Assembly: GCA_030644725.1 (NCBI GenBank) | Contig: CP130629.1 | Span: 2,148,795-2,212,794 of the forward strand | From: Candidatus Electrothrix communis | Lineage (GTDB): Bacteria; Desulfobacterota; Desulfobulbia; Desulfobulbales; Desulfobulbaceae | DNA: 64,000 nt | Reading direction: 5' to 3' | Shown here: piece after piece, positions 1 through 64,000 of the stretch | Numbering within the stretch: position 1 is the stretch's first letter | How the letters are laid out: every line of letters starts with the position of its first letter | Position numbers and translations under genes: made by a program | Notes under the pieces: generated by a model | The model's input: the letters and a program-made list of their open reading frames with translations, nothing else | Databases searched by the model: none | What the model was told of the DNA's origin: nothing

Positions 1-821
1 ACAAGCAAACCGAGAGACTCTCTGCTGAAGAACACGATCATTTGACCAGCAAAATAAAGCACCAACTGGAAAGACATCCCTTTGAACGTCCTTTTCGACT
101 GCGCTGGCATCTTATCCTGTTTCTTTATAAAGCAACCAAGCGATTTCTCAAGCTCGGAGAGCGTTCCCGTTCGTACCATCTGATGGCAATGTCAGTTGTG
201 CGAAAAGAACTTCTTCTCCTTGAAAAAGATTTTCTGGTTCAAGGCGTTCTCAAATGCACAGGGGATATTTTTTTTCTGCGACTCCAAGAGATCACGCACA
301 TTCAACAAGGCCTTCTGGGCTGGTCGGATATTGAGGACCTCATCCATCAGCGACGTCATGATCTCATCAGAGCGACAAGAAAAACGCCTGCCAAGACCGT
401 CGGTATAGACCTGCCGAACAGCACCCAAAACACGTCCGGGTCTTCAGGAGCACCTCGGGTGATTCTTCCTGGCCAGACCGCTTCACCAGGCAGTTATACC
501 GGACGAGCCCGGGTCATCATAAACCCGAAACAGAGTCCAGAACTGCTTCCCGGAGAAATATTAGTGGCACCCTATACCGATCCAAGCTGGACCCCGCTTT
601 TCCTCACAGCTGGAGGTGCTGTTGTAGAGATCGGCAGCTATCTCTCCCACGCCGGAACAGCTGCCCGGGAATATACCCTGCCCTGTGTAGTTGATGTTAC
701 CGAATGTACCAAATGTATACGAACCGGCGATTTCCTCTGGATAGACGGGGAAAGAGGAGAGGTACAAATTCTTGAGACCAGGCAACCGTCTGCGGGCAAA
801 ACAGGTGAAAATTCTGCGTAA
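1..821 (+). CDS. PEP-utilising enzyme, C-terminal part (5' end outside window)
   Basis: The frame is open from base 3, so the gene begins upstream of the window and only about the last 270 residues are seen. The C-terminal 110 residues match the PEP-utiliser mobile (phosphohistidine) domain: the run ILVAPYTDPSWTPLF, then a glycine-rich turn and GSYLSHAGTAAREY, where the SH pair holds the histidine that is phosphorylated in PEP synthase and pyruvate phosphate dikinase. The preceding 130 residues look like the helical linker seen in PEP synthase-like proteins. It could be a stand-alone PEP synthase homologue or the last domain of a larger kinase; which one cannot be told without the 5' part. 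The TTG at 42 is internal and not a credible start. Confidence 0.75.
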   Translation, partial: KQTERLSAEEHDHLTSKIKHQLERHPFERPFRLRWHLILFLYKATKRFLKLGERSRSYHLMAMSVVRKELLLLEKDFLVQGVLKCTGDIFFLRLQEITHIQQGLLGWSDIEDLIHQRRHDLIRATRKTPAKTVGIDLPNSTQNTSGSSGAPRVILPGQTASPGSYTGRARVIINPKQSPELLPGEILVAPYTDPSWTPLFLTAGGAVVEIGSYLSHAGTAAREYTLPCVVDVTECTKCIRTGDFLWIDGERGEVQILETRQPSAGKTGENSA

Positions 822-867
822 ACGCGCAGGCCTCTCGACAAAGAAAGAGGCAGAAAAAAAAGCCCTG

Positions 868-2208
868 TCAGGAACTGATAATTTCTCCGAAAACCGTCTC
901 ACCCCGTACTTCTTTAAGCTGAACCGATACCACGGTTCCTGCCGAACTTCCCACTAAGCGTGCATCCCCTTTGCAACGAACAGGAATATAGTTCCCTGAA
1001 AAGCCTTTGAACAGCCCTGCCTGTTCATCACCCCCCTCAAGCAACACCCTCTGTTCTGTCCCGCAATGCTGCTGATAAAAAGTCACTTTCTTTTGCACAT
1101 CAAGCTCTCGTAAACGAGCAACCCGTGCATCCTTAACCGGACCGGGTACCTGATCGGCAAATTTCGCCGCAGCAGTGCCGGGACGAAGGGAATAAGGAAA
1201 AATGTGGAGATAGGTAATTGGCAATTGCGCAAGAAAAGAAAAACTGTTTTCTGCAGCCTGCTCATCCTCACCGGGAAAACCGGCCAAAATATCACAACCG
1301 ATTGCTGCATGGGGCAAGACCGTGCGCACTCGCTCAACCACCTCGGCAAAGGTCTCGGTTGTGTACTTACGCTGCATTCGCGTCAACACCCCGTCATCCC
1401 CGCTCTGAAGAGGAATATGGAGATGCGGCATGAAATTGGCAAACCCTGTCATGAGTTCCAACAAACGTTCATTGACCTCGGCAGGCTCCACCGAACTGAG
1501 GCGAATCCGTATTGCCGGAAAACGACGGCACAGGGTTTCCAGCAAAGAATAGATATCCTCACCCTCGGTCAGATCCAGGCCATACTTTCCCACATTGATA
1601 CCGGTGACCACCAGTTCCCGATATCCTTCCTCAATAAAAACATCAACCTGCGCCAGGACATCTGCCAGCGGGAGACTTCGGCATCGCCCTCTGGTGTAGG
1701 GGACAATGCAGTATGAACAAAAATTATTACAACCGTCCTGGATACGAAGATAGGCCCTGGTTCTACCGCTGAATCGCCGCACCGGCAGGGGACAGATCTC
1801 CTTGACCAATCCGACATCCGTGACCGACGACGAGACGGCTTGCCCCTCTGCCAGGGCTGTACTGACCACCAGATGTTTATCTCCGTTGCCGAGTACAATG
1901 AGTGAGCTATCCGGAATGAGTTCCGGCAACTCGTCTCCCGTAAGTTGAGCATAGCAACCGGTGACCAACAATCGGGCTTCCGGATTGATCCGGCTGAGCT
2001 TGCGGATCAGCTGACGTGATTGCTGCCCTGCCCTGGCTGTTACCGCACAGGTATTGACAACCAGGATATCCGCCTCTTCTGATGCAGAGACCAGCTCACA
2101 TCCCTGCTCCCTGAACCCAGAGATAAAGGAAGCAGACTCAAACTGATTGACCTTGCACCCCAGGGTGGCAACAGCAACTTTTCGTTTTTTCACGATATTC
2201 ACATTCAT
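868..2208 (-). CDS. mtaB: tRNA (N6-threonylcarbamoyladenosine(37)-C2)-methylthiotransferase MtaB
   Basis: This is a radical SAM methylthiotransferase of the MiaB/MtaB family that converts t6A37 to ms2t6A37 in tRNAs decoding ANN codons. The N-terminal UPF0004 domain carries three cluster cysteines (C18, C54, C85). The radical SAM signature is C160-x3-C164-x2-C167 within DGCNNFCSYCIVPYTRG. A short TRAM-like C-terminal domain ends the 446-residue protein. The start at MNVNIVKKRKVAV places TLGCKVNQ at the usual distance from the N-terminus. TLGCKVNQFES and CNNFCSYC favour MtaB over MiaB or RimO. It is divergent from hpt across a 270-base gap in which I see no gene. Confidence 0.93.
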   Translation of the reverse strand: MNVNIVKKRKVAVATLGCKVNQFESASFISGFREQGCELVSASEEADILVVNTCAVTARAGQQSRQLIRKLSRINPEARLLVTGCYAQLTGDELPELIPDSSLIVLGNGDKHLVVSTALAEGQAVSSSVTDVGLVKEICPLPVRRFSGRTRAYLRIQDGCNNFCSYCIVPYTRGRCRSLPLADVLAQVDVFIEEGYRELVVTGINVGKYGLDLTEGEDIYSLLETLCRRFPAIRIRLSSVEPAEVNERLLELMTGFANFMPHLHIPLQSGDDGVLTRMQRKYTTETFAEVVERVRTVLPHAAIGCDILAGFPGEDEQAAENSFSFLAQLPITYLHIFPYSLRPGTAAAKFADQVPGPVKDARVARLRELDVQKKVTFYQQHCGTEQRVLLEGGDEQAGLFKGFSGNYIPVRCKGDARLVGSSAGTVVSVQLKEVRGETVFGEIISS

Positions 2209-2478
2209 TATTCATTATCTCAATCTATTGGCAGCCATAATACGCTGTTTGCCCCTGCCCACCCCTTTCAATGCTTGGGGGATAACCATAATCCGCACGC
2301 TCCAATCGCCCCGAAACTTCGCTCCACAACAGCAGATACCATACTGAAAAACAGAAGACAAGCACTTGCTTTTGCCTGCTCTGCCGATTATCTTTGAATA
2401 ATTTCTGCATCCGGCGTCAGGTTGGCGGATATTTATGCACGGCATGGTCATGCCTTCATTCATTTATCGAGGTGAAAT

Positions 2479-3000
2479 GTGAAAATAAAAGAAACGCTTC
2501 TTCAACGTCAGGAGATTGAGGAACGAGTCAGCAGCCTAGGTCAGCAGCTGACAAAGGACTATACCGGTAAAAAACCGGTGGTGATCGGCATCCTTAATGG
2601 AGCTTTTATTTTTCTTGCTGATTTAGTCCGAGCTGTTGACCTACCCGTGGAAGTGGATTTTATCCGGGTGGCGAGTTACGGGGAGGCCACGGAAAGTAGC
2701 GGTTCCATCACCCTCACCAAAGAACCGGAACTTGATCTGGCAGGTAAGGATATTCTCTTAGTGGAGGATATTGTGGACAGTGGAACCACTATGGCTTGGC
2801 TGCAAAAGTATTTCACCACCCAGCATAAACCGAACTCTGTAAAAACCTGCACCCTTATTGACAAAAACGAACGACGGGCTGTCGATGTACAGATGGATTA
2901 TGTCGGGTTCCAGATCGAAGAGGGCTTTCTCGTCGGGTACGGGCTGGATTGTGCGCAACAGTATCGGACCTTGCCAGACATCTGCACCCTTGAAGAGTAG
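2479..3000 (+). CDS. hpt: hypoxanthine phosphoribosyltransferase
   Basis: This purine-salvage enzyme transfers the phosphoribosyl group of PRPP to hypoxanthine or guanine in the cytoplasm. The PRPP-binding loop DILLVEDIVDSGTTM lies at residues 91-105, and the N-terminal GILNGAFIFLADLVR segment is typical of bacterial Hpt. At 173 residues the length is normal. I take the GTG at 2479 as start because AGGTGAA lies a few bases upstream and the reading MKIKETLLQRQEIEERV fits the family N-terminus. The gene stands alone, followed by a long gene-free stretch. Confidence 0.93.
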   Translation: MKIKETLLQRQEIEERVSSLGQQLTKDYTGKKPVVIGILNGAFIFLADLVRAVDLPVEVDFIRVASYGEATESSGSITLTKEPELDLAGKDILLVEDIVDSGTTMAWLQKYFTTQHKPNSVKTCTLIDKNERRAVDVQMDYVGFQIEEGFLVGYGLDCAQQYRTLPDICTLEE

Positions 3001-3189
3001 CGGTAACAACGCTGGCACAAGACAATTCTCTCACTTTTTACGAGAACGTCACTTTTGAGGGCTCATGGATGCCACCCGTATTATTTCAAAACAATTCGTG
3101 TTATTTTGAAACAAATAGTGCATAATAAAATAGAATACTGTTGAATAGTCATGTTACATGGCAGTATGATTACGTGATTTGTCCGGTAC

Positions 3190-3217
3190 AGGGGGGACGA
3201 AATATTCGCTCCCCCCT
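3190..3217. repeat. GC-rich hairpin
   Basis: A G6/C6 inverted repeat (AGGGGGG at 3190-3196, CCCCCCT at 3211-3217) encloses a smaller CGAA/TTCG pairing. It lies just before the first recognisable CRISPR-like repeat. No T-run follows on either strand, so I do not call it a terminator. Confidence 0.6.
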
Positions 3218-4136
3218 ATGGACATCGCCTTTCGGCATCAGAGATAACATACCCACTTTAAAAACAAAGAAAAAAGCGCGATATGCCCTTGTTCACATGC
3301 TCAACGCCTTTCGGCATAGGAGATAAAAACACCTACACAGTAATTGCAACCTCCATGCCTTCTTTTCATCTCTTTTGCCGTACTCTTCGAACCATTCTTT
3401 TCGTACACATCAAGCCACTCCCTTCATCACGCCCCGCGACGTTAAAACATTGAAATACTAATAAAAATACAAATTCTTCTTTTTTTACAGAAGAAAAAAA
3501 AATCCAGATCAACATTTCAGCACTGAAACTACGCCCAGCTTTATTACGCTAAATCGAGTCTATTCTATACATTTTCGCTGCCACGCAAAGAAAAAACGAT
3601 CAGGAGAAAATTATTCTCTTTCAAAACAAGCAAAGGCAACCTCCTTCTTCTGCTCACGCAGCCCTTCCGCTGAGTAAAAAATATTCAGCCCCCTTTCCCT
3701 TTCTTTCCATGTCATGAGCTAACCGGCAAAGGTACAAGGAGGCCAAGACTCTCAAACTCTTTTCCAGCGCTTTTACCTTACCAAAAAAAACATATTTCCA
3801 GCAAGTTACCGTCACCACCCTCTCTATATTATTACCAGAATAACAGCAAGTTAAAACAACCTACCTGAAAATCAACAAAATTCCAACAAGTTTTCAGAAT
3901 GAGAAGTAGATCCAGAGGATCTGACAGGAGAGATAAATACCTAAATCCTGTTCCCTACGGTCAAGGTTTTTCAGCATGAGAGAGGTGAACAAAAAAAAGC
4001 CCAGCTCTTTTTCAAGAGACTGGGCTTTCCGTGCTCAACGCCTTTTGGCATCAAAGATTTTATTCCCTTTTTCACCATCTATATTCATTCAAAACGTAGA
4101 CCTCACCGCCTTTCGGCATCAGAGATGGCTTTCAAC
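3218..4136 (-). CRISPR. decayed CRISPR array (about five degenerate repeats)
   Basis: Five copies of a roughly 36-nt motif with core CGCCTTTCGGCATCAGAGAT start near 3218, 3297, 3958, 4031 and 4099. The cores begin at 3226, 3305, 3965, 4039 and 4107, giving steps of 79, 74 and 68 bases between neighbours, as expected for repeat plus spacer. The best copies start GTGCTCAACG and one ends GGCTTTCAACCC. Read on the minus strand, the same strand as the cas operon, this becomes a repeat containing CTGATGCCGAAAGGCGTTGA, which can form a GCC/GGC stem. Copies differ from each other at many positions, and 3330-3957 has no copy I can recognise. The array is therefore probably inactive or eroding. It lies directly downstream of cas5. 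Confidence 0.6.
3990..4028 (-). terminator. intrinsic terminator downstream of the cas operon
   Basis: On the minus strand the stem AAAGCCCAG / CTGGGCTTT (4028-4020 and 4004-3996), with further CTCTT/AAGAG pairing inside, runs straight into eight T residues. It lies between two degenerate CRISPR repeats. A transcript from cas5 would therefore pass through the repeats at 4136-4099 and 4066-4031 before stopping here. Confidence 0.75.
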
Positions 4137-4372
4137 CCGCTTGTACAAAAAGCCCACTATGTAAGAATACAACAGCTGGACAAATTAAGCTGGGTCGTTA
4201 GGAACTAAATAAAATCCTATCACAACAATCCATGATCAGGCAAGAAATAAAAACTGAATATACTTTTTTCCTCTCAAGCTTTTTTGAGTACCCACAACCC
4301 GATAAGCACAGTCGTGATAAAGCCAAAAAGTCAACGAACCGTCCTCTTCAACATCCTAAAAATGCGTTACAT

Positions 4373-5068
4373 TCAATAGGCAATCGGCACCCAGGCCCGT
4401 TCTGGAATTTCTGTACTCGCATGTCGATGCGGAGCAAACAAAGCAGAACAGGTACGCTCCATGTTTATCCGGTCAATAGTGATGGTCAATCGGGTGATAC
4501 CCTCACGCATACCAGCTTCATTCTTTTCATCAATACGTTCATACCAGCGAGCCAGTTCCGGTTGCTCCACCGCTTCCAACCGATCGGGCAAAAAACTATT
4601 ATCCCCGATAAAGGGCAGGCCGTACCTATCCTTGGTCTCCTCCCCAGCCAACCCCTTGATGACCTTCTCTTCAAGGATCTTATCACCCCGCACAGCAATA
4701 TAGGCATGGATATCGGTCAAAAAGGTGCGGCGAACCGGACTGATATTATACGGGCTCCCTTTAGCTGCGACCTTACGTTCTTTGCCAGCAGCACCGACCG
4801 GGTAATTATGCAGCTGCTGCAACACACTCTGTTGCCGGGGCAACTCTCCTCTGACTCCCAAGGCGATCTCAACAGCGGGCAGTTCTTTGCGCCGAATCAA
4901 GGTTGCCACAGATCTACCATCATCAGGAGCACGCATATCAATACCTGCAATATTCAGCACTAGCCCATAGGCCGCAGATGGAGTGATAAAAGAGGCCGTG
5001 GGCCGAAAATTCCCAGCAGCAAAAGTTCTGAACACCCCGAACGGGGCATCAAGACGTAGAATCAGCAC
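4373..5068 (-). CDS. cas5: CRISPR-associated protein Cas5 (DevS-like)
   Basis: This is a Cascade subunit that caps the crRNA 5' handle. The protein starts at a GTG reading VLILRLDAPFGVFRTF; the LRLDAPFxxF N-terminus and the following FRPTASFITPSAAYGLVLNIAG segment are characteristic of Cas5 of type I systems. It is about 231 residues, normal for the family. The start is set by homology: the GTG lies 20 nt inside the end of cas7, so the two genes overlap and are probably translationally coupled. An upstream extension of the frame inside cas7 is rejected. It is the last gene of the operon, followed by the decayed array. Confidence 0.85.
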   Translation of the reverse strand: MLILRLDAPFGVFRTFAAGNFRPTASFITPSAAYGLVLNIAGIDMRAPDDGRSVATLIRRKELPAVEIALGVRGELPRQQSVLQQLHNYPVGAAGKERKVAAKGSPYNISPVRRTFLTDIHAYIAVRGDKILEEKVIKGLAGEETKDRYGLPFIGDNSFLPDRLEAVEQPELARWYERIDEKNEAGMREGITRLTITIDRINMERTCSALFAPHRHASTEIPERAWVPIAY

Positions 5069-6011
5069 GCTTCTTACCCTCAAAAGACATGGTGTCGCCC
5101 AGAATCTCAAGCAGGCTTTGCGTGTTGCGTTCCAAATGCGCCCCTTTTTTCTCCAGCTCCTTAAGCAGCTGTGCATCCATATCTTTGACTAATCTGCCGC
5201 CCAGCCAAAATTCTTCACCCGGATAGTCTCCCTGCACGATTCCCTCGATCACTTCATAAAATTCATGTTTCCCCTGTCCATCTACAGAAAAACCATAGGT
5301 ATCGTAACCAGCTACCAGCTTGGGTGTCAGACGGACAACCAGGCTAGCCGGTGCCATTTCAAAATAACTGCGGGCATGATTACCGGCCACACCGTTCAAT
5401 TGCCCAACGGCTTCTAGCAATTTTCTGGTCCAATCCTTATGACCAGCGCATTGCTTCAAATTCAGGGCAAAGGGATATTGAAACGCTGTATCGGCAACCT
5501 CCCGGAGAAGAAGTTGGGAATTTTCAGTATTTTTACAGCCTTTGATATTTTTATGCGTCAGATCCTGCGGTGACTGGGTAAACACCGAATTATGGCGAAA
5601 GGGATTAAGGGCCACCGCCATGTTCATACGCAGGATAGAATCACGTTTGAACATGAATTGTTCCGGGTCTCTGCCTTTTTCCTTCAGCTCTTTGCGAATC
5701 TTATTCCGGTCCGCTGCACTGGCGGCCACCAGCCAGCCCATGAAAAAATCATCAATGTAAGTATCCGCATCAGGATAATCCTTAAATTCAACAGCGAGCT
5801 GTTCCTTATCATGCAGCCGCGTCCGGTTACAAGGCAGGCCCATGACGGCAAAGATCTCGCGCAAGGCGTTGCGCATGGCTTCTGGAGAAATGATCGGATA
5901 GTCGAACCTACCCTTGGATATTTTCTGTACTACAGCCCGATTGTCTACGGATTCACCACGATAGTTAGCAGACGGAGCGGTATAGGTCAACACAGTGCAA
6001 AATAAATTCAT
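5049..6011 (-). CDS. cas7: CRISPR-associated protein Cas7 (Cst2/DevR family)
   Basis: This is the backbone subunit of Cascade, which polymerises along the crRNA. The N-terminus FCTVLTYTAPSANYRGES is the DevR/Cst2 signature. A segment reading RNALREIF follows, and residues around 120 show RMNMAVALNPFRHNSVF. At 320 residues the length is typical. It overlaps cas8 by ATGA at 6008-6011 and cas5 by 20 nt, indicating one tightly coupled operon. The family also includes the developmental regulator DevR of Myxococcus xanthus. Confidence 0.9.
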   Translation of the reverse strand: MNLFCTVLTYTAPSANYRGESVDNRAVVQKISKGRFDYPIISPEAMRNALREIFAVMGLPCNRTRLHDKEQLAVEFKDYPDADTYIDDFFMGWLVAASAADRNKIRKELKEKGRDPEQFMFKRDSILRMNMAVALNPFRHNSVFTQSPQDLTHKNIKGCKNTENSQLLLREVADTAFQYPFALNLKQCAGHKDWTRKLLEAVGQLNGVAGNHARSYFEMAPASLVVRLTPKLVAGYDTYGFSVDGQGKHEFYEVIEGIVQGDYPGEEFWLGGRLVKDMDAQLLKELEKKGAHLERNTQSLLEILGDTMSFEGKKRADSTS

Positions 6012-7594
6012 TCTTCTCTTCCTTCGTCATCATTTTTATTTTCAGGCAGATACGAGCAGGCAGAAACAGCAAGCATGGACAGTGTCTTCACCTTGTCCCA
6101 TTCATTGTTTAGGGCCTGAGAAATCAGCTGAAAATCGTTATTCGATAAATACTGGGGCACTGAGCGGAGAGTTTCGGTAAAATACTCAACGAAATATTGA
6201 TCTTGCCGCCCTCGCATAGCCAGGAAAATATCCATACAGACATTTTCCACAGCTTCACGATAGGTTTTCAGATAACGAATCCTTCCGCTCTCGTCTTTTT
6301 GAAATCCCTTAGAGACCATTCTTGATTTTCTCTTGGCCTTTTGCCGAATATATTGCCTAACCAGACTGCGTATTCTCAAGGCAAGCAGGTCTTCCTTGTT
6401 TTCTTCCGCTTTGACACGCCCCTCCATATCTTCTTGAGTATACTGATATATAAAAAAGAACTTCCTTTTAACATCCCGAAAAAAACCGTAAATTTTCTTT
6501 GGGGATTCTGGGCATTGAATAAAAAATTCCTTTGGATAATTGGCAAACAAAGCATACATGCCGTGATACCATACCTGCCGCATGAAAAGATTTTCAATAA
6601 GCTGCTTCTTGAACAGAGGATTAAAATAACCAGACACGACCTTGCTGTAATCATTCACCAATGATCTCGTTGGGACGACAGCACTATCATTAATTATATC
6701 AGGGCTACCCTTGCCATATTTAAGATGGATAATATGGAGAGAAGACACCATATCCAATATCGGAAAGGTGTTAATACCATCATACTGTCTGCTTGCAAAA
6801 AGAAGGGCCGCCTCTTTTGCCGTTGATATCACTGCCTGTGCAGGCCATGGTGCTTTCCCAGGAGCAGCATCATCCAATGACTGCGGATATAACTTAAAAA
6901 TTTTCTGGACAAAATCGTCAAGACAGGAAACTTCCGGGATCACCATAACATATGCATAGTAACTAAAATAATAATCCTGAACTCGCCTACTTTTTAAAGT
7001 TGTCAACTTTTGCGTAACATAGGGCAGGGAGACAACAGGCCAAAACGTCAACAAAAGAGCTTCCTGCGGAGGTGCAACGTACTTTACCCTTTGCGCATTG
7101 ATCGATTCGATACCTATCATGTCTGTACCGTTTATCTCCACCCTCTCATCGGTTGTCAAATGCTCCCACATTTTCTCCCAATCCCATTGCGAAGGAGGTT
7201 TTTCTGGTGTACTGCGATCTCGAAAGGCTCTCATCTGGGCCGGAGCACCTGCCCGTAACACTCGCGTGATGATATCCCGCCATAAAGAGGACCAAAGCGG
7301 GGGCATCCCCATTGATTCCAGGAACTCTGCCTTTGGAACAATTTTTCCTTCTTTGTTCCTTTGAGATGCAAAAAAATCATCATAAAGCCTCTGGAGGCTC
7401 TCACAGGTTAAAAAAATTGTCACTCCAGTCGGACTGAGATCACGAATTTCTGGCAGCGGCTCAAGCCCTCGCCGTTGCATGGATTTGATCATCACCAGTA
7501 ACCCGGCCAGGCCAGCCTTGTGCTGGGCTGAGGGCAAATCGAAAAGCCTATAATGCAGGGTCAGTACGCTGCCTTGTGTCTTTTCAGTACTCAT
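6008..7594 (-). CDS. cas8: Cas8-type large subunit (Cmx8/Csx8-like)
   Basis: This 528-residue protein occupies the large-subunit position of a type I Cascade. The opening LTLHYRLFDLPSAQHKAGLAGLLV and the later PYVTQKL and DYYFSYYAYVMVIPEV segments resemble the Cmx8/Csx8 proteins of MYXAN-type I-B variants. This is recall of the family, not a computed match. No HD nuclease motif or helicase domain is visible, so it does not substitute for Cas3. It shares ATGA with cas7 and is separated from cas6 by 324 bases containing a strong stem-loop. Its role is expected to be PAM recognition and Cascade assembly. Confidence 0.75.
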   Translation of the reverse strand: MSTEKTQGSVLTLHYRLFDLPSAQHKAGLAGLLVMIKSMQRRGLEPLPEIRDLSPTGVTIFLTCESLQRLYDDFFASQRNKEGKIVPKAEFLESMGMPPLWSSLWRDIITRVLRAGAPAQMRAFRDRSTPEKPPSQWDWEKMWEHLTTDERVEINGTDMIGIESINAQRVKYVAPPQEALLLTFWPVVSLPYVTQKLTTLKSRRVQDYYFSYYAYVMVIPEVSCLDDFVQKIFKLYPQSLDDAAPGKAPWPAQAVISTAKEAALLFASRQYDGINTFPILDMVSSLHIIHLKYGKGSPDIINDSAVVPTRSLVNDYSKVVSGYFNPLFKKQLIENLFMRQVWYHGMYALFANYPKEFFIQCPESPKKIYGFFRDVKRKFFFIYQYTQEDMEGRVKAEENKEDLLALRIRSLVRQYIRQKAKRKSRMVSKGFQKDESGRIRYLKTYREAVENVCMDIFLAMRGRQDQYFVEYFTETLRSVPQYLSNNDFQLISQALNNEWDKVKTLSMLAVSACSYLPENKNDDEGREE

Positions 7595-7782
7595 CTCTTC
7601 AGACCCACTAACTGGCTAAAAAAAACGTATTGTTTATCATGAAAAATAATATTCGGCTCATTCTTGCCATTATACGGTAGACTGTTTCCCGGTCTATAAA
7701 AATACACCATCCCGACAGTATTTTTTTCAACGACCTATTTAAAAAGCCATTTCCATCACTTCACCGATCATTGACAGTGCTG

Positions 7783-7821
7783 CGGCAGTGCCGAAAAAAC
7801 ATCTGAATTCCGGCACTGCCG
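7783..7821. repeat. perfect 11-bp inverted repeat between cas6 and cas8
   Basis: CGGCAGTGCCG (7783-7793) and CGGCACTGCCG (7811-7821) flank a 17-nt loop that contains a run of six A (six T on the cas strand). It is the only strong structure in the 324-base gap 7595-7918, which otherwise holds no gene I can support. It may attenuate or process the cas mRNA. Confidence 0.6.
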
Positions 7822-7918
7822 GGTGTACCTAAAATTGACACATAGAGCGCGCCTCCTTCATCCTATGCAAACCATTTTTTCCAACAGATGAAAAATGCGG
7901 TCTATGCACGCATCAAGT

Positions 7919-8563
7919 TCACCCATTCCAGGGATAAAAAAAGCCGCACCCCATTTTTCCGCGACCTCCAACACCTTTCTCCTGCAGAACAAGAGATTCT
8001 TCGGCACTCAACTCCGAAACCAACAGAGAGTACCCCACAATCTTCTTGCCATGAATTGAAAACGTCCTCCGTTTTCCGATGGACACCCTCCCCTGACAGC
8101 CTTGCTCGTCCAACTGACGCTGAATTTCTTTCTCAAAGCGGTTTCGTTCCAAACCACTCTTGGTTGTCACAAGATGCGCGTACAGGGCTGTGGCCGGAAC
8201 CAACCCCTGCGATTTCGGTACACCGACCCGGACCTTATGCCCGACAAGGTCAAGGGTTTTTCCTGAAAGATTGATATACAACGCCACTTTCTCTGAAGGC
8301 AAACGGAAAGTTATACGAGAACTCGGTAAGAGCTTAAGCAGGCCATCGCCAGCGTACCGCCCCCGAATCAAAGCAAGTCGTACATCCCGCTTTTTATGGT
8401 GGTACTTCTCCCCCAAGCAAGAGCTGATTGCTGAGGCACGTCGTATATCTCGATTTGGTGGATGAAACTCCTTCCCCAAGCAACGGCTAATTGCTGAAAA
8501 GAGAGCATAGCCGTGATCTACTCGGATCGTTTCACCTTGGGCTTGAAAATGCAGATTAATCAT
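7919..8563 (-). CDS. cas6: CRISPR RNA endoribonuclease Cas6
   Basis: This is the likely pre-crRNA processing enzyme. The C-terminal glycine-rich loop GVGGRGKMGCGFFYP is the Cas6 hallmark. The N-terminal DHGYALFSAISR, including a candidate catalytic histidine (H18), and RGRYAGDGLLKLLPSSR are conserved in MYXAN-type Cas6. At 214 residues it is slightly long because residues 24-64 contain a 21-residue tandem duplication. The gene is first in the minus-strand cas set, with its own upstream region (8564-8813). The ORF is intact although the neighbouring array has decayed. Confidence 0.85.
   Translation of the reverse strand: MINLHFQAQGETIRVDHGYALFSAISRCLGKEFHPPNRDIRRASAISSCLGEKYHHKKRDVRLALIRGRYAGDGLLKLLPSSRITFRLPSEKVALYINLSGKTLDLVGHKVRVGVPKSQGLVPATALYAHLVTTKSGLERNRFEKEIQRQLDEQGCQGRVSIGKRRTFSIHGKKIVGYSLLVSELSAEESLVLQEKGVGGRGKMGCGFFYPWNG
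8369..8494 (-). repeat. 63-nt tandem duplication inside cas6
   Basis: Residues 24-44 and 45-65 of Cas6 are diverged copies: AISRCLGKEFHPPNRDIRRAS then AISSCLGEKYHHKKRDVRLA. The DNA copies have clearly diverged but keep the 63-nt period and the reading frame. Related Cas6 proteins run from the HGYALF motif to RGRYAGDGLL with only one such segment. Confidence 0.8.
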
Positions 8564-8813
8564 AATTTTCTTTTTTTACCTCGCTTAAGTTGTATAGAAA
8601 ATACAGCCAGCCATCGTTCCTTTTCTGAATATCCGGCTGACTCCCGAAATTACAAAGAAACGGACTATACAACTTTTTAAATGACCTGCATAATGAACAA
8701 TCTACTCGTTTTGTCGTCATAATAACGTTCAGAAAATCTCCCTATACTATATATAAAAAATCTTTCCTTTTTTAGGAAAAAAAATTGAACATCGAAACAT
8801 GTTGTTAAAAATA
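8564..8813. promoter_or_regulatory. cas6 upstream region with long inverted repeat
   Basis: AAGTTGTATAG (8587-8597) and CTATACAACTT (8665-8675) form a perfect 11-bp inverted repeat around a 67-nt interval, which itself contains AGCC/GGCT pairing. It sits just upstream of cas6 and could be an operator or a structured leader. No gene is seen between cas6 and the AI-2E permease (8564-8940). Confidence 0.45.
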
Positions 8814-8842
8814 TTGACAAATACTAGAAAATTCAGCATAGT
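8814..8842 (+). promoter_or_regulatory. candidate sigma-70 promoter for the AI-2E family permease
   Basis: TTGACA at 8814-8819 and CATAGT at 8837-8842 are separated by 17 nt, about 100 bases before the start codon. The -35 is perfect and the -10 matches four of six consensus bases. Confidence 0.45.
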
Positions 8843-8940
8843 TACGAGCATGAGAATTCTTATGAATAATTCGACACTTCTGCTCAGGTACTGATCTCCT
8901 GGTCAACCCTCTGAGAGAAGCTGAAAAAAGGTGGTCAAAA

Positions 8941-10065
8941 ATGATTAAACACCAAAATGTCAACAAGATAATACTCCTGATCATGGTAACGGCAATATCT
9001 GCCCTGTTCCTGACTATGATCCGGCAATTTCTCATGGCTATCTTCATGGCCGGGCTATTTTCCGCCATGAGCACTCCCGTTCACAGGTGGCTGAAACCAC
9101 GCCTGAATAACCGGGAAAATCTAGCCTCCACGCTTATTATTATCGCTATTGTCTGCCTGATCCTGGTTCCACTGGCCCTTCTCATCAGTGTGGTGATCAG
9201 CCAGGCCGTCCATGTGGGACAATCAGTCAGTCCTTGGATAGACTCCTTTGTGGAAGAACCGGGAATTCTTTCAGAACACATCAGCAAAATACCTTATTAC
9301 GAGGTTCTCCTCCCCTACCGAGACATGATCCTGGAAAAAGCTGGAGAGATCGTTGGCACATTCACCAACCTGCTCATTAACTCTCTTACCTCTCTCACTA
9401 AAATAACGATCAATGCCCTGTTTAATATTGTCATCATGCTGTATGTGATGTTTTACTTTCTGAGCATGGGCGAAGTTCTGTTGAAGAAAATATTATATTA
9501 CCTGCCCATGGCACATGAAGATGAAGAGCGCCTTCTTCTCCGTTTCACCTCTGTGACCGGAGCAACCATGAAATCAACCTTTATCATCGGTATCCTCCAG
9601 GGCGGACTCTGCGGTTTTGCTTTTTTTCTGGCAGGAATACAGGGGGCTGTGTTCTGGGGAACCGTTATGGCGGTGCTCTCTATTATTCCGGCGGTAGGAA
9701 CAGCTGTGGTCTGGGTACCGGCGCTGGCTATCCTGGCCATAAAGGGTGATTTTTTCGGGGTGATTCTTCTCGCTATTATTTGCGGTGCAGTGGCAGGCAA
9801 CCTGGACAATCTGCTCCGTCCCAGATTAGTCGGCAAAGATACAGAGATGCATGATCTTTTTGTTCTCTTCGGCACCCTCGGCGGCATTGCCCTGTTCGGG
9901 GTGCTCGGTATTATTATAGGGCCAATCATTTCGGCTCTCTTTATAACGATCTGGGAAATCTACGGCGATGCTTTCCATGAATATCTTCCGGAAGTCGGCT
10001 CATTACGTACAGAGCAGGTAGAGCCGGAAGAGCAGAAGAATGAAGAAGTTCTACCTGAAGAATAA
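8941..10065 (+). CDS. AI-2E family (UPF0118/PerM) permease
   Basis: This polytopic inner-membrane protein of 374 residues belongs to the AI-2E transporter family. Members have been linked to export of autoinducer-2, sodium/proton exchange or other solutes, so the substrate is unknown. Hydrophobic segments include two at the N-terminus (IILLIMVTAISALFLTMI, FLMAIFMAGLFSAM), a pair near residues 60-80, and several in the C-terminal half. The conserved region reads GILQGGLCGFAFFLAGI and GVLGIIIGPIISALF. The acidic Glu-rich tail is typical. AAAGGTGG lies 8 bases before the ATG. It appears monocistronic. Confidence 0.85.
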   Translation: MIKHQNVNKIILLIMVTAISALFLTMIRQFLMAIFMAGLFSAMSTPVHRWLKPRLNNRENLASTLIIIAIVCLILVPLALLISVVISQAVHVGQSVSPWIDSFVEEPGILSEHISKIPYYEVLLPYRDMILEKAGEIVGTFTNLLINSLTSLTKITINALFNIVIMLYVMFYFLSMGEVLLKKILYYLPMAHEDEERLLLRFTSVTGATMKSTFIIGILQGGLCGFAFFLAGIQGAVFWGTVMAVLSIIPAVGTAVVWVPALAILAIKGDFFGVILLAIICGAVAGNLDNLLRPRLVGKDTEMHDLFVLFGTLGGIALFGVLGIIIGPIISALFITIWEIYGDAFHEYLPEVGSLRTEQVEPEEQKNEEVLPEE

Positions 10066-10286
10066 AAAACTTCTTTGAGTTTCTTGGCCGATACATGTTA
10101 AGATAGCTTCATGTTGGGCTATGGCATACAGAGTATGTACCCGACCCGAAGTACGAAATATTAAATTTAAGTGCCCCCAGCAAGTACACCTGAACAATTG
10201 AGGAGCTATCAGCCCTCTATTTTACAAATCAAATCTCTTCAGACTGCGTCTGTTAGGGACCAGAATAACGTGACAGGAAATGCATA

Positions 10287-10790
10287 ATGGATCAAAATAG
10301 TTACCCGAAAGAACGAAAAGAAATGGCGGATAAAGCAGTGCAACTTTTTGCAGACGGGTTCCATTGCAGTCAGGCTGTCCTCTGCGCCTGCGCAGAACTT
10401 TTCAGGGACGAACCGCCGTCACCGGAAGTTGTTGCAGCTATGGCACCCTTTGCCGGTGGCATGGGAAGCAGCGGCCAGGTATGTGGAGCCCTTTCCGGCG
10501 CATTGGCAACCATCGGTTTTACCCTGGGCAAGACAACTGCTCAGCAAGAAAATCATAAGCAGATGTGTAGCGTAAGCTATGCAATGATCCATAAATTCAC
10601 TGAAATTACAAAGCCACACGGCAGCATCCAATGTGCCGATATAGCCCAAGTGGACTGGAAGGATCAAGACGCTGTACAAAACTTTCGAAAAAACCCAGAC
10701 AGCACACGAAAAAATTGTGTTAGGGTTGTTCGAGAAACCAGCAACGCCCTGTACGATCTGATCACGGATAAACTTCAGGCAAGCTCATAA
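10287..10790 (+). CDS. C_GCAxxG_C_C family protein
   Basis: This 167-residue soluble protein has the conserved cysteines and glycine motif of the C_GCAxxG_C_C family: FHCSQAVLCACAEL, then PFAGGMGSSGQVCGALSGALATIG, then two distal cysteines (QMCSV, SIQCADIAQVDW) and a last one (KNCVRVV). Family members are often found in anaerobes and are suspected redox or metal-binding proteins; no reaction is established. The 220 bases before it hold no gene. It is followed by a small lipoprotein gene on the same strand. Confidence 0.8.
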   Translation: MDQNSYPKERKEMADKAVQLFADGFHCSQAVLCACAELFRDEPPSPEVVAAMAPFAGGMGSSGQVCGALSGALATIGFTLGKTTAQQENHKQMCSVSYAMIHKFTEITKPHGSIQCADIAQVDWKDQDAVQNFRKNPDSTRKNCVRVVRETSNALYDLITDKLQASS

Positions 10791-10910
10791 ATTTCTTCTG
10801 ATTGGTTGAATCGTTCAACTCATGCTCATTCCGCCGGATTTTCAAATACGGTTTTAATGCGTGCCCTCAACAGGACAGCGCTCGTCAAGAATATGGTTAG
10901 GAAAAAAATT

Positions 10911-11342
10911 ATGAAAAAAACAAAGAGAACAAAAAAAGTTAGCAATCGTTTAACATGGCAAACAGGGCTTATCATCCTACTGTTGGGAGCGTTGAGTGCC
11001 TGTGGCCCCATGTATAAAACAGAATACATGCTGGAGCCCCCTGCAACGCAACAAGGGCAGATCTGTGTTATGCAATGCGAGCAAAACAGGACCCAGTGTA
11101 AAAATAATGTTAAGTCGGCCTTAAAAGATTGCCAACACCGTAATGAGATAGCAAGCATCAATCTAGAAAATTGCATTAAATCCGGAGACATAACCTGCTA
11201 CGATACTCGCACACCCTGTCCGCCTCCGAACTTCAAACAATGCAATAAGGAGCACCGCTATTGTTACCAATCCTGTGGCGGCAAGGTGGTCCCGCAAATA
11301 ACCTGTGTTGATTCCTGGGGCTGGGGCTTGGGCTGCAACTGA
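10911..11342 (+). CDS. small cysteine-rich lipoprotein, function unknown
   Basis: I start at the internal ATG (MKKTKRTKKVSNRL) because it gives a normal lipoprotein signal: basic n-region, hydrophobic GLIILLLGALSA, then lipobox LSAC. The mature part of about 115 residues has ten or more cysteines with CVMQC, CKNN, CQHR, CYDTR and CYQSCGGK spacings, suggesting a disulfide-rich periplasmic domain. The open frame extends upstream to 10806, but that extension would bury the signal peptide. I do not recognise the family. Confidence 0.65.
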   Translation: MKKTKRTKKVSNRLTWQTGLIILLLGALSACGPMYKTEYMLEPPATQQGQICVMQCEQNRTQCKNNVKSALKDCQHRNEIASINLENCIKSGDITCYDTRTPCPPPNFKQCNKEHRYCYQSCGGKVVPQITCVDSWGWGLGCN

Positions 11343-11396
11343 CCTCCTCAGAGGAATTGCATAAATTTCACAAAACGAAGAGAGTCATCTCCATAT

Positions 11397-11810
11397 ATGC
11401 TGAAAAAAATTGACCACATAGGCATAGCTGTCCACTCCATATCCCAAGCCCGTATTTTTTACGAACAGGCCTTGGGTCTGCATTGCGAACAGATTGAAGA
11501 AGTCCCTTCTCAACAGGTACGCACAGCCTTTTTCTCTCTCGGTGAAACCAAAATCGAACTGCTTGAGCCCATGAACGAGGACGGACCCATAGCAAAATTT
11601 TTGCAACGCCAAGGTGAAGGGGTGCATCATATTGCTTATCGCAGCGATAATGCAGCTGCCCAGCTCGAAAAAGCAGAAAAGGCGGGTTGCCGATTAATTA
11701 ACACGACACCAATTGCTGGGGCTGGCGGTAAACAGATAGGCTTTCTCCACCCCAAATCTACCCACGGCGTGTTGACGGAACTCTGTTCAACACAACAGCT
11801 CCCGGAGTGA
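11397..11810 (+). CDS. mce: methylmalonyl-CoA epimerase
   Basis: This 137-residue VOC-fold enzyme interconverts (2R)- and (2S)-methylmalonyl-CoA. Metal-binding residues are visible in DHIGIAVHS (first His), GEGVHHIAYRSD (second His) and the C-terminal VLTELC (Glu). The segment KIELLEPMNEDGPIAKFLQRQGEG is diagnostic for the family. It lies 75 bases upstream of the carboxyltransferase gene on the same strand, giving a two-gene propionate/methylmalonyl-CoA module, a pathway used by propionate-metabolising Desulfobulbaceae. Confidence 0.93.
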   Translation: MLKKIDHIGIAVHSISQARIFYEQALGLHCEQIEEVPSQQVRTAFFSLGETKIELLEPMNEDGPIAKFLQRQGEGVHHIAYRSDNAAAQLEKAEKAGCRLINTTPIAGAGGKQIGFLHPKSTHGVLTELCSTQQLPE

Positions 11811-11885
11811 TCGGGCCGACAACTCATCTGGCTCCTTCACCGGGGAATAAACCGGGAAACATACTACTCTTTACTCTTCAAAATC

Positions 11886-13418
11886 ATGCAGGACATTATT
11901 GATCAACTTGATGCAAAACGCGAAGCAGCCCGTCTGGGCGGTGGTCAGCAACGAATTAACAAGCAACACGCCCAAGGAAAGCTTACCGCACGGGAACGCA
12001 TTGAACTCTTCCTCGATGCAGACAGTTTTGAAGAATGGGACATGTTTGTCGAGCACCGATGTGCGGATTTCGGTATGGCAGATCAACGAGTCCCTGGGGA
12101 CGGTGTCGTCACCGGGTACGGCACGGTATGCGGTCGTTTGGTTTTTGTCTACAGCCAAGATTTCACCGTGTTTGGGGGTTCGCTGTCCGCAGCTCATGCT
12201 GAGAAAATCTGCAAAATTATGGATCACGCCATCAAGGTCGGTGCTCCGGTCATCGGCCTGAATGATTCAGGAGGAGCACGTATCCAAGAGGGGGTTGAGG
12301 CTCTTGCCGGTTATGCAGATGTGTTTCAACGCAATGTGCTGGCCTCCGGGGTGATTCCCCAGCTCTCCATGATCATGGGGCCCTGTGCGGGCGGCGCGGT
12401 GTACTCTCCGGCAATGACCGATTTCATCTTCATGGTCAAAAACACCTCCTATATGTTTGTCACTGGACCGGATGTGGTCAAAACCGTCACCCATGAGGTA
12501 GTGACGGCTGAAGAGTTAGGCGGGGCCGCCACCCATACAGCCCGTTCCGGCGTAGCGGACCTGGCCTTTGAAAACGGTATCGAGGCCCTGCTTATGTTGC
12601 GCAGGTTTCTCAATTTTCTTCCCTCGAATAACCGAGAAGCCCCTCCGGTCTGGCCCTGCAATGATACACCGGAGCGGACCGAAATCTCTCTGGACAGCCT
12701 CATTCCAAACGACCCCAACAAACCCTATGATATGCGAGAACTCATCACCAAGGTGGTTGATGAGTATGATTTTTTTGAATTACAGCCTGATTTTGCCGCC
12801 AATATCATTATCGGCATGGCCCGAATGCAGGGCTCAACAGTGGGCATAGTGGCCAATCAGCCTATGGTATTGGCAGGTTGTCTGGATATATCTTCATCAC
12901 GCAAGGCGGCCCGCTTTGTCCGTTTCTGCGATGCCTTTAACATTCCGCTGATCACCTTTGTTGATGTTCCCGGTTTCATGCCCGGAACATCTCAGGAATA
13001 CGGAGGAATCATCAAGCACGGAGCCAAGCTCCTCTACGCCTATGCCGAGGCGACCGTGCCCAAGGTTACGGTCATCACCCGCAAGGCCTATGGCGGAGCC
13101 TACGACGTGATGAGCTCCAAGCATCTCCGGGGAGATGTCAACTTTGCCTGGCCCAGCGCTGAAATCGCGGTGATGGGTCCCAAAGGCGCTGTTGAGATTA
13201 TCTTCCGGGCAGACAGCGGAGACAGCGAGATGGTTAAGGAGCGCACTGCCGAATACACAGCCCGTTTTGCCAACCCCTTTGTTGCGGGTAGCCGTGGTTT
13301 TATTGATGACGTCATCATGCCGCATCATACCCGCACCCGTATCTGCCGCTCCCTGGCCATGCTGCGCAATAAAAAGCTGGAAAATCCTTGGCGCAAGCAC
13401 GGTAATATACCTTTATAG
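11886..13418 (+). CDS. mmdA: acyl-CoA carboxylase / methylmalonyl-CoA carboxyltransferase, carboxyltransferase subunit
   Basis: This 510-residue protein has two crotonase-like carboxyltransferase domains. The N-terminal segment includes [15 protein letters not shown] and [15 protein letters not shown]. The C-terminal segment includes [31 protein letters not shown] and [13 protein letters not shown]. It is the biotin-dependent subunit that moves CO2 to or from methylmalonyl-/propionyl-CoA, equivalent to the PCC beta subunit, MmdA, or the transcarboxylase 12S subunit. Which partner enzyme it serves cannot be read here, since no biotin-carrier or decarboxylase subunit is adjacent. The upstream epimerase supports the methylmalonyl-CoA assignment. 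Confidence 0.9.
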
Positions 13419-13440
13419 ACCCGGTGCATTGTAGTAACTC

Positions 13441-13460
13441 CCCCGCCCCGAGGGGCGGGG
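13441..13460. repeat. GC hairpin between mmdA and the lipoprotein gene
   Basis: An 8-bp all-GC stem (CCCCGCCC/GGGCGGGG) with a CGAG tetraloop lies 22 bases after the mmdA stop and 21 before the next ATG. No T-run follows. It may stabilise the upstream mRNA or separate expression of the two genes. Confidence 0.6.
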
Positions 13461-13481
13461 TATCAGACCTGGAGCTTCACA

Positions 13482-14075
13482 ATGAACAAATCAAGCAATT
13501 TATTCCCCCTCTTTCCTCTCCTTGCCGCCGGAATCGTCCTTATACTTCTTTCCGGCTGTGCCGAAACCCGCCAGGGACTTTGGAACGATGTAACCGCCTT
13601 AAAGGACGACCTCAAGGCTGACCTAAAAGATGGCCTGAAGGTCTGGAACACAACAAAAGGCTACAAAGGAATCAAATATTCTCCCCGCGACAAGGTAGTT
13701 CCCACCTTTCAGGACCGACAGGTTCCGGTAAGCTGCCGAGTCTTTGCCCATCTTCTTGTTCATCTCCCTGAAGACTCTACAGGAAAATCTCTTGCCCAGG
13801 CAGTTGAAGCTGAGGCCATGGCACGCGGTGCAGACATGCTTCTTATCGGAGGAACCCGGCAGGCAAACGATAATCAAGGGCCTGCTTTTTCCTATTACGG
13901 GCCAGCACAACCCTATAAATGTCGAGACAACTGGAGCGGTTGGAAATTCGCCTATGAAGAATGGGTCAGTCAAGGCGAATGGGTTGCTATGGGGTATAAC
14001 GAATGGGGGAATCCAGATGCTCATTTCAACCCGCCCCTGATCATACAGGCAGCGTTTCTTCGCTGTCCGAAGTAA
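13482..14075 (+). CDS. lipoprotein, function unknown
   Basis: The N-terminus [17 protein letters not shown] continues to lipobox LLSGC at about residue 26, so this is an exported lipoprotein of 197 residues. A Lys/Asp-rich stretch ([14 protein letters not shown]) follows, then a compact domain with [22 protein letters not shown], which resembles the heavy-metal/YdgH-type fold in outline only. I do not recognise the family. The last 35 bases overlap the 3' end of the convergent kinase gene. Confidence 0.65.
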
Positions 14076-16368
14076 AGATATTTTCCGGTACCAACCATTT
14101 CATCAAAGTAGCGAAAATCTCCTCTTCATGAAGTGGTTTACCAATATGGTCGTTCATACCTGCTTCCATGCTCTTTTCAATATCACTTTTCATAACATTC
14201 GCCGTCATAGCGATAACGGGCAGATTCTTCAAATGCAACCGATCACGGATTTCCCGACAGGCTGTGTACCCGTCCATGACAGGCATCTGAATATCCATCA
14301 ACACGCAATCAACCGATTTGCTGTGCAGAAAATCTAAAGCTTCGCTGCCGTTGCCTGCGTGATAAACAACCAGGTTTTTACGACGGAGCAAGATGGTCGC
14401 CAGTTCAGAGTTAAAGGCATTATCCTCCACCAGAAGAATTTTTTTCCCTTGCAGTTTCTCTTCTTGCAGTTTCGACATGCTGCCTATGGATACTGCCGAC
14501 CCTGTCCGCCCTTCAGGCAGTTCTTCTTCATTCTTTCCGGCCTCAAAATCCAGCGTAAAATGGAAGCAAGACCCTTTGCCCGGTTCACTCTCCACCATAA
14601 TATCGCCACCCATCATATTGACCAGTTTTTTACTGATAGCTAAGCCCAAGCCGCTCCCCTCATATTGTCGGGTGACATCGTTATCCAGCTGACTAAATGA
14701 TTGGAAGAGCCTGGTCTGTTCTTTCAAGCTCATACCGATACCGGTATCTTGAACTGAAAAATAGAGCCTTGCCTTGCCCTCGTTCAGCCCCAAAAAATGG
14801 ACGCTGATATCGATGTGCCCTTCCTGGGTGAACTTGACAGCATTATTACCGAGGTTGACCAGCACCTGACCAAGGCGCAACGAGTCGCCTCGAAGAATCT
14901 GCGGAATATCTTCAGCGCCTGAAATATTCAGGCGCAGGCCCTTTTCCTCTGCCTTAATTCGAATAATATCTGAAAGATGATTCAGCACACCTTGCAAACG
15001 AAAATCAACTGTTTCCAACTTCATTTTCCCAGCTTCTATCCTAGAAAAATCAAGAATATCGTTAATAATACCGAGCAACAACACGGAAGACATATTAACT
15101 TTGGAGATCAAATTATACTGTTCCGGGGTCAGACCCGTCTCAAGAGCTAGTTGCGACATTCCGATAATGGTGTTCATCGGAGTGCGAATTTCATGGCTCA
15201 TATTGGCCAAAAAAACTGACTTGGCCAGTGTTGCCGACTCAGCCACTTCTTTAGCTTTTAGGAGCTTTATGGCCTTGCGCTGTTCTCCTTCGACTTTTTT
15301 CCGATCAGTTACATCCAACCTGAGTTCCAGTTTCCCTGGTGTCCCGTCCTGCATGGTCATGGGGGTGGCGACAACATCAAAGACCTTTTCCTCGAAGTTG
15401 AGTTCATAACGTATGGTCTTGTTCCGATCAGCCACCTGCTCAAGATAGCAAATGGAACAGGGTGTTTTCCTGTCATGCACGGATTCATAACATATCGCAT
15501 CAGGTTCACAGGAGAACCAGTTGACCATCGTGTTATTTGCGTAACGAATATGATATGCTCTATCAATAATATACAGACCGACACCAACTCTGTCCATGGT
15601 GTCCAGAATTGCACTCTTTTGCTTTTCACTTTGAATGAGTGTACCAATCGTTTCCCTGACAATTCGATACATGACAAGAATAATAGCAACACCGGCAAGC
15701 CAGATTGATATGAAGGCCCACCAAAGTTTATTGAAATTATCATGAAACAAGGCAAAATGATCTTCTAGGGGAACGACGATGCTTATCCCTCCCCTGATTC
15801 CGCCGACGTTTTTTTGTTCCTCTTTATGACAGCGCAAACATGCCTTTTCCACCAGCACAGGGCGCATGAAGCGAAGAAAAAAATTATCTTTAATTTCAGC
15901 AATTTCTATAAACTCTTCGCTACCCGACTCAAAAGAGCGAAGTGCCTTTGCTTCCCAGTCTGTCGGCTTATTACCCGGGCGCTTCGGCTTAAGACTTGTC
16001 AATCGCCCTTGGATTGTCGTGCTGCCCTGCCCTGTCTCATAAATCTTCCTGAACATATATGCGGGATTAACCAGGGTATACTCCTGTCCGCCGATTTTCA
16101 CATCACGGTGCTCAATTTGCAAAGAGGGATTGGGCGCTGTTTCCTCTGAAACAGGCACATACGCTCCGCCGTGAAAGACACTCCATGCGCGGTACAGCAT
16201 ATCCTTTTCCCAGAACATCCTGGCATTATTCTCAGCCAATGAGAGCGTTGTCTTTCTCATATGACATCTGTTCCAAAACAGTAACGCAACGAGCAACAAG
16301 GTCCACCCCAGAAGCAAAACCGTCAACACTCTGACAAGAGGTCTTTTCTCAATATGAAATATCCGCAT
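14041..16368 (-). CDS. haem-binding membrane hybrid histidine kinase (copy 1)
   Basis: I start at [10 protein letters not shown] because the paralogue at 16892-19183 starts at the equivalent place; the frame is open to 16527. Order: TM1; a periplasmic Tll0287/DUF3365-like domain with a single c-type haem motif CLRCH (about residues 177-181); TM2; a PAS domain with clustered cysteines ([15 protein letters not shown]); HisKA with [11 protein letters not shown] (His near 392); HATPase_c ([32 protein letters not shown]); and a receiver domain with [13 protein letters not shown] as phospho-acceptor site. It probably senses redox state or a small ligand at the haem. No separate response regulator or output gene is adjacent. 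It overlaps the convergent lipoprotein gene by 35 bases. Confidence 0.85.
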
Positions 16369-16891
16369 AATATGGTTCTGCTCAACCCCTTGCGCATCTT
16401 GCAGACAGTCTCTCATACAGTCATCCTGTTCAGGCATAACTTTTTTGAGATATGATTCTACATCGCTATAAAAAATATTAACAAAAGAACTTAACAAGCG
16501 CCTGAGTAGAAAATGTCGGAAATCCACTTGGTAAGTCTAAAGTTCTTTAATAGCAATTATTATGCCGGACGAAAAATTTAAAAAAAATACATGCAGAGAC
16601 ACAGCAAACAGCATTCGTACCACATCAGGATGTCAGAAGGAATACTCTCCTCTCCCTGCTCACCGAATTCCTTGTTGCAAGGCCGCAAAAATCTTGTAGC
16701 GGGATGACGGGTATTTTTTACACGGAAAAACAAAGTGGAGTTTAAGTTCTTGTTTCTTGCCAACGACCACGAGCCGAAATTTTACCCCCTGTCAACGAAT
16801 CGCCATCCTCCTGCTTTTACAGCATAAAAAAACCTCCAAGCAGTTACACGTAAACAGGACAGGCCTGATATTGATATGTAGTAATCCTCTC
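16369..16891. other. gap between the two kinases
   Basis: These 523 bases hold no gene I can support. Short frames here lack coding character and ribosome-binding sites. The part next to 16368 must carry the promoter of copy 1, but no clear -35/-10 pair was found. Confidence 0.5.
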
Positions 16892-19183
16892 TTAGAGGAT
16901 CCACCTCATCAGGGTTTTGAAGACCTCCTCCTCGTCCAAAGGTTTGCCGATATGATCGTTCATACCGGCCTCAAAACTTTTTGCCACATCACTTTCCATA
17001 ACATTTGCTGTCATGGCGATAATCGGAAGTTTTCTAAATTTCGATTGATTGCGAATTTCACGGCAGGCAGTATACCCATCCATGACAGGCATCTGAATAT
17101 CCATCAACACACAATCAACCTCTTCGGAGCTGAGAAAATCCAAGGCCTCTTTGCCGTGTTCCGCCTGGGCGACAACCAACTTCTTTCTCTTGAGCAAAAT
17201 TGTTGCTAGCTCCCGATTAAAGGCATTATCCTCTACGAGGAGAACCTTTTTCCCTTCTAACAGCGAGATATCTTCAGGATTGTTTCGAGCTTCCTCTTTC
17301 TTCTCTTTTGCTCTTGTTTTTTCAAGATCCCCTGATGCAAAAGGCAACATAAAATGAAAACAGGATCCCTTGCCTGGCTCACTCTCCACTAAAATCTTGC
17401 CCCCCATTTTTTCCACCAATCTCTGACTGATAACCAACCCCAGCCCGCTACCGCCATATTGACGGGTAATACTGCTGTCAGCCTGGGTAAAGGACTGAAA
17501 CACCCTCCCTATCTGTTCATCATCCATACCTATCCCTGTATCAATAACAGAAAAATGAAGCAACACTGAATTATCCTCATCATCCTTATTATCTTCCCGC
17601 AGCTCGACAGGCTCCACCTTGATATCAACCCGTCCTCGGGCTGTGAATTTAACAGCATTATTCCCAAGATTGATTAGCACCTGGCCCAAACGTAAGGGAT
17701 CACCGCGAAGGATATCAGGCAATTCATCGGCACTCTCAATGCTGAGAATCACCCTTTTTTCTTCGGCTCTAATCCGGATGAGTGTTTCAAGATGCTCCAA
17801 GACCTCCTGCAAACGGAAATCGACTATCTCCAGCTCCATATTACCAGCTTCTATCTTGGAGAAATCAAGAATATCATTAATAATACCAAGCAAAGACAAC
17901 GAAGAAATATATACTTTTGAAATAAGATTATACTGTTCCCGGTTCAGCTCGGTTTCCAGGACAAGTTTTGACATGCCGATAATAGCATTCATGGGAGTGC
18001 GTATTTCATGACTCATGTTGGCCAAAAACATGGATTTAGCAACCGTTGCCGACTCGGCCAACTCCTTAGCCTTGAGCAGTTCAGCAATCTTACGTTGTTC
18101 TTGCTCAACCCTCTTTTGATCTGTCACATCAAGCCTGACTTCCAGCTTTGCAGGAGTACCATCCTGCATGGTAATAGGAGCGGAAATAACATCAAACGTC
18201 TGTCCATGATAGGAAAATTCATAAAGGACTGTGCTCTTTTGCTCTATCACCTGATTCAGAGAGCAAAGAGAACAAGGTGCTTCTTTTTTATAGGCAGATT
18301 GATAACACAAGGTGCCTTGTACATAGCCGAACCATCTCTCCATTGTACTGTTGGCATAATGGATACGATATTTTTGATCGATAATATGCAGACCGACCCC
18401 GATCTTATCCATCGTATCAAGAATAGCTGCGTTCTGCTGTTCACTTCGCTTGAGTTTATTGATCGTTTTTCGAATCACGTTATCCAGAATACAAATAATA
18501 ACAATGCCGGTGAACCAGATTGCCAGGAAAGCGACCCAGAGCTTATGCACATTCTTTTTATGCTGCACAAGATAATTTTCCATCGGAACGATAATACTTA
18601 TTCCGCCAGCAACACCACCAATTTTATCTTTTATTTCCTGATGGCAGGGGAGACATGCTTTTTCAGCTTTAATAGGCCCCATAAAATGAGCAAAAAATTT
18701 ATCGTCAACCTGAACAAAGTTGAGATACTCTTTCGCACCGTGCTCAAGCGAACGGAGGGCCTTCGCTTCCCACTGATTCGGTTTATTTTCAGGCCCTTTC
18801 GGATGAAAGCCTGTAATCCTTCCCTGTATCGCCGTTACTTTTTCCCCCATCACGGCAACCTGCCGGAACATATATGCCGGGTTCATCAAGGTGTATTCCC
18901 GGCCAGCGATCATTACGTCACGATGTTCAATATCTAAAGAGGGATTAGGCGGGGTGTCCTTCGAAACAGGCACATAAACGCCGCCGTGCAGTACATTCCA
19001 TGAACGGTACAACATATCCTTCTGCCAGAACATCCTGGCATTACTTTCCGCCAAAGCTTTGGTTGTTTTTTCCATATGCCGCATGTTCCAGCATAACAGG
19101 AAAGCAAGTAGAAACGTCCACCCTATATAAATAAAAATCAACATATTACGGATAGGTCGTTTTTTTATTTTTTCTGTCTGCAT
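16892..19183 (-). CDS. haem-binding membrane hybrid histidine kinase (copy 2)
   Basis: A 763-residue paralogue of the neighbouring kinase with the same architecture: TM1 (residues 14-31), periplasmic DUF3365-like domain with haem motif CLPCH (177-181), TM2 (216-233), PAS (about 255-360, with CSLC), HisKA (His392 in [12 protein letters not shown]), HATPase_c (about 490-615), and receiver domain with Asp695 in [13 protein letters not shown]. The start [13 protein letters not shown] is well supported because the next in-frame upstream region is not coding. The two copies are similar throughout and arranged head to tail, so they arose by tandem duplication. The greatest differences are in the linker before the receiver domain. 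Confidence 0.9.
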
Positions 19184-19561
19184 AGGTAATTACCGTTATC
19201 TGAAGGTTTGGACCGGCCGAATCTCGGGAGATATAAAAAAACGAAAGAAGGAACTCCATGATGCCAATGAAAAAAACTTAAACGCCAAGATATGGATACA
19301 GATCACCATACAGGGTATGGTTACACGGGCACACAAAAAATGCAAACAAACCTTGAATCAGGAAAATAGCTTTTCATAACAGTATACGTTTTGAAGGGAT
19401 AAGAAAAAATCCCCCGGCAAAACGCCTCTTTGTATCGACTATGAAAGGCTCTCTCGCCAGAGACAAGAGAAATTTATACAGGGAGAAAAGGTGGGTATCT
19501 GCAATCTGTAAAAACACACGGTGAGAAAAAAATCCACTAGGGGAAAAAAAAGAAATCCTGC
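19184..19561. other. gap between kinase 2 and mnmG
   Basis: A 378-base stretch with no supportable gene. It should contain the promoter of kinase 2 and the 3' end of the mnmG transcript. A T-rich stretch follows mnmG on the minus strand, but I find no convincing stem before it. Confidence 0.5.
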
Positions 19562-21451
19562 TTATAGAACCCCCATTTTCTTCAAATGCACCTGAAGAAC
19601 AGAAACCGCTGCCGGAGTAACCCCAGAAATACGCGAGGCCTGACCCAACGACAGGGGCCTAACCCGGTTGAGTTTTTCAACGACCTCATGAGAAAGGCCA
19701 GGCATCCCCTTATACGGCATATCCTCGGGCAGTTTGGTTCGTTCCAGTTTCTTGAAACGATCAACCTGCTCCTGCTGACGCTTAATATAGCCAGCATACT
19801 TGATTTGCAACTCTATCTCCCCTTGACAGCGAAGCTCCTCTTCGGAAAAAGAAAACTCTGGTGCCTGCTCTGCAAGCAGAGGTGTCAGCTCTTTCAGATG
19901 CAGTTCTGGTCGGCGCAGCAACTCCGTCAGGGTCATGGCCTGGGTCAACGGCGTACTGCCTAGGGCGGATAATCCCTCATTGACTGAGGAGACGGGTTTG
20001 AGACGAACCGTATTGAGCCGCGCGCATCCCTGCTCAATAGCCTTCTTTTTAGCAAGAAAACCCTGATAGGTCTTCTCGTCCACCAAGCCGAGCTGAAAGC
20101 CAATAGCCCGCAGACGTAAATCCGCATTATCCTCGCGCAGCAATAGTCGGTATTCCGCCCTGGAGGTAAAAAGGCGATAGGGTTCCTTAGTGCCCAAGGT
20201 CACCAGATCATCAATAAGGACACCTATATAGGCCTGAGAACGATCCAGGATCAGAGGAGCCTGATCGCGCACCAGATGCGCCGCATTAATGGCCGCCATC
20301 AGGCCCTGGGCCGCAGCTTCCTCATACCCTGAGGTCCCGTTGATCTGCCCGGCATGAAAAAGACCGCTGACTCGCTTAGTCTCCAAGGAGGGTTTAAGCT
20401 CCAACGGATCAATATAATCGTATTCTATGGCATAACCGGGCCGGATAATCCGGGCGTTTTCCAGCCCGACAATGGAGCGCACCAGCTCAACCTGGGTCTG
20501 CAAAGGCAGGCTGGTAGGAATACCGTTGGGATAGACCTCAACGGTATCCAGCCCTTCCGGTTCGAGAAAAATCTGATGCCGTCCCTTTTCTGGAAAACGC
20601 ATCACCTTATCTTCAATGGACGGGCAGTATCGGGCACCGATGCCTTCAATGATGCCCGAGTACATGGGCGACTGGCCAATCCCGTTCCGGATGACGGCAT
20701 GGGTCTGCTCATTGGTATAGGTGATATAACAGGGCAGCTGGGGCAGGTCCGGTTTTTTCTTATGGGCATTGGCAAAGGAGAACAGGGCTGGCGGATCATC
20801 ACTGTACTGGGGCTCCAACAAGGAGTAATCAATGGTCTTGCCGTCCAGCCGAGGAACCGTGCCGGTCTTCATCCTGCCGACCTCAAAACCTATTCGGCGG
20901 TACCACTGGGCCAGGCTGGTGGAAGCGGCATCTCCCATCCGGCCAGCAGGAAAATTTTTCATCCCGATATGAATAAGACCGTTGAGAAAGGTACCCGTGG
21001 CCACCACCACGGCCCGGACCTGAATGACCTCGTCCAGGGAGGTACGGATACCGACTACCCGATCATTTTCTGTCAGGATCTCATCCACCACGGTCTGGCG
21101 AATTTCTAGGTTTTCCTGCTGCTCCAGGACCGTCTTCATCCGCTGCTGATAGAGGAGGCGGTCGGCCTGAGCTCGGGAAGAACGAACAGCTGGCCCCTTA
21201 CTGGTGTTTAACCGACGAAACTGGATGCCGGTGGCGTCGATATTTTTCGCCATTTCACCGCCCAAGGCATCAATCTCCTTAACCAAATGCCCCTTAGCCA
21301 GTCCGCCCACAGCTGGGTTGCAGGACATGGCCCCGATGGTGTCGGCATTAATAATACAGACCAAGGTCTTGCAGCCCATTCTCGCGGCAGCCAATGCCGC
21401 TTCACAGCCAGCATGTCCGGCCCCTATCACGGCGATATCAAAATCAGTCAT
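19562..21451 (-). CDS. mnmG: tRNA uridine-5-carboxymethylaminomethyl modification enzyme MnmG (GidA)
   Basis: This FAD-dependent partner of MnmE installs the cmnm5 group on U34 of certain tRNAs. The N-terminal Rossmann motif reads GAGHAGCEAALAAARMGCKT. Conserved blocks include SCNPAVGGLAKGHLVKEIDALGG, the catalytic-cysteine region LPCYITYTNE, and RPGYAIEYDYIDP. The C-terminal helical MnmE/tRNA-binding domain ends GVTPAAVSVLQVHLKK. Length (629 residues) is normal. mnmE and rsmG are not in the window. Confidence 0.96.
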   Translation of the reverse strand: MTDFDIAVIGAGHAGCEAALAAARMGCKTLVCIINADTIGAMSCNPAVGGLAKGHLVKEIDALGGEMAKNIDATGIQFRRLNTSKGPAVRSSRAQADRLLYQQRMKTVLEQQENLEIRQTVVDEILTENDRVVGIRTSLDEVIQVRAVVVATGTFLNGLIHIGMKNFPAGRMGDAASTSLAQWYRRIGFEVGRMKTGTVPRLDGKTIDYSLLEPQYSDDPPALFSFANAHKKKPDLPQLPCYITYTNEQTHAVIRNGIGQSPMYSGIIEGIGARYCPSIEDKVMRFPEKGRHQIFLEPEGLDTVEVYPNGIPTSLPLQTQVELVRSIVGLENARIIRPGYAIEYDYIDPLELKPSLETKRVSGLFHAGQINGTSGYEEAAAQGLMAAINAAHLVRDQAPLILDRSQAYIGVLIDDLVTLGTKEPYRLFTSRAEYRLLLREDNADLRLRAIGFQLGLVDEKTYQGFLAKKKAIEQGCARLNTVRLKPVSSVNEGLSALGSTPLTQAMTLTELLRRPELHLKELTPLLAEQAPEFSFSEEELRCQGEIELQIKYAGYIKRQQEQVDRFKKLERTKLPEDMPYKGMPGLSHEVVEKLNRVRPLSLGQASRISGVTPAAVSVLQVHLKKMGVL

Positions 21452-21677
21452 GGTTTTTTTTACAGGTATTATGTATAAAAATGGATAATGTCTCGGGGCA
21501 GCTGGATATTTCCTGCTTCAGCGCCGTAGAGAGTCCTATTCTGTGTTTTCAATACGGTGAAGGCAAAGAGACAAACTGCTCACAGAACCGGGATATGCTG
21601 CGGAACAGCAACATAACAGGTTCTCTGTAAAACTGAAAACCGAAATTCAATCTCCCCGCAGTTTGCGGTGAAAATTT

Positions 21678-23135
21678 ATGCATTTTCTCTCCATCATCCA
21701 TATCATCGGCCTGCTGCTGACAGCAACCGGTAGCTCAATGATTCTTCCCCTGCTCTGTTCACTCTATTACGGGGAATCTGATTTCACAGCTCTTCTCCTT
21801 GCAGCCCTGATCACCGTCGGCATCGGCCTTCCCGGTTGGCTCTGCACCAAGAAGCACACTGAACTGAATATCCGTGACGGCATTATTATCGCGGTTGCAG
21901 GCTGGATTATCGTGTCTTCCGCATCCGCCCTGCCCTTCATGATCCACGGTTCCATCCCGTCCTTTACTGATGCCTTTTTCGAAATGATGTCCGGCTACAC
22001 TACCACCGGAGCAACCATCCTTAACGATATTGAGGCATTGCCACACGGCCTGCTTCTCTGGCGGAGCGAAACCCATCTCCTCGGCGGCATGGGCTTTCTC
22101 ACCCTGATTATCCTCTTTATGCCCAAGGGGATGGGCGGCCTGCGCCTGTTTCGGGCTGAGTCCAGTCCGGGCCAATCCTTTACCGGAGAAAAATTTGCCG
22201 CACGGACCAAGGATACTATGGTTCGCCTCTGGACCGTCTATCTGGGGCTCAACCTCCTCCAGGTCATCCTGCTGACAGGAGGAGGCATGGAGCTGTTTGA
22301 TGCGCTCTGCACCGCCTTCGGCACCCTGTCCACCTCTGGATATTCGCCGAAAAATGCCAGCATCGGCTTTTATAATAATGCCTATTTTGACTGGGTGATT
22401 ATTTTCTTCATGTTTCTCGGCGGCACAAGCTTTGTCCTGCTCTATCACATGATGTACGGCGGCATCAAGGAGATCATCCGTAACACCGAATTTAAATGGT
22501 ATGTTTTCCTGATAGCCTTTTTTTGCCTTGCCGTTTCCTTGATTCTCTGGTGGCACGGCACCTATTCCGGCATCGTGGAGTCTGTCCGCTACGGCACCTT
22601 TCAGGTCATGTCCCTGCTCACCACCACCGGCTTTGGCACAGCGGATTATGAGAAATGGCCCCAGGCAGCCCAGATGTTTCTCTACGTTTCCTGCCTGATC
22701 GGCGGCTGTGCCGGTTCAACGGCCAGTGGCATTAAAATTGTCCACTATGTCATTGTCTGTAAATTTATCTGGGGCACGGTTAGGAAATCCTTTTTCCAGC
22801 CCATGTCCATTGTCTCGGTGCGACTAAACGGCAAGCAGATAGATATCTCCATGATCAATATGGCGATCTGCTATTTTATCGTTAATATCTTTATCATCTT
22901 TATCGGCGGCTGTTTTATGACCTTGGTGGATGACATGGATTATGTCACGGCCATGAGTTCTGTTATCTCCGCTCTCATGACCATCGGTCCCGGCTTCGGG
23001 GAAATCGGGCCGTCAGAGAATTTTTATTATATTTCCAATGTAGGCAAGTGGTTCCTGTCCTGGAACATGATGGTAGGACGCCTGGAGCTCTTTTCTGCGC
23101 TGGTGATTTTTTATCCTTCGTTCTGGAAGAGGTAA
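21678..23135 (+). CDS. trkH: Trk/Ktr-type potassium uptake membrane subunit TrkH
   Basis: This 485-residue inner-membrane potassium-transport subunit has four pore-like repeats. The selectivity-filter segments are visible as SGYTTTGATI, TLSTSGYSP, TTTGFGTADY and TIGPGFGEIG. The CAGSTASGIKIV region is a TrkH hallmark. The start ATG follows GCGGTGA. It is divergent from mnmG across 226 bases. The regulatory partner TrkA is not adjacent. Confidence 0.93.
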   Translation: MHFLSIIHIIGLLLTATGSSMILPLLCSLYYGESDFTALLLAALITVGIGLPGWLCTKKHTELNIRDGIIIAVAGWIIVSSASALPFMIHGSIPSFTDAFFEMMSGYTTTGATILNDIEALPHGLLLWRSETHLLGGMGFLTLIILFMPKGMGGLRLFRAESSPGQSFTGEKFAARTKDTMVRLWTVYLGLNLLQVILLTGGGMELFDALCTAFGTLSTSGYSPKNASIGFYNNAYFDWVIIFFMFLGGTSFVLLYHMMYGGIKEIIRNTEFKWYVFLIAFFCLAVSLILWWHGTYSGIVESVRYGTFQVMSLLTTTGFGTADYEKWPQAAQMFLYVSCLIGGCAGSTASGIKIVHYVIVCKFIWGTVRKSFFQPMSIVSVRLNGKQIDISMINMAICYFIVNIFIIFIGGCFMTLVDDMDYVTAMSSVISALMTIGPGFGEIGPSENFYYISNVGKWFLSWNMMVGRLELFSALVIFYPSFWKR

Positions 23136-23160
23136 GAAACGATTGTATCGGAATCCGTAA

Positions 23161-23232
23161 GGGCCAGCCCCCTGTGCCTGCCCGTTTATTACCGCACGGA
23201 ACGTTCAGGGCGAACACAGGGATTCGCCCCTA
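23161..23232. repeat. dispersed palindromic repeat element (copy 1)
   Basis: Two small palindromes lie in the trkH-pqiA gap: an imperfect GGGCCAG.../...CTGCCC pair at 23161-23183, and a perfect GGGCGAA/TTCGCCC stem at 23208-23214 and 23223-23229. The first module resembles the palindrome at 25093-25114, which suggests a repeated intergenic element family. Confidence 0.5.
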
Positions 23233-23253
23233 CGACAACCCTGCACTCAGGTT

Positions 23254-24567
23254 ATGGCTATCAACCAAAAAAGACATTCTACGGCTCGATTCACAGATCA
23301 ATTCAGCATCTGCCCAGGCTGCGATCTCCTGTTGGAAAAAATTCAGCCCACCTCCACCCATACGGCGGTCTGCCCGCGTTGTCAACGACGTCTCCACAGA
23401 AACCGCCCGGATTCCATCCTTCGGACTGTGGTTCTGTCGCTCACCGGGCTCCTCCTCTACCTGCCAGCAAACTTCGCGCCGCTACTCACCTTTAATATAC
23501 TGGGAGCAGCAACAAGCAGCTCGTTATTTCAAAGCACCTTGAGCATGTTTGATCAGGGAGAGTATCTTGTCGGCATCCTGGTAGTATTGACCGGCCTCAT
23601 CTGCCCTTTGATGATCCTGTCTCTGCTGTTCGGGGTATCAGCAGGCCTCTTCCTTGGCTGGCAGCAAAAATGGATGGCGGTTTTCCTGCACTGGTATCAT
23701 CATCTCACCGAATGGTCCATGACAGATATCTACCTGATCGCTGTGTTCATCACCATCATCAAGATGAACCATGCAGCGGTAATAGGGTATAACCCAGGAT
23801 TTTTTTATTTCATCGGCCTGGTGGCAACAACCGTGGCAGCACAGGCATCCATAGATAAAACCTTGTTCTGGAAGAGGATAGACCGGAAGAAAGAGAAAGA
23901 AAGCTTAGTCATAGCAACCGACGCAGATGTTCGGACCGGCAGAGAAGCAGGACTGCTCCTCTGCCAGAGCTGCCATAAAGTCACTCCCCTTGCCGCAATC
24001 AGCCAACAAGGGTGGACAGCCTGTCCCCGTTGCGGAGAAATGCTGCACATACGCAAACACAACAGTGTCGACCGATCCTGGGCATTGATAGTGACGGCCC
24101 TGCTGCTCACCCTGCCAGCCAATCTGCTGCCCATCATGTCGGTTTCCTCCTTGGGGAGAGTCACCAAGAGCACCATCATCGATGGGATTATCCATTTTTT
24201 CAAGGAGGGTTCCTACGGTATCGGCCTGGTTATCCTGGCCGCATCGGTTCTGGTGCCTCTATTCAAAATAACCGGCATGGGCCTGATCCTGATCTCCATC
24301 CATAATCAATGGACGACCTGGCTTCGCCACAAGGCCTTGATGTTTCGTTTTATCCAGTTTGTCGGACGCTGGTCCATGCTGGATATCTTTGTCATTGCCC
24401 TACTCTGCTCATTAGTGCGCTTTGGCAGCCTCTCCACGGTGGACACGGCACCGGCAGCCTTGTATTTCAGCGCGGTTGTCCTCTGTACCATGTTTGCCGC
24501 CATCAGTTTTGATCCCCGATTACTCTGGGATAGCGCGGAAGAAGAGACGGCTGCCAAAAACGATTAA
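23254..24567 (+). CDS. pqiA: PqiA-like integral membrane protein (two PqiA domains)
   Basis: This 437-residue protein consists of two tandem PqiA domains. Each begins with a zinc-ribbon-like cysteine set (CPGC...CPRC at residues 16-38, CQSC...CPRC at about 237-260). Four hydrophobic segments follow each set (for example LLLYLPANFAPLLTFNILG and LLLTLPANLLPIMSVSSLG). PqiA proteins work with MCE-domain PqiB in lipid transport between envelope membranes and are linked to paraquat response. No pqiB is adjacent. The stop overlaps the convergent gene by four bases. Confidence 0.88.
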   Translation: MAINQKRHSTARFTDQFSICPGCDLLLEKIQPTSTHTAVCPRCQRRLHRNRPDSILRTVVLSLTGLLLYLPANFAPLLTFNILGAATSSSLFQSTLSMFDQGEYLVGILVVLTGLICPLMILSLLFGVSAGLFLGWQQKWMAVFLHWYHHLTEWSMTDIYLIAVFITIIKMNHAAVIGYNPGFFYFIGLVATTVAAQASIDKTLFWKRIDRKKEKESLVIATDADVRTGREAGLLLCQSCHKVTPLAAISQQGWTACPRCGEMLHIRKHNSVDRSWALIVTALLLTLPANLLPIMSVSSLGRVTKSTIIDGIIHFFKEGSYGIGLVILAASVLVPLFKITGMGLILISIHNQWTTWLRHKALMFRFIQFVGRWSMLDIFVIALLCSLVRFGSLSTVDTAPAALYFSAVVLCTMFAAISFDPRLLWDSAEEETAAKND

Positions 24568-24902
24568 TGAGCCTGTTCTTCTGTGGTACCCAGCACCTTG
24601 GCCCAGATCTCTTTCTTCTTCTCTTCAGCAGGTTCCGGCTCGTTCCATTTGATAAACTGCTCCACCACCCGCATAAAATCCCCGTTATCCTTTTTGCATT
24701 GGTCGCAGATGGATTCCGCCTGATCGCGATACATAATAATTTTACTGGCAGGTTCGCCAGCAAGGTCGACTGCTGCCATCTTGCGGCAACCGCAATCCAG
24801 CCGGATAACCGCCACACCCACTGCATCCGGGCTGCCTTCAAAAATGCCCTCAATCATTGCCCTTTCACCCTTTTCCGGGTTTCTCTTCTCTTCTGCTGTC
24901 AT
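24564..24902 (-). CDS. small conserved-looking cysteine protein, function unknown
   Basis: A 112-residue soluble, acidic protein with VIRLDCGCRKMAAVDLAG and ESICDQCKKDNGD, giving a CxC and a CxxC that may bind metal. The frame opens MTAEEKRNPEKGERAMIEGIFEG; the internal MIEGIFEG is an alternative start. It converges on pqiA with a 4-base overlap. I do not recognise the family. Confidence 0.55.
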   Translation of the reverse strand: MTAEEKRNPEKGERAMIEGIFEGSPDAVGVAVIRLDCGCRKMAAVDLAGEPASKIIMYRDQAESICDQCKKDNGDFMRVVEQFIKWNEPEPAEEKKKEIWAKVLGTTEEQAH

Positions 24903-25009
24903 TGTTTTTTCGTTACTCTCTTGTAGGTATTAATATCGTATCTATCACGTCATATTCCTTGAGTTCCCGCAATCTATTCGCTTCCGCTACATCGGTCAAG
25001 CGGGAAAAA

Positions 25010-25140
25010 ACCTAGCACGGGGGAGAATCCCCAGCGATAAATCACTGGGCTCTTGGCGTATGTCCCTCCAGGACAGGAGATTTGCGGCGGAGGGGCAGAC
25101 CTATGTGTCTGCCCTGAATTACCGGGAAGACACGGGGCTG
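25010..25140. repeat. dispersed palindromic repeat element (copy 2) in the gap before pilT
   Basis: The gap 24903-25249 has no gene. It contains a perfect 8-bp palindrome GGGCAGAC/GTCTGCCC (25093-25100, 25107-25114) and nearby GC-rich complementary stretches. The module resembles the one at 23161-23183. The outer limits given are approximate. Confidence 0.45.
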
Positions 25141-25249
25141 CTAGGCCCACCAACTCGTAGCTCTACGACAAAAAACAGTTTTCTTTCTTTTCAGAAAAAA
25201 TTTATGGTATACTCCGCTTAAACTATTGATTCTTTCACGGAGAAATCCT

Positions 25250-26305
25250 ATGGCGATACTGGATAAGGTCTTTAAGGCCGCAATGGATCTCAAGGCGTCA
25301 GACATCCATGTGCTGCCTGGTGAACCGTTTATGATCCGCCGTCTCGGCACGATGATCAGGCTGAAAAGCCAACCCCTGACAGCGGATAATTGCAGAAAGG
25401 TTATTTTAGAAATCCTCACCCCGGAGCAACGAAAAATCCTCGGCAGAGACATGCAGGTGGACTTCGCCTACCAGATCAAAGGATTAGGCAGGTTCAGAGG
25501 CAGTGCCATGTTTCATAATAACGGCCTGAGCTGCATCTTTCGGGCGATCCCCGGAGAAATCCCCTCCTTTGAGCAGCTGGGCATCCCGGATGTGATGTAC
25601 AAAATCCTGGAAAATCATCAGGGAATCGTTTTGGTAACCGGGGCCACCGGTCACGGCAAAACCACCACCCTGGCCGCTATGGTGGATTACATCAACAGCA
25701 ATCATGCCCATCATGTCCTGACGGTTGAAGATCCCATTGAGTTTATCCACCCTCTGAAAAAAGGGGCTATTAACCAGCGTCAACTGGGAACAGACACGCT
25801 GGCCTATTCCAATGCCCTCAAAGGAGCCCTGCGTCAGGACCCGGATGTCATTGTAATCGGTGAACTCCGGGATCTTGATACTATTTCTCTGGCCATTTCC
25901 GCCTCGGAAACCGGCCATCTGGTCATCGGCACCCTGTCCACCTCCGGTGCCGCGAAAACCGTGGACAGAATCATCGATTCCTTCCCTCCGGGCGAGCAGA
26001 ATCAGATTCGGGCCATGCTCAGTGAATCCCTGAAAGCCGTGTTCTCCCAACGTCTCCTGCCGGCCAAGGACGGGTCGCAAATGCACTTGGCTGCCGAGGT
26101 CATGATCGGCAATCTCTCCATCGCCAACCTGATCAAAGACAGCAAAACCTTTCAGATTCGCTCCACCATGCAGATGGGAACCAAGCTGGGCATGAAGCTG
26201 ATGGACGATGCAGTGATTGAGCTGCTGAAGGACGACAAAATTAGTTTAGAAACAGCACAGGCCAATATCGACAAAAAGGAACTGCTCAAACCCTTTATGG
26301 CGTAA
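25250..26305 (+). CDS. PilT/PilU-type type IV pilus retraction ATPase, variant motifs
   Basis: The start is the ATG reading MAILDKVFKAAMDLKASDIHV, which has GGAG nine bases upstream; an earlier TTG has none. The 351-residue protein has the PilT N-domain (ASDIHVLPGEPFMIR) and a RecA-like ATPase core: Walker A GATGHGKTT instead of GPTGSGKST, Asp box EDPIEFIH, Walker B DPDVIVIGELRD, and a His-box reading TLSTSGAAKT in which the usual His (TLHT) is Ser. These changes suggest altered activity, perhaps a PilU-like accessory role. It is followed 33 bases later by a canonical paralogue. Confidence 0.87.
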   Translation: MAILDKVFKAAMDLKASDIHVLPGEPFMIRRLGTMIRLKSQPLTADNCRKVILEILTPEQRKILGRDMQVDFAYQIKGLGRFRGSAMFHNNGLSCIFRAIPGEIPSFEQLGIPDVMYKILENHQGIVLVTGATGHGKTTTLAAMVDYINSNHAHHVLTVEDPIEFIHPLKKGAINQRQLGTDTLAYSNALKGALRQDPDVIVIGELRDLDTISLAISASETGHLVIGTLSTSGAAKTVDRIIDSFPPGEQNQIRAMLSESLKAVFSQRLLPAKDGSQMHLAAEVMIGNLSIANLIKDSKTFQIRSTMQMGTKLGMKLMDDAVIELLKDDKISLETAQANIDKKELLKPFMA

Positions 26306-26338
26306 CACGAATGCAACCGGAAAGGACAGAGAAAAGAT

Positions 26339-27406
26339 ATGACAATAATTGATGGGTACTTCACCCAGATGAAGGAACGCGGGGCCAGTGACCTGCACAT
26401 GGCCATCGGTTTTCCGCCGATGTTGCGCCTGCGGGGTGAGCTCGTGCCTCTTGATGAGCCGATTTTAACCCCGGAGAGCAACCGGAAGATACTTTTTGAA
26501 ATCCTTGATGAGGATCAGCAGGCTGCCATTGACAAAAACAGAGATTTCGACAAGGCCTATGCCCTGGAGGGAGTAGGCCGTTTTCGTTGTAATCTCTTTT
26601 ATCAACAGCGAGGTATCGGGGCAGTTTTTCGGATTATTCCAGCCAAGATTCTCTCTGTGGATCAGCTGGGCCTGCCCGATGTGGTCAGAAATTTTGCTGA
26701 CTACGTGCGCGGGATGGTCCTGGTTACCGGCCCCACTGGCAGCGGCAAATCAACCACTATGGCCGCGATTATCGACCTGATCAACGATAAACATGCCAAG
26801 CATATCATCACCATTGAAGATCCGCTGGAATTTGTCCATCCCAATAAGAAATGCATCTTTTCCCAGCGGGAAATCGGCAGCCATGCCCTCAGTTTCGGCA
26901 AGGCGTTGTCCGTGGCCAACCGGGAAGATCCGGACATCATCCTGGTCGGTGAGATGCGCGACCTGGAAACCATATCCTTGGCCCTGACCTGTGCTGAACT
27001 GGGCATCCTGGTTTTCGGCACCCTGCACACCAACAGCGCAGCCAAGACCATTGACCGGATCATTAATGCCTTTCCAGCTGACCAGCAAGCCCAGACCCGA
27101 ACCATGTTGGCTGACTCGCTTAAGGGCGTGGTTGCCCAGCAGCTCCTTAAAACCAAGGACGGCAAGGGGCGTTGCGCAGCCTTGGAGATTCTGATCGGCT
27201 CCAACGCTTTAGCCAGTATTATCCGGGACGGCAAGATCAACCAGATTGAATCCATGATCCAGACCGGTACTGCCCAGGGCATGCAGACCATGGATCAGCA
27301 TCTTCAACAGCTGATTGACGCGGATAAAATTACGGTTGAGGCGGCTCGGGAAAAGGCGATGAATAAAACCCTGTTTCCGCTACCCGATGGAGCGGAGGAA
27401 GGCTAA
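26339..27406 (+). CDS. pilT: twitching motility / pilus retraction ATPase PilT
   Basis: A 355-residue hexameric retraction ATPase. The N-domain motif ASDLHMAIGFPPMLRLRGEL is followed by a canonical core: Walker A GPTGSGKST, Asp box EDPLEFVHP, Walker B DPDIILVGEMRDLETIS, and His box GTLHTNSAAKTIDRII. The C-terminal NALASIIRDGKINQI corresponds to the AIRNLIRE region needed for retraction. The gene forms an operon with the variant paralogue upstream. Together they suggest type IV pilus-driven motility, although no pilin or assembly genes are in the window. Confidence 0.9.
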   Translation: MTIIDGYFTQMKERGASDLHMAIGFPPMLRLRGELVPLDEPILTPESNRKILFEILDEDQQAAIDKNRDFDKAYALEGVGRFRCNLFYQQRGIGAVFRIIPAKILSVDQLGLPDVVRNFADYVRGMVLVTGPTGSGKSTTMAAIIDLINDKHAKHIITIEDPLEFVHPNKKCIFSQREIGSHALSFGKALSVANREDPDIILVGEMRDLETISLALTCAELGILVFGTLHTNSAAKTIDRIINAFPADQQAQTRTMLADSLKGVVAQQLLKTKDGKGRCAALEILIGSNALASIIRDGKINQIESMIQTGTAQGMQTMDQHLQQLIDADKITVEAAREKAMNKTLFPLPDGAEEG

Positions 27407-27449
27407 CGCTTCATGCGTTCTTTCCTCTCAAAAAGTTGCATCTCTTTCT

Positions 27450-28289
27450 ATGTTTGATAGGCTCAAGGAAAAAATTGGCGAAAGACTCCTCGACTCATCT
27501 ATGGAGATGCTCTCCAAGCTCAACCCAGAATGGATTACGGTTGACCCTGCACGTTTTCATGACCCTGTGGCTCTGGAAACAATATGGCTCCCAGTCAAAT
27601 CAAAAGGGACAACCCGCAAGACGCACAAGCTAAAGAAAATAAACTCTGACCGTTTGGAGTTCCGGGCGACCGTAGGAGAAGCACTGCGCTACCTCCTTCT
27701 TGTCGCAGTGGGTATCGCCCTGTTGTTCTTCCTCTTGGGCCCCGATTTTGCAACAGGGCAGGTATCACTCAACAGAGATCTGCTCATACCAATGCTGATA
27801 TACGCCCTCCCTTTATATTGGGGGGGGCGTCTCCTGTACCACAACACAACACCTCTGGTCTTTGACAGGCAAAAAAGACTCTTTTGGAAAGGGAGAAAAA
27901 CCCCAGAGAGCGACCTTCATGGAGAGTTTTCCAAGCCTTGTGTACGGTTGAACAAAATTCACGCCCTGCAACTTATCCGAAAATATGTAACCAATTGGCG
28001 CTTCCATTCCTCCTTCAGCTACGAACTCAATCTGGTCCTGCAAGACGGCTCACGTATTCACGTTGTACCCGGTGGAAAAAGATCTCATCTCAGAGAAGAT
28101 GCAATTTTTCTTGCCCACTTCTTGCATATTCCTCTTTGGGATGCCACAGACAGTAGTACCTTGTCTCTCCCGGACTACGCGCTTAAGCAGCTTGACAACG
28201 TCAGCCAACAACAAATCAAGAAATTTACGCTCAATATGCAGTCTCCTCAGAAAACGTACAAAGACTACATGAAAAAAAGCCTCCACTGA
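27450..28289 (+). CDS. membrane protein, function unknown
   Basis: I choose the ATG reading MFDRLKEKIGERLLDSSM; an earlier start at 27387 lies inside pilT and adds a segment with no coding character. The 279-residue protein has two hydrophobic segments near residues 85-105 and 118-135 (LLLVAVGIALLFFLLG, LLIPMLIYALPLYWG). A cytoplasmic domain with FSYELNLVLQDGSRIHVVPGG follows. The two-TM-then-soluble layout resembles proteins with a PH-like C-terminal domain, but that is only an outline resemblance. It probably belongs to the pilT transcription unit. Confidence 0.6.
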   Translation: MFDRLKEKIGERLLDSSMEMLSKLNPEWITVDPARFHDPVALETIWLPVKSKGTTRKTHKLKKINSDRLEFRATVGEALRYLLLVAVGIALLFFLLGPDFATGQVSLNRDLLIPMLIYALPLYWGGRLLYHNTTPLVFDRQKRLFWKGRKTPESDLHGEFSKPCVRLNKIHALQLIRKYVTNWRFHSSFSYELNLVLQDGSRIHVVPGGKRSHLREDAIFLAHFLHIPLWDATDSSTLSLPDYALKQLDNVSQQQIKKFTLNMQSPQKTYKDYMKKSLH

Positions 28290-28346
28290 CCTACCCCATC
28301 CGGTCTCTTTAACTTTCCCACCGGCTTCTCAGCGAGATCTTCGGGC

Positions 28347-29054
28347 CTACCTGGGAAACGCCCCGTTATTGATATCAAGACAGGTTCCGTTGATGTACTC
28401 AGGACAATCCGTTGCCAGCCAAAACATCGCCTCAGCCACCTCTTCGGGATAGGCAAACCTGCCGGTATAGACCGCCTCTTTGATCGCCTTCTTTCTCGGC
28501 TCCGGGATAATAGCCAGCATGTCCGTTTCCACAGGACCGGCAGCAACTGCATTCACTACGATCCCCTGGGGCCCAAGGAGCTTGGCAAAGCTCTTGGTCA
28601 TATTAATGAGTCCGGCCTTGGTCATTCCGTACCAAATATCAGGATGCCCGATCTCGCCAGCGATGGAGGCGTTATTAACGATCCGGCCAAAGCCCTTGGC
28701 AATCATGGCTCCGGACAGCTCGGTTATCAGGGCGGCAGGGGCCTGAAGATTAATCTTGAGGATCTGCTCGATCTTTTCCTGGGGATATTCCTGATAGGGC
28801 AGCGCAAACATCACTCCGGCATTATTCAACAAGATATCTATGTCCGGGAGTTGGGCCACCAGGCCGGGAATACCGTTGATATTGCTCAGGTTATACTCAA
28901 TCATCTCGACCTGCCCATGATCCTTGAGCGGGAAATCCGCAAAATCTCTGGCAAGGACGTAGACCTTATGGCCAGCATGGATGAACTTCTCTGTCGCTGC
29001 CAAACCAATTCCCTTATTGCCACCTGTTATCAGGACGTTCCTGCTTGTACTCAT
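28347..29054 (-). CDS. short-chain dehydrogenase/reductase
   Basis: A 235-residue classical SDR. The start MSTSRNVLITGGNKGIG has GAGGAAC just upstream; the longer frame to 29216 is not coding in character. Cofactor motif TGGNKGIG (residues 10-17), NNAG, the active-site Ser in NNASIAGE, and YGMTKAG (Tyr-x3-Lys) are all present. The arrangement resembles FabG/acetoacetyl-CoA reductase-type NAD(P)H-dependent oxidoreductases; the substrate is unknown. It is divergent from hsdM. Confidence 0.88.
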   Translation of the reverse strand: MSTSRNVLITGGNKGIGLAATEKFIHAGHKVYVLARDFADFPLKDHGQVEMIEYNLSNINGIPGLVAQLPDIDILLNNAGVMFALPYQEYPQEKIEQILKINLQAPAALITELSGAMIAKGFGRIVNNASIAGEIGHPDIWYGMTKAGLINMTKSFAKLLGPQGIVVNAVAAGPVETDMLAIIPEPRKKAIKEAVYTGRFAYPEEVAEAMFWLATDCPEYINGTCLDINNGAFPR

Positions 29055-29326
29055 CTGTTCCTCTTTCTTTTGATTTTCGCTTTCTGCTTGATGTACTTTG
29101 GCCCTCTTCCCCAAAAACGACACTCTGTTTCTCCTCAGCATCAGAACATAAACAGGCTGGTTTTTCATCATTAATATCGAACAAAACCGGGTAGGCAGGC
29201 ACGAAGAGCACGGCACGCCGTGCCCCTAAAAACGTAATTGCCTTGAAGATGAGAGCAGGTGATGGTACATCAAGAGAGTTTTATAATTTGCCGTCAATCC
29301 AACTCCCCATAGGAACAACAGAACGC

Positions 29327-31423
29327 ATGAACATCCTCCAATACGAATCAAAAATCTGGGCCACTGCCGATCTTCTCCGGGGCAGCGGTATCAAAGAATC
29401 CGAATGGCCCTCCTTTATGATGCCCTTCTTTGCCCTGGCCATGATCGAAAGCCGCCTGATCCGGATGTTCGATGAACTCAAGGCCGAGATTGGCGAGGAA
29501 GCCTTTGGCGAGATTGAGCACGAGGATCTGGTTGAGCTGATCAAAGACAGGGGTCAGGGCTATAATGTTTTTATTTTTGAAAAGAATCAATCACTCAGCG
29601 ATATTTGCACCAACGACAAATCCTTTGACATTGATATGGAAGCCTACCTCAACGGCTTTGATGGCGAGACCAAGGACCTGCTGGGGGTTGATGCGGTTGA
29701 GGGAGAAAAATTCCTTGATATCAAAGGGGTGATTACCAAGCTCAAGGCGAAAAAAATACTGTTCAGCTACACCAAGCTCTGGGCCGAGATCGACCTTAAG
29801 CCCTTTAACAACTCGGAAATCACCACCCTGGAAGAGCATATCAAGCGCAAATGGGCGGATATTTCCGCTGAAACCGCTGGAGAGCAATACACCCCGGACG
29901 ATGTGATCGCCCTGATTGCTGAAATCATCGCTTCTAAAATCGAAGAGACGGACACCCTGCTCAAAATCTACGACTGCACCTGCGGCGGCGGCAACATGCT
30001 CTTTGGGGTGGAAGACCGAATCAACCAAAAATTCAAGCGCCTCACCCAAACCTATGGCCAGGACTGGAACGATGCTCTCTATGCCCTGGCCAAAATTGAA
30101 AGCCGCTTCCGTCCTGACTCCAAGATCGAGCACGGCAATACCTTGGTCGAGGACAAGTTCTATAATGAAGAATTTGATGTGGTCGTTGCCAATCCGCCCT
30201 ATGGAGTGAGCTGGAAGGGCTATGCCAAGGATATTCAAAACGATAAAACCGAGCGTTTCAAATACCTGCCCTCTCTCTCCGACGGCCAATTACTGTTCAT
30301 GCAGCATCTGATATCCAAACTTGATGCCGTGGGCATGGGGGTGGTGGTTCATAACGGTTCCACCCTGTTTAGCGGGGATGCGGGGTCAGCGGAAAGCAAT
30401 ATCCGCCAATGGATGCTGGATAAGGATCTGGTCGAAGCTGTGATCCAGCTGCCCACCGATGAATTCTTCAACACCGGGATTTACACCTATCTCTGGGTGC
30501 TGAATAAAAACAAGCGGGCTGAGCAGAAAGGCAAGGTGATGCTGCTCAACGCCAGTGAGAAATTCAAACCCCTGAAGAAAAGCAAGGGTTCCAAGCGAAA
30601 AGAGGTGGATGAGGCCAACCGCTTGGAGATTGTCGCCACCCTGAGCGCCTTTGAAGATAACGAGTACGCCCGAGTCTTTGCCAAGGAGTTTTTCTCCTTC
30701 AACAAGCAGGCCATCATGCTCACCAATGTCGATGAGCAAGGCAAGAGCTATGAATCCAATTTACCGAGGAAAAAAGATCGGTCCGGCGAAATGCAGCCGC
30801 TGAAATCCGTCAAGCTGGTGCCGACCGCGATCAATCAAGGCGAGATTGCCCTGACGGCCTTCACCCTCACCGAGGACAAGGTGAGTAAAGACCCTGCATC
30901 CAATGAATACAGTGGGTACGCTTCACTCAAGCACTACTTTACCGAGGTCATCAAACCGCTGATTGCCCGGCTTGATTACAAAGAACAGCCCTTGCGAATC
31001 AGCACCGCTCAAGGGAAATATTGGTATGACCCGGCGCAAGAGACCCTGATTCGGGAGGTCAATGGCAAGCAGGAGGCCCTGGGCTGCGGCAAGATCATGG
31101 TTAAGGCCGGTTATAAAAAGGCGACCAAGAAACTGCCTGCTCGGATTGAAATCAGCGTTGAGCTTGCCCCTGATTACCAAAAAGACTACGAGATCATTCC
31201 CTTTCATCGCGATCCTGCGGAGAATCAGGCGGCGATTGAGGCCTTTATGGCTCGCTATATCAACAAACCGTTTCGCTATTTGGAAAACGTGGTGGGGGTG
31301 GAGTTGAATTTTAATAAGATTTTCTATAAGCCGGAGACCTTGCGCCCGGTGCATGAGATTATGGGGGAGATTGCTGCGCTTGATGGGGAGCTGAAGGCGC
31401 TGGAAGCGGGGTTGAGCTTATGA
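29327..31423 (+). CDS. hsdM: type I restriction-modification system, DNA methyltransferase subunit HsdM
   Basis: N6-adenine methyltransferase subunit of a type I RM enzyme. The start MNILQYESKIWATADLLRG is the usual HsdM N-terminus with AGGAAC upstream; the frame is open earlier without coding support. Numbered from there, the SAM-binding motif DCTCGGGNML is at about 216-225 and the catalytic NPPYG at 289-293. The N-terminal HsdM_N helices include ESEWPSFMMPFFALAMIESRL. The gene overlaps hsdS by ATGA (31420-31423), so M and S are translationally coupled. Confidence 0.94.
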   Translation: MNILQYESKIWATADLLRGSGIKESEWPSFMMPFFALAMIESRLIRMFDELKAEIGEEAFGEIEHEDLVELIKDRGQGYNVFIFEKNQSLSDICTNDKSFDIDMEAYLNGFDGETKDLLGVDAVEGEKFLDIKGVITKLKAKKILFSYTKLWAEIDLKPFNNSEITTLEEHIKRKWADISAETAGEQYTPDDVIALIAEIIASKIEETDTLLKIYDCTCGGGNMLFGVEDRINQKFKRLTQTYGQDWNDALYALAKIESRFRPDSKIEHGNTLVEDKFYNEEFDVVVANPPYGVSWKGYAKDIQNDKTERFKYLPSLSDGQLLFMQHLISKLDAVGMGVVVHNGSTLFSGDAGSAESNIRQWMLDKDLVEAVIQLPTDEFFNTGIYTYLWVLNKNKRAEQKGKVMLLNASEKFKPLKKSKGSKRKEVDEANRLEIVATLSAFEDNEYARVFAKEFFSFNKQAIMLTNVDEQGKSYESNLPRKKDRSGEMQPLKSVKLVPTAINQGEIALTAFTLTEDKVSKDPASNEYSGYASLKHYFTEVIKPLIARLDYKEQPLRISTAQGKYWYDPAQETLIREVNGKQEALGCGKIMVKAGYKKATKKLPARIEISVELAPDYQKDYEIIPFHRDPAENQAAIEAFMARYINKPFRYLENVVGVELNFNKIFYKPETLRPVHEIMGEIAALDGELKALEAGLSL

Positions 31424-32661
31424 AAAATTTGCAAACCTTGCAACGATATGATGCGTATAGGGATAGTGGGGTTGAGTGGTTTGGGGAAGTGCCTGCACAT
31501 TGGGATGTCATTAGAAATAAAGATATTTTTCATGAGCGGGGCAGCTTGAGTCAATCTGGAGACGAAACGCTGCTGACAGTTTCTCACATTACAGGCGTAA
31601 CACGACGATCTGAGAAGAATGTGAACATGTTTATGGCTGAGACGATGGAAGGCTATAAGCACTGTAAAACAGGAGATTTAATCATCAACACCATGTGGGC
31701 ATGGATGGGTGCATTGGGGACAGCCCGAGAGGACGGGATTTGCAGCCCAGCTTATGGTGTTTATGCGCCCAGAAAGGGTATGCCTTATAATCATGGCTAT
31801 TTTGATTATTTATACCGAATCTCCAAAGCGGTTTCTGAAATGACGAGAAACTCCAAAGGGATCGTTTCATCCAGACTACGATTATATCCAAAGGATTTTT
31901 TTCAGATACTTACGGCACTTCCAAGTTATAAAGAACAAACGGCCATCGTCGCCTATCTCGACAAGAAAACCACGCAGATTGATCGGAAAATTGATTTACT
32001 CAGCCAAAAGGCGACGCAGTACGGCAAGCTCAAACAATCGTTGATTAATGAAACCGTTACCCATGGTTTGGATAAATCTGTGCCGATGAAAGAGAGTAAC
32101 GTGGAAGGAATTGGGAATATTCCTGAGCATTGGAAGATTAAGCATCTTAAATCGTTAGCTGAAATTAAAGGTGGAAAAGACAGCTCCCATGTTGAAGTAG
32201 AAGAAGGTGGGTATCCCATATATGGCTCTGGTGGAATATTTGGAAGATCTTCCAAGTATTTACATAACAAACCATCCGTTTTACTCGGAAGAAAAGGTAC
32301 TATAGACAAGCCTTTATTTGTAACAGAGCCGTTTTGGTCTGTTGATACCATGTTTTATACAGACATAAAAAAGAGTGTTGAACCAAAATTTTTCTACTAC
32401 AAGTGCTTAACGATTCAGTTTGGTTTGTATCAGTACGGTTCGGCAGTCCCCAGCATGGCCTCAACTGTATTGAATCGTATTCTATTTGCATTACCGCCCC
32501 TCCCCGAGCAAAAAGCCATAGCAGCCTATCTCGACGAAAAAACCACCCAAATAGACCGCATCACCACCACCATCAACAACCAAATCAACAAGCTCAAAGA
32601 GTTGCGCAAGGCCTTGATCAACGATGTGGTCACCGGCAAAATCAAGGTGCCAACCCTATGA
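31420..32661 (+). CDS. hsdS: type I restriction-modification system, specificity subunit HsdS
   Basis: This 413-residue specificity subunit has two target-recognition domains. They start with WFGEVPAHWDVIRNKDIF and IGNIPEHWKIKHLKSL, and each ends in a conserved coiled-coil spacer (AYLDKKTTQIDRKIDLLSQK and AYLDEKTTQIDRITTTINNQ). The duplicated TRD-coil plan implies recognition of a bipartite DNA site. Its last codons overlap the start of a small ATG frame that is the remnant of a DUF1016-type gene. Confidence 0.93.
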   Translation: MKNLQTLQRYDAYRDSGVEWFGEVPAHWDVIRNKDIFHERGSLSQSGDETLLTVSHITGVTRRSEKNVNMFMAETMEGYKHCKTGDLIINTMWAWMGALGTAREDGICSPAYGVYAPRKGMPYNHGYFDYLYRISKAVSEMTRNSKGIVSSRLRLYPKDFFQILTALPSYKEQTAIVAYLDKKTTQIDRKIDLLSQKATQYGKLKQSLINETVTHGLDKSVPMKESNVEGIGNIPEHWKIKHLKSLAEIKGGKDSSHVEVEEGGYPIYGSGGIFGRSSKYLHNKPSVLLGRKGTIDKPLFVTEPFWSVDTMFYTDIKKSVEPKFFYYKCLTIQFGLYQYGSAVPSMASTVLNRILFALPPLPEQKAIAAYLDEKTTQIDRITTTINNQINKLKELRKALINDVVTGKIKVPTL

Positions 32662-32826
32662 AAAACTCACCCCGCAACCGCAAGTATATGCGTGCCTTTG
32701 CGCAAGCGTGGCCAGATGCGGAATTTGTGCAAGCGGTGCTTGCACAATTGTCCAACACCCTGTTGGACAATTACCTTGGGGCATAATCTGGTTCTACTCA
32801 CCAACTAAAAAATCCCAAACAAAACA
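32658..32826 (+). pseudogene. remnant of a DUF1016 (YhcG-type) N-terminus, disrupted
   Basis: An ATG sharing ATGA with the hsdS stop opens a frame reading RKYMRAFAQAWPDAEFVQAVLAQL. In the same DNA, a different frame continues with QLPWG, then after one missing base HNLVLL. Together these reconstruct the VLAQLPWGHNLVLL motif I associate with DUF1016 nuclease-like proteins that accompany type I RM loci. The reading is broken by a palindromic insertion (32746-32772) and a single-base deletion, and the rest of the gene is gone before hsdR starts at 32827. The open 42-codon frame that remains is unlikely to be functional. Confidence 0.55.
32746..32772. repeat. 27-nt perfect palindrome inserted in the DUF1016 remnant
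   Basis: AATTGTCCAACA, loop CCC, TGTTGGACAATT. The arms repeat the CAATT of the host sequence. Their inner 10 nt (TGTTGGACAA) also occur about 50 bases inside the outer end of both IS91-type copies in the island (38418-38427 and its mirror). Confidence 0.8.
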
Positions 32827-35800
32827 ATGAACGAACTGCATCTCCAAGATAAATTCCTGATCCCCTTCATCCGTGACGGTCTAGGCTACCAAGAAGTCAA
32901 AGCCAACACCGTCAGCCAATCGCTGTTCATCGAAGAAGACGTACAGGCCTTTATCGAAGAGAGCAGCCTCAATCAAAAGCCCTACCAAACCTTACTCAAA
33001 AAATACAAGGGCGATAAAAAAGCCCTGCTCACCGACCTGATAAACCTGCTTGCCGAGCGCATCGCCAGCAGCCGCAACATGGCCCTGTTCATCAACGCCA
33101 ATAAGTCGATCACCGTGCAAGGAGTGAAGCTCCACCTCTTTTACCCCGGCGACAGCGTGATTCACGACGATGCCCTGTTTGAGGAAAATATCTTTTCGGT
33201 AGTGCAAGAGTTCCCCTATAAATACAAGTACCAAGACCAACAGATCTTCTCCTTCCGCCCGGATATCACCCTGTTCCTCAACGGGATCTATCTCGGCTAC
33301 AGCGAATTAAAAAACAACGCCACCAACCAGACGGCCCGCAAGAACGGGCGCAGAAAGGTAATCAAAGATTATTTTGATGCGGTCCGGGTCTATCACCGGC
33401 AGATCGATTGCAGCTACACCCTGAGCGATAAAGAAAAACAGCGGCTGCGCAAAGACTTTCTCAAGATCTTTGAGAACGCCATCCATATCACCACCACGGA
33501 TATCGGGGAAACCTATGTGATCCGTACCCTTGCCGATTATTTCGACGAGATCTTAGCCACCTGCCGTGAGGGCAAATTTGACCGTGAAGCAATCGAGAAA
33601 AAAGCCCGCGATGTCTTCAAGCCCTACCCGCTCCTCAAGCCCGATGCGGACCGGAAAAACAAACTCAAAGAGCTGTTTGCCGCCTTATACGGTAAGCAGA
33701 TGATGGAAAAAGAGATCCTCTATTATAACTTCATCGAGCGTGAGGTCCACATCCGGAACCAGACAAAAGAGGTGAAAGATCAGCCTGGTCGCCTGATTTC
33801 GCCCCGCCCGAAACAGAAATTCGGCACCGACAAGATCATGGCCAAAATTGACGAGTTTTTGGCCCATGAGCAAGAGCCGGATTACTTTGCCCAGCTGCTG
33901 GAAAAACAGCTGGCCGGTGTTTCCCAGGCCCGCAAAAAAGAACTGCTGGAAAAGCGCAAGGCCTACGCCAATAACAAGAATGTCTACTCGCTGCTCATGC
34001 AATACGCTGCCGGGTTTGGCAAATCCAATATCATCGGTTGGTCAGCCCTCCAGCTCAAAGACCTACGCCGCCCAGACAGCCAGGGCAAGACCCAATATGT
34101 CTACGATAAGATCATGATTGTGGTGGATCGTCTCCAACTGCGCAGCCAGATTGATTCGCTCCTGCTCAACATGAACATCGATAAACGGATGGTGCTTGAG
34201 GCGACCAATCAGAAAACCTTTCGCCAAGCCCTGGCCTCGGATACCCGCTTGGTGATAGTCAACTTGCAGAAGTTTGGCTCGGTGCGGGAAATGCTTGATG
34301 CCGAGGTGCTGAAAAAATTGGCTGGCCTGCGGATTGTCTTTTTGATTGATGAGATCCATCGCTCCAACAGCGGGGACCAGCATGACGAGATGATCAGCAT
34401 TTTCGATGAATTGCAACATCCCTTTGATAGCCCCGCCTACAGCCCAACTTACGCAGGCAAAGCCCGCAAGAAAAACCTGCTGGTTGGCTTTACCGCTACC
34501 CCGGACGACCATACCCTGGCCCGATTTGGCGAGTTCAGCGGCTATGCTGAAAGCGAGAAACTCTGGCGGCCCTTTGACAGCTACACCATGAAAGAGGCCA
34601 TTGAGGATGGTTTTATCCTGAATCCGCTGGAAAATATTGTGCCCGTCGCCTCGAAAATGTTGTTTGACTTGCCGACCAACCCTCTGGAAGGGTTCAGCGA
34701 GAAAGAGTACAAGGACGCCCAGAAAAAGCAGATCTATGAAAATCGTGAGCGTATTGATGCCATTGCCAAGTATATCGCCGATCTGTTGGTCAAGGATGTC
34801 TACCGGCAAATTCGCGGCATGGGCAAAGCCATGCTGGCGGTCTACTCAATCAAGGCGGCTATTGCCTATTACGACGCCGTGAAAAAATATTTTAACGCCG
34901 TGGTGCAGGACCCCAAGTATCAGAAATACGCGGATGCCCCCATCCATATCGTCTATTCCAGCAATCAGGATGAGCAAAACGCCAAGGTGCTCAATGGCGG
35001 GCTGACCGAAGAGAAGGTCCTGGCAAGCTTTTCTGCGCCCAAGAAGAACGGCTTGATGATCGTGGTGGCCAAACTGCAAACCGGCTTTGACGAGAAAAAA
35101 TTGCATACCCTTTTTCTTGATAAAGAAATCAGGGGGATCAGCGCCATTCAAACCATTTCACGGGTAAACCGCATTACAAGGCACAAGAACGACTGCAAGA
35201 TTGTCGATTTTTCCTTTAACAACGTCAATGTACAGAACATCAAGGATGCCTTTGAGCATTTTTCTGATCTGGTGGTGAGCGACTTCGATCCCTTTGGCGA
35301 TAAAAAGGTCTTGGGTATCTTGCTGACGGATCTCAAGAAATCAGATGTCTCCGAGAAATTCTTCCCCGTCTTCATGGGCATCTACCAAGACCCTGCCCTG
35401 CGTGACAATCCGAAAAGCTTTCTGGACTTTGAAAGCAGCCTCCAGAAATACCTTGATGCCAACCCCCGGCGCACTGCCGACACCAAGGCCAAGGCGGCCC
35501 AGTACTTCACCATCCTCAACCGGATTGAATATGTGATCGAGCTTGATGCCAAATTCAACGAGGCGAGTTTCTTGCTGTTCTGGCGCAGGTTCAACACTCT
35601 CTACAATATGCTTCATTGTACCGGAGAACGCAAAGATCCGATTGAAGTCTATTTCGATAACCAGATCGGTATTGTTGAAGTGCTTTCTGAAGCGCCGAAA
35701 CCGAAAAAAGCGAAGCCGATCGAAGTGGCTGAAGGCATGCCCGGCTATGGCAACTGGCAGTTTGATATTTTGGCCATCATTGCGGCCCGCAATGCCCAGG

Positions 35801-36069
35801 AGGCCAAGACCGGGGCCTTGATCGAAGAGTTTGCCGCCAAAATCGTTGATTTCTTCCAGTTCGTGCGTGCGTCCAGTGACGGAGAGCGATTGATCGTCAA
35901 AATAAAATCGCATGTTTCTGAAGATGAAATCTACGAAGAGTTTGCGAAGATTTATACCCGATACCGAATCTTGCATAAGCGGACGGTCGGCGACTACTTC
36001 TTCAAGGAAACCAAGAATCTTATTGGCAAACTCTGCGATGATTTTGAAAAAACGGTGCGAAACGGATGA
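32827..36069 (+). CDS. hsdR: type I restriction-modification system, restriction subunit HsdR
   Basis: A 1080-residue ATP-dependent translocase/endonuclease. The N-terminal nuclease domain has FRPDITLFLNGIYLGYSELK, giving the PD-(D/E)xK residues Asp146, Glu160 and Lys162. SF2 helicase motifs follow: Walker A AAGFGKS (394-400), Walker B LIDEIHRSN (507-514), motif III VGFTATP, and a motif VI-like QTISRVNRI. A helical C-terminal domain closes the protein. The start has no strong Shine-Dalgarno sequence. The locus order is M-S-(remnant)-R. Confidence 0.94.
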   Translation: MNELHLQDKFLIPFIRDGLGYQEVKANTVSQSLFIEEDVQAFIEESSLNQKPYQTLLKKYKGDKKALLTDLINLLAERIASSRNMALFINANKSITVQGVKLHLFYPGDSVIHDDALFEENIFSVVQEFPYKYKYQDQQIFSFRPDITLFLNGIYLGYSELKNNATNQTARKNGRRKVIKDYFDAVRVYHRQIDCSYTLSDKEKQRLRKDFLKIFENAIHITTTDIGETYVIRTLADYFDEILATCREGKFDREAIEKKARDVFKPYPLLKPDADRKNKLKELFAALYGKQMMEKEILYYNFIEREVHIRNQTKEVKDQPGRLISPRPKQKFGTDKIMAKIDEFLAHEQEPDYFAQLLEKQLAGVSQARKKELLEKRKAYANNKNVYSLLMQYAAGFGKSNIIGWSALQLKDLRRPDSQGKTQYVYDKIMIVVDRLQLRSQIDSLLLNMNIDKRMVLEATNQKTFRQALASDTRLVIVNLQKFGSVREMLDAEVLKKLAGLRIVFLIDEIHRSNSGDQHDEMISIFDELQHPFDSPAYSPTYAGKARKKNLLVGFTATPDDHTLARFGEFSGYAESEKLWRPFDSYTMKEAIEDGFILNPLENIVPVASKMLFDLPTNPLEGFSEKEYKDAQKKQIYENRERIDAIAKYIADLLVKDVYRQIRGMGKAMLAVYSIKAAIAYYDAVKKYFNAVVQDPKYQKYADAPIHIVYSSNQDEQNAKVLNGGLTEEKVLASFSAPKKNGLMIVVAKLQTGFDEKKLHTLFLDKEIRGISAIQTISRVNRITRHKNDCKIVDFSFNNVNVQNIKDAFEHFSDLVVSDFDPFGDKKVLGILLTDLKKSDVSEKFFPVFMGIYQDPALRDNPKSFLDFESSLQKYLDANPRRTADTKAKAAQYFTILNRIEYVIELDAKFNEASFLLFWRRFNTLYNMLHCTGERKDPIEVYFDNQIGIVEVLSEAPKPKKAKPIEVAEGMPGYGNWQFDILAIIAARNAQEAKTGALIEEFAAKIVDFFQFVRASSDGERLIVKIKSHVSEDEIYEEFAKIYTRYRILHKRTVGDYFFKETKNLIGKLCDDFEKTVRNG

Positions 36070-36394
36070 GTTGTTTTGAGATCGACATGATGTGAACCTC
36101 GCACCTCTCAATAATCTGCACCGCTACTCCCCCACCTTTCCCATTGTACAATTTTTTAAACTTACGTATAATACAAGTAAGGATAGAGTTAATAGCTTGA
36201 ATTAAATAAGCAAGAATTTATCTTCGTTTATAACGATTAAGGTTTTCTCGATCTGCAAATTTAATTTTTTGAACTATACACATAGGTAATAATCAATCGA
36301 TTGACAAAGCACCCCGTGCATAATCCTTCTCTTTGTATGATGGCAAATGCGGAGCGCTTTTCACCTGTAGCTTTTGCTTGTTCGAGGAGGGAAT
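36070..36394. other. gap after hsdR
   Basis: A 325-base AT-rich stretch without a supportable gene. TTGACA at 36301 could be a -35 box for the small gene at 36395, but no well-spaced -10 box accompanies it. Confidence 0.4.
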
Positions 36395-36631
36395 ATGATC
36401 TCAGTAAAAAATAATTTCGGGCAAATCAAAGAACATGACAATATCCTGATAGAAATTGTCTTTTTTATCGTGAAGGTCATTGGCCTCGTCTTCCTTTTGC
36501 ATTTAGCTGCTGGCGGGTATCCAGGCAATGCCAAAATTAAATTTTCAGATTTTACAATAATATCTCATCATAACGAAAATATAATATTAGAAAAAAAAGC
36601 GGGTTGGACAGTACAGCAGGAAAAGATGTGA
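36395..36631 (+). CDS. small membrane protein, function unknown
   Basis: The ATG reading MISVKNNFGQIKEHDN has GGAGGG seven bases upstream, a strong ribosome-binding site. The 78-residue product has one hydrophobic segment (IEIVFFIVKVIGLVFLLHLAA) followed by a short polar tail. It lies just outside the island, before the displaced tRNA-Arg half. No family recognised. Confidence 0.5.
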   Translation: MISVKNNFGQIKEHDNILIEIVFFIVKVIGLVFLLHLAAGGYPGNAKIKFSDFTIISHHNENIILEKKAGWTVQQEKM

Positions 36632-36658
36632 ACATAGAAGGAAACAACATGTGGGGAA

Positions 36659-36695
36659 TAAAAAAAGGGAGTTAGCGGCAAAACCGCTAACTCCC
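36659..36695 (-). terminator. intrinsic terminator belonging to the displaced tRNA-Arg 3' half
   Basis: On the minus strand a perfect 12-bp stem GGGAGTTAGCGG/CCGCTAACTCCC with a 5-nt loop is followed by six or more T. It lies in the same position relative to the tRNA half as the terminator at 56011-56048. Confidence 0.85.
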
Positions 36696-36755
36696 TGATA
36701 TATATGGTGCGCCAAGCAGGATTCGAACCTGCGACCTACGGCTTAGAAGGCCGTT
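36688..36755 (-). repeat. attL: left end of the genomic island (tRNA-Arg 3' half copy)
   Basis: A 68-bp direct repeat of 56041-56108 with a single mismatch (36709 G versus 56062 A). It covers the tRNA-Arg sequence from the anticodon stem to the CCA end plus the start of the terminator. This half still has C72, which pairs properly with G1, so it is likely the original chromosomal 3' half displaced by integration. Confidence 0.92.
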
Positions 36756-36865
36756 TCACCCTCTTTCCCTCCTTTTACCGATTTCTACATAAACATACAT
36801 AACAAAAGGAAATTTAGCAATCCCTCTTTCCCTTGACTTACTCACAAATACTGTTAAATTGATTC

Positions 36866-36888
36866 TATCTGCTGGGGATAGTGCTGGG
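36866..36888 (+). repeat. 23-bp direct repeat near the left island end
   Basis: TATCTGCTGGGGATAGTGCT followed by GGG is repeated exactly and in the same orientation at 55986-56008, just inside the right end. Here it lies 27 bases before the integrase start. It could be an integrase arm-binding site or the trace of an earlier tandem integration. Confidence 0.75.
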
Positions 36889-36914
36889 ACAATATTTCAA
36901 GAGAGGGAGAGGCA

Positions 36915-38060
36915 ATGCCACGTCAGAAACGGGTCAAAACAAAATATCCCGGAGTTTATTACATTCAAGGTGAGGCGGTCGGGCGCACCGGCAAAGAAAG
37001 AATCTATTATATTTTTTATCGGAAGGAAGGGAAGCAGGTTGAAGAAAAAGCAGGTCGTCAATATCAGGATGATATGACACCCGCAAGAGCTGCCGGTATC
37101 CGTGCCGAGCGGATCGAAGGCAAGCAGAAAACCAACCGGGACGAACGCAAGGCAGCGGAAGCGATAAAACACCGCTGGACGGTCGGCAGGTTATGGGAGG
37201 CATACCGGGCGCAGTTGCCAAAAAACAGAGCCACCCGCACCGATTCCGGCAGATATGAAGCGCACCTGAAAAAGCCCTTCGGCAACAAGGAACCGAAAGA
37301 GATTGTCAAGCTGGATACCGACCGGGTACGGATCAACCTGTTAAAGACGCATTCGCCGCAGACCGTCAAGCATGTGCTGGTACTGCTCAAGCGGATAATC
37401 AATTTCGGGTACGGGCAGGGCTGGATTGCTCCCCTTGCCTTCAAGATCACCATTCCCCGCGTTGACAACATCAAGACTGAAGACCTGACCCCGGAGCAGT
37501 TGCAGAGCCTCTTTGATGTTCTCGAAACCACCCACCGCACCACAGCGGCCAATATGATGAAGCTGGTTCTTTTTACCGGGCTACGGCGTGGGGAAATGTT
37601 CAAGCTGCAATGGGATGATATTGACTTTGAGCGGGGCTTTATTCATATCCGGGAACCCAAGGGCGGCAAGAGTCAGAAAATACCGTTAAACAACAGCGCA
37701 AGGGCGTTGCTGCAATCTGTGCCCAAGCAGGACAGCGAATATATTTTTCCGGCCAGAGGAGGCGGGCCGCGTAAGGATATTTCCAAGGACGTGAGAGCTA
37801 TTAAAGAAGCTGCTGGCCTTCCTGCCGACTTCAGGCCATTGCACGGGCTGCGGCATGTGTACGCCACCATGCTTGCCAACAGCGGCAAGGTGGATATGTT
37901 CACGCTGCAAAAGCTCATGACCCATAAAAGCCCGCAGATGACACAGCGGTACGCTCATTACAGGGATGAGGCCATGCAACGGGCCTCGAATGAGGTCAGC
38001 GGCATATTGGAGGACGCGCTTTCGATGCGGGGTGAGGATCAAAAAGCGGCGGTCGGGTGA
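36915..38060 (+). CDS. int: island integrase (tyrosine recombinase)
   Basis: This 381-residue tyrosine recombinase is expected to insert and excise the island at tRNA-Arg. Catalytic residues are visible: Arg224 (FTGLRRGE), His310 and Arg313 (LHGLRH), His337 (MTHKSP) and the nucleophile Tyr346 (QRYAHY). An N-terminal arm-binding region (YPGVYYIQGEA...) and a SAM-like core-binding domain (about 88-175) precede the catalytic domain. AGAGAGGGAGAGG lies upstream of the ATG. Its place next to attL and pointing into the island is typical. Confidence 0.95.
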   Translation: MPRQKRVKTKYPGVYYIQGEAVGRTGKERIYYIFYRKEGKQVEEKAGRQYQDDMTPARAAGIRAERIEGKQKTNRDERKAAEAIKHRWTVGRLWEAYRAQLPKNRATRTDSGRYEAHLKKPFGNKEPKEIVKLDTDRVRINLLKTHSPQTVKHVLVLLKRIINFGYGQGWIAPLAFKITIPRVDNIKTEDLTPEQLQSLFDVLETTHRTTAANMMKLVLFTGLRRGEMFKLQWDDIDFERGFIHIREPKGGKSQKIPLNNSARALLQSVPKQDSEYIFPARGGGPRKDISKDVRAIKEAAGLPADFRPLHGLRHVYATMLANSGKVDMFTLQKLMTHKSPQMTQRYAHYRDEAMQRASNEVSGILEDALSMRGEDQKAAVG

Positions 38061-38248
38061 TATAGGGAGGGGGGGGAGGCTTTTTGCTGAGTTGATTGAG
38101 GAAAAGGGTTGAATATGTGGGTATGTGGTGGTAAACAGCGTGGATATGCTGCAATCATGACAGCTATCACAACTAACTGTTTGTAGCGAATATAAAAAAA
38201 TCGAATCAATCGAGTTTAGGCAACTTTCATATTATACCAAAGAAAGCA

Positions 38249-38366
38249 ATGATAAAAAAAACACTCTGGGGACTTGGAATTATCGCTGTACTAATTGTTG
38301 GGAGTATTGGCGGACAAATCGGTAAAGAGGCAGGGAAAGCATTAGTGACCTCTTCAAAGCCAACGC
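38249..38366 (+). pseudogene. 5' fragment of a small membrane-protein gene split by an IS
   Basis: The frame encodes about 39 residues, MIKKTLWGLGIIAVLIVG then GQIGKEAGKALVTSSKPTQ: one N-terminal TM segment with glycine-rich GxxGxxxG. It is cut at 38367 by the left IS copy. The matching 3' part is at 40807-41160. Read together they give a plausible single protein with an N-terminal anchor and a soluble domain. Confidence 0.65.
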
Positions 38367-38666
38367 AACGAATAAGGTTAGATTGTGCGAGCGCAGCGAG
38401 CCACAATCTGAACCGTTTGTTGGACAAGCCCGGCATTATATAGAAAACATCTTTTTTGGCTGAAGGCTGCCTAGTCAGACAGATGGACCGGAAGGCTGTT
38501 TTGGAACCGAGAATTTGATCTTTGAAATTGATTTTCCCTATGCATAAAGCTGTAGTCGGTGAAAAATAGTATTTTTTAAGTACAGGTATCCAGCGCCGGT
38601 TGAACCGGTTTTTTCGAAAGCTGGCGATGTCGCTTCAGGGTTACATAACCATGCACACCTCCATTT

Positions 38667-39751
38667 TTATGCGATGCAAACAGCTGGCCGGAGAGGAGGC
38701 GGCTTCCTCACCCTAGTCCGAATGATTTTCATTTCCGCCCCGCAGTTCGGGCAGATGATAGCAGCTTTTTGGGTTGCTCAGCACTGAATAATGTAAACGG
38801 GTTGACCCTAAGCACCAGTTGGAGAAATCGGATGAGCTTTTTGCTGCACGGATGCAGAAAACCGTAACAGCGTGCCCTGCGAAACCCTTTGGGCAAGACG
38901 TGCAGCATGAGCAGAGAGAGGAATTCTTCTCCGGTCACCTCCCTGGACCTGTATTTGCCGGTTTTGGCGTGAAGATACCTGAAGGTAACCATGCCGTTTT
39001 CGCACTTCAGGATATCCTTTTCCTGAATTACGCCCCGGTAGAGATATTTGCCGAGATAGATGATCGCCTTGTCTCCGTTGCCGACGCTCTTGCAGTCGAC
39101 AACCCACTTTTCCGGGCAATCCTTTGGCAGTTTCAGGCCTTGCTCAACTATGGCCGTAAGCATCTTTGCCCGAAAAACCTTTGCCAAGGCCTTGTGGTTA
39201 AAGAGGTATTCAGCCCCTTTTTATGCCACAACCCTGTTTTTTGTTGATGCTTGCTCCGGGCATGACCACATGGATGTGGGGGTGATGATCAAGATTTCTT
39301 GCATGGGTATGGAGGATAGCGGTAAATCCCGCTTCTCCGCCGAGTTTTTTGTCATTTGCAGTAAAGGTTTTCAGAGTCTCTTTGACCGAAGCGAACATCT
39401 GTGAATAAACGATTTTCTGATTTCTCCAGGCAAGATCCCTGAGTTGAGCAGGCAGGGTAAAGGTAACCAGAAAATAGGGAGCCGGCAGCCGCTTGTTCAG
39501 TTGCTTTTCGATCCAGTTGCTGCTTTCATGGTTCTGACAGTGCGGACAGTTTCTATGGCCGCAGGAATGAGGAATATAGATTTCTGTTCCGCATTCATGG
39601 TTCGCACACCGCGCAAGCATCTGCAGGCTGTGTTCCGTCCTGCACTTGGCCATGGCCCACAGCGCTTTTTGTGGCTGGGCAGAACGAAAGCCTGATATTG
39701 CGCTAAAAACTGTTCCTTGAATCGATTAATAATCGTGGAGAGCAAAATCAT
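38667..39751 (-). pseudogene. IS91-family transposase, left copy (frameshifted)
   Basis: The start ATG overlaps the recombinase stop. The N-terminal zinc-binding region reads CANHECGTEIYIPHSCGHRNCPHCQ, and the rolling-circle-type HUH region reads LDHHPHIHVVMPG. The frame breaks after NKKQG, and coding resumes in another frame (YLFNHKALAKVFRAKML). A second break occurs near QPKK, where this copy has five A and the other copy six, so the C-terminal zinc ribbon is lost here. The product is probably inactive unless frameshifting rescues it. Confidence 0.75.
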
Positions 39752-40656
39752 TTGACGCCCTCCCAAGTGATATCAAAGGTATCGGTCAGGGAGTTGACGG
39801 CCTGACGGGCGTTGCTGTTGGTGACAGCGGTAAGATGGGTATATCGGGATGTGGTCAGGATGCTGACATGACCGAGTATCTGTTGGAGTTCAACAAGGTC
39901 AACCCCGGCTTCCAACATATGGGTGGCATAACTGTGGCGCAGGGAATGGCATGAGATTTTTTTATGTTGAGCTGTCCAACCACAGCCTTCATGGCAGCTT
40001 GAATACCTCCTCGATTTAAAGGCGTTTCAACCAAGTGGACGTTTTTCAGTCCCCGTTTCCTGTTTGGAAAGAGGAATTTGGGGTGCTGGTGAACGGACCA
40101 GAAATTTCTTAGAATCTGAAGGGTTTTTTCAGGCAAAGGAACCAGCCTGTCCTTGTTGCCTTTGGCGTCGCGAATGTGGACCCGCATATTGCTGGCGTCA
40201 ATGTCGCTTGTTTTCAGGGCAATGCCCTCGCCGAGGCGCAGCCCCAGTGAGTAGGCTGTGAAAAAAAGACCTTGTAGCTCAGTTTGCCGGTGGCGGCAAC
40301 CAGTTGATGGAGCTGCTCGACCGTGAGAATATCTGGAATCCTTGAAACCTTGGGCGGTTTGATCAGGGGATATCCTCCCAGGTTCTGTTCAGCACCCTGG
40401 AATAAAAGAACTTCAGCCCATACAGGTCGAGCTTGACTGCGCTCCATGAGCGACAATCCAAAAGTTCGTTAAAGTAATCAAGGAGCTGGTCGGATGTGAG
40501 ATTGTCGATTTGACACTCGAAATAATTGCCGATTCGCCTGATCGACCGTGAATAGGCATCAATGGTCTTTGGTTGTAAGCCGTTAAGTTTCAGATGTTTG
40601 ATATGTTTTTGATAAAGCAGATTGAAGTGTGGATCGCTTGGCATCGTGCAGTTCAT
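39748..40656 (-). pseudogene. IS-borne tyrosine recombinase, left copy (frameshifted)
   Basis: The start MNCTMPSDPHFNLLYQKHIK leads into a SAM-like core-binding domain; the catalytic part includes [24 protein letters not shown] and [15 protein letters not shown] when frames are joined. Breaks occur at a seven-T run (five T would restore the frame) and a seven-A run (eight would restore it). It is co-oriented with the transposase in an overlapping pair. Confidence 0.75.
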
Positions 40657-40806
40657 TGTAACCTCCTCTGTGTAATAATAGGATAATGGCAGTGCACTTG
40701 CATTGCCGTTATACTATTATTGCAAAAGATATAGGCTGCTACAAGATATTCACCGCAGAGGTGGATGTACGGGGTTTGTCTGCCGCGTAGCGGCTTCGTC
40801 CAACAA

Positions 40807-41160
40807 GAGGTTGAAGCAAAGTTAATAGAAGGTCTTAAAGCAGCAGCTGACCAATTTAAGCAGAAACTTCCCATGATGTTGGATACAGATACTCGCTTGG
40901 ATAGAGTATCCGTTGGGCCTGGGGTTCGTGCCATTTATTATCACTCCTTTCCGAAATATAATTCAAGGGATATTGATGCAAATTGGCTTCTAACTAATTT
41001 ACGGTCAGAGGTTATGGGGAAAGTTTGCGTTAACAAGAAGATGAAAGAGTCTCTCCAGTATGGTGCAATTTTTTGCTATGTGTATTCAGGAAATGATGGG
41101 GTGGAAATAACACGTTTTGAGATCGAAGGAGCTGATTGCCGAAGGATACGCAGAGCATGA
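40807..41160 (+). pseudogene. 3' fragment of the split membrane-protein gene
   Basis: From 40807 the frame reads EVEAKLIEGLKAAADQFKQK, then LPMMLDTDTRLDRVSVGPG, and ends FEIEGADCRRIRRA. LPMMxDxxTRLD followed by a YY-x-n-NY segment and a late SVCxNxxM-like region (KVCVNKKM) is a pattern I recall from small conserved membrane-anchored proteins of unknown function. Its N-terminal anchor lies at 38249-38366, on the other side of the IS. The end overlaps the next gene's start by four bases (ATGA), showing the two were an operon. Confidence 0.65.
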
Positions 41161-41573
41161 ACACGCAAGAACTTGAAAGCGGCATAACGAAACTGAAACG
41201 GCGGGTTAATGACCTGGAGCAGCTAAGGGCAGATAATGCCCGTCATGATGACCCTGCCGTAGAAGGCGTTGAAGCGAATATTTCTAATACCGTCTTGGAG
41301 ATATTCGGAAAGGAATCGAAAGAATACGAACAGTACCAAAATCATGAAATTTGGAGTGGTGCCTTTAATATTAATGAGGATCAGCAGCCGGGGTTTGTAA
41401 AAGGTATCAAACAAGATATTGCCGCAATGAACGGCCTTATCAACAGGTTGGAAGAAAAGAAAGAAGACCTGAGCTTATCGGTTCAAACAACTCAGACGGA
41501 ACATGTTGTTGGACGAAGCCGCTACGCGGCAGACAAACCCCGTACATCCACCTCTGCGGTGAATATCTTGTAG
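41157..41573 (+). pseudogene. truncated gene: N-terminus of a TIR-like nucleotide-binding protein (probable)
   Basis: Starting MNTQELESGITKLKRRVNDL, this 138-codon frame is host sequence to 41505 and IS sequence after that. The helical ITKLKRRVNDLEQLRADNA, then YEQYQNHEIWSGAFNI, then INRLEEKKEDL resembles the N-terminal region of predicted TIR-like nucleotide-binding proteins. The effector domain that should follow is absent. The IS lies at the break, and the sequence beyond it (43949 on) does not continue the protein. Recognition is from memory and moderate. Confidence 0.5.
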
Positions 41574-41655
41574 CAGCCTATATCTTTTGCAATAATAGTA
41601 TAACGGCAATGCAAGTGCACTGCCATTATCCTATTATTACACAGAGGAGGTTACA

Positions 41656-42564
41656 ATGAACTGCACGATGCCAAGCGATCCACACTTCAATCTGCTTTAT
41701 CAAAAACATATCAAACATCTGAAACTTAACGGCTTACAACCAAAGACCATTGATGCCTATTCACGGGCGATCAGGCGAATCGGCAATTATTTCGAGTGTC
41801 AAATCGACAATCTCACATCCGACCAGCTCCTTGATTACTTTAACGAACTTTTGGATTGTCGCTCATGGAGCGCAGTCAAGCTCGACCTGTATGGGCTGAA
41901 GTTCTTTTATTCCAGGGTGCTGAACAGAACCTGGGAGGATATCCCCCTGATCAAACCGCCCAAGGTTTCAAGGATTCCAGATATTCTCACGGTCGAGCTA
42001 TCTGGAATCCTTGAAACCTTGGGCGGCAAACTGAGCTACAAGGTCTTTTTTCACAGCCTACTCACTGGGGCTGCGCCTCGGCGAGGGCATTGCCCTGAAA
42101 ACAAGCGACATTGACGCCAGCAATATGCGGGTCCACATTCGCGACGCCAAAGGCAACAAGGACAGGCTGGTTCCTTTGCCTGAAAAAACCCTTCAGATTC
42201 TAAGAAATTTCTGGTCCGTTCACCAGCACCCCAAATTCCTCTTTCCAAACAGGAAACGGGGACTGAAAAACGTCCACTTGGTTGAAACGCCTTTAAATCG
42301 AGGAGGTATTCAAGCTGCCATGAAGGCTGTGGTTGGACAGCTCAACATAAAAAAATCTCATGCCATTCCCTGCGCCACAGTTATGCCACCCATATGTTGG
42401 AAGCCGGGGTTGACCTTGTTGAACTCCAACAGATACTCGGTCATGTCAGCATCCTGACCACATCCCGATATACCCATCTTACCGCTGTCACCAACAGCAA
42501 CGCCCGTCAGGCCGTCAACTCCCTGACCGATACCTTTGATATCACTTGGGAGGGCGTCAAATGA
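41656..42564 (+). pseudogene. IS-borne tyrosine recombinase, right copy (frameshifted)
   Basis: Same gene as in the left copy, starting MNCTMPSDPHFNLLYQKHIK. In this copy the segment after PDILTVE is replaced by LSGILETLG from a templated hairpin. The frame then breaks at a six-T run and again at the seven-A run before [11 protein letters not shown]. Catalytic motifs survive in pieces only. Confidence 0.75.
41956..42026. repeat. 28-bp perfect hairpin created by a templated substitution
   Basis: The arms 41956-41983 and 41999-42026 are exact reverse complements around a 15-nt loop. The left IS copy lacks the second arm and has an unrelated 27-nt sequence of equal length at that place. Confidence 0.92.
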
Positions 42565-43648
42565 TTTTGCTCTCCACGATTATTAATCGATTCAAGGAAC
42601 AGTTTTTAGCGCAATATCAGGCTTTCGTTCTGCCCAGCCACAAAAAAGCGCTGTGGGCCATGGCCAAGTGCAGGACGGAACACAGCCTGCAGATGCTTGC
42701 GCGGTGTGCGAACCATGAATGCGGAACAGAAATCTATATTCCTCATTCCTGCGGCCATAGAAACTGTCCGCACTGTCAGAACCATGAAAGCAGCAACTGG
42801 ATCGAAAAGCAACTGAACAAGCGGCTGCCGGCTCCCTATTTTCTGGTTACCTTTACCCTGCCTGCTCAACTCAGGGATCTTGCCTGGAGAAATCAGAAAA
42901 TCGTTTATTCACAGATGTTCGCTTCGGTCAAAGAGACTCTGAAAACCTTTACTGCAAATGACAAAAAACTCGGCGGAGAAGCGGGATTTACCGCTATCCT
43001 CCATACCCATGCAAGAAATCTTGATCATCACCCCCACATCCATGTGGTCATGCCCGGAGCAAGCATCAACAAAAAACAGGGTTGTGGCATAAAAAGGGGG
43101 CTGAATACCTCTTTAACCACAAGGCCTTGGCAAAGGTTTTTCGGGCAAAGATGCTTACGGCCATAGTTGAGCAAGGCCTGAAACTGCCAAAGGATTGCCC
43201 GGAAAAGTGGGTTGTCGACTGCAAGAGCGTCGGCAACGGAGACAAGGCGATCATCTATCTCGGCAAATATCTCTACCGGGGCGTAATTCAGGAAAAGGAT
43301 ATCCTGAAGTGCGAAAACGGCATGGTTACCTTCAGGTATCTTCACGCCAAAACCGGCAAATACAGGTCCAGGGAGGTGACCGGAGAAGAATTCCTCTCTC
43401 TGCTCATGCTGCACGTCTTGCCCAAAGGGTTTCGCAGGGCACGCTGTTACGGTTTTCTGCATCCGTGCAGCAAAAAGCTCATCCGATTTCTCCAACTGGT
43501 GCTTAGGGTCAACCCGTTTACATTATTCAGTGCTGAGCAACCCAAAAAAGCTGCTATCATCTGCCCGAACTGCGGGGCGGAAATGAAAATCATTCGGACT
43601 AGGGTGAGGAAGCCGCCTCCTCTCCGGCCAGCTGTTTGCATCGCATAA
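42561..43648 (+). pseudogene. IS91-family transposase, right copy (frameshifted)
   Basis: Starts [20 protein letters not shown], with the zinc-binding cysteines (CANHECG, CGHRNCPHC) and HHPHIHVVMPG intact. The frame breaks after NKKQG, exactly where the left copy breaks, and resumes WHKKGAEYLFNHKALAK. Unlike the left copy it keeps the C-terminal CPNCGAEMKII zinc ribbon. One shared frameshift is the only defect I see. Confidence 0.78.
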
Positions 43649-43960
43649 AAATGGAGGTGTGCATGGTTATGTAACCCTGAAGCGACATCGCCAGCTTTCG
43701 AAAAAACCGGTTCAACCGGCGCTGGATACCTGTACTTAAAAAATACTATTTTTCACCGACTACAGCTTTATGCATAGGGAAAATCAATTTCAAAGATCAA
43801 ATTCTCGGTTCCAAAACAGCCTTCCGGTCCATCTGTCTGACTAGGCAGCCTTCAGCCAAAAAAGATGTTTTCTATATAATGCCGGGCTTGTCCAACAAAC
43901 GGTTCAGATTGTGGCTCGCTGCGCTCGCACAATCTAACCTTATTCGTTAAAGGGGAAGGT

Positions 43961-44629
43961 GTGAGCGACAGGAACAGAGATTTTTACAGGCTTCTTGAAG
44001 ACGGCGGCTGGGTGGATTATCAAACATACCGCCCGTGGTTTGCGGGTGACAACATCAAAACGCAACGGCTGGCTACGGCGATAGGTAATAGGAAAATAAA
44101 TTTCCAACTTGTGGAATACTCCAGAAGAGTTATGCCGGATTTTCTGACAAAAGATTTAGACAATAACGAGCTGAAGTTTTATATTGCCGACCTATTATCA
44201 TTCCGCCCTAAAAATAAAAAATCCTTCAGGGTAAGGCTGGAAGCAGAATCTTTCCTTGTATGGCTCAAAGAGAATTACCCGCTTGGAAAAACAGAGCAAA
44301 TGAAGATTCTTGAAACCACAGAAGAAAAAACTTCAGATTTGTCCCTGATTGAGATTTTGAATTTACTTACCCCTGAACTGTACCCGGATAGATTGAAGGG
44401 GCAGGAAAAAGCCGCAATAACCAAAAGTATAAAATCGGTAAAAGATCAACTGCCCGAAGCGTTTGAGCTGTGCTGTTCTCTTGTCATGGAGGCTATGCCC
44501 TGTGGAGACAGAAAAGAGCACCTGAAATACACCCGTGATGATGTCGTTCAGCAGGCCAAAGAGCGGGGCATAAATAGGCCTATGGCTCTACAAATCCATA
44601 AGGGGCTTCCGGCTGTGATGAAGAAATAG
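43961..44629 (+). CDS. hypothetical protein
   Basis: This 222-residue protein has a GTG start with AAGGGGAAGG upstream. It is charged and predicted soluble, with no membrane segment or recognisable motif. The N-terminal half (RDFYRLLEDGGWVDYQTYRPWF) and the C-terminal helical part (KSIKSVKDQLPEAFELCCSL) suggest a small alpha/beta protein. It begins 12 bases beyond the right IS, so it could have lost an upstream part. It is followed by two tandem terminators that isolate it from the replication genes. Function unknown. Confidence 0.6.
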   Translation: MSDRNRDFYRLLEDGGWVDYQTYRPWFAGDNIKTQRLATAIGNRKINFQLVEYSRRVMPDFLTKDLDNNELKFYIADLLSFRPKNKKSFRVRLEAESFLVWLKENYPLGKTEQMKILETTEEKTSDLSLIEILNLLTPELYPDRLKGQEKAAITKSIKSVKDQLPEAFELCCSLVMEAMPCGDRKEHLKYTRDDVVQQAKERGINRPMALQIHKGLPAVMKK

Positions 44630-44655
44630 TCCTTAACAAATACTGCCACCTGACA

Positions 44656-44701
44656 GAACCAGCAAAACCAGTAAAAAACCTGGTTTTGCTGGTTCTTTTT
44701 T
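44656..44701 (+). terminator. intrinsic terminator 1 (16-bp perfect stem)
   Basis: GAACCAGCAAAACCAG pairs perfectly with CTGGTTTTGCTGGTTC and is followed by six T. It ends the gene at 43961-44629. Confidence 0.92.
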
Positions 44702-44733
44702 ATTTGGGCAATAGGCTGAAATAAAAGAAATTC

Positions 44734-44783
44734 AAGCCGCCAAACCAGCGAGATGTTTCATTGCTGGTTTGGCGGCTTTTTTT
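44734..44783 (+). terminator. intrinsic terminator 2 (16-bp perfect stem)
   Basis: AAGCCGCCAAACCAGC and GCTGGTTTGGCGGCTT flank a 13-nt loop, then a T-run. It lies 33 bases after terminator 1 and shares the AAACCAGC/GCTGGTTT core with it. Confidence 0.9.
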
Positions 44784-44860
44784 GTTTCATCTGATGTTTT
44801 TTACTGCATGTGACGCAGAGATATTCTCTTTAACGTACATTTACTTTTAGAGGTAAAAAC

Positions 44861-45076
44861 ATGAGACATGAAACAATGACAGCACCAAGATGGATTACAG
44901 AAAAAGACGTGGCAGAGATGACCGGGCGGGCAGTGCAGACCTTGCGGAATGACCGCTGCAAATGCAAGGGCATTCCCTATTCCAAAATAGGCGCATCCAT
45001 CCGCTACAAGGTTGAGGATGTTGTTGCCTTTATGGAAGGCCACCGGATCATTCCGAAGCTGGAGGCCGGGGCATGA
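44861..45076 (+). CDS. AlpA/excisionase-like helix-turn-helix protein
   Basis: A 71-residue protein with a winged-helix HTH of the excisionase/AlpA type: WITEKDVAEMTGRAVQTLRNDR, GIPYSKIGASIRYKVEDVVAFME. The Met at 44876 (MTAPRWIT) is an alternative start. Such proteins regulate integrase or replication genes or promote excision in satellites and integrative islands. It shares ATGA with the next frame and leads the primase operon. Confidence 0.82.
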   Translation: MRHETMTAPRWITEKDVAEMTGRAVQTLRNDRCKCKGIPYSKIGASIRYKVEDVVAFMEGHRIIPKLEAGA

Positions 45077-45339
45077 AGGCAAAAGAAAAGCCGCATGATC
45101 CGGGACGGGATCAGCGGCTCAATCAGCAAGATAACCGGGTAAGGTTAAACAAGCAAATTATACCCGTATTCAAACGAAGTATCAACAGGAAAGCGCGTTC
45201 TCCGTGGTTGTTCACAAGCTGGCAGGCAACGACCAACCACGGGAACGCTCACCCTTCCTTTTGCAGGATTAGGCTGTTCTTTTTTTATTCTGCTTTGCTC
45301 TCAATGTCAAAGAATACGGCAGGGAGGGCAAAGCTATGA
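45073..45339 (+). CDS. possible small coupled gene, unknown
   Basis: An 88-codon frame that shares ATGA with the HTH gene before it and with the primase gene after it, an arrangement favouring translation. The sequence (KAKEKPHDPGRDQRLNQQDN, later FFFYSALLSMSK) has weak coding character and no recognised motif. It may be only a leader frame that couples the two flanking genes. Confidence 0.3.
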   Translation: MKAKEKPHDPGRDQRLNQQDNRVRLNKQIIPVFKRSINRKARSPWLFTSWQATTNHGNAHPSFCRIRLFFFYSALLSMSKNTAGRAKL

Positions 45340-47852
45340 GTTCAGCGGAAGACATTGCCCGCTCACTTGGCAACGGTAAGGAACGGAAGAACCGGGACGG
45401 CTGGCTGACCTGCTGCCCGGTGCATGGTGATGAAAAACCGTCCCTGTCGATCCGTGACAAGGAAGACAGCAGCGGCACTCCTGATATAACCGTTAAATGC
45501 CATGCCGGATGCGATTTCAGAGCCGTGAAAGATGAAATCAGGGCAAGAGGCTTGCTTGATGACTGGAAACCCGGCCTTGAATCACAACAGCCTATTCATA
45601 ACAGCAGGACAACCACAGAGGAAACCGGAAAGAAAAACCTGCCTGCCTTCATCTGGAAGAATTCCACCCGGAGCGCAGAAGCTCAGGAGGTTATCAGCAA
45701 GGCGTTTGCCTTCCGGGGGATTGAGCTTGAAAAAATTCCTCCGAACATGCGGCTGAATGAGTATAAGGGGCAACGCTCCATAGTCTGCGCTATGCAGCAC
45801 CCTCTTGAAACAAAGGCCGCTGAAGAGCCGGAAGCTGTCCATATGACCCTGTTGAACAAAGAAGGGCACAAGGTCAGGACTCAGTATCACGGCCCGAAAA
45901 AGGGCCTTGCCGTGTTGCTGTATAACGACAATGACCGCCTTGTCATAGGTGAGGGACTGGAGACAACCCTTTCAGCGATCCAGGCCACCGGCTACAGCGG
46001 CATGGTCTGCGGAGATGCGGGCAACCTTGCTGCTGTAACTCGCATAAACGACAGGTTTAGCAAGGTCTATATTCTCGTTGATTCAGACACAAAGGAGAAA
46101 AACTGCACCGGACAGCGGGCGGCACTTGAAGCAGCGGAGAACATGGCAGAGGCAAACAACAAGACACCGGTCTTTCTTGTCACCCCTGATGATTCTTGTT
46201 TCACGGAACAGCCCTTGAAAAAAGATTTTAACGACCTGCCAGCCGAAGAGATACAGGAACGGTTCAAGAGGGCGGAAAAGGTGAGCGGGGCCGCTATTGA
46301 GCGGCTGGGTGGTGTTGTCGGACGTGGGCAGGCTGTGGATGAGAAAGAGCAGAAACAACACGACAGCCCTTTACCTCTGATTAAGAAAAACGAGCAATCT
46401 GAACCCTTCCCTTTTGACATGTTGGGGCCAATAATGGCCGCCGCCTGCAAGGACATTCAGAGGGCGGTGCAGGCCCCGGATGCCCTGATTGCTCAAAGTG
46501 TGCTTGCTTCGGCAAACCTTGCCGTGCAGCCGTTGCGGGATGTTGTTATTGACGGACGAAAATTTCCGCTGTCTCTGTTCCTGCTGACCATAGCCGCCAC
46601 CGGAGAACGAAAATCCGCTGTGGATCAGATTGTTCTGAAGCCTCATCGAGATGCGGAATACCAGGCAGAGCAGGACATGGAATCCTCTTGCAGTCTCTAT
46701 GAAATGGAACAGGAGGCATGGGAACAGGAAAAGAATGCCCTGATGAAGGATAAGAATAAGACCTCACAGGAGAAACGCCCGGCTCTTGAGCAATTGCAGC
46801 AGCGAAAACCGGAAAAAATGCCGGATCAAAAACGGCTGGTTTCCGACTTCACTTTTGAAGGTCTGTACAAGCTGTTTCAGGCCGGGGTGCCGTCTAAGGG
46901 CCTTTTTGCCGATGAAGGCGGACAGGTCACAGGTGGGCACGGAATGCGACAGGAAACCATTCTGACAACAGCAACGGGCCTATCTAAGTTTTGGGACGGT
47001 AACCCGGTGGACAGGATCAGAGTTATAGGCGGATCAAGCAGCCTACACGGGCGGCGGCTGGCTGTTCATCTCATGATGCAAGAAAAGGTGGGGCTGGACT
47101 TCTTCGGCAATCCAATTTTACGGGATCAGGGGCTAGGTTCCCGGATGCTGGCCGCATGGCCGACAAGCACAGCAGGCCGGAGAAAATACAGCGAGATAAA
47201 CGCCTTGGAAACAGAAGGAGTCCGTTTGTTCCATGAAAAAATATCCGCTGTGCTGAATCAGCCGATACAGTACCGGGAGGAGAGCAACGGACAGGAGCTT
47301 GAACCGCCCGCAATGGGATTAAGCCCGGAGGCAAAAAGGGCATGGGTTGAATTCTACAATCAGGTTGAGACGGAAACCGGCCCTACGCAAACACTTGAGC
47401 CGGTGCGGGGGCTGGCAAATAAGGCGGCAGAACATGCGGCCCGGATTGCGGCAACGGTGCAGCTCTTTGAAGATCTGGCAGCGGTTGCGATACAGGCGGA
47501 GGCTATGAACTGCGGTATTCAGGTTATGGAATGGTACCTGAATGAAGCCTTGCGGATTTCCGATTCATCCAACCCGGCACAGAACCTGCTCATGGCGGAA
47601 AAGGTGTTGCGCTGGATTCATGACAACGAACTGAAGAGAGTCACCAAGCCGGATATGTACCAGCGCGGCCCGGTGCGTTCTGCCGGGGCGGCAACAAAGG
47701 TTGTGGAAACGCTCAAGGCCCATAATCACCTGTTGGAACCTGAAGTTCCGAAGGGGAAGAAAAAGCCCTTGGTCGGCTGCCAGAACGGGAAGAAAAGCCG
47801 GGATTGGTGGGAAGTCCACCCGGAGTCGAACAGGAGCTTTTTTGCCGACTGA
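45336..47852 (+). CDS. island replication primase (CHC2 zinc finger, TOPRIM, DUF3987)
   Basis: An 838-residue replication protein. The N-terminal CHC2-like zinc module has CCPVHGDEKPSLSIR and CHAGCDF (C26/C27, H30, C55, C59). A TOPRIM-like domain follows with VIGEGLETTLSA (about 203-214) and ILVDSDTKEKN. From about 360 to the end lies a DUF3987-type domain (QSVLASANLAVQPLRDVVIDG, LTIAATGERKSAVDQI), in which GERKS may stand in for a P-loop. AGGGAGGG lies upstream of the start. Iteron-like repeats begin 27 bases after its stop, which suggests it acts at an adjacent origin. Confidence 0.8.
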   Translation: MSSAEDIARSLGNGKERKNRDGWLTCCPVHGDEKPSLSIRDKEDSSGTPDITVKCHAGCDFRAVKDEIRARGLLDDWKPGLESQQPIHNSRTTTEETGKKNLPAFIWKNSTRSAEAQEVISKAFAFRGIELEKIPPNMRLNEYKGQRSIVCAMQHPLETKAAEEPEAVHMTLLNKEGHKVRTQYHGPKKGLAVLLYNDNDRLVIGEGLETTLSAIQATGYSGMVCGDAGNLAAVTRINDRFSKVYILVDSDTKEKNCTGQRAALEAAENMAEANNKTPVFLVTPDDSCFTEQPLKKDFNDLPAEEIQERFKRAEKVSGAAIERLGGVVGRGQAVDEKEQKQHDSPLPLIKKNEQSEPFPFDMLGPIMAAACKDIQRAVQAPDALIAQSVLASANLAVQPLRDVVIDGRKFPLSLFLLTIAATGERKSAVDQIVLKPHRDAEYQAEQDMESSCSLYEMEQEAWEQEKNALMKDKNKTSQEKRPALEQLQQRKPEKMPDQKRLVSDFTFEGLYKLFQAGVPSKGLFADEGGQVTGGHGMRQETILTTATGLSKFWDGNPVDRIRVIGGSSSLHGRRLAVHLMMQEKVGLDFFGNPILRDQGLGSRMLAAWPTSTAGRRKYSEINALETEGVRLFHEKISAVLNQPIQYREESNGQELEPPAMGLSPEAKRAWVEFYNQVETETGPTQTLEPVRGLANKAAEHAARIAATVQLFEDLAAVAIQAEAMNCGIQVMEWYLNEALRISDSSNPAQNLLMAEKVLRWIHDNELKRVTKPDMYQRGPVRSAGAATKVVETLKAHNHLLEPEVPKGKKKPLVGCQNGKKSRDWWEVHPESNRSFFAD

Positions 47853-47878
47853 TACAATTCAGCGGAATCAAAAACACT

Positions 47879-48068
47879 GCTAATCTTGCTAACCCTGCTA
47901 ATGTTACTGATATTGCTTAATATCCATTTGCTAACTTTCTGCTAACTTTTGCTAATCTTTTTTGATCGGGCGGATTTTCGCCGCAAGGTTAGCAAAGTTA
48001 GCAACGGGTTAGAAACCCGCAAAGCCCCTGTTCATGGGAACCTTAGCAAGGTTAGCAACATTAGCAGA
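47879..48068. other. iteron-like repeats, candidate replication origin
   Basis: Six GCTAA units on the plus strand (starting 47879, 47888, 47897, 47930, 47941, 47951; the first three are exactly 9 bases apart) are followed by inverted TTAGC units (47989, 47998, 48043, 48052, 48061; again 9-base steps). An AT-rich gap and a GGCGGA/TCGCCG-like stretch lie between the two groups. Direct 9-mers such as AAGGTTAGC and CTTGCTAAC adjacent to a primase gene are typical of iteron origins in plasmids and phage satellites. Function is inferred. Confidence 0.6.
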
Positions 48069-48100
48069 GGTGAGCTTGTAAAAACAAAAAAAGGCTGAAT

Positions 48101-48562
48101 ATGGAGACGACATATAGAAAACGGTTCAGACTGAAACAAAACGCAGAAACTGTCTTTCCGACTACAGGCCCGGAAAATGCTCCCGGCAGGATCAGCAGCG
48201 GCAGTACTGCGGATGAAAGCATGGGTCGAAAACGGTTCCGCTTGAAAAAGGTTAGCAAAGTTAGCAACGGGTTAGAAATAGGCGAAGCCCCTATTCATGG
48301 GAACCTTAGCAAGGTTAGCAACATTAGCAGACAGGGAGAGAGAAAACCGTCACTGGACGATCAAGGGCGGCTACGCATACCGCTTGATACTAATGAGAAA
48401 TATCGGTGGTGGCAGGGCGGGCAGTCGGTCTTTGCTACCCTGCTGGAGCTGGGAACGTCGGACAGGGAGATTGAGGCGCATATAGGGCCGATCAGCACCC
48501 CGGAAAGCTGGCGGCAATGGCAGAGGATCAAGGCGGGGCGCAGTGAAAAAACAACCTGCTGA
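48101..48562 (+). CDS. hypothetical protein containing a copied iteron block
   Basis: A 153-residue basic protein. RKRFRLK occurs twice (residues about 6-12 and 43-49). The stretch KVSKVSNGLEIGEAPIHGNL is encoded by a second copy of the 84-bp TTAGC block. The C-terminal part (YRWWQGGQSVFATLLELG, ISTPESWRQWQRIKAG) has ordinary coding character. The end of the gene is partly duplicated at 49320-49372. No family recognised. Confidence 0.5.
   Translation: METTYRKRFRLKQNAETVFPTTGPENAPGRISSGSTADESMGRKRFRLKKVSKVSNGLEIGEAPIHGNLSKVSNISRQGERKPSLDDQGRLRIPLDTNEKYRWWQGGQSVFATLLELGTSDREIEAHIGPISTPESWRQWQRIKAGRSEKTTC
48248..48331. repeat. second copy of the 84-bp TTAGC iteron block
   Basis: An 84-bp direct repeat of 47985-48068 with a few substitutions and no indels. 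Here it lies inside an open frame, whereas the first copy is non-coding. Confidence 0.85.
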
Positions 48563-48615
48563 ATCCCCTTTAAAAACGGGAATGCCGAGTTGTTCACTCT
48601 GATTATTCCTTGCCT

Positions 48616-48638
48616 CATGTTACCACGCATGTTAACAT
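48616..48638. promoter_or_regulatory. candidate HigA operator
   Basis: CATGTTA at 48616 and the palindrome CATGTTAACAT (48628-48638) immediately precede the toxin start codon, a usual place for autoregulation by a HigA-type antitoxin. Confidence 0.35.
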
Positions 48639-48645
48639 AATAATC

Positions 48646-48999
48646 ATGAAACGAGAAATCATATTGTACGAAACCGCATCGGGAAAATGCCCTGTTGAAG
48701 AGTTTCTGGATTCACTGACAGGACAGCAGGCCCGCAAGGTGGCCTGGGTGCTGGAGCTGATTGAAGAGCTGCCGACTGTCCCGACCAACTATCTGAAGAA
48801 ACTTGTCAGCACAGACGATATATGGGAAGTGCGGGTTGGCGCAGGCAATAACATTTTCCGCCTGCTCGGTTTCTTTGACGGCCAGAAGCTCATTGTTCTG
48901 GATCATGCGTTTCAGAAGAAGACGCAGAAGACACCGAAGCGGGATATAAAAACAGCCGAGGCCAGAAAGAAGGATTATTTCAGGAGGAAAACGGAATGA
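48646..48999 (+). CDS. higB: HigB/RelE-type toxin (Gp49-like)
   Basis: A 117-residue RelE/ParE-superfamily protein of the phage Gp49-like type. MKREIILYETASGKCPVEEFLDSL, then VRVGAGNNIFRLLGFFDGQKLIVLDHAFQKK, matches the family: basic core and a C-terminal KKTQKTP...A tail. Members are mRNA interferases acting at the ribosome. The start at 48646 excludes an upstream extension that lacks coding character. It overlaps its antitoxin by ATGA. The toxin-first order is typical of HigBA. Confidence 0.87.
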   Translation: MKREIILYETASGKCPVEEFLDSLTGQQARKVAWVLELIEELPTVPTNYLKKLVSTDDIWEVRVGAGNNIFRLLGFFDGQKLIVLDHAFQKKTQKTPKRDIKTAEARKKDYFRRKTE

Positions 49000-49271
49000 A
49001 AAAATTACAGACCTACATCAAGGAACGCAAGGCCCGTGACCCTGAATTTGCAGAGGGCTATGAAGCCGGGTATCAGGACTTCAAAATAGGGGCCATGCTC
49101 AAGGCGGCAAGAAAAGAAGCCGGGATGACACAGGAGCAGGTAGCGGAAAAGATGCATACCAAGAAAACCGCTGTCTCCCGGATTGAAAACCATGCACAGG
49201 ATGTGAAGCTGTCCACGCTGGCAAAGTTTGCGCAGGCGTTCGGGAAAACGCTTCGTATTGAGGTTGTGTGA
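48996..49271 (+). CDS. higA: HigA-type XRE antitoxin
   Basis: A 91-residue protein with an Xre-type HTH in its C-terminal half: IGAMLKAARKEAGMTQEQVAEKMHTKKTAVSRIENHAQDVKLSTL. A helical N-terminus precedes it (FAEGYEAGYQDFKIG). It probably binds and neutralises the preceding toxin and represses the operon. Confidence 0.87.
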   Translation: MKKLQTYIKERKARDPEFAEGYEAGYQDFKIGAMLKAARKEAGMTQEQVAEKMHTKKTAVSRIENHAQDVKLSTLAKFAQAFGKTLRIEVV

Positions 49272-49319
49272 AAGAAATACGGGAGATTGTTTCCGGTGAC
49301 CGGGGCAAGTTGAACCCGC

Positions 49320-49372
49320 TCGATCAGCACCCCGGAGAGCTGGCGGCGGCGGGTGGAGATAAAGGCGGTGAG
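49320..49372 (+). repeat. duplicated tail fragment of the gene at 48101-48562
   Basis: About 53 bases starting CGATCAGCACCCCGGAGAGC resemble 48489-48540. Translated in the matching frame the fragment gives ISTPESWRRRVEIKA versus ISTPESWRQWQRIKA in the intact gene. The two copies flank the higBA module. Confidence 0.7.
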
Positions 49373-49393
49373 AACGTAAACAGCTCCGTTATG

Positions 49394-49735
49394 TTATGGC
49401 AGCTCTTCTCGTTCCAGTAGCAGCCTGACCGCTTCTTTTAATGCGGGCAAATCCTGTTCCACGGTCATCCATACTTCAGCCATGTCCACGCCGTCATACT
49501 GATGAATGAGCACATCCCGGAAGCCTGCAATCTCTCTCCAGGGGATGTGCGGTACAAGCTGGCGGACTTCTTCGGAAATGCGCTTGGCAGCCTCGCCGAT
49601 AATCTCAAAATTGCGGATAACCGCATCCTGAGTTTTGCTGTCTGCTGAAAAGGCGGATTCCCCGTCCCCGGTGTATTCCTCTATCTTCTCGATGCACTCC
49701 CGGATATGGATGAGATACAGCCGTTGATCCTTCAT
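49394..49735 (-). CDS. hepT: HepT-like ribonuclease toxin (HEPN)
   Basis: A 113-residue DUF86/HepT protein. The catalytic RX4HXY motif is clear as RDVLIHQY (Arg73, His78, Tyr80), preceded by [13 protein letters not shown], a family signature. The start [10 protein letters not shown] overlaps mntA by ATGA. HepT is an RNase whose activity is blocked by the MntA nucleotidyltransferase through AMPylation of the tyrosine. Confidence 0.9.
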
Positions 49736-50010
49736 AAGGGCACCGCCTCTTTGATGATCCTGTCCCGGACATACCAATGAACGCTTCGTTCCGTCACAAC
49801 ATCGACCTTCCGGCCCAACAGCTTTTCCAGCTCCTGCATAAAGGCGATACGCTTTAATAAACTGCCTTCCATGTTCACAAGAAAATCAGCATCGCTTGCC
49901 GCTGTGTTCTCGCCCCGTGCGAACGAGCCGAAGATTCGGATATTCTTTGCCCCGTATCTGCGGGCAAGCCGGATTATTTCATCTTTTCTGCTGTGCAGTT
50001 CATCCGCCAT
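49732..50010 (-). CDS. mntA: MntA-like nucleotidyltransferase antitoxin
   Basis: A 92-residue minimal nucleotidyltransferase. [18 protein letters not shown] gives the GSx10DxD active site (Gly28, Ser29, Asp40, Asp42). A C-terminal [17 protein letters not shown] segment follows. It is co-transcribed with hepT, antitoxin first, opposite in direction to the surrounding island genes. Confidence 0.9.
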
Positions 50011-50255
50011 AAAAGCCCCCGATTTTATTCCGCCTCTGCGTTTTGCCTTGATTCTACAGGACAGTATACCGTAATCGACAGTGCGGCGGCAATATGATTT
50101 CCTGTTTGTGCTACGGGCCGCCTGTGTTCGTCCACCCGGTGCGGTGGTTTTTTTGGGATTGGAAAGAATGGGGTTGAAGGTTGGGGTATGTGGTGGTAAA
50201 TGAAGATGGAATCAGGACATTAAATAACCCATTCTTTTACCGGAGAATTATAACT

Positions 50256-51131
50256 ATGGACAACCATAAGGGTACCCTTGAAGCTACCTATGAGGTAAAA
50301 AATCTTGCATCTAAATATTACGAAGGTCAACAAGAATGGTCTCATGGGATCACGAATTTTATCTTCAAAGTCAAAGATGGAGGTGAAAACGGTGAGTTGA
50401 AGGTTTTCGAGAATATTAATATTGTAAACATTAAAGACGCTAGGAATTCTATAAAAACAATAACCAATTTATTTTTCCTTAGTTTTAAATTTTACTCAGG
50501 ACTTCATAACTTAAATTATCAAGAAAAATATTTAAGGTTTTTTAATAGTTGTTTCGATGAAAAAATTAATAATGACTATGATATTGATAAAATAATAAAG
50601 AAAATAACATGTCCAGAAAATGCAGAAAAAGAAAATATACAGAATGCGGAACTAAGGTGTGGAATTGGCATTGGAGTCTCTATGGGGGCTAAAAGCGATC
50701 CATTACCCTTACCAGATTTCGGCACACTATATCCTTCTTTATATCATTTGTTTGCCACTTTTAGAAGACCTCTAATGACCTACAATCAAACAAAGGAACT
50801 GGTTTACATGTCTCAGAAATATCCTGATGATATGCTAAAAAGATGGTTCTTAATTCTTGAGGAATTAGAAAATGATACATCAAGTGATGATTATAAAAAT
50901 ATAAAGAGTGCAAGAAACTTTGTATCTCATAAAGCAGTCCATAATATGGAAACTATGGAAACTATAAAACAAGAACTTAGTGCTTATGTTTCCCCTTCAG
51001 GCAGGTATGGTACAGCTTGTTTTGACAGGTCAAATCAAGACCATATTAAATTTGTCCAAAAATATGCCGTGAAGGCCGAAGAAAGAGCGAGACAACTCTT
51101 GATGCAGCAATTAGAGCAACACCATGATTAA
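50256..51131 (+). CDS. AT-rich gene, possible HEPN-domain protein
   Basis: A 291-residue protein starting MDNHKGTLEATYEVKNLASK, with GGAGA upstream. Base composition is markedly AT-richer than neighbouring island genes, suggesting separate transfer. No family is recognised as a whole. Near residue 220 the segment NIKSARNFVSHKAVHN contains RNxxxH (Arg220, Asn221, His225), the Rx4H motif of HEPN ribonucleases, placed after a helical stretch as in HEPN domains. A C-terminal helical part follows. If real, this would be an RNase effector or toxin. It overlaps the next gene by 8 bases. Confidence 0.55.
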   Translation: MDNHKGTLEATYEVKNLASKYYEGQQEWSHGITNFIFKVKDGGENGELKVFENINIVNIKDARNSIKTITNLFFLSFKFYSGLHNLNYQEKYLRFFNSCFDEKINNDYDIDKIIKKITCPENAEKENIQNAELRCGIGIGVSMGAKSDPLPLPDFGTLYPSLYHLFATFRRPLMTYNQTKELVYMSQKYPDDMLKRWFLILEELENDTSSDDYKNIKSARNFVSHKAVHNMETMETIKQELSAYVSPSGRYGTACFDRSNQDHIKFVQKYAVKAEERARQLLMQQLEQHHD

Positions 51132-51515
51132 TTCCTACTCCTTCGGCTGCATGGAAATCAACAACAAGCCCTACCGCAAAGACCTGATGATCCTTCCAGA
51201 CGGAACAATCCTGCATCCTTGGTGGCGCAAAGCCGGACATACCCTTTCCCTGCCCGACATTCAGGAAATCATTACCGCCGCTCCTGATATTCTTGTCATC
51301 GGAACCGGCAGCCCCGGCATGATGCAGCCGGAACAAACCTTATCCGGCGAACTCGAAAGCAGAGGCATTGCAACCAAGGCCATGCCCACCAAAGAGGCCG
51401 CGCAGAGGAATACAACTCTCTGCATGAGCAGGGCAGGAAGGTTGCGGCGTGTTTTCATCTGACCTGTTTAATTGGAATAGACGCACAGCACTTAATCGGG
51501 CCTGTCCCTGATTGA
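51124..51515 (+). pseudogene. Mth938-like (DUF498/NDUFAF3-type) domain protein, frameshifted
   Basis: MINSYSFGCMEINNKPYRKD, then GTILHPWWRKAGHTLSL and DILVIGTGSPGMM match the Mth938-like domain. After KEAA the open frame turns to unrelated sequence and stops at 51462. One base different, the DNA reads AEEYNSLHEQGRKVAACFHLTC, which is the normal C-terminus and ends at 51515. A single deleted base near 51402 explains this. It could be a real mutation or a sequence error. Function of the family is unknown in bacteria. Confidence 0.7.
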
Positions 51516-51550
51516 TTCTTTTTACCGAACAACAAAAAATAGGAGAAAAA

Positions 51551-51982
51551 ATGTCCTCAACTTACACAGAACTAAATAACCTACTTGCCCAAAAAATTAC
51601 AGAAAATAAAAATATCAACTTCCGCATGAATAATGCCATTAACGATTTAAAAGCTACACTTACCCAAAAAATAGGCACAAACGTTACACTTGAAGGCGAA
51701 TGCAGCATAGAAAAAACATCCAAAACAACTAAAAACCTCGGTGAAACAATAAAGATCCCAGCAGCTAAAAAAGATTTCAATATCTCTATAAAACTTCAAG
51801 CAAAAGACATTCAATTAAACGAAAAAATCTCTATAATCTCTACAGAAAATGAGACCGAAATACATTTCAAGCAAAAAAGGTTCTCACTCTACCCCTTAGA
51901 TCAAAACAATCCATACTTTATTCAATTTTGCGATGAACTTATAACTTCATGCAAAAATGAGATTAACAATATTGCACCTTAA
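51551..51982 (+). CDS. AT-rich hypothetical protein
   Basis: A 143-residue protein with a strong AGGAG upstream of MSSTYTELNNLLAQKITENK. It is Lys/Asn/Ile-rich and its DNA is AT-rich like 50256-51131. No signal, membrane segment or motif is recognised. Confidence 0.6.
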   Translation: MSSTYTELNNLLAQKITENKNINFRMNNAINDLKATLTQKIGTNVTLEGECSIEKTSKTTKNLGETIKIPAAKKDFNISIKLQAKDIQLNEKISIISTENETEIHFKQKRFSLYPLDQNNPYFIQFCDELITSCKNEINNIAP

Positions 51983-52011
51983 TTAAATATTTCGCATAAT
52001 GGATTTTATGT

Positions 52012-52039
52012 AAAAAAAGAGGGGGCTGCTTTAAGCCCC
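52012..52039 (-). terminator. terminator of the small minus-strand operon
   Basis: On the minus strand GGGGCT/AGCCCC (52039-52034, 52027-52022) with a short AT-rich loop is followed by a CTCTTTTTTT stretch. It lies 72 bases after the stop at 52111. Confidence 0.65.
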
Positions 52040-52110
52040 ATGTTACTCCAGAAGAATTTTTATAGGTTCTTCAGGGATCACATAGGGCCTTTCCTTGCCT
52101 TACCGATATC

Positions 52111-52335
52111 TTAATGCAACTCCCCCTGAATCCGGGTCAGTCCATCGGATATAAGGCCGGTGTAATGATCGACAATTTTTCCGATCAGAATGGAATCGTA
52201 TGCCCGATCTGCATCAATCAGTAATCTGCCGATAAATCCCAGAGAAGCGGAAAAAACGAAAAGTTCAAGCAGGATGTCTTCAATATGTTCCTGTTCTGCT
52301 TTTTTGGGGGCCGTGTTGTTCTTTTCATTCTTCAT
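52111..52335 (-). CDS. small hypothetical protein
   Basis: A 74-residue protein starting MKNEKNNTAPKKAEQEHIED, with GGAGG ten bases upstream. It is predicted mostly helical (ILLELFVFSASLGFIGRLL, then GKIVDHYTGLISDGLTRI). It overlaps the 38-residue frame before it by ATGA, forming a two-gene minus-strand operon with its own terminator. No family recognised. Confidence 0.55.
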   Translation of the reverse strand: MKNEKNNTAPKKAEQEHIEDILLELFVFSASLGFIGRLLIDADRAYDSILIGKIVDHYTGLISDGLTRIQGELH

Positions 52336-52448
52336 GCTGCGGCCTCCTGCATGTCCAGAGGTGGCAAGGTGGCCTTGTTCGTTTTTTTGATAATGTGGGT
52401 AAGGTCGATGGGATGAAAGATGAATGGAACGATAGAGGTATCTTGCAT
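52332..52448 (-). CDS. 38-residue small protein
   Basis: A short frame with an excellent AAGGAG site seven bases before its ATG. It reads MQDTSIVPFIFHPIDLTHII and ends LDMQEAAA, sharing ATGA with the gene at 52111-52335. The strong start signal and coupling support translation. Function unknown. Confidence 0.5.
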   Translation of the reverse strand: MQDTSIVPFIFHPIDLTHIIKKTNKATLPPLDMQEAAA

Positions 52449-53292
52449 GGTTTTACTCCTTGGTTGGATATAATATTTTCCACCCATGCGCTGTCAAACA
52501 CAAAAAAGGCGGAACGTACAGGTTGACAGACCGGAACCAAGGAACCGGCGAGCGCAAGGCTCCCCATACGGCCCGCCTAGCAGAGGAGCAAAGCCGAATA
52601 TTGGACACAAAAAAACCGCCAAAAAAAGAAAAATGACGGTACGTCCGCCTTGGTTGATCGGGCTGTCAATCCCGGCCTACGGATTTTGCCGCAGGCAATG
52701 AACAAATTACAGGGGGAACCGGCTGTGGTCAATAAAAAATATGATATGTCTCTGCCCCTGTTATCAAGAGCAGGGCGACACTAAAGGAGACACCGAAAAG
52801 AGAGTGTCTCTTTATAGCAATTCCCCTCTTTCCAAAATCCCCACCCAATACCCCCATACCTGAGACTTATAAAATGCACTCCGGGCCTACCTCAAAATGT
52901 AGATGAAAGCCCAAGAATGCCCCCTTAAAGTTTCGTTTTCTTCCCGCCCGAAACCTTCCACCCGCTTGAGCATTCAGGAGCATACAAAAGTATTCTCGAC
53001 CTTTTCGGGCGATTTGAGCAGATTTGTTTTTTTAAGTTTCGGTTAAGGTTTCGGGGTAAAACCTATCATAAAGGCAAGGACAACGGAAAGCCTTTGCTGA
53101 AGGTTAGCGACTTGGTTAACAGGGTGGAGACATTTAAGGAAACAGCGAAGTGTACCCCCCCAGAAAACCCGCAACCTGTGGGAAATACATATCAGTACGA
53201 AAATATTATAAAATACCCCCGTATTCCTGTTATAATGAAGGCGACAGGGGCTTACATTTCCCTATTGATTTCGATAAAAAAACGGTGAGACT
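52449..53292. other. 844-base gap, no certain gene
   Basis: Short frames at 52486-52701 and 53094-53288 have little coding character. A stem GGAGACAC/GTGTCTC with a 10-base loop lies near 52785-52812. AGTTTCGG/GGTTTCGG repeats occur near 53034-53057. Nothing else is recognised. Confidence 0.4.
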
Positions 53293-53943
53293 ATGGGCGG
53301 TTTAGGATCAGGCGAATGGTTGAGATACGGTTCAAAGAAGAGCACTACGGACAGTCAGCATGATATTGATATTCGACGGATGAAGAAAAACAACTGGCTT
53401 AACCCTGGAACAACGGGTTCTTTGTCGTGGTCACGTCGGGGCAAAAAGACCGGCTCTGTGGGCTACAGAATGGAAGAAAGCCGGATGACCCTGCATTACA
53501 AATACCGTCCACGCGGCGGAGAATGGGAGCAGGTTGAACAAACGATTCTATTTGACCGCACCCCGTGCAACTACGGCGGCCACCGGACATGGTTTCTCTG
53601 TCCTCACTGCATGAAGCGGGTGGCGGTGCTCTACGGGGCCGGAAAATATTTTCTCTGCCGTCACTGCCACGACCTTGTTTATGCGAGCCAGCACGAAGAC
53701 AGATGCGCACGGCTTGCGCGCAAGTCCAGAAAGATAAGAAGACGACTAAATGCTCCTGAAAGCCTGATGGAACTTGTTTTGTTCAAGCCCAAAAATATGC
53801 ACCGGAAGACTTTTGACCTGTTGAGATACGAAGTGTATTTGACAGATGAACAGTACTTTCAGATTTCTGGAGCGCGCTTGAAGACCTTGGGTGGGCAGCT
53901 GAACCGAACTATCGAAAAGCTCGAAGCATTGAAAAACTTCTGA
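53293..53943 (+). CDS. zinc-ribbon protein of mobile elements, function unknown
   Basis: A 216-residue basic protein. MGGLGSGEWLRYGSKK at the N-terminus and two CxxC pairs (CPHCMKRVAVLY at about 104, CRHCHDLVYASQ at about 121) suggest a zinc ribbon. A C-terminal helical segment (GGQLNRTIEKLEALKNF) follows. I recall proteins with this GGxGSGRW-like start and C4 ribbon in proteobacterial islands and prophages, without an assigned function. Confidence 0.65.
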   Translation: MGGLGSGEWLRYGSKKSTTDSQHDIDIRRMKKNNWLNPGTTGSLSWSRRGKKTGSVGYRMEESRMTLHYKYRPRGGEWEQVEQTILFDRTPCNYGGHRTWFLCPHCMKRVAVLYGAGKYFLCRHCHDLVYASQHEDRCARLARKSRKIRRRLNAPESLMELVLFKPKNMHRKTFDLLRYEVYLTDEQYFQISGARLKTLGGQLNRTIEKLEALKNF

Positions 53944-53969
53944 ACGCCTGGGGATGGTCACCGCTGGTA

Positions 53970-54041
53970 CATGTATAGATAATGCGATGTTCTATACATG
54001 AACAGGTGGCCGTGTATAGGGAAACGGCTTTTTGTATACAT
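53970..54041. promoter_or_regulatory. CATGTATAG inverted repeats upstream of the ImmA/IrrE gene
   Basis: A perfect pair CATGTATAG (53970-53978) and CTATACATG (53992-54000) is followed by a weaker pair (GTGTATAG at 54012, GTATACAT at 54034). They lie about 95-165 bases before the Xre-ImmA gene and are candidate operators for it. Confidence 0.5.
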
Positions 54042-54134
54042 GAGTGAACCCCGTTCCCATCTCCTGAAAAATCGGGTAGTATATTTGTGTAACACGACCA
54101 AACCCGCAAAATATACCGAACAGGTTGATACACC

Positions 54135-55310
54135 ATGCCTGAAGCCTTTATTACTCCGCATGTGCTCAGTTGGGCAAGAAAACGGGCGCAGTTCAGCACT
54201 GATGATGCCGCGCAAAGGGTAAAGGTGCGTCATGAGCAGTTCCTTGCCTGGGAGGAGGGCAAAAAAAGGCCGACCTTCCGGCAGGCGCAAATCCTTGCCA
54301 ATGCGTTTCATGTGCCGTTCGGGTACTTCTTTCTGCCTGCCCCGCCGAAACAGGAACCGGATATACCCGACCTGCGGACTGTGGGCAGCAGAACCATGCC
54401 CGGTTTCAGCCTTGAATTTCTTGATCTGTACAACGATATTCTGCGGAAACAGGACTGGTTCCGGGAATACCGTATGCAGGAGGGGGCACAACCGCTGCCC
54501 TTTATCGGTAAATTCTCCATGACGGATGATTACCGGGTGGTGGCGGAGGATATACGGCAGGTGCTGTCTGTCGATGAGGCCCGCAGTTCCGCCCGAAATT
54601 GGGAACAGTTCATCACCTGCCTGATTGAACAGGTCGAGAATGCCGGTATTCTTGTTATGCGTAATTCCATTGTCGGCAACAACACCCACCGCCCGCTCTC
54701 CGTTGATGAGTTCCGGGGCTTTGCCCTCAGTGACCCGGTTGCACCGCTTATCTTCATCAACTCCCGCGATGCCAAATCCGCCCAAATCTTCACCCTTGCC
54801 CATGAGCTGGTTCATCTCTGGATCGGACAGAGCGGGGTTTCTAATCCGCTGCTGAACAAAGAGAAAAAAGGCAAACGCGGAAAGAAGGTGGAAACCTTCT
54901 GCAACAGGACGGCTGCGGAGGTGCTGGCACCTGAAGCACAATTTCTGACGGACTGGAACAGCGAGATTCCGGCACAGGACAATATTGCCCTGCTTGCTCA
55001 ACAGTACCGGGTCAGTCAGTTGGTTATTGCCCGGCGTGGATACGATCTGGACGTGTTGCCCTATGATACGTTGCAGGATTTTTATTGGCAGGCTGTCCAA
55101 TATGACCAAAAGAAGAAAAATAAACTATCTGAAAGTCCAGGTGGTCCAAAATCTGACACCATGCGCAAGTTCAGAAACGGCAACCTGTTTTCCCAAGCTG
55201 TGGCAGCTGCGGCCCTTGAAGGAAGACTGCTGTTGCGGGATGCCGGTTCTCTGCTGGGGATCAAACCGGCTGGCCTGAAACAATATGCGGACTTTCTGAC
55301 AGGAAAATAA
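54135..55310 (+). CDS. Xre-ImmA/IrrE family regulator-protease
   Basis: A 391-residue protein. An N-terminal HTH (TDDAAQRVKVRHEQFLAWEEGKKRPTF, about 20-50) is followed by an ImmA/IrrE metallopeptidase domain with FTLAHELVHLWIG; HELVH at 223-227 is the HExxH zinc site. Such proteins act as antitoxins or as repressor-cleaving proteases in mobile elements. It lies one base before a DUF4411 gene, an arrangement described for toxin-antitoxin pairs. Confidence 0.88.
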   Translation: MPEAFITPHVLSWARKRAQFSTDDAAQRVKVRHEQFLAWEEGKKRPTFRQAQILANAFHVPFGYFFLPAPPKQEPDIPDLRTVGSRTMPGFSLEFLDLYNDILRKQDWFREYRMQEGAQPLPFIGKFSMTDDYRVVAEDIRQVLSVDEARSSARNWEQFITCLIEQVENAGILVMRNSIVGNNTHRPLSVDEFRGFALSDPVAPLIFINSRDAKSAQIFTLAHELVHLWIGQSGVSNPLLNKEKKGKRGKKVETFCNRTAAEVLAPEAQFLTDWNSEIPAQDNIALLAQQYRVSQLVIARRGYDLDVLPYDTLQDFYWQAVQYDQKKKNKLSESPGGPKSDTMRKFRNGNLFSQAVAAAALEGRLLLRDAGSLLGIKPAGLKQYADFLTGK

Positions 55311-55311
55311 T

Positions 55312-55815
55312 ATGGATTACTGTCTGGACAGCAACGTATTTATTCAGGCCAAAAATGCTCACTACCATTTTTCTATCTGCCCCGGTTTCTGGGACTGGCT
55401 TGTCTTTCGGGTCGGGACAGTGGGTTCTATTAATCCTGTTTTTGAAGAGTTACGGAACGGCAACGATGAATTGAAAGATTGGGCTGAAGAGATAAAAGGC
55501 TCTCATTTCTTTGCCGATGTGACGGAACCTGCTGTTCAGGAAATATTCAGCTCAATTGCCAGTTATGCCGTGGAGAATTACAAACCGCATGTAGCCGATG
55601 AATTTCTTTCAGGGGCCGATCCCTGGCTGATAGCCTTTGCCAAAGTCAACAGCTGTATTACGGTAACCCATGAGGCATACAACCCGGTGGCAAAGAGAAA
55701 GATTCTTATCCCCAATATCTGCGAAGTATTTGAAGTCGATTATACAGACTGTTTCACCATGCTGAGAAATCTGAACGTTCGCTTTGTTCTGGAAGAAAGC
55801 CAGAACGGAGAATGA
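55312..55815 (+). CDS. DUF4411 family protein (PIN-like, probable toxin)
   Basis: A 167-residue protein starting MDYCLDSNVFIQAKNAHYHF; the early Asp (LDSN) and the later GADPWLIAFAK and THEAYNP segments are the DUF4411 hallmarks. The family has a PIN-like nuclease fold, with acidic residues that would bind metal. It follows the Xre-ImmA gene directly and probably forms a toxin-antitoxin pair with it. Confidence 0.85.
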   Translation: MDYCLDSNVFIQAKNAHYHFSICPGFWDWLVFRVGTVGSINPVFEELRNGNDELKDWAEEIKGSHFFADVTEPAVQEIFSSIASYAVENYKPHVADEFLSGADPWLIAFAKVNSCITVTHEAYNPVAKRKILIPNICEVFEVDYTDCFTMLRNLNVRFVLEESQNGE

Positions 55816-55985
55816 TTTTTCCGCGTGTCCCTTCCCTGCCTGAAGGTCTCTCTCCTCACATTGACAGATAGCCTTTTTTCACGGCTGCTGTTCTCCCAAA
55901 AAAAGAAAACTGAGAAGTACCCCGGAAAAAAATTTGGGGTGGTTTGCGCTTGGCTCTGCTGGGACAGATAAACCGAAAATCCGTT

Positions 55986-56008
55986 TATCTGCTGGGGATA
56001 GTGCTGGG
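55986..56008 (+). repeat. 23-bp direct repeat near the right island end
   Basis: Exact copy of 36866-36888, same orientation, 33 bases inside attR. See the left copy for interpretation. Confidence 0.75.
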
Positions 56009-56010
56009 GA

Positions 56011-56048
56011 AACAAAAACAGAGAGTTAAGCACTACTGCTTAACTCCC
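56011..56048 (-). terminator. intrinsic terminator of tRNA-Arg
   Basis: On the minus strand GAGTTAAGCA/TGCTTAACTC (10 bp, CTAC-type loop on the other strand) is followed by TGTTTTTGTTT directly after the tRNA. It is island-derived, and its stem differs from the displaced chromosomal version at 36659-36695. Confidence 0.8.
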
Positions 56049-56108
56049 TGATATATATGGTACGCCAAGCAGGATTCGAACCTGCGACCTACGGCTTAGA
56101 AGGCCGTT
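56041..56108 (-). repeat. attR: right end of the genomic island
   Basis: The 68-bp repeat that supplies the present 3' half of the tRNA-Arg gene. It has T72 instead of C72, giving a G-U closing pair, consistent with an island-borne replacement copy. Confidence 0.9.
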
Positions 56109-56134
56109 GCTCTATCCAGCTGAGCTATTGGCGC
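56058..56134 (-). tRNA. tRNA-Arg (anticodon TCT)
   Basis: A 77-nt cloverleaf including an encoded CCA. Acceptor GCGCCAA/TTGGCGT, D arm AGCTCAGCTGGATAGAGC, anticodon arm ACGGC-CTTCTAA-GCCGT (anticodon TCT) and T arm GCAGG-TTCGAAT-CCTGC are all present. The 3' half from the anticodon stem is the att repeat of the island. Confidence 0.96.
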
Positions 56135-56197
56135 ATACGTCATCTTATTGACCTACTTTTCGCAAGAGAGATAATATACAAGAGAACGATAAATAAA

Positions 56198-58552
56198 TCA
56201 ACGTTCATTTCCAGTAGCATTCTCACAAACTCTACATGCCTCGTCCTGCTCCCAAACCGGGCCGTTTGCCGTATCATGGACAATGATGCCTTTTTGCAGG
56301 AGTTCTGTTCGGGCCTTATCCGCTGTTTCCCAGTCCCGACGGAGCCGGGCCTCTTCCCGCTGCTCAATCAGGCGATTGATTTCCGGTGCCAGAATACATT
56401 GCTCCAAACGGAGAAAACCAAAAACCCGGTTCATTTTCCGGAGAAGAGAGAAAATTTCATTTTTCTGCTCTAGATCTACACTACCTGCATAGAGGATAGG
56501 ATTCACCTTTTTGATAAATTCAAACAGGGCCCCGATGGCACCGGAGATGTTCAGATCATCATCCAAGGCGGTCACAAACTGATCCTCTAATTCACCGACT
56601 AAAGAGCCGATGACCGGGTGCGGAAGCCCAGGATGCATACAACCCAGCTTGCGGGTGAACTCGTCAATCCTTTTTAAGGCCTTGCGGATGGCATCAAGTT
56701 TTTTATAGGTGAAATGCATGGATTTCCGATAATGGACCCCAAGCAGCATAAAGCGAATTTCCCGACCATTATACCCCTTATCCATCACCTCCTGGAGTGT
56801 GACGGTATTCCCCGCTTCCAAGGACATTTTTTTGCCGTCTTTGAGCAGCATCCCCGAATGGAGCCAATAATTGGCGAGAGGCTTGCCGGTCAGGGCCTCA
56901 GCGATAGCGATCTCATTTTCATGATGAGGAAAGAGCAGCTCCTGCCCGCCGGTATGAATATCAATGGTCTCGCCCAGGTGGCGGGTGGACATGGCCGTAC
57001 ATTCGATATGCCAGCCCGGTCGAATATTACCCCAGTCTGTCTCGTAAAAGATCCCCTTTTTCAGCTCGCCCAGGGTGGAACGTTTCAGCAGGGTAAAATC
57101 CCTTGGATTGCCCTTTTCATAATTATCCAGATCAACTGTATGGCCCACCTGGATCATGCTCAGATCAACCCCGGAAAGCTGCCCGTATTTGCTGAACTTT
57201 GAAATGTCAAAATAGATAGAGCCGTGTTTTTCATAGGCATAGCCCTTATGAATCAGCTCATGGGCGATTTCGATCATATCGCCGACGTACTCCGAGGCCC
57301 TGGGATAACCAGAAAAATCGTTAATACCGAGAAAGTTTATCGCCTCACGGAACAGGGAGATATGCCGATCAGTAAATTCAGCCAGCGGTTCACCGGCCTT
57401 ATCCGCTCCGATAATGGTATTATCGTCAAGATCAGTGAAATTCATAAAGGATGCCACCTCAAACCCCTTGAACTGAAGGTAGCGGATCATCAGATCAGCC
57501 ACCACCAAGCGGCGGCAATGAGACAGGTTTGGCGACTCAAAGGCAGTTGGCCCACAGGCATAAAAGCTTACTTTTCCAGGATGCAGCGGCTTAAAAGCCT
57601 CTTTTTTTCGGGTAATAGTATTATACAGACAGAGCTGTCGTTCTTTGGTCTCCAGCTTTTCCTTCCGAATAAAAAGCGGGGTACTCAGGTAGCGTTCTCC
57701 CCCGTCCGGAAAAATGGCCACCACATAACTATCCTTCTGCTTCTTGGCCTGCTCCATAGCAGCCACCATAGCAGCCCCGGAACTCATTCCGACAAAGATA
57801 CCTTCTTGCCGGGCCAACAGACGGGCCGTGCGAAAGGCGTCCTCATCCCTGACATTAACAATATCATGAGGCAGGGCCTTGTCGAATATCTCAGGCTTAT
57901 AGGACTCCTTCATATTCTTCAGGCCCTGAATCTTATGCCCGTAATACGGCTCCACCGCAATGACCCGAACCGCCGGATGGTGTTCCCTGAACCAGACCGA
58001 AAGCCCCATGGCCGTGCCCGAAGTTCCCAAGGTGGTGATGATATCCGTGACCCGGCCTTTTGTCTGCTCCCAGATTTCCGGACCAGTGCTTTGATAATGG
58101 GCCTGCCAGTTGGCTGGGTTATTAAACTGATCCGTGAGAAAATAACGATCCGGATATTCACGGGCAATGGCATAGGCCTTCTCAATGGCACCGTCTGTGG
58201 AACGGACCGCCGGGGTGAGGATAATCTCGGCCCCGTAGGCCCGCATAATCTGCCGTCGTTCGACACTGGCGGATTCCGGCATAATGAGCTGACAACGGTA
58301 TCCTTTGGCAGCGCAAACCATAGCCAAGCCGATCCCGGTATTGCCACTGGTGGCCTCAAGAACAATCTTATCTGGAGTCAGTTCTCCACTCTTCTCTCCA
58401 GCCTCGATCAAATTCAAGGCTGGTCTGTCTTTGACCGAACCGCCAGGATTCATGCATTCCAGTTTAGCGTGGATTTCTCCGGCTCCGGAAGGACACATTC
58501 TCTGCAAAGAGACAATAGGGGTATTGCCGATAAGATTAAGAAGATTCATCAA
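56198..58552 (-). CDS. fusion of cysteine synthase and cysteinyl-tRNA synthetase
   Basis: A 784-residue two-enzyme fusion. Residues 1-300 are a PLP-dependent cysteine synthase: NPGGSVKDRPA with the PLP lysine at 41, EATSGNTGIGLAM, TLGTSGTAMG, and the late VGMSSGAAM. Residues about 305-784 are a class I cysteinyl-tRNA synthetase: zinc ligands Cys333 (ACGPT), Cys518 (HIECTAMS), and the DIHTGGQELLFPHHENE block. The HIGH motif is NLSH (342-345) and KMSKS reads KMSLE (575-579), so the ATP-binding signatures are altered. It may channel newly made cysteine to tRNA or be a modified enzyme. It lies beside the tRNA-Arg but outside the island. Confidence 0.9.
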   Translation of the reverse strand: MMNLLNLIGNTPIVSLQRMCPSGAGEIHAKLECMNPGGSVKDRPALNLIEAGEKSGELTPDKIVLEATSGNTGIGLAMVCAAKGYRCQLIMPESASVERRQIMRAYGAEIILTPAVRSTDGAIEKAYAIAREYPDRYFLTDQFNNPANWQAHYQSTGPEIWEQTKGRVTDIITTLGTSGTAMGLSVWFREHHPAVRVIAVEPYYGHKIQGLKNMKESYKPEIFDKALPHDIVNVRDEDAFRTARLLARQEGIFVGMSSGAAMVAAMEQAKKQKDSYVVAIFPDGGERYLSTPLFIRKEKLETKERQLCLYNTITRKKEAFKPLHPGKVSFYACGPTAFESPNLSHCRRLVVADLMIRYLQFKGFEVASFMNFTDLDDNTIIGADKAGEPLAEFTDRHISLFREAINFLGINDFSGYPRASEYVGDMIEIAHELIHKGYAYEKHGSIYFDISKFSKYGQLSGVDLSMIQVGHTVDLDNYEKGNPRDFTLLKRSTLGELKKGIFYETDWGNIRPGWHIECTAMSTRHLGETIDIHTGGQELLFPHHENEIAIAEALTGKPLANYWLHSGMLLKDGKKMSLEAGNTVTLQEVMDKGYNGREIRFMLLGVHYRKSMHFTYKKLDAIRKALKRIDEFTRKLGCMHPGLPHPVIGSLVGELEDQFVTALDDDLNISGAIGALFEFIKKVNPILYAGSVDLEQKNEIFSLLRKMNRVFGFLRLEQCILAPEINRLIEQREEARLRRDWETADKARTELLQKGIIVHDTANGPVWEQDEACRVCENATGNER

Positions 58553-58644
58553 GCAGGTTCTCAGGTAAAATAATTACAGATTGAAAAAGGGAAAAAGGCA
58601 GGATTACGCCTTCTCGCAAAAAATAGAAAAAGGAAAAGAGCCTC

Positions 58645-60060
58645 TCACTCTGCTGCTCGGGACTTGTCAAGACGGGAAAAAGGCTCCAAATTGCGAGCAA
58701 CAGCGGCCAGCAGTTGATGCCGGGCCTGCTGATAAGAAACCAGGGCCTGCACCAACCCGCCATAGGTGGCTGTCAAGTCCCGCTGGGCCTCATTCAGGCG
58801 GACCAACGAGGCTGAGCCTGCCTCATATTCACTTTTTGCCAGCTTACGGTTTTCTTCCACCAGCTCAACCGTCTCCCGCTGGAGACGAACCTGCTCTCGG
58901 GCTGCAGCCAACCTGGTGATATCCTGCTGAACCTCGGCGGCAATACTGTTACGCAATTCGGCATAGGCATATTTCGCCTCTCTTTTCGCCTGCCGGGCCT
59001 TACGAACAGCGGCATCCACAGCCCCACCGGAATAGAGATTCCAGCTGGCGCTGACCCCGAGCGAGGCAGCAAAATCCTCGCCTGTAGGAACCAAGCCATC
59101 CTGGGTATTACCATCTATCTTCCCGGCAAGCTGCACTATGGGCCAGTCGCCAGCCTTGGCCTGCTCAATACCGAATTCAGCAGCCTTGATTTGCATATCC
59201 AGGGCCGTAAGATCAGGACGTGCCTGCAAGGCCCCTGCAATCAACTTGTCCCCGTCAGTCTGGGCAGTCCATGTATTATCGGCTGAAATATCACAGTCCT
59301 TGTCCAGCTCAGCCAGTTTCACTGTTTCCGGCAGGGCAGAATCAGCAAGCCCCAAGAGGGCAGCCAAGGCGTAGCGGGCAACCTCGTAATCACGTGTACT
59401 GGTCAATAAACTATTTTTGGCCGTATTGAGCTGGACCTTCATGTTCAATACATCGCTTAATGAGCCGCTGCCCACCTCAAGACGACTCTCTGCATCCTGG
59501 AGTTGCTGTTCATAAAACCCTTTATTGGCCGTTGCTATCTCAATAGCGGCCAAGGCCAACTGACCATGAAAAAAGGCATCAGCAACAGCAGAGGCCAAGA
59601 TGCGCTGCGTATTCTTTCTGCTCGCAGCAGAGGATTGCACCCCGTATCGTGCCTGTTCCTGCTGAAACTTGCGGGCATAGCCGTCAAAGAGGAGCCATGA
59701 GGCCTGTAGGCCCAGGGAGCCAGCCGCATAGTTTTGGTCAGCGGACGGATCTGCCATCCTGACAGAATCATAGGTAGTATCAGCGTATCGGCCAAGGCCG
59801 GTTGAGGCGCTGGCATCCACACTGGGTTTATCTGCTGCGGCAGCCTGTTGTAGAGCCGCCTTTGCCTGCTCCAGACGAGCCTGGGCAGCCCCTATATTGG
59901 GATTATCCTGTAAGGCTATCTGTTGCGCGGTTTCTACATCCAACAGCTCAACCTGGGTCAGATCGTAGCGCCCTGTTTTCGCTGTTTCTTTTCCCTGCCC
60001 AGCCTGCCCTGTTGTAGCCAGCAGGAAAAATGCGATAAAGACAATTATACTCTGTTTCAC
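58645..60060 (-). CDS. TolC family outer-membrane efflux protein
   Basis: A 471-residue protein with a signal peptide (MKQSIIVFIAFFLLATTGQA). Two repeated OEP domains follow, with long heptad-rich helices (AQARLEQAKAALQQAAAADK, AAREQVRLQRETVELVEENRKLAKSEYEAGSAS) and beta segments such as ASWNLYSGGAVDAAVRKA, typical of TolC-type channels. It would form the outer-membrane duct for a type I secretion or RND/ABC efflux system. No inner-membrane or adaptor gene is adjacent. Confidence 0.9.
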   Translation of the reverse strand: MKQSIIVFIAFFLLATTGQAGQGKETAKTGRYDLTQVELLDVETAQQIALQDNPNIGAAQARLEQAKAALQQAAAADKPSVDASASTGLGRYADTTYDSVRMADPSADQNYAAGSLGLQASWLLFDGYARKFQQEQARYGVQSSAASRKNTQRILASAVADAFFHGQLALAAIEIATANKGFYEQQLQDAESRLEVGSGSLSDVLNMKVQLNTAKNSLLTSTRDYEVARYALAALLGLADSALPETVKLAELDKDCDISADNTWTAQTDGDKLIAGALQARPDLTALDMQIKAAEFGIEQAKAGDWPIVQLAGKIDGNTQDGLVPTGEDFAASLGVSASWNLYSGGAVDAAVRKARQAKREAKYAYAELRNSIAAEVQQDITRLAAAREQVRLQRETVELVEENRKLAKSEYEAGSASLVRLNEAQRDLTATYGGLVQALVSYQQARHQLLAAVARNLEPFSRLDKSRAAE

Positions 60061-60328
60061 AAGGTATCCTCTATTCTTGGCACTGTATTATTAAGAAAAA
60101 CGGGGACCTATTCTTGACCGGCAAAAATCAACCTCCGAAGGAGAAGCAACGCGATTCATCCTCTGATCATTTTTCTCCTATTGAAACACTGTCATAAATA
60201 TTTTGCAAAATGTTTTATGGCTTGCCAAACAAAAACGGCGATGCTATTGTTTACTTGTGTTATTTCAAAGAGATATTAAGCGCCATTTCAAACCCATACT
60301 TCTTACTCCAGCCCTCATAACCCTTATG

Positions 60329-62137
60329 TTTTTCAGAGTTTTTTTTTCGCTTCTGGATAAAAAATATTTTTCCGACAGGTTTGATAACGGAAGCTCCATC
60401 CAGGTTTTCTTCACCCTCCTCCTGGTATTCCTCATGCTGCCCGCTCTCGTACAGGCAATCCCCTTAACTGTGATTGTTCACGGCGTTGAAGAGGAAGGAC
60501 ATAAAAACATTATGGCCAGTATAAAGATAGCTCTTCAACAAGAAAACCCAAATTTGACCTTACGACATATTCGCAGATTGCACAAGGCCGCGCCTGAACA
60601 GATCGTCAAGGCCTTGGCACCATTTGGGTATTACTCTGTCGAGGTAAAAGACGGTGGGTCCTTAACAAAGGACGACAACGGCTGGCATGCTGTTTATGAG
60701 GTTATCCCTGGTGAACCTACCCTGGTTGAACGGGTAAATATAGAGGTCACAGGGCCAGGGGAGGATGAAGAGGTTTTTCAGAACCTGAAAAAAAAATTCC
60801 CGCTCAAAAAGGGCACGCAACTCAACGATACAGTGTACGAGAAAGGGAAAAAAAACATTCTGTCTGCTGCCCTGCGCAACGGTTATATCAAGGCAGGTTT
60901 CACCACAAACAAGATTCTGGTCCGTCACAAGGAACATCGGGCCGAGATACAGCTCACCCTTGACACCGGCCCCCTCTTTTTTTTCGGAAAGACCATCAGT
61001 GATCAGGACATCATCATGCCTGAGATGCTTGATCGCTACCTCCCTTACAGTTCGGGTGATGTCTACTCCCTCAGCGCTCTGAATCAGCTCCAAACGGATC
61101 TTTATGCCACCGGATATTTCAGCCAAGTCTTTGTGGATCCTCGATATCCCGGGTCTAACAGCAAGGAACAGGCAATTCCTATTGAGATCGAGCTGAAGCC
61201 GGGCAAAAAAAATCGCTATAGCTTCGGGGTTGGGTACGGCACTGATACCGGTGCCCGGGGTAACATCGGTTGGAAAAATCGCATCCTCAATCGACACGGC
61301 CATAAACCTGAATTTAATATTCAGTTGGCGGAAAACGGCAGTCGGTCCAATGCGGGATATGAAATTCCGGTCTTTGATCTCCGCTACGACTCGGTGAACT
61401 TTAATACGCTTTTTTTTGATGAAACCTGGGAAGATACCTGGATTAAACAGCTTTCGATTAGTGGATCCGTCAATCATAACGCTCCCAAGCACCAGTTCGG
61501 AGTCGGCCTGGAGTACCTGCATGAAAATTACACGGTCGGCGCCACCAGCGGTTCGGCAAACCTTCTCATCCCAAGAGGTTACGCAACCCTGATCCTAGCT
61601 AAGGATCGCGTCAAAACAGAACACGGCATACGTCTGAGCGCCAGCCTTAAGGGGGGGGATACTGCTTTTCTCTCCAGCACAAGCTTTCTGCAAGCACAAG
61701 CCAACGGCAAGATCATCCTGACGCCCTGGACAAACTGGCGTCTTCTCGGCAGATTATCAATCGGCGCAATTATGATGGACTCCATTGACGAACTGCCGCC
61801 CTCACTTCGTTTCTATGCAGGCGGCGACCATTCGGTACGCGGATATGGCTATAAAGAATTGGGGCCGGAGGATTCTTCAGGAAAAATCATCGGAGGTCAA
61901 TATCTGACTGAGGCCAGCATTGAAATTGAACGCAAGATTAACGACACCTGGAGCGCAGCTGCCTTCTATGACCTGGGCAATGCCTATGATGATATTGATC
62001 TTGATCTTCAGGTAGGTGCAGGTCTCGGGGTCCGAATGAACCTTCCCTTTGGACAGGTGCGGTTGGATGTGGCCTGCGCTGTCTCGGATGCTGATTACCC
62101 CCTGCGCATTCATCTGACCATAGGCGCAGATCTGTAA
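60329..62137 (+). CDS. tamA: TamA/BamA-type Omp85 outer-membrane protein
   Basis: About 602 residues from the ATG reading MFFRVFFSLLDKKYF; the frame is open to 60203 and the start is not settled. A hydrophobic segment (VFFTLLLVFLMLPALVQA) acts as signal peptide. POTRA-like repeats follow (IPLTVIVHGVEEEGHKNIMA, EPTLVERVNIEVTGPGEDEE, AEIQLTLDTGPLFFFGKTI). The C-terminal beta-barrel ends with the Omp85 VRGYGYKELGPED loop and a final LTIGADL strand. It fits TamA, which with TamB helps insert outer-membrane proteins. TamB is not in the window, though the sequence ends soon after. Confidence 0.85.
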   Translation, partial: FFRVFFSLLDKKYFSDRFDNGSSIQVFFTLLLVFLMLPALVQAIPLTVIVHGVEEEGHKNIMASIKIALQQENPNLTLRHIRRLHKAAPEQIVKALAPFGYYSVEVKDGGSLTKDDNGWHAVYEVIPGEPTLVERVNIEVTGPGEDEEVFQNLKKKFPLKKGTQLNDTVYEKGKKNILSAALRNGYIKAGFTTNKILVRHKEHRAEIQLTLDTGPLFFFGKTISDQDIIMPEMLDRYLPYSSGDVYSLSALNQLQTDLYATGYFSQVFVDPRYPGSNSKEQAIPIEIELKPGKKNRYSFGVGYGTDTGARGNIGWKNRILNRHGHKPEFNIQLAENGSRSNAGYEIPVFDLRYDSVNFNTLFFDETWEDTWIKQLSISGSVNHNAPKHQFGVGLEYLHENYTVGATSGSANLLIPRGYATLILAKDRVKTEHGIRLSASLKGGDTAFLSSTSFLQAQANGKIILTPWTNWRLLGRLSIGAIMMDSIDELPPSLRFYAGGDHSVRGYGYKELGPEDSSGKIIGGQYLTEASIEIERKINDTWSAAAFYDLGNAYDDIDLDLQVGAGLGVRMNLPFGQVRLDVACAVSDADYPLRIHLTIGADL

Positions 62138-62154
62138 ACGGAACCACCTCTTTT

Positions 62155-62772
62155 CTACAAAAAAGGTGTAATATCACCTTTGCCTTCACGAAGAATTTCC
62201 GGCTGTTCGGAAATCAGAGAAATGACGGTTGACGGGTTGGGATACACCTCGCCACCATCAATAATCAAATCCACATCGTTTCCAAAGAGCTTTTCAACAT
62301 CAAAAGCATCAACGACCGGCTCATCATGATCATCCCGCAGCGCACTGGTATTGAGCAGCGGATTACCGAACGCCTCAATCACGGCAAGACAGATGGGCGA
62401 TTCCGGTACTCGGATACCAACCGTTTTCTGCTTGGTCAGCATAATTTTCGGTACCAACTTGGAGCCGGGCAGAACTAAGGTATAGGGGCCGGGCAGATGT
62501 TTACGCATTAATCGATAGGCGGCATTGCCCACATGAGCATATTCACTGATATTCTTCAACGATGAGCACATGAAGGAGAAGGGTTTATGCTTGGGACGAC
62601 TTTTAACCTGATGAATCCGCTTGACCGCTTTTTGATTAAAGATATCACAGCCGATACCGTACATAGTATCAGTGGGATAGCAGACAACCCCTCCTCTTCT
62701 CAGCGTATCAAGCACGGTACTGATAAGACGGGGCTGGGGATTATCGGGATTGATCTCAATATGTTTCGCCAT
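62155..62772 (-). CDS. Sua5/YciO/YrdC family L-threonylcarbamoyladenylate synthase
   Basis: A 205-residue protein from the start MAKHIEINPDNPQPRLIST; the frame is open 26 codons earlier without coding support. YPTDTMYGIGCDIFNQKAVKRI and KSRPKHKPFSFMC, then GPYTLVLPGS and TVGIRVPE, match the YrdC fold that binds ATP and threonine in making the t6A precursor. The YciO subgroup has a similar sequence and an uncertain role. The earlier mtaB gene acts on t6A, but the two are 60 kb apart. Confidence 0.88.
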   Translation of the reverse strand: MAKHIEINPDNPQPRLISTVLDTLRRGGVVCYPTDTMYGIGCDIFNQKAVKRIHQVKSRPKHKPFSFMCSSLKNISEYAHVGNAAYRLMRKHLPGPYTLVLPGSKLVPKIMLTKQKTVGIRVPESPICLAVIEAFGNPLLNTSALRDDHDEPVVDAFDVEKLFGNDVDLIIDGGEVYPNPSTVISLISEQPEILREGKGDITPFL

Positions 62773-63353
62773 GTTTTTCCAGAAACTCCCACCGAATAAA
62801 GTAATCTTGCGTTCTTCAGGATCATCAAACAAGCCTGCATAATCCATCATGCCTAATCAAAAAAGAGCCGATTGTACCCGGAATCATGTCATCAGACAAG
62901 CATCTTGCTCTGTTTCCCCCTTTTTTTGCGATACTCCACAGCCCTCTCCTGACGTTTCACGACACCCGGTGACTTATTTTGTCTTATTTTACCGCTTCCG
63001 CTCAAATTCTGCGATTTCCGCCGACGTCTTTCATCCGAGCATCTCTCCGTAACATCCATAACAACACAGGCGGCATGGTACGCCCAAACACTCTTCCAAA
63101 ATTAAGGAGAAGAATTCGACTTGTTTGAACCGATAAAATACCGTATAATTTTTTATATCTTTTTACTTTACTCGGCAAAAAATAATTGGTACGCATTCTG
63201 CAAAGAAAAAAGCTGTACATTTTACCTAGATCAGAAGGCCATTTTTTTTGTGTCGCAGAACGAACAATAACACCGTCTTCTTTATCGGTTAAGTATTTCT
63301 TACTGTTTCGTATGTAGCAAATCCGATCTCAACCTTACAACTCCTCTGTACAT
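62773..63353. other. gap before the E2-like gene
   Basis: About 580 bases without a supportable gene; short frames have no ribosome-binding site or coding pattern. AT-rich stretches near 63110-63200 may hold the promoter for the gene at 63354. Confidence 0.4.
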
Positions 63354-64000
63354 ATGGCCTCAGAAACAGATCAACTTGCGCGTGATTTCGAGGAAGTCAA
63401 TAAGCTCCTGACCAACTACCCGCAAATACAGGTGGTGCAAACCGAAGGAAACCCGCCTGCCACCTACGAGGTGGAATACCAACTCACTGGCCTGACACGC
63501 CAAGCAGACGGCAATATTGGCCAAACTTCCCGCCACCTGTTACGTATCAATCTCCCGTTTGGTTATCCCCATTTCCCTCCGACGGTCAAACCACTGACCC
63601 CTCTTTTTCACCCAGACATTGATCCAGATGCGGTTCGTATTGCTTCGTACTGGCAACAAAGCCCTTCACTGGCTAAGCTTGTACTCCATATGGGAGAGAT
63701 GATCTGTGCAAAGAACTATAATGTGGAAGAACCGTTCAATCAGGAAGCCGCAGACTGGTATAGCGAACATTCGAGCGAATTCCCTCTGGATGAAATCCAA
63801 CAAGACGAGGAAAATTTTGAGGTTGGCGATTTCCCTCTGGAAGAAGGCAGCGATCTTGGCCTGAGCTTGGAGATAGAGGATCCAAAAGAGAATACTGACG
63901 AGCAATTAGAAGAAATCCAACATCATATTGACAGGAATGAGGTCGTTACTGCCGGAAAACTCCTCACAGCTCTCTCCTTATCTTCTCCTGAAGCGAAACG
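63354..64000 (+). CDS. E2-like (ubiquitin-conjugating-fold) protein, 3' end outside window
   Basis: The first 215 residues are visible. Residues 1-140 have an E2/UBC-like pattern: TYEVEYQLTGL, LRINLPFGYPHFPPTVKPLT, LFHPDI, then W-QQSPSLAKLVLHMGEMIC, and the closing EPFNQEAADWY. In E2 enzymes HPNI is followed by xxGxICL carrying the catalytic Cys; here the equivalent is DPDAVRIASYW with no cysteine. A Glu/Asp-rich linker follows (about 145-205) before the window ends. This suggests a catalytically dead E2-like domain in a larger protein. No RBS is obvious before the ATG. Confidence 0.6.
   Translation, partial: MASETDQLARDFEEVNKLLTNYPQIQVVQTEGNPPATYEVEYQLTGLTRQADGNIGQTSRHLLRINLPFGYPHFPPTVKPLTPLFHPDIDPDAVRIASYWQQSPSLAKLVLHMGEMICAKNYNVEEPFNQEAADWYSEHSSEFPLDEIQQDEENFEVGDFPLEEGSDLGLSLEIEDPKENTDEQLEEIQHHIDRNEVVTAGKLLTALSLSSPEAK

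Follow-up and report, generated by a model that had tools for sequence, protein, structure and literature searches.

GCN2 is a eukaryotic protein kinase that carries a dead HisRS-like domain and senses tRNAs broadly. MshC is an ATP-dependent ligase that is not known to have an anticodon domain, and CysRS itself is known to have a persulfide-synthase role. HisZ, a HisRS paralogue without adenylation activity, is the regulatory subunit of HisG, according to an excerpt of a review of aminoacyl-tRNA synthetase (aaRS) paralogues (PMC9437257). The same excerpt names CysRS* and MshC as paralogues of CysRS, and describes the CysRS* of Desulfobacterales as a SelC*-charging protein devoid of the anticodon domain (PMC9437257). 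In the SepRS-SepCysS transsulfursome, chemistry takes place on tRNA-bound phosphoserine, and the relevant passages of PMC5424206 and PMC8762117 neither name CysK nor mention its fusion to CysRS. No description of a cysteine synthase-CysRS fusion was found in the literature searched, which left most subscription papers outside.

We analysed such a fusion, encoded within a stretch of 64,000 nucleotides of the Candidatus Electrothrix communis genome (hereafter the window; contig CP130629.1, positions 2,148,795 to 2,212,794). Its sequence pattern fits the logic of the GCN2 and HisZ pseudo-synthetases, an aaRS-derived and apparently non-charging protein being attached to an enzyme that it may regulate. 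As in GCN2, a probably dead synthetase domain lies in cis with an enzyme and tRNA reading is predicted; GCN2, however, is a kinase responding to many tRNAs, whereas the fusion is a metabolic enzyme with a single candidate tRNA. MshC is likewise a CysRS paralogue with a zinc-cysteine site, but it is unfused, depends on ATP and is not known to carry an anticodon domain. The likeness to HisZ is that of a non-adenylating, aaRS-derived protein attached to an amino-acid biosynthetic enzyme (excerpt of PMC9437257); in contrast, HisZ is a class II paralogue on a chain of its own, through which histidine inhibits, whereas the fusion is of class I, in cis, and keeps its anticodon residues. CysRS* is a CysRS paralogue from the same broad bacterial group (same excerpt, PMC9437257), from which the fusion differs by its retained CysS_C domain, its lost charging motifs and its attached cysteine synthase. 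The SepRS-SepCysS system also ties cysteine making to tRNA(Cys), but through other enzymes, the PLP half of the fusion matching cysteine synthase. A serine acetyltransferase (CysE)-CysRS fusion that we found in Nitrospirota likewise joins a cysteine-pathway enzyme to CysRS, but with the CysRS motifs intact. From the sequence evidence set out below, we propose, with a probability of about 0.5, that the protein of the window joins a working cysteine synthase to a pseudo-CysRS which charges nothing but binds tRNA(Cys), with tRNA(Cys) gating synthesis.

The fused gene lies on the minus strand as one uninterrupted frame (56198-58552) of 784 codons from a TTG. The likelier start is the ATG one codon downstream, at 58549, which gives a protein of 783 residues (56198..58549). 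Pfam recognizes, in TTG numbering, PALP at residues 6-283, tRNA-synt_1e at 320-621, DALR_2 at 658-714 and CysS_C at 721-762. On the minus strand of the window these domains correspond to the cysteine synthase (CysK/CysM) domain PF00291 (57704..58537), the CysRS-like catalytic domain PF01406 (56690..57595), DALR_2 (56411..56581) and the anticodon-binding domain CysS_C (56267..56392). A flexible linker joins the two halves (residues 294-303, 57641..57670) and is the only internal run of at least three residues with a pLDDT under 50 in the predicted model. Chance or an assembly artefact as origin of the fusion is ruled out by full-length homologues in many genomes, at 43-95% identity. With a real frame, its Pfam domains and these homologues, the original prediction of a cysteine synthase fused to a CysRS is borne out. 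In one relative (G014) the fusion is split over two frames, with the junction close to residue 591.

The distribution of the fusion was determined in 296 Desulfobacterota genomes, sampled with a requested completeness of at least 90% and including that of the window. Using a threshold of E<=1e-130, we detected it in 123 of them. It was also read from the tables of 51 of 57 close-relative genomes (the window's own included), in some as pieces cut by contig ends, and was not found in the other six of these 57 (G001, G006, G015, G019, G039 and G052). Among the best 80 of 591 related stretches, fusions occurred only in records with a deltaproteobacterial or Desulfobacterota title, or without a narrower name.

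The synthase half looks intact and, judging from its conserved motifs, is probably a working PLP enzyme. It scores 369.5 bits against TIGR01136 (cysKM subfamily; cut-off 344.15), and falls below the cut-offs of the narrower models (CysM, 367.3 against 394.2; CysK, 329.2 against 350.95). The window model superimposes on cysteine synthase 2bht with a Z score of 43.7. K40 in SVKDR (58430..58432, minus strand), presumably the PLP lysine from its role in the CysK/CysM family, is a lysine in all 120 full-length fusions of the phylum sample. The loop TSGNTG (residues 67-72, 58334..58351, minus strand), which we take to bind the amino-acid alpha-carboxylate as in the same family, reads TSGNTG in 97 and SSGNTG in 23 of these 120. 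In a first set of 77 fusions, the lysine is present in 76, the remaining sequence being without its N-terminus, and the loop in all 77. A further cysteine synthase gene of the window's genome stands alone, and its product shares 49% identity with the fused domain. Lys211 is invariant in the fused synthases, a lead towards O-phosphoserine as a possible substrate. Serine acetyltransferase matches (E<=1e-40) were obtained in 197 of the 296 genomes, with fusion-bearing genomes on both sides; absence of a match is unreadable, because several passing matches sit close to the threshold. Matches above the cysE cut-off occur in 57 genomes, four of which carry the fusion, against 119 fusion-bearing genomes among the 239 without such a match (Fisher p 4e-10, kinship ignored).

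The original prediction reported altered ATP signatures in the synthetase half, and these are indeed present on the minus strand of the window: NLSH replaces HIGH (residues 341-344, 57518..57529) and KMSLE replaces KMSKS (residues 574-578, 56816..56830; both in ATG numbering). We compared 77 distinct full or near-full fusions, a first set picked by similarity to the window protein and hence biased to its close relatives, with 36 canonical CysRS including that of E. coli. In this set His37 is kept in 10 fusions, Lys73 in 8 and Lys269 in one, and Arg168, Trp184 and Gln241 in none (E. coli numbering). A second, evenly drawn set consisted of the 123 fusions of the phylum sample minus three incomplete or frameshifted ones (L185, L218 and L303). 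In the resulting 120 sequences KMSKS is never found, KMSRS occurs in 27 and Lys269 is kept in three; HxGH occurs in two, both with RTSKA, while His37, the first His of HIGH, is kept in 57 and His40 in 14. GGxD is present in three and Lys73 in 49. W184, G201 and Q241 are kept in none and R168 in three, all four being invariant in the 36 canonical CysRS. The canonical enzymes keep all motif residues except for HIGN in seven and F or Y at position 432 in three. The two altered motifs of the window protein are not fixed in the fusion family, whose members differ from one another at these sites. From this pattern the synthetase half almost certainly no longer charges tRNA.

A canonical cysS was found in the window's genome, a single contig of 4.85 Mb, at G000:C1:159844-161316, answering the call of the original prediction for a stand-alone copy. 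It is the top PF01406 match there (450.9 bits, against 298.3 for the fusion), and rules out the fusion as sole CysRS of the lineage. Across the phylum sample, a CysRS match (E<=1e-60) was obtained in 290 of the 296 genomes, and a second CysRS accompanies the fusion in 123 of 123 fusion-bearing genomes. In 117 of these it was judged by score, from a match of E<=1e-150 that is stronger than the best fusion score noted (6e-135), the lower-ranked ones being counted without a view of the open frame. The remaining six were judged by inspection, the gene being whole in G166 and G212 (with HIGN and KMAKS) and in pieces or cut in G095, G112, G136 and G191. Among 20 genomes reached through mostly basal fusions, a separate CysRS is full or near-full in 15 and in pieces in two, and none was found in three whose completeness was not told (G059, G060 and G076). 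Thus neither part of the simplest alternative, a sole CysRS whose motifs are common to all fused homologues, holds.

The fusion could nevertheless be a functional but divergent CysRS acting as a second charging enzyme. Its synthetase half scores 396.1 bits against TIGR00435, above the cut-off of 340, and KMSRS recurs in the family; the complete lack of KMSKS, the near-complete loss of Lys269 and of four residues invariant in canonical enzymes, and the presence of another CysRS make this very improbable. Of the two options left by the original prediction, a functional variant or a new role, the former thus appears very unlikely and the latter is compatible with our data. The suggested channelling of cysteine to tRNA by one and the same protein is unsupported, given that decay of the ATP site runs through the whole family and that a further CysRS is present. 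For annotation, this means that the fused half passes the cysteine--tRNA ligase cut-off yet most likely charges nothing.

Cysteine could still be handed over less directly. If the domain acted as a scaffold, it would keep tRNA(Cys) or Cys-tRNA(Cys) near the site of synthesis, so that free cysteine stays low and is passed to the canonical CysRS, with synthase activity unchanged. Such a role would suit a protein in which one half makes cysteine and the other recognises tRNA(Cys). It would also suit the independent serine acetyltransferase-CysRS fusion, whose first half was named by eye and which has intact motifs in seven Nitrospirota loci, the fused frame being the sole CysRS match in six of the seven genomes; this suggests that coupling cysteine making to CysRS is favoured. 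However, the canonical CysRS uses the same anticodon face, so both proteins could presumably not hold one tRNA together, and we consider the scaffold unlikely.

All four zinc ligands are kept in the window protein, as originally predicted: C332 (E. coli C28; 57554..57556), C517 (56999-57001), H542 (56924-56926) and E546 (56912-56914), all on the minus strand. In the first set, C28 is kept in 75 of 77 fusions, C209 in 74, H234 in 77 and E238 in 75. The complete set CCHE is present in only 55 of the 120 evenly drawn fusions, and both Cys ligands in 89. Among the 65 that lack the full set, 34 change E238 only and 31 miss C28 or C209 (20 miss both). With KMSRS in 27, the first His in 57 and both Cys ligands in 89 of 120, weak adenylation may be conceivable in some basal members, and cysteine sensing in many.

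A new role such as sensing, also put forward in the original prediction, is consistent with a decayed ATP site and a kept anticodon site. In one such role cysteine bound in the zinc pocket would exert feedback on the synthase, comparable to the action of histidine through HisZ. The pocket residues Thr68 and Trp205 are intact, like the zinc set, in the window protein and its near relatives, and the two Cys ligands are widespread; across the family, however, the zinc set is often incomplete while the anticodon residues stay, for which a pure cysteine sensor would have no use. We regard this as rather improbable. Slightly less probable still is tRNA-dependent chemistry, in which the PLP half would act on an amino acid held by tRNA(Cys), as SepCysS does, or the dead synthetase half would transfer Cys from Cys-tRNA to some other molecule in the manner of a cyclodipeptide synthase. 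The loop of the synthase half, with its presumed role in binding the alpha-carboxylate, is present in 120 of 120 fusions and fits a free amino-acid substrate. C28 or C209 is absent in 31 of 120 fusions, and 65 lack one or more of the four ligands, so not every member can have a pocket able to hold the Cys of Cys-tRNA. A user of charged tRNA would, on the other hand, need tRNA recognition without ATP activation, and HIGH is likewise lost in cyclodipeptide synthases, as stated in part of PMC2922099.

The anticodon-binding domain shows the opposite pattern to that of the ATP site. The window protein carries R731, R735, W740, D744, R747 and D759, equivalent to R423, R427, W432, D436, R439 and D451 of E. 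coli. R439 and D451 are taken here to act in anticodon recognition by CysRS. In the complex of E. coli CysRS with tRNA(Cys) (1u0b), Arg427 and Asp436 bind G34, on which Trp432 stacks, and water contacts link G34 to Asp436 and Arg423, according to the portion of PMC12684709 that deals with them. R423, D436, R439 and D451 are present in 120 of 120 fusions and R427 in 114, with Lys in the other six; residue 432 is aromatic in all 120 (W in 79, F in 32, Y in 9). The five charged residues are also found in all 75 fusions of the first set that reach that far, and the 31 fusions without C28 or C209 all still read RRDRD. In part of the family, recognition of tRNA(Cys) thus appears to have persisted longer than the cysteine-binding site itself.

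Inside the anticodon domain, agreement with the canonical majority averages 0.935 over the six reading residues. It averages 0.339 over the 43 remaining positions that are not gapped in the fusions (ten more, gapped in almost every fusion, being left out), and 0.587 over the 11 of these 43 where the canonical majority reaches 80% or more. The reading site thus stays constant in a domain that otherwise drifts. Ala426, Gly446 and Leu442 are also well kept, and some retained residues could be structural. Among 85 positions invariant in canonical CysRS, the six in the anticodon domain are all kept in at least 95% of the fusions (mean 0.983); the catalytic part holds 75, of which 12 are kept in less than 20% of the fusions and 27 in at least 95% (Mann-Whitney p 0.004 for anticodon versus catalytic positions, positions and sequences being non-independent). 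A tRNA-Cys(gca) gene with U73 is present in the window's genome, in which 20 regions holding 27 tRNAs were read out of 44 tRNA matches. On these comparisons, the fused domain very probably binds tRNA(Cys).

The retention of this domain also bears on ligation of cysteine to another acceptor, which the original prediction had considered. MshC, the CysRS paralogue that would serve as model for a ligase coupling cysteine to a small amine, matches the fusion at 198.6 bits, far under its cut-off of 485.1. Such ligation is disfavoured, and to our mind the least probable of the readings weighed here, because it requires ATP and because MshC is not known to have an anticodon domain, whereas the fusion has CysS_C, whose reading residues are its best-kept part. 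The MshC profile has 411 positions and that of CysRS 466. MshC alignments end at residue 714 and those of the CysRS crystals 8qhp and 1li5 at 717-719, so that the structures do not discriminate between the two.

For a tree, built by a quick method without bootstrap and with motif columns excluded, we took 61 fusions from the set of 120 and 20 of the 36 canonical CysRS. A branch with an SH-aLRT of 100 has all the fusions on the same side; the tree contains one long branch, L172. Along the tree the zinc state changes at least five times and KMS[KR]S at least six times; the anticodon site was thus retained while the amino-acid site changed several times. Comparison of the window gene with those of three congeners gave dN/dS values of 0.04-0.08 in the synthase, in the dead catalytic domain and in the C-terminal part. 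The dead synthetase domain is under purifying selection, and a pseudogene reading of the window's gene is ruled out by these values.

The CysRS fold is kept in predicted models of the window protein and of L168, a member without C28, C209 and E238 (in an alignment of 58 of 62 listed sequences). The window model (mean pLDDT 87.9, pTM 0.59) superimposes on CysRS 8qhp with a Z score of 51.4 (rmsd 1.4, 399 residues aligned) and on tRNA-bound 1u0b with a Z score of 49.9 (rmsd 4.8, 441 aligned, residues 305-769). The L168 model (pLDDT 89.4), whose C-terminal domain is confident, superimposes on CysRS 1li5 over residues 299-711 (Z 40.9). The mutual placement of the two halves in the window model is unreliable, with a disordered linker and a pTM of 0.59, and no sequence sign of communication between synthase and synthetase halves was found.

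Loss of activation with retention of anticodon recognition, in cis with a synthase that looks intact and in the presence of a full CysRS, argues for a module that reads tRNA(Cys), and gating by tRNA charge would be its simplest use. In the proposed mechanism, the CysRS-derived C-terminal domain would make no cysteinyl-adenylate but would still bind tRNA(Cys) through its anticodon, charging being left to the separate CysRS. Binding of tRNA(Cys) to the dead domain would alter the activity or the placement of the attached synthase, and cysteine would be made when tRNA(Cys) is short of it; a biosynthetic enzyme would thus carry a direct tRNA sensor acting at the protein level. In the window's lineage, the domain could also use its intact zinc site to distinguish Cys-tRNA(Cys) from the uncharged form. 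The gating step, taken alone, is proposed tentatively, at slightly less than even chances. We are a shade more reserved about its extension to a cysteine synthase family switched directly by the charge state of tRNA(Cys), without transcription, riboswitch or small-molecule feedback. More generally, the cell may use tRNA(Cys) to sense or steer the amount of cysteine made. Should tRNA(Cys) indeed gate the enzyme, amino-acid supply would be coupled to translational demand through tRNA within one protein, and the fusion, detected in 123 of the 296 Desulfobacterota genomes, would be a metabolic counterpart of GCN2 in bacteria.

Gene context supports no mechanism. A conserved cysteine or tRNA(Cys) gene context was sought in 79 loci and not found, no tRNA-Cys was found in the 78 loci other than the window, and a search for RNA elements within the window at gathering scores gave two tRNA-type matches only. 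A dciA-like gene (identified by eye) lies beside the fusion in about 20 of the 79 loci, the window included, with a glnA-like gene further upstream in 15 and a glnD-like gene in 12 (also by eye). Directly downstream of the fusion in the window is a tRNA-Arg(tct) (56058..56134, minus strand), a recurrent neighbour outside the proposed mechanism that was also found within about 250 bases after the fusion in 22 of the 78 other loci, many of which are short.

In the sample of 296 Desulfobacterota genomes, the cysteine synthase-pseudo-CysRS fusion occurred in 4 of the 57 genomes with a match over the cysE cut-off versus 119 of the 239 without one, the two rarely being found together in one genome of this sample, with kinship uncorrected. 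Many positions of the fusion are invariant between residues 469 and 499 (numbering of the window protein), and several of these invariant residues differ from canonical CysRS. This stretch perhaps forms a new interface.

An additional CysRS-like protein in genome G009, a 428-aa ORF (L305:3967-5250, + strand), keeps KMSKS, lacks the anticodon domain and, by eye, has Asp at the expected site of the second Cys ligand; it could possibly be CysRS* (PMC9437257) or a ligase. The separate cysS of fusion-bearing genome G112 (completeness 100) lies in two adjoining reading frames (contig C2, 129281-130649; L194 and L204), reflecting a sequencing error, a frameshift or a real split.

Outside this phylum, seven Nitrospirota loci (L108, L110-L115) encode a CysRS with intact motifs fused to an N-terminal serine acetyltransferase, this half being named by eye. 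This serine acetyltransferase-CysRS fusion is the sole CysRS match in 6 of 7 genomes; the seventh, G370, has two, both in long ORFs.

In the window, the fusion gene is adjoined by an OEP outer membrane efflux protein gene (58645-60060, - strand), with a TamA-like POTRA/Omp85 protein gene nearby on the same side (60203-62137, + strand). A weak tRNA match at 36708-36771 (- strand; 29.6 bits, threshold 29) was not called as a tRNA by ARAGORN. Genes for an IrrE-like protein (Peptidase_M78), whose HTH_3 match is under the cut-off, and directly after it a DUF4411 protein (54135-55815, + strand) look like a toxin-antitoxin pair.
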